Origin: Candidatus Eiseniibacteriota bacterium
GTDB lineage: Bacteria; JAFGKV01
Direction: 5' to 3'
NCBI GenBank assembly: GCA_025453925.1
Contig: JALOPK010000186.1
Span: 1 to 6,642, forward strand
DNA length: 6,642 nt
A model generated the notes under the pieces. The model did not search any database, was not told the DNA's origin, and saw only the letters and a program-made list of their open reading frames with translations. Positions 1 to 6,642 of the stretch are shown here, in pieces. Position numbers and translations under genes: made by a program. Numbering within the stretch: the first letter of the stretch is position 1; each line of letters opens with the position of its first letter.

Positions 1-1822
1 GGTGAGCAGCACCACCTCCGGTGGGTTGGCCGAACGCCCAGTCTCCTTCCGTCGTCCAGCCCGGGTCCTCATCCAGCAGCCACTGGTGGTACACCCGCTG
101 CGGGCCCACTGCCAGAATCACCTGCCGTGTCGTGTCGCCAAGGTGATCGGTGGTGTTGATGAACGAGACCGTCACCGAGTGCGCACCCTCCGGCAGCGCG
201 GCTGCCTCGTCCGCATTGATGCCGAACGTGATCTGCGTCGAGTCACCGGGAGGCAGCATGCCTCCCTGCGGCCCAGTGATCGCAAGCCAGGAGGGCACCG
301 AGTCGCATGAGACCTCATACTCGACCGCCTCCAGGGAGCGGTTGGTGATCGAGTAGACTGCTGTCGAGGGCTCGAACGGTCCGCTCACGTCTCCCGTCGG
401 CCTGAAGGCCCCCTCGGGGCTCACGCGGATACCGGTGTGGGTTCCCAACGCCTTGATGCAGAAGTTTGCGGTCGAGTCGGCGGCGTGCAGGTCCTCCCAC
501 TCACCACCGCTTCGATAGTAGCTCTGCCCGGGTTGAGAGGAAGACTCCACGATCACTCGGTACGATGCCCCCAGGAGCACCGGGATGTCCGAGGTGCGGT
601 CGAACGGCTGGCCCCCACGCGACAGGGAGAGGAAGATGTAGAAGTTCTCGCCGGAACGCACCTGGATCGGGCTCAACAGGTTCACCGTATGGAAGCCCCG
701 GTATTGGATGAATCCCGACACACTCCCCAAAGCGCCTGACAGCTCCCCGTCAAACCCGTCGTAGATGGTCGCCTGATACTCCACGGTGTCGGCGGCGGTG
801 CAGAAGCTCACCGCCTCGATCAACTCGTCATCCGCTGCGCTAAAGGCGTTCAAGGCTTCGGTGCAGTCAGCCATCGTGTCGCGCCACCCGTGGTAGTCGT
901 GGGAGTAGATCGCGTCGTAGCGCAGCGGCTCCACCCCCTGGAACGACACCGCACCCATCTGCGGATGCTGACCGCACCACTTGTCGTAGTATGAGATCCA
1001 GAAGAAGCCTTCGTTTCCCCACTCAGTTCCCCAACTGTTCTTGCATAGCCATGCCCCGGGACCGGGCGCCGGCGTGATCTTCGCATCATCCCAGCCCACG
1101 ATAGCGACCGCATGGTTCGGATCGAGGTTGCTCCCCGGTGGCTGGTACTGGATGAAGTCGCCGCTCATGAAGCCTGAGCCGTGACACATGCACGTGCCCA
1201 TGACGCCGTGTTCCATGACCGCATACTTGATGGTGTTGATGTTGGAGAGATCATCCCCCGCTGTGTACCATTCGATGTCCCGAGGCACGTAGAGATGGTA
1301 GCCAGTCTCCCAACGGTCTGACGCTTCCTCGAACGACTGACCGTCGATGTCGCGCACCGCTCCCTCACCCCGCGCCAGGTAAGCTTCGGTGACCATGTAG
1401 TCGCCGCCTTGATGCACGGTCAGTCCGCTGCCTGTTGGTGGCACGATGTCGTCGTTGTTGTGCTGGTTGAAGCCGTTCCACCAGTCCAGGTGGTACTCGG
1501 CGAGATCTGGTTCTCCCACCTCTCCGTTCGCCGCCCAGGCGCCGGTCATCGCCAGGTTGCCCTCCATGGCAGCCATGGCGCCGTGGGTCCAGCACGTGCC
1601 TCCCTGCTGCGACTTCACAGAGGTCACGTAGTTGAGACCATTGACGTCGCGCAGGTCGAATGAGGCTGGGGGTTGCGCCAAGCCCGCCCAGGGGATGGCG
1701 GCGACGCAGAATGCGACCAGGACTGCCGGCCGGCTTCGTGTCGGCCGTCGGCCGCTCAAAGGTCCGCCTGGTGGCCTCTGGGAAACGGGGTCAGTTCCAA
1801 ACTCACGATTTGGCGTGGGCAC
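1..1822 (-). CDS. Secreted papain-like (C1A) cysteine peptidase with lectin-like and BACON-like domains, 3' end beyond window
   Basis: Exported endopeptidase of the papain superfamily; 607 codons are visible and no stop is reached. Numbering from the GTG at 1822: hydrophobic signal segment about 33-49 ending GLA before QPP; catalytic Cys77 in SQQGGTCWTHGAM, His237 in DPNHAVAIVGWDD and Asn262 in CKNSWGTEWGNEGFFWISY, so the triad is complete. Residues about 301-460 resemble the lectin-like domain that follows such peptidases in bacteria and archaea. Residues about 463-573 form an Ig/BACON-like beta domain with ITN, SWLAITG, LPPGDS and VSFINTT motifs. From 577 a new domain begins (LDEDPGWTTEGDWAFGQP) and is cut by the edge. 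No ATG precedes the catalytic Cys, so the start is non-ATG. GTG 1822 has AGGGG 8 bases upstream and lies 11 bases after the previous stop, suggesting translational coupling. TTG 1759 (AGGCGG upstream) would give a more normal signal peptide. The family call is firm, the start is not. Confidence 0.9.
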   Translation of the reverse strand, partial: MPTPNREFGTDPVSQRPPGGPLSGRRPTRSRPAVLVAFCVAAIPWAGLAQPPASFDLRDVNGLNYVTSVKSQQGGTCWTHGAMAAMEGNLAMTGAWAANGEVGEPDLAEYHLDWWNGFNQHNNDDIVPPTGSGLTVHQGGDYMVTEAYLARGEGAVRDIDGQSFEEASDRWETGYHLYVPRDIEWYTAGDDLSNINTIKYAVMEHGVMGTCMCHGSGFMSGDFIQYQPPGSNLDPNHAVAIVGWDDAKITPAPGPGAWLCKNSWGTEWGNEGFFWISYYDKWCGQHPQMGAVSFQGVEPLRYDAIYSHDYHGWRDTMADCTEALNAFSAADDELIEAVSFCTAADTVEYQATIYDGFDGELSGALGSVSGFIQYRGFHTVNLLSPIQVRSGENFYIFLSLSRGGQPFDRTSDIPVLLGASYRVIVESSSQPGQSYYRSGGEWEDLHAADSTANFCIKALGTHTGIRVSPEGAFRPTGDVSGPFEPSTAVYSITNRSLEAVEYEVSCDSVPSWLAITGPQGGMLPPGDSTQITFGINADEAAALPEGAHSVTVSFINTTDHLGDTTRQVILAVGPQRVYHQWLLDEDPGWTTEGDWAFGQPTGGGAAH

Positions 1823-1833
1823 AGCTCCAACCC

Positions 1834-4242
1834 CTACTCCAGCAGGATTACCTTCCTTGCGTCCGCCGCCTTGAGCCCATTCGCCTGCACCCGTAACAAG
1901 TAGGCTCCCGTTGGCACCGGCCCCCCATCGATCCCTCGAATCTGCCACGTCACGGCATGCGACCCCTCGTGATCGGGCATACCCCCCAAGGAGGCTACCT
2001 GGCGCCCAAGAAGATCGTACAGACCGAGCGAGATCGGACCGTGGGCGCCCGAGGGCAGGGCGCCAACCGCGTAGCTGACCCTCGCCGCGCCAGCGACAGG
2101 GTTCGGGCTCACAGCCAGCAATTGCAGGGGCCCGGGCGATAGAACGATCCATCGGCCTTCTCCCTCGCTCGGATCCCAGTACGCGTATCTGAGGTCACCT
2201 TTCGACAGGTCATGATAGGCTATGTGAGGGACATCATTCTCGTCCAACGCAATCGAGGGGGAAGAGCCGACGTTTCCGATGCTGTCAACCACTTGGTGGT
2301 GCCATCCGGAGGCATCCAGCCAGGCATACTTCAGATTGCCGTTTGTCGCGTCATAGTGGGCAATGCGAGGACGGCCATTCGAATCGAGCGCGATCGACGT
2401 CCCCCAGCCGACTCTCCCGATGCTGTCGACGGTCTGGATGTGCCAGCCAGATGCATCCACGTAGGCGTAGCGAAGATCATCGTCACCGGCGAGGTAGCTC
2501 ACGTGAGGACAATCGGCCGTGTCGATGGTGTCGATGGTGATGTCGATGCCTCCCTTCACGTTGTCCCTGTCCAAGACTTCGGTGAACCAGCCTTGCTGGT
2601 CCCTCCTCGCGTACTTTAGGTCGTTGGCAGGTGAAGCATAGTGCACAACGTGAACCCTTCCGATCGAGTCGAGAGCGATCTCAGTGGATCTGCCGCCTTC
2701 GCCGCTGGCGTCCACGGTCTCCACAACCCATCCCCCACCATCATCGTGCGCATACTTCAGCCGGTTGTTGTCAGAGTCTTGGTAGCTGACATGCGGATAG
2801 CCGGATGCGTCAAGCGACAGAGAGGCATAGGCACCGACGCTCCCAACGGCATCGACCACGTCGATGTGCCATCCCGAACCATTATGGAAGGCGTACTTTA
2901 GATCGCTGGTCGACGCATCCCAATAGCTGATCCGCGGCCAGCCTTCCGGACTCAACGCCAGACAGTCGTACTGGCCGACCCACCCTTCGGTATCGACCAC
3001 AGAGTGGTGCCAACCCGACTCATCCTCGGAAGTGTACCGTAGTTCGCCTCGTAGCACATCGCAGTGGGAGATGCACGCGAATCCAGCGTCATCAAGTGCC
3101 AGCGACGGTTGGTGCCCTGCGACCGCACACGTGTCGACGGTGGCAATGCCCCAGGTCCCGCCTGCCGAACTCGCATACCTCACTCGCTGGTTCGTCCAGT
3201 CGTAGTACACGACGTGAAGGACGTTCGCCACGCCTTCCGCGAGTCCCCCGCTCGAACCCACGTCCCCACTCCCGTCCACTATCTCGACTTGCCAGGCACC
3301 CTCTGCACGCCAGGCATGCCGGAGCGATCCATTCGTCGCATCCAGGTAGCAGATGTGGGGGTATCCGTTCGTGTCCAACCTGAGGGAGGCGAACTCTCCG
3401 ACATCCCCCTGCGAGTCGACGACCTCGATCCTCCACTGCACGCCGTCCGACTTGGCGAACTTCAGGTCGCGGCTCTCGCCGTCCACGTAGGCAACGCAGG
3501 GGTCGCCTCCCCCGTCCAAGGCTAGCGAGGGGTGCGTACCGACTGCACCCTCCCCGTCGACAACACGTACGTCCCACCAGATGCCTTCGTGGTAAGCATA
3601 CTTGAGGTCCTGGTTGGTGAGGTCCCAATAGGCGAGGTGCCTGTCTCCATCTTCCTCGACAATCAACGAGGAGTAGGGGCCGACGATACCCTCGGTGTCG
3701 ATGGCCTCGACGAGCCAATAGCCACCTTCCTTGTGGGCATACTTCATGTCCCCGTTCGTGTAGTCGTAGTAGCTGATGTGGGGAAGGCCCTGCGCGTCTA
3801 TGCACAGCGAGCTACTCAGGCCAACACTGCCTGCGCTGTCGACGACCTCGAGGTGCCACCCCGCCGCGTCCTCATACGCATAGGTGAGGTCCTCTTCGAA
3901 CGCGCCAATGCCGGAGCAAAAGCTGACATGAGGATGGCCCCCGTCGTCGAGCACAAAGGAGTGTCCGCCCAGGGGGGCTTCCGCGCACTGGTCGACCACG
4001 ACCGATCGCCAGTCCACACCGTCATGCCAGTAATGGTAGAGGTTGTCACTACCACAGACCATATGTGGACGGCCCGCGGCGTCGCACTGGATCAGGCGCT
4101 CGCCGAGCAGGTCGATCTCACGGGGACACTCGACACCCTGCACTACCCAGCCTCCTGCGTGCGAGAGACCCGCAAGCGCCATCAAGAGAACCGGATAGAC
4201 GCAGACGCCGGAGCTTCGATCCCTCCCTTCGTCTCGCTGCAC
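1834..4242 (-). CDS. Secreted 14-repeat beta-propeller-like protein with FlgD/Por-type C-terminal domain
   Basis: Exported protein of 802 residues with no recognisable catalytic motif. The start chosen is GTG 4242, because AAGGAGG lies exactly 8 bases upstream; an upstream in-frame TTG (4263) lacks such a site. Residues 1-29 form a signal peptide (VYPVLLMALAGLSHA, then GG). Residues about 44-700 are fourteen tandem units of about 47 residues with the pattern SLALD..G.PHISY.D..N.DLKYA....GW...VVD..G.VG. Residues about 701-802 contain VSPNP, LGLYDLLGRQVA and PTGAYLLRV, typical of FlgD-like/type 9 sorting-type C-terminal domains of FCB bacteria, implying surface delivery. Fourteen units would suit two seven-bladed propellers, but that fold is inference. 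It is followed 11 bases later by the peptidase gene. The 126-base gap to the upstream thioredoxin gene shows no clear promoter or terminator. Likely roles are binding or adhesion; the function is unknown. Confidence 0.9.
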   Translation of the reverse strand: MQRDEGRDRSSGVCVYPVLLMALAGLSHAGGWVVQGVECPREIDLLGERLIQCDAAGRPHMVCGSDNLYHYWHDGVDWRSVVVDQCAEAPLGGHSFVLDDGGHPHVSFCSGIGAFEEDLTYAYEDAAGWHLEVVDSAGSVGLSSSLCIDAQGLPHISYYDYTNGDMKYAHKEGGYWLVEAIDTEGIVGPYSSLIVEEDGDRHLAYWDLTNQDLKYAYHEGIWWDVRVVDGEGAVGTHPSLALDGGGDPCVAYVDGESRDLKFAKSDGVQWRIEVVDSQGDVGEFASLRLDTNGYPHICYLDATNGSLRHAWRAEGAWQVEIVDGSGDVGSSGGLAEGVANVLHVVYYDWTNQRVRYASSAGGTWGIATVDTCAVAGHQPSLALDDAGFACISHCDVLRGELRYTSEDESGWHHSVVDTEGWVGQYDCLALSPEGWPRISYWDASTSDLKYAFHNGSGWHIDVVDAVGSVGAYASLSLDASGYPHVSYQDSDNNRLKYAHDDGGGWVVETVDASGEGGRSTEIALDSIGRVHVVHYASPANDLKYARRDQQGWFTEVLDRDNVKGGIDITIDTIDTADCPHVSYLAGDDDLRYAYVDASGWHIQTVDSIGRVGWGTSIALDSNGRPRIAHYDATNGNLKYAWLDASGWHHQVVDSIGNVGSSPSIALDENDVPHIAYHDLSKGDLRYAYWDPSEGEGRWIVLSPGPLQLLAVSPNPVAGAARVSYAVGALPSGAHGPISLGLYDLLGRQVASLGGMPDHEGSHAVTWQIRGIDGGPVPTGAYLLRVQANGLKAADARKVILLE
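2143..4113 (-). repeat. Fourteen tandem ~141-bp coding repeats
   Basis: Within the large repeat protein, units 3 to 11 and 13 are each exactly 47 residues (141 bp). Units 1, 2, 12 and 14 vary slightly. Conserved positions are a SLALD-type strand, PHISYYD, DLKYA, a GW pair and VVD..G.VG. The units are well diverged at DNA level. Unit 7 (LAEGVANVLHVVYYDW) is the most degenerate and unit 12 is 48 residues. Confidence 0.9.
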
Positions 4243-4250
4243 GTTCACAG

Positions 4251-4257
4251 CCTCCTT
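4251..4257 (-). promoter_or_regulatory. Shine-Dalgarno site fixing the repeat-protein start
   Basis: The minus strand reads AAGGAGG, a perfect anti-16S match, with an 8-base spacer to GTG 4242. A GTG two codons earlier (4248) would be only 2 bases away, so 4242 is the preferred start. Confidence 0.75.
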
Positions 4258-4368
4258 CCGCAACCCTCAGTTCTTGATAGTCAGCGGTTTGTACCTGCTG
4301 GGAGTCCTCGAAGGTCGTATTGAATCGCTTGGCCAACGGGGATTCCGACCTCTTCCTCCATCTAGCCA

Positions 4369-4962
4369 CTAACCCGGCACGCCTTTCACGTATCGCGCAA
4401 TGCGCAGCATTCCCTCAGTGTCCGTGGGACCGGGCCAGGAGGCCAGGACCACGCCATCCTTGCTCACCAAAAGAGTTGAAGGAGTGCCCTTGATCCCGAG
4501 CGTCTCCTCCAGGTGGAAACCTTTCGGGATCCAACCCACCTCAAGAGCTTGAGCGGGCCAGTCGGCCGTGAACGGCTCATCATCACCCTGAGACTCGGCC
4601 AATGCGAGCATCCGAATCCCAGCGGGGAGCTCCTGGGCCATCCGCTCCCAGAGAGAAAATGCCACCTGGCACGCTGGGCAGTTAGGGGAGAAGATCGCGA
4701 GAACATAGCAGCGAACTGCCGGATCGTCATAGGTGATGACGGCGTCGACGCCGGAACCGTCTTGGTACGGGATCACTGAGAATTGCTCGCCAGCCAAGGG
4801 GAGCGGAAGCGGGGGAACTCGGGCCTGACTGGCCACCCGTTCCTTCAGCGTTCTGTTCTGAGCCGCTAGCAGTGAACACAACACGGCAAGGGCCAGGGCC
4901 GCCGCGTAGGAGTACAGCGAACTCGGCCCTTGCTTTCTGATCCCGTCAGCGGCGCGTCCCAC
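4369..4962 (-). CDS. Membrane-anchored thioredoxin-fold (TlpA/redoxin-like) oxidoreductase
   Basis: Predicted thiol-disulfide oxidoreductase acting on the outer side of the inner membrane; 197 residues from GTG 4962. A short basic stretch (GRAADGIRKQG) precedes one membrane helix at about residues 16-34 (LYSYAAALALAVLCSLLAA), which suggests an N-in, C-out anchor. The thioredoxin-like domain follows: IFSPNCPACQVAF carries the redox pair Cys95-Pro-Ala-Cys98, and GIKGTPSTLLVSKDG supplies the conserved cis-proline at about 161. The size and anchor match TlpA/ResA-like proteins; CPAC is not the classical DsbA or TrxA dipeptide, so the direction of the reaction is uncertain. The frame is open further upstream to a TTG at 5085 that would overlap the peptide gene. 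GTG 4962 is preferred because GGAGG lies just upstream and the reading upstream of it contains a hairpin and is not protein-like. Its neighbour encodes an eight-cysteine secreted peptide, a plausible substrate. Confidence 0.85.
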   Translation of the reverse strand: MGRAADGIRKQGPSSLYSYAAALALAVLCSLLAAQNRTLKERVASQARVPPLPLPLAGEQFSVIPYQDGSGVDAVITYDDPAVRCYVLAIFSPNCPACQVAFSLWERMAQELPAGIRMLALAESQGDDEPFTADWPAQALEVGWIPKGFHLEETLGIKGTPSTLLVSKDGVVLASWPGPTDTEGMLRIARYVKGVPG

Positions 4963-4966
4963 CGTA

Positions 4967-4971
4967 CCTCC
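4967..4971 (-). promoter_or_regulatory. Shine-Dalgarno site for the thioredoxin-like gene
   Basis: GGAGG on the minus strand, 4 bases before GTG 4962. It is the best ribosome site in the region and lies 4 bases downstream of the intercistronic hairpin. It supports the shorter start. Confidence 0.55.
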
Positions 4972-4975
4972 GTGG

Positions 4976-5017
4976 CCCGCGGCATGGGGCGCTGAAGCGC
5001 CTTCCCCACACCGCGGG
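4976..5017 (-). promoter_or_regulatory. Intercistronic RNA hairpin between peptide and thioredoxin genes
   Basis: Read as minus-strand RNA, 12 bases at each end pair completely (CCCGCGGUGUGG with CCAUGCCGCGGG, including two adjacent G-U wobbles). A 4-base bulge GGAA follows, then a 5-bp stem GGCGC/GCGCC closed by UUCA. On the opposite strand the two wobbles become A-C mismatches, so the fold favours the minus-strand transcript. No U-run follows, so it is not a classical terminator. A role in processing, stability or translation of the downstream gene is inference. Confidence 0.6.
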
Positions 5018-5065
5018 ACGGGTTCTGTCAATCTCCGACGCGCTCGAACAGTGCCGCACAGTGCG

Positions 5066-5332
5066 TCACTCGTTGGGGCACTCAATCATGTAGCACTGCA
5101 ATCCCTGCTGGGCCTGAGGCCAGCAGCACCAGTCGTCACTGGTGGGTTCGTAGCAAGCGTAGAGCCGAGAGGGATTGGAGTTGCAGCATTGGTCAGTCCA
5201 GACCACATAGCTCGGGTAGTGTGAGAGACACCAGTCCAGGGCCTGGGCGGGCGTTGGGATCAGGAGTGCGAGCACCCCGACGAGGGATGATAGCACGAAG
5301 ACCGCCAGTAGAAGGGCTCGGAGAGTTCGCAT
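5066..5332 (-). CDS. Small secreted cysteine-rich peptide precursor, 88 aa
   Basis: Not a family I recognise. From ATG 5332 the product has a strong signal peptide (MRTLRALLLAVFVLSSLVGVLALLIPTPAQA), with likely cleavage after Ala31. The mature part is about 57 residues, rich in aromatic residues, with eight cysteines at 35, 49, 50, 60, 69, 70, 80 and 85. Two stretches share the pattern CC-x9-CY (49-61 and 69-81), 20 residues apart and each preceded by an acidic residue, like an internal duplication. The frame is open upstream to 5584, but that part is not protein-like and would bury the signal peptide. GTG 5362, with GAGG 9 bases upstream, is an alternative start. The ribosome site before ATG 5332 is weak (AGG). 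The stop lies 103 bases before the thioredoxin-like gene, whose product could form its disulfides. Metal binding is the other obvious use of the CC pairs. Confidence 0.72.
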   Translation of the reverse strand: MRTLRALLLAVFVLSSLVGVLALLIPTPAQALDWCLSHYPSYVVWTDQCCNSNPSRLYACYEPTSDDWCCWPQAQQGLQCYMIECPNE

Positions 5333-5539
5333 GACGTGCCTGCGTTCGCGCTTGGTGACCACCGGGACAATCCTCGCCGTCTCTGAGCATGACGCGTGTC
5401 GCCACGGGGCCGGGCGTGGCCGACCACGGACGGTACAGCACCCCGGGCAGAAAGCCGCTCCTCCTTTCCTCTCAGGCAGTTCAGGCCTCCGCCGTAGCAT
5501 CAGACCGCGCACCCAAAGGCAACCGGCAGCAGGGTGGCA
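5333..5539 (-). other. Probable long untranslated leader of the peptide gene
   Basis: About 200 bases between the predicted promoter and ATG 5332 with no convincing gene. It holds a perfect AAGGAGG at 5460-5466 (minus strand) with no ATG, GTG or TTG at a normal distance behind it. Open frames here are arginine/proline-rich and lack family features. Confidence 0.4.
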
Positions 5540-5551
5540 AACTGCTGCTGT

Positions 5552-5578
5552 CACCAAAGTAGCAGACCAACTTTGGTG
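5552..5578. promoter_or_regulatory. Perfect 9-bp inverted repeat, candidate operator
   Basis: CACCAAAGT at 5552-5560 and ACTTTGGTG at 5570-5578 are perfect inverted copies around a 9-base centre. The centre-to-centre distance is 18 bp, close to two helical turns, as expected for a dimeric repressor. The site covers the spacer and -10 position of the minus-strand promoter. No T-run follows on either strand, arguing against a terminator. Confidence 0.55.
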
Positions 5579-5584
5579 TGTCAA
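5556..5584 (-). promoter_or_regulatory. Candidate sigma70-type promoter for the cysteine-rich peptide gene
   Basis: On the minus strand a perfect -35 TTGACA (5584-5579) is followed by exactly 17 bases and TACTTT (5561-5556), which matches three of six TATAAT positions. Transcription would start near 5549 and run left into the peptide gene with a leader of about 215 bases. The weak -10 suggests a regulated promoter. Confidence 0.45.
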
Positions 5585-5699
5585 CTGCTGTCGTCTACCG
5601 GTGAACTGCTAACATGACGACGACCGATACGACGCCATCGCGGAAGGAATAGCCCGATCTGTCCGAGTCGTACTGTCCATCTTGGAGTTGTCGGCCCCG

Positions 5700-5728
5700 T
5701 TGACAGTGACCGAACCTTGGTTGAATAT
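5700..5728 (+). promoter_or_regulatory. Weak candidate plus-strand promoter
   Basis: TTGACA at 5700-5705, a 17-base spacer, then GAATAT at 5723-5728 (three of six -10 matches). It points toward the right-hand repeat-protein gene but lies about 350 bases before its start, so the assignment is tentative. Confidence 0.25.
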
Positions 5729-5848
5729 GGTGCAGTGCAAGACCCCGAGTCCAGGGCTGTGCACTCAAGGTGGAGGTGGTGGGAACATTGCATGCTGCCC
5801 GCGGCCTGAGGAGGCGCCGACCGTGACGGCTGAACCAGCAAGAGAGTT

Positions 5849-5866
5849 CCCCCAGCTTTGCCGGGG
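5849..5866. repeat. Imperfect copy of a GGCTTTGCC hairpin repeat
   Basis: CCCCCAGCTTTGCCGGGG folds with one A-C mismatch around a TTT loop. It matches the perfect copy at 6124-6141 at all but one of 18 positions and lies in the same orientation, 275 bp away. It could be an interspersed REP-like repeat or the end of a decayed element. Confidence 0.45.
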
Positions 5867-6030
5867 AGGCCGCCAGAGTCTGACAGTTCCGGGAATCCAT
5901 CCGGGATACTGGGGAATGGGGGCGAGTGGCAGTCGATGGCCTCTTGCGGAGCTGTTAGGGTCATGAGGAGATGCGGAGCGTGGAGTTTGAGGACAATGAG
6001 GGGCGAGACACGCCTCAGCGGAGGCAGGAA

Positions 6031-6064
6031 GGGGGAAGGATAGGGTGGGTGAAGGGAAAAGGGG
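6031..6064 (+). promoter_or_regulatory. Potential G-quadruplex in purine-rich leader
   Basis: Plus-strand G runs at 6031-6035, 6043-6045, 6047-6049, 6054-6056 and 6061-6064 are separated by loops of 7, 1, 4 and 4 bases. The last four satisfy the canonical four-run rule with short loops. The motif ends 19 bases before the ATG at 6084, so it would fall in the leader of the right-hand gene. Folding is not shown by sequence alone. Confidence 0.5.
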
Positions 6065-6083
6065 ACACGCCAGTCAACGAGCA

Positions 6084-6642
6084 ATGAGGAATGCAGCGGC
6101 TTTGAGCCGCCCCCAATCAAATGCCCCCGGCTTTGCCGGGGGATGGCTTACGATCGCCAAAGCTCTTCTCTTCGTTGCCGTGATCCAACGGACGAATGTG
6201 CTCTTGGCAGCTCCTCAGGATTATGTCTGGAAGATGGCCGAGGTTGACTTTCCGAACTGGATCGCACAGATGCAGGACAGGGGCCTCGCAATTGACGCAG
6301 CAGGACATCCTCACCTTGTCTACGGGGGAGAGGGTCTCGTGCACGCCTGGCACGATGGCACGGGGTGGTTCCGGGAAGTCGTGGATCCGTCACCGTCTGT
6401 TGGCAGCTATGCCTCGTTGGCCATCGGCATCCGGGACCGCCTCCACATCAGTTACTACGACGCAGCCAACCAGGATCTGCGATATGCCCTCCGGGACTCG
6501 ACGGGCTGGCATCTCGACGCTGTTGACGGGAATGGAGACGTCGGCATGCACTCGGCCATCGCCGTGGACGCGGTAGGCAATCCCCATATCAGCTATTGCG
6601 CCGCCGGAGCCTATGACTTGAAGTATGCAGTTGTTCACCCCG
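6084..6642 (+). CDS. Paralogous secreted repeat protein, 5' part only
   Basis: The frame is open to the right edge (186 codons from ATG 6084), and the last in-frame stop is at 5997. A hydrophobic export-type segment lies at about residues 21-43 (WLTIAKALLFVAVIQ, then TNVLLAA). From about residue 68 the product carries the same 47-residue unit as the large minus-strand protein: LAIDAAGHPHLVYGGEGLVHAWHDGTGW, then SYASLAI, HISYYDAANQDLRYAL, GWHLDAVDGNGDVG, and DAVGNPHISY with DLKYA. The first unit resembles the first unit of the other protein (CDAAGRPHMVC, YHYWHDGVDW), so the two are paralogues. The start is uncertain: ATG 6084, GTG 6045 and TTG 6102 are in frame and none has a clean ribosome site. 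From 6084, residues 4-20 are encoded by two hairpins (AALSRP and APGFAGG), an odd N-terminus that may be repeat-derived or partly untranslated. Confidence 0.8.
   Translation, partial: MRNAAALSRPQSNAPGFAGGWLTIAKALLFVAVIQRTNVLLAAPQDYVWKMAEVDFPNWIAQMQDRGLAIDAAGHPHLVYGGEGLVHAWHDGTGWFREVVDPSPSVGSYASLAIGIRDRLHISYYDAANQDLRYALRDSTGWHLDAVDGNGDVGMHSAIAVDAVGNPHISYCAAGAYDLKYAVVHP
6096..6110. repeat. Small perfect hairpin GCGGCT-TTG-AGCCGC
   Basis: A 6-bp perfect stem with a 3-base loop, 13 bases upstream of the larger GGCTTTGCC hairpin. It falls inside the predicted N-terminal coding part of the right-hand gene if translation starts at 6084. Confidence 0.45.
6124..6142. repeat. Perfect hairpin CCCCCGGC-TTT-GCCGGGGG
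   Basis: An 8-bp perfect stem with a TTT loop, a near copy of the element at 5849-5866. No T-run follows on the plus strand (ATGGCTTA), so it is not a convincing terminator. It is read through as APGFAGG in the right-hand gene from the ATG at 6084. Confidence 0.6.

Follow-up and report, generated by a model that had tools for sequence, protein, structure and literature searches.

The thiol reductases ResA and TlpA serve apocytochrome c and copper-site proteins, respectively, and the MauA light chain is a small, exported, disulfide-rich protein that is encoded near a membrane-anchored thioredoxin-like protein. Sublancin is a small exported cysteine-containing peptide with a double-glycine leader; it comes with an ABC exporter, a glycosyltransferase and two neighbouring thiol oxidoreductases, BdbA and BdbB. 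The NVEALA peptides of the Bacteroidota, which belong to a related superphylum, are short exported cysteine-containing proteins. MauE and MauD have a role in the maturation of methylamine dehydrogenase (PMC7794033), and SdbA of Streptococcus gordonii, a member of the AhpC/TSA family, acts as an oxidase and makes disulfides with no known regenerating partner (PMC12453122). There are obligate anaerobes that have few disulfide proteins, folded by DsbA-like enzymes that have no regenerating partner (PMC12453122). The 6,642-nucleotide stretch of DNA analysed here (the window), from an uncultured bacterium, carries a gene for a small exported cysteine-rich protein next to one for a putative thioredoxin-fold oxidoreductase, and below we compare this pair with these systems.

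The eight-cysteine mini-protein gene occupies positions 5066–5332 on the minus strand (its homologue, see below, is at loci L004 and L038); there the minus-strand frame is open for 88 codons and the plus-strand frame is interrupted by stops. Its 88-amino acid product consists of the signal peptide MRTLRALLLAVFVLSSLVGVLALLIPTPAQA followed by the mature part LDWCLSHYPSYVVWTDQCCNSNPSRLYACYEPTSDDWCCWPQAQQGLQCYMIECPNE. The Sec-type signal peptide (residues 1–31; 5240–5332, minus strand) was read by eye and ends in A-Q-A, with cleavage before LDWC, and this A-x-A/LDWC export junction is common to the homologue, where it reads A-S-A. The mature part (5069–5239, minus strand) has 57 residues and carries C35, C49, C50, C60, C69, C70, C80 and C85; the sequence-only reading had given both this length and the spacing C-x13-CC-x9-C-x8-CC-x9-C-x4-C exactly, and had placed an ORF with a signal peptide here correctly. 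The candidate starts are ATG at 5332 and GTG at 5362, and the alignment with the homologue begins at the ATG.

At least eight cysteines are found in 5 of 8,870 open 57-codon frames of dinucleotide-matched random DNA, so the composition of the mini-protein is unusual. Identity between the window gene and its homologue is 0.47, 0.57 and 0.25 at codon positions 1, 2 and 3, which is the pattern of a translated frame. Codon usage is weak for the mini-protein and oxidoreductase genes in both genomes, and by itself it neither supports nor rejects coding. It could be argued from this weak codon usage, and from the failure to find a strong ribosome-binding site ahead of the window copy, that the ORF is no gene at all, but the neighbouring enzyme gene has codon usage just as weak, conservation falls mainly on codon positions 1 and 2, and the homologue shares the export signal, the cysteines and the neighbour gene. 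A non-gene is strongly disfavoured, to the point of being negligible, and judged by these comparisons the ORF is a real gene.

When 98 related genomes were searched by tblastn, the homologue was the one good match beyond the window (E 4e-5); it belongs to a second genus of the family. Its ORF of 89 residues, MKIFSAAICGLALVALTAGWLMLFHSPASA (signal) followed by LDWCYHGDGQSAWCNSCWNAGRPFFCREHGYGNPWCCYTSSQNPAYYQCTGGCPFPVQN (mature), stands behind the sequence AAGGAGG on contig JAUXFG010000233.1 of Candidatus Fermentibacteria isolate CSMAG_2897, which assigns the window to this phylum. The two proteins are 33% identical and share the order of their eight cysteines, seven of which are aligned by MAFFT; the homologue's spacing is C-x9-C-x2-C-x8-C-x9-CC-x11-C-x3-C. 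Of 3,000 full shuffles not one reached the alignment score of the mature parts, and of 3,000 shuffles with the cysteines fixed a single one did; with a BLASTP E value of 3e-4, the mature parts are by these measures related beyond composition. The sequence-only reading had looked to homologues that keep the eight cysteines and the duplicated spacing as support for a new family, and to a lack of cysteine-conserving homologues in related genomes as its refutation; a homologue with eight cysteines does exist, in only one other genus and not in the same-genus genome, and its spacing differs, with one CC pair.

A two-sequence profile run against 386 genomes returned the two members and one weak match (E 0.0074), and of the other weak single-sequence tblastn matches, two that were inspected, at loci L002 and L005, have no comparable ORF. 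We found no relatives in the viral contigs or plasmids searched, and a scan of ~1.19 Mb of the three genomes that make up the sampling of the Fermentibacteria turned up no other such protein outside the larger genes. The mini-protein has no family match in Pfam, NCBIfam or PDB sequences, the homologue's sole NCBIfam match is a weak one to a polyprenyltransferase within the signal region, and an Rfam search gave no match. Its structure model is poor (pLDDT 61.5), and a structure search with this poor model gave no match; a literature search for small cysteine-rich proteins with thioredoxin-like partners returned only unrelated papers. These searches and the eight cysteines of the homologue support the earlier description of a secreted mini-protein with eight cysteines that belongs to no named family, and the protein is best read, from its sequence, as a lineage-restricted exported cysteine-rich protein. 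We note that the NVEALA peptides (PF14055) are likewise short, exported and cysteine-containing, but membership was rejected, as their model matched nothing in the three genomes at E ≤ 1 or in the Pfam scans; a literature search on these peptides found nothing.

The two CC-x9-CY units of the window protein had been taken for a doubled disulfide module, a claim that did not survive. Self-similarity at an offset of 20 residues is no better than that of shuffled sequences (p = 0.16 for full shuffles and 0.40 with the cysteines fixed), and the homologue has neither a repeated unit nor any CC-x9-CY unit. An internal duplication is rejected on this non-significant self-alignment and on the homologue's spacing, and the doubled motif most probably arose by chance in this single sequence.

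The next gene downstream of the mini-protein gene, on the same strand, encodes a putative membrane-anchored thioredoxin-fold oxidoreductase (4369–4962, minus strand); its ORF spans 4369–5085 and its probable start is GTG at 4962, behind GGAGG. The CPAC active-site motif (4669–4680, minus strand) is invariant in the enzyme alignment, an N-terminal helix (residues 11–41, hydrophobic by sequence) is predicted, and the second-genus homologue is 34% identical. Foldseek matches of the predicted structure (pLDDT 70.7) include pneumococcal Etrx1, ResA and TlpA, with E values down to 1.3e-7, and a PDB profile search found DsbE-type proteins (E 2.5e-7). The enzyme homologue is matched by the ResA model NF002854 (E 1.8e-6; 28 bits, below the cut-off of 170), by the MauD model TIGR02661 (E 1.1e-4; 21.8 bits, below the cut-off of 188.6) and by the DsbE model; the window copy has no match to the MauD model. 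The predicted fold, CxxC active site and N-terminal anchor are those of TlpA/ResA/MauD-like oxidoreductases.

The window enzyme shares a predicted N-terminal anchor, a CPxC active site and a predicted fold with the ResA, DsbE and TlpA oxidoreductases; it differs in scoring below the curated cut-offs and in having a cysteine-rich mini-protein as its partner, rather than a cytochrome c or copper-site gene. The likeness to MauA with MauD and MauE lies in a small exported cysteine-rich protein encoded near a membrane-anchored thioredoxin-like protein, but the MauD score of the enzyme homologue is far below the cut-off, neither MauE nor a dehydrogenase gene was seen beside the window enzyme, and the window protein falls in no Pfam or NCBIfam family. 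SdbA may be compared for its thioredoxin fold, and differs in having a Gram-positive host.

The cysteine protein gene is followed by the oxidoreductase gene on the same strand in two genera of the family, with different flanking genes, and each of the two genomes has one strong full-length match to each gene. This conserved neighbour, which offers the strongest lead on the mechanism of the mini-protein, was overlooked in the sequence-only reading, which had the exported eight-cysteine part of the peptide right. In the window the pair is followed by a propeller-like protein and then a papain-like protease, and the other genome has different flanks. About 100 bases separate the two window genes, which makes their co-transcription uncertain, and no sigma-70-type promoter was found. 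In the same-genus genome G001 (94% complete) the oxidoreductase lies directly behind a propeller gene, the gene being cut by the contig end, and the cysteine protein was not detected; this would fit a chance neighbourhood, in which the cysteine protein would serve at the surface, in a structural or inhibitor-like role, with no link to the enzyme. Order and strand are, however, kept in two genera at ~33% identity between differing flanks, and we regard mere chance as quite unlikely. The oxidoreductase has distant relatives in other phyla, but beside these no comparable ORF for a small, exported, cysteine-rich protein was found.

A bacteriocin-like antimicrobial or signalling peptide, with the oxidoreductase as its maturation enzyme much as BdbA and BdbB are for sublancin, would fit a protein that is small, exported, cysteine-rich, diverged and, as far as sampled, confined to one lineage, and that has an adjoining thiol oxidoreductase. 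The signal here is of the ordinary Sec type, not a double-glycine leader, neither an ABC exporter nor a glycosyltransferase like those of sublancin was seen in the window, and no immunity, dedicated exporter or modification genes were recognised there, all of which makes such a peptide improbable.

That an exported eight-cysteine protein has a membrane-anchored CPAC oxidoreductase encoded behind it in two genera is most simply explained if the two are client and enzyme, and the mini-protein is best read as an exported cysteine protein under the redox control of its own thioredoxin-like partner. In the most likely mechanism, to which we give a probability of about one half, the mini-protein would be exported by Sec and trimmed behind A-x-A to a compact eight-cysteine domain of ~57 residues; the thioredoxin-fold enzyme, held on the outer side of the inner membrane by its single N-terminal helix, would use its CPAC site as a dedicated thiol-disulfide partner and form or reshuffle up to four disulfides, in a periplasm apparently devoid of a general disulfide-forming system; and the folded protein would then act outside the inner membrane. 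We infer that the mini-protein is a substrate of the enzyme, and that the enzyme works as an oxidase or isomerase rather than a reductase. SdbA and the DsbA-like enzymes of obligate anaerobes cited above are precedents. The client-enzyme reading is limited by the fact that only two members are known and that G001 has the oxidoreductase with the cysteine protein undetected, and also by the gap between the window genes and the poor structure model of the mini-protein. The nearest models, ResA and DsbE, are mostly reductases, which counts against the oxidase part, as do the DsbD/CcdA-type reductants present.

The Fermentibacteria have been described as strict anaerobes of the FCB superphylum (PMC5763382). 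A search of the three Fermentibacteria genomes (the window's own is 82% complete) found neither DsbB nor VKOR, and DsbD/CcdA-type proteins are present in all three. Where DsbA and DsbB/VKOR occur, exported proteins are reported to favour even cysteine counts (PMC12453122). Among proteins with 1–8 cysteines in ~1.19 Mb sampled from these incomplete genomes, even counts are found in 43 of 92 exported and 137 of 315 cytosolic proteins, as called by a simple home-made gene caller (which failed to pick up the mini-protein itself) and a home-made signal-peptide rule; there is no clear even-cysteine bias in the exported proteins. By the DsbB/VKOR search and the cysteine parity, a general disulfide system is not evident, so that a dedicated partner would be needed.

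The same setting favours a reductive alternative, in which the eight cysteines remain in reduced form as metal ligands and the partner is a DsbD/CcdA-fed reductase that keeps the thiols ready, much as ResA and TlpA do for their own targets; besides strict anaerobiosis, the failure to find DsbB and VKOR, the DsbD/CcdA-type proteins and the lack of a clear even-cysteine bias, it has in its favour that the top models and folds of the enzyme are of ResA, TlpA and DsbE types. The mini-protein, however, has no recognisable metal motif (CxxCH is absent and one His is conserved), its cysteine spacing drifts between the two homologues, and an exported stretch of 57 residues that holds eight cysteines, some of them as adjacent CC pairs, resembles a disulfide-stabilised mini-protein. 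The adjacent pairs and the drift in spacing make disulfides more likely than metal thiolates, and we consider the metal alternative possible but on the unlikely side.

If the client-enzyme reading is right, a TlpA-type enzyme gains a named client in a lineage that yielded no general disulfide-forming pathway, and the handling of cysteine-rich exported proteins by strict anaerobes becomes testable with two small genes; if the pairing alone is right, what remains is a new protein family, restricted to this lineage and with a strong hint as to its function. The more specific proposal of a private one-client disulfide (or thiolate-metal) system, in which the eight-cysteine protein and its own TlpA-type enzyme do without a general pathway, is rather unlikely as it stands and is offered very tentatively.

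Several other genes of these loci deserve mention. Two window genes (1834–4248, minus strand, and 6045–6641, plus strand) belong to one propeller-like repeat family, with a repeat unit like VVD..G.VG...SLALD..G.PHISYYD..N.DLKYA; the former has a BNR_4 match and a FlgD_ig-like tail, and a third copy in G001 (locus L035, 266–1726) lies directly before the oxidoreductase gene. The papain-family (C1) protease with a lectin-like domain (2–2152, minus strand) runs off the window end. Locus L043 of G001 has a truncated 3' part of a gene of the same oxidoreductase family (1489–1707, minus strand), possibly a remnant, which adjoins an ORF (1775–2245, plus strand) that by eye is PIN-domain toxin-like. 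In the second genus, a gene of weak agmatine-deiminase similarity (locus L038, 1461–2732, minus strand) lies upstream of the pair on the opposite strand. Finally, the window's genome encodes at L002 (177–3182, plus strand) what by eye is a fused ResB/CcsA-type cytochrome c biogenesis protein, which would fit a role for ResA-like enzymes there.
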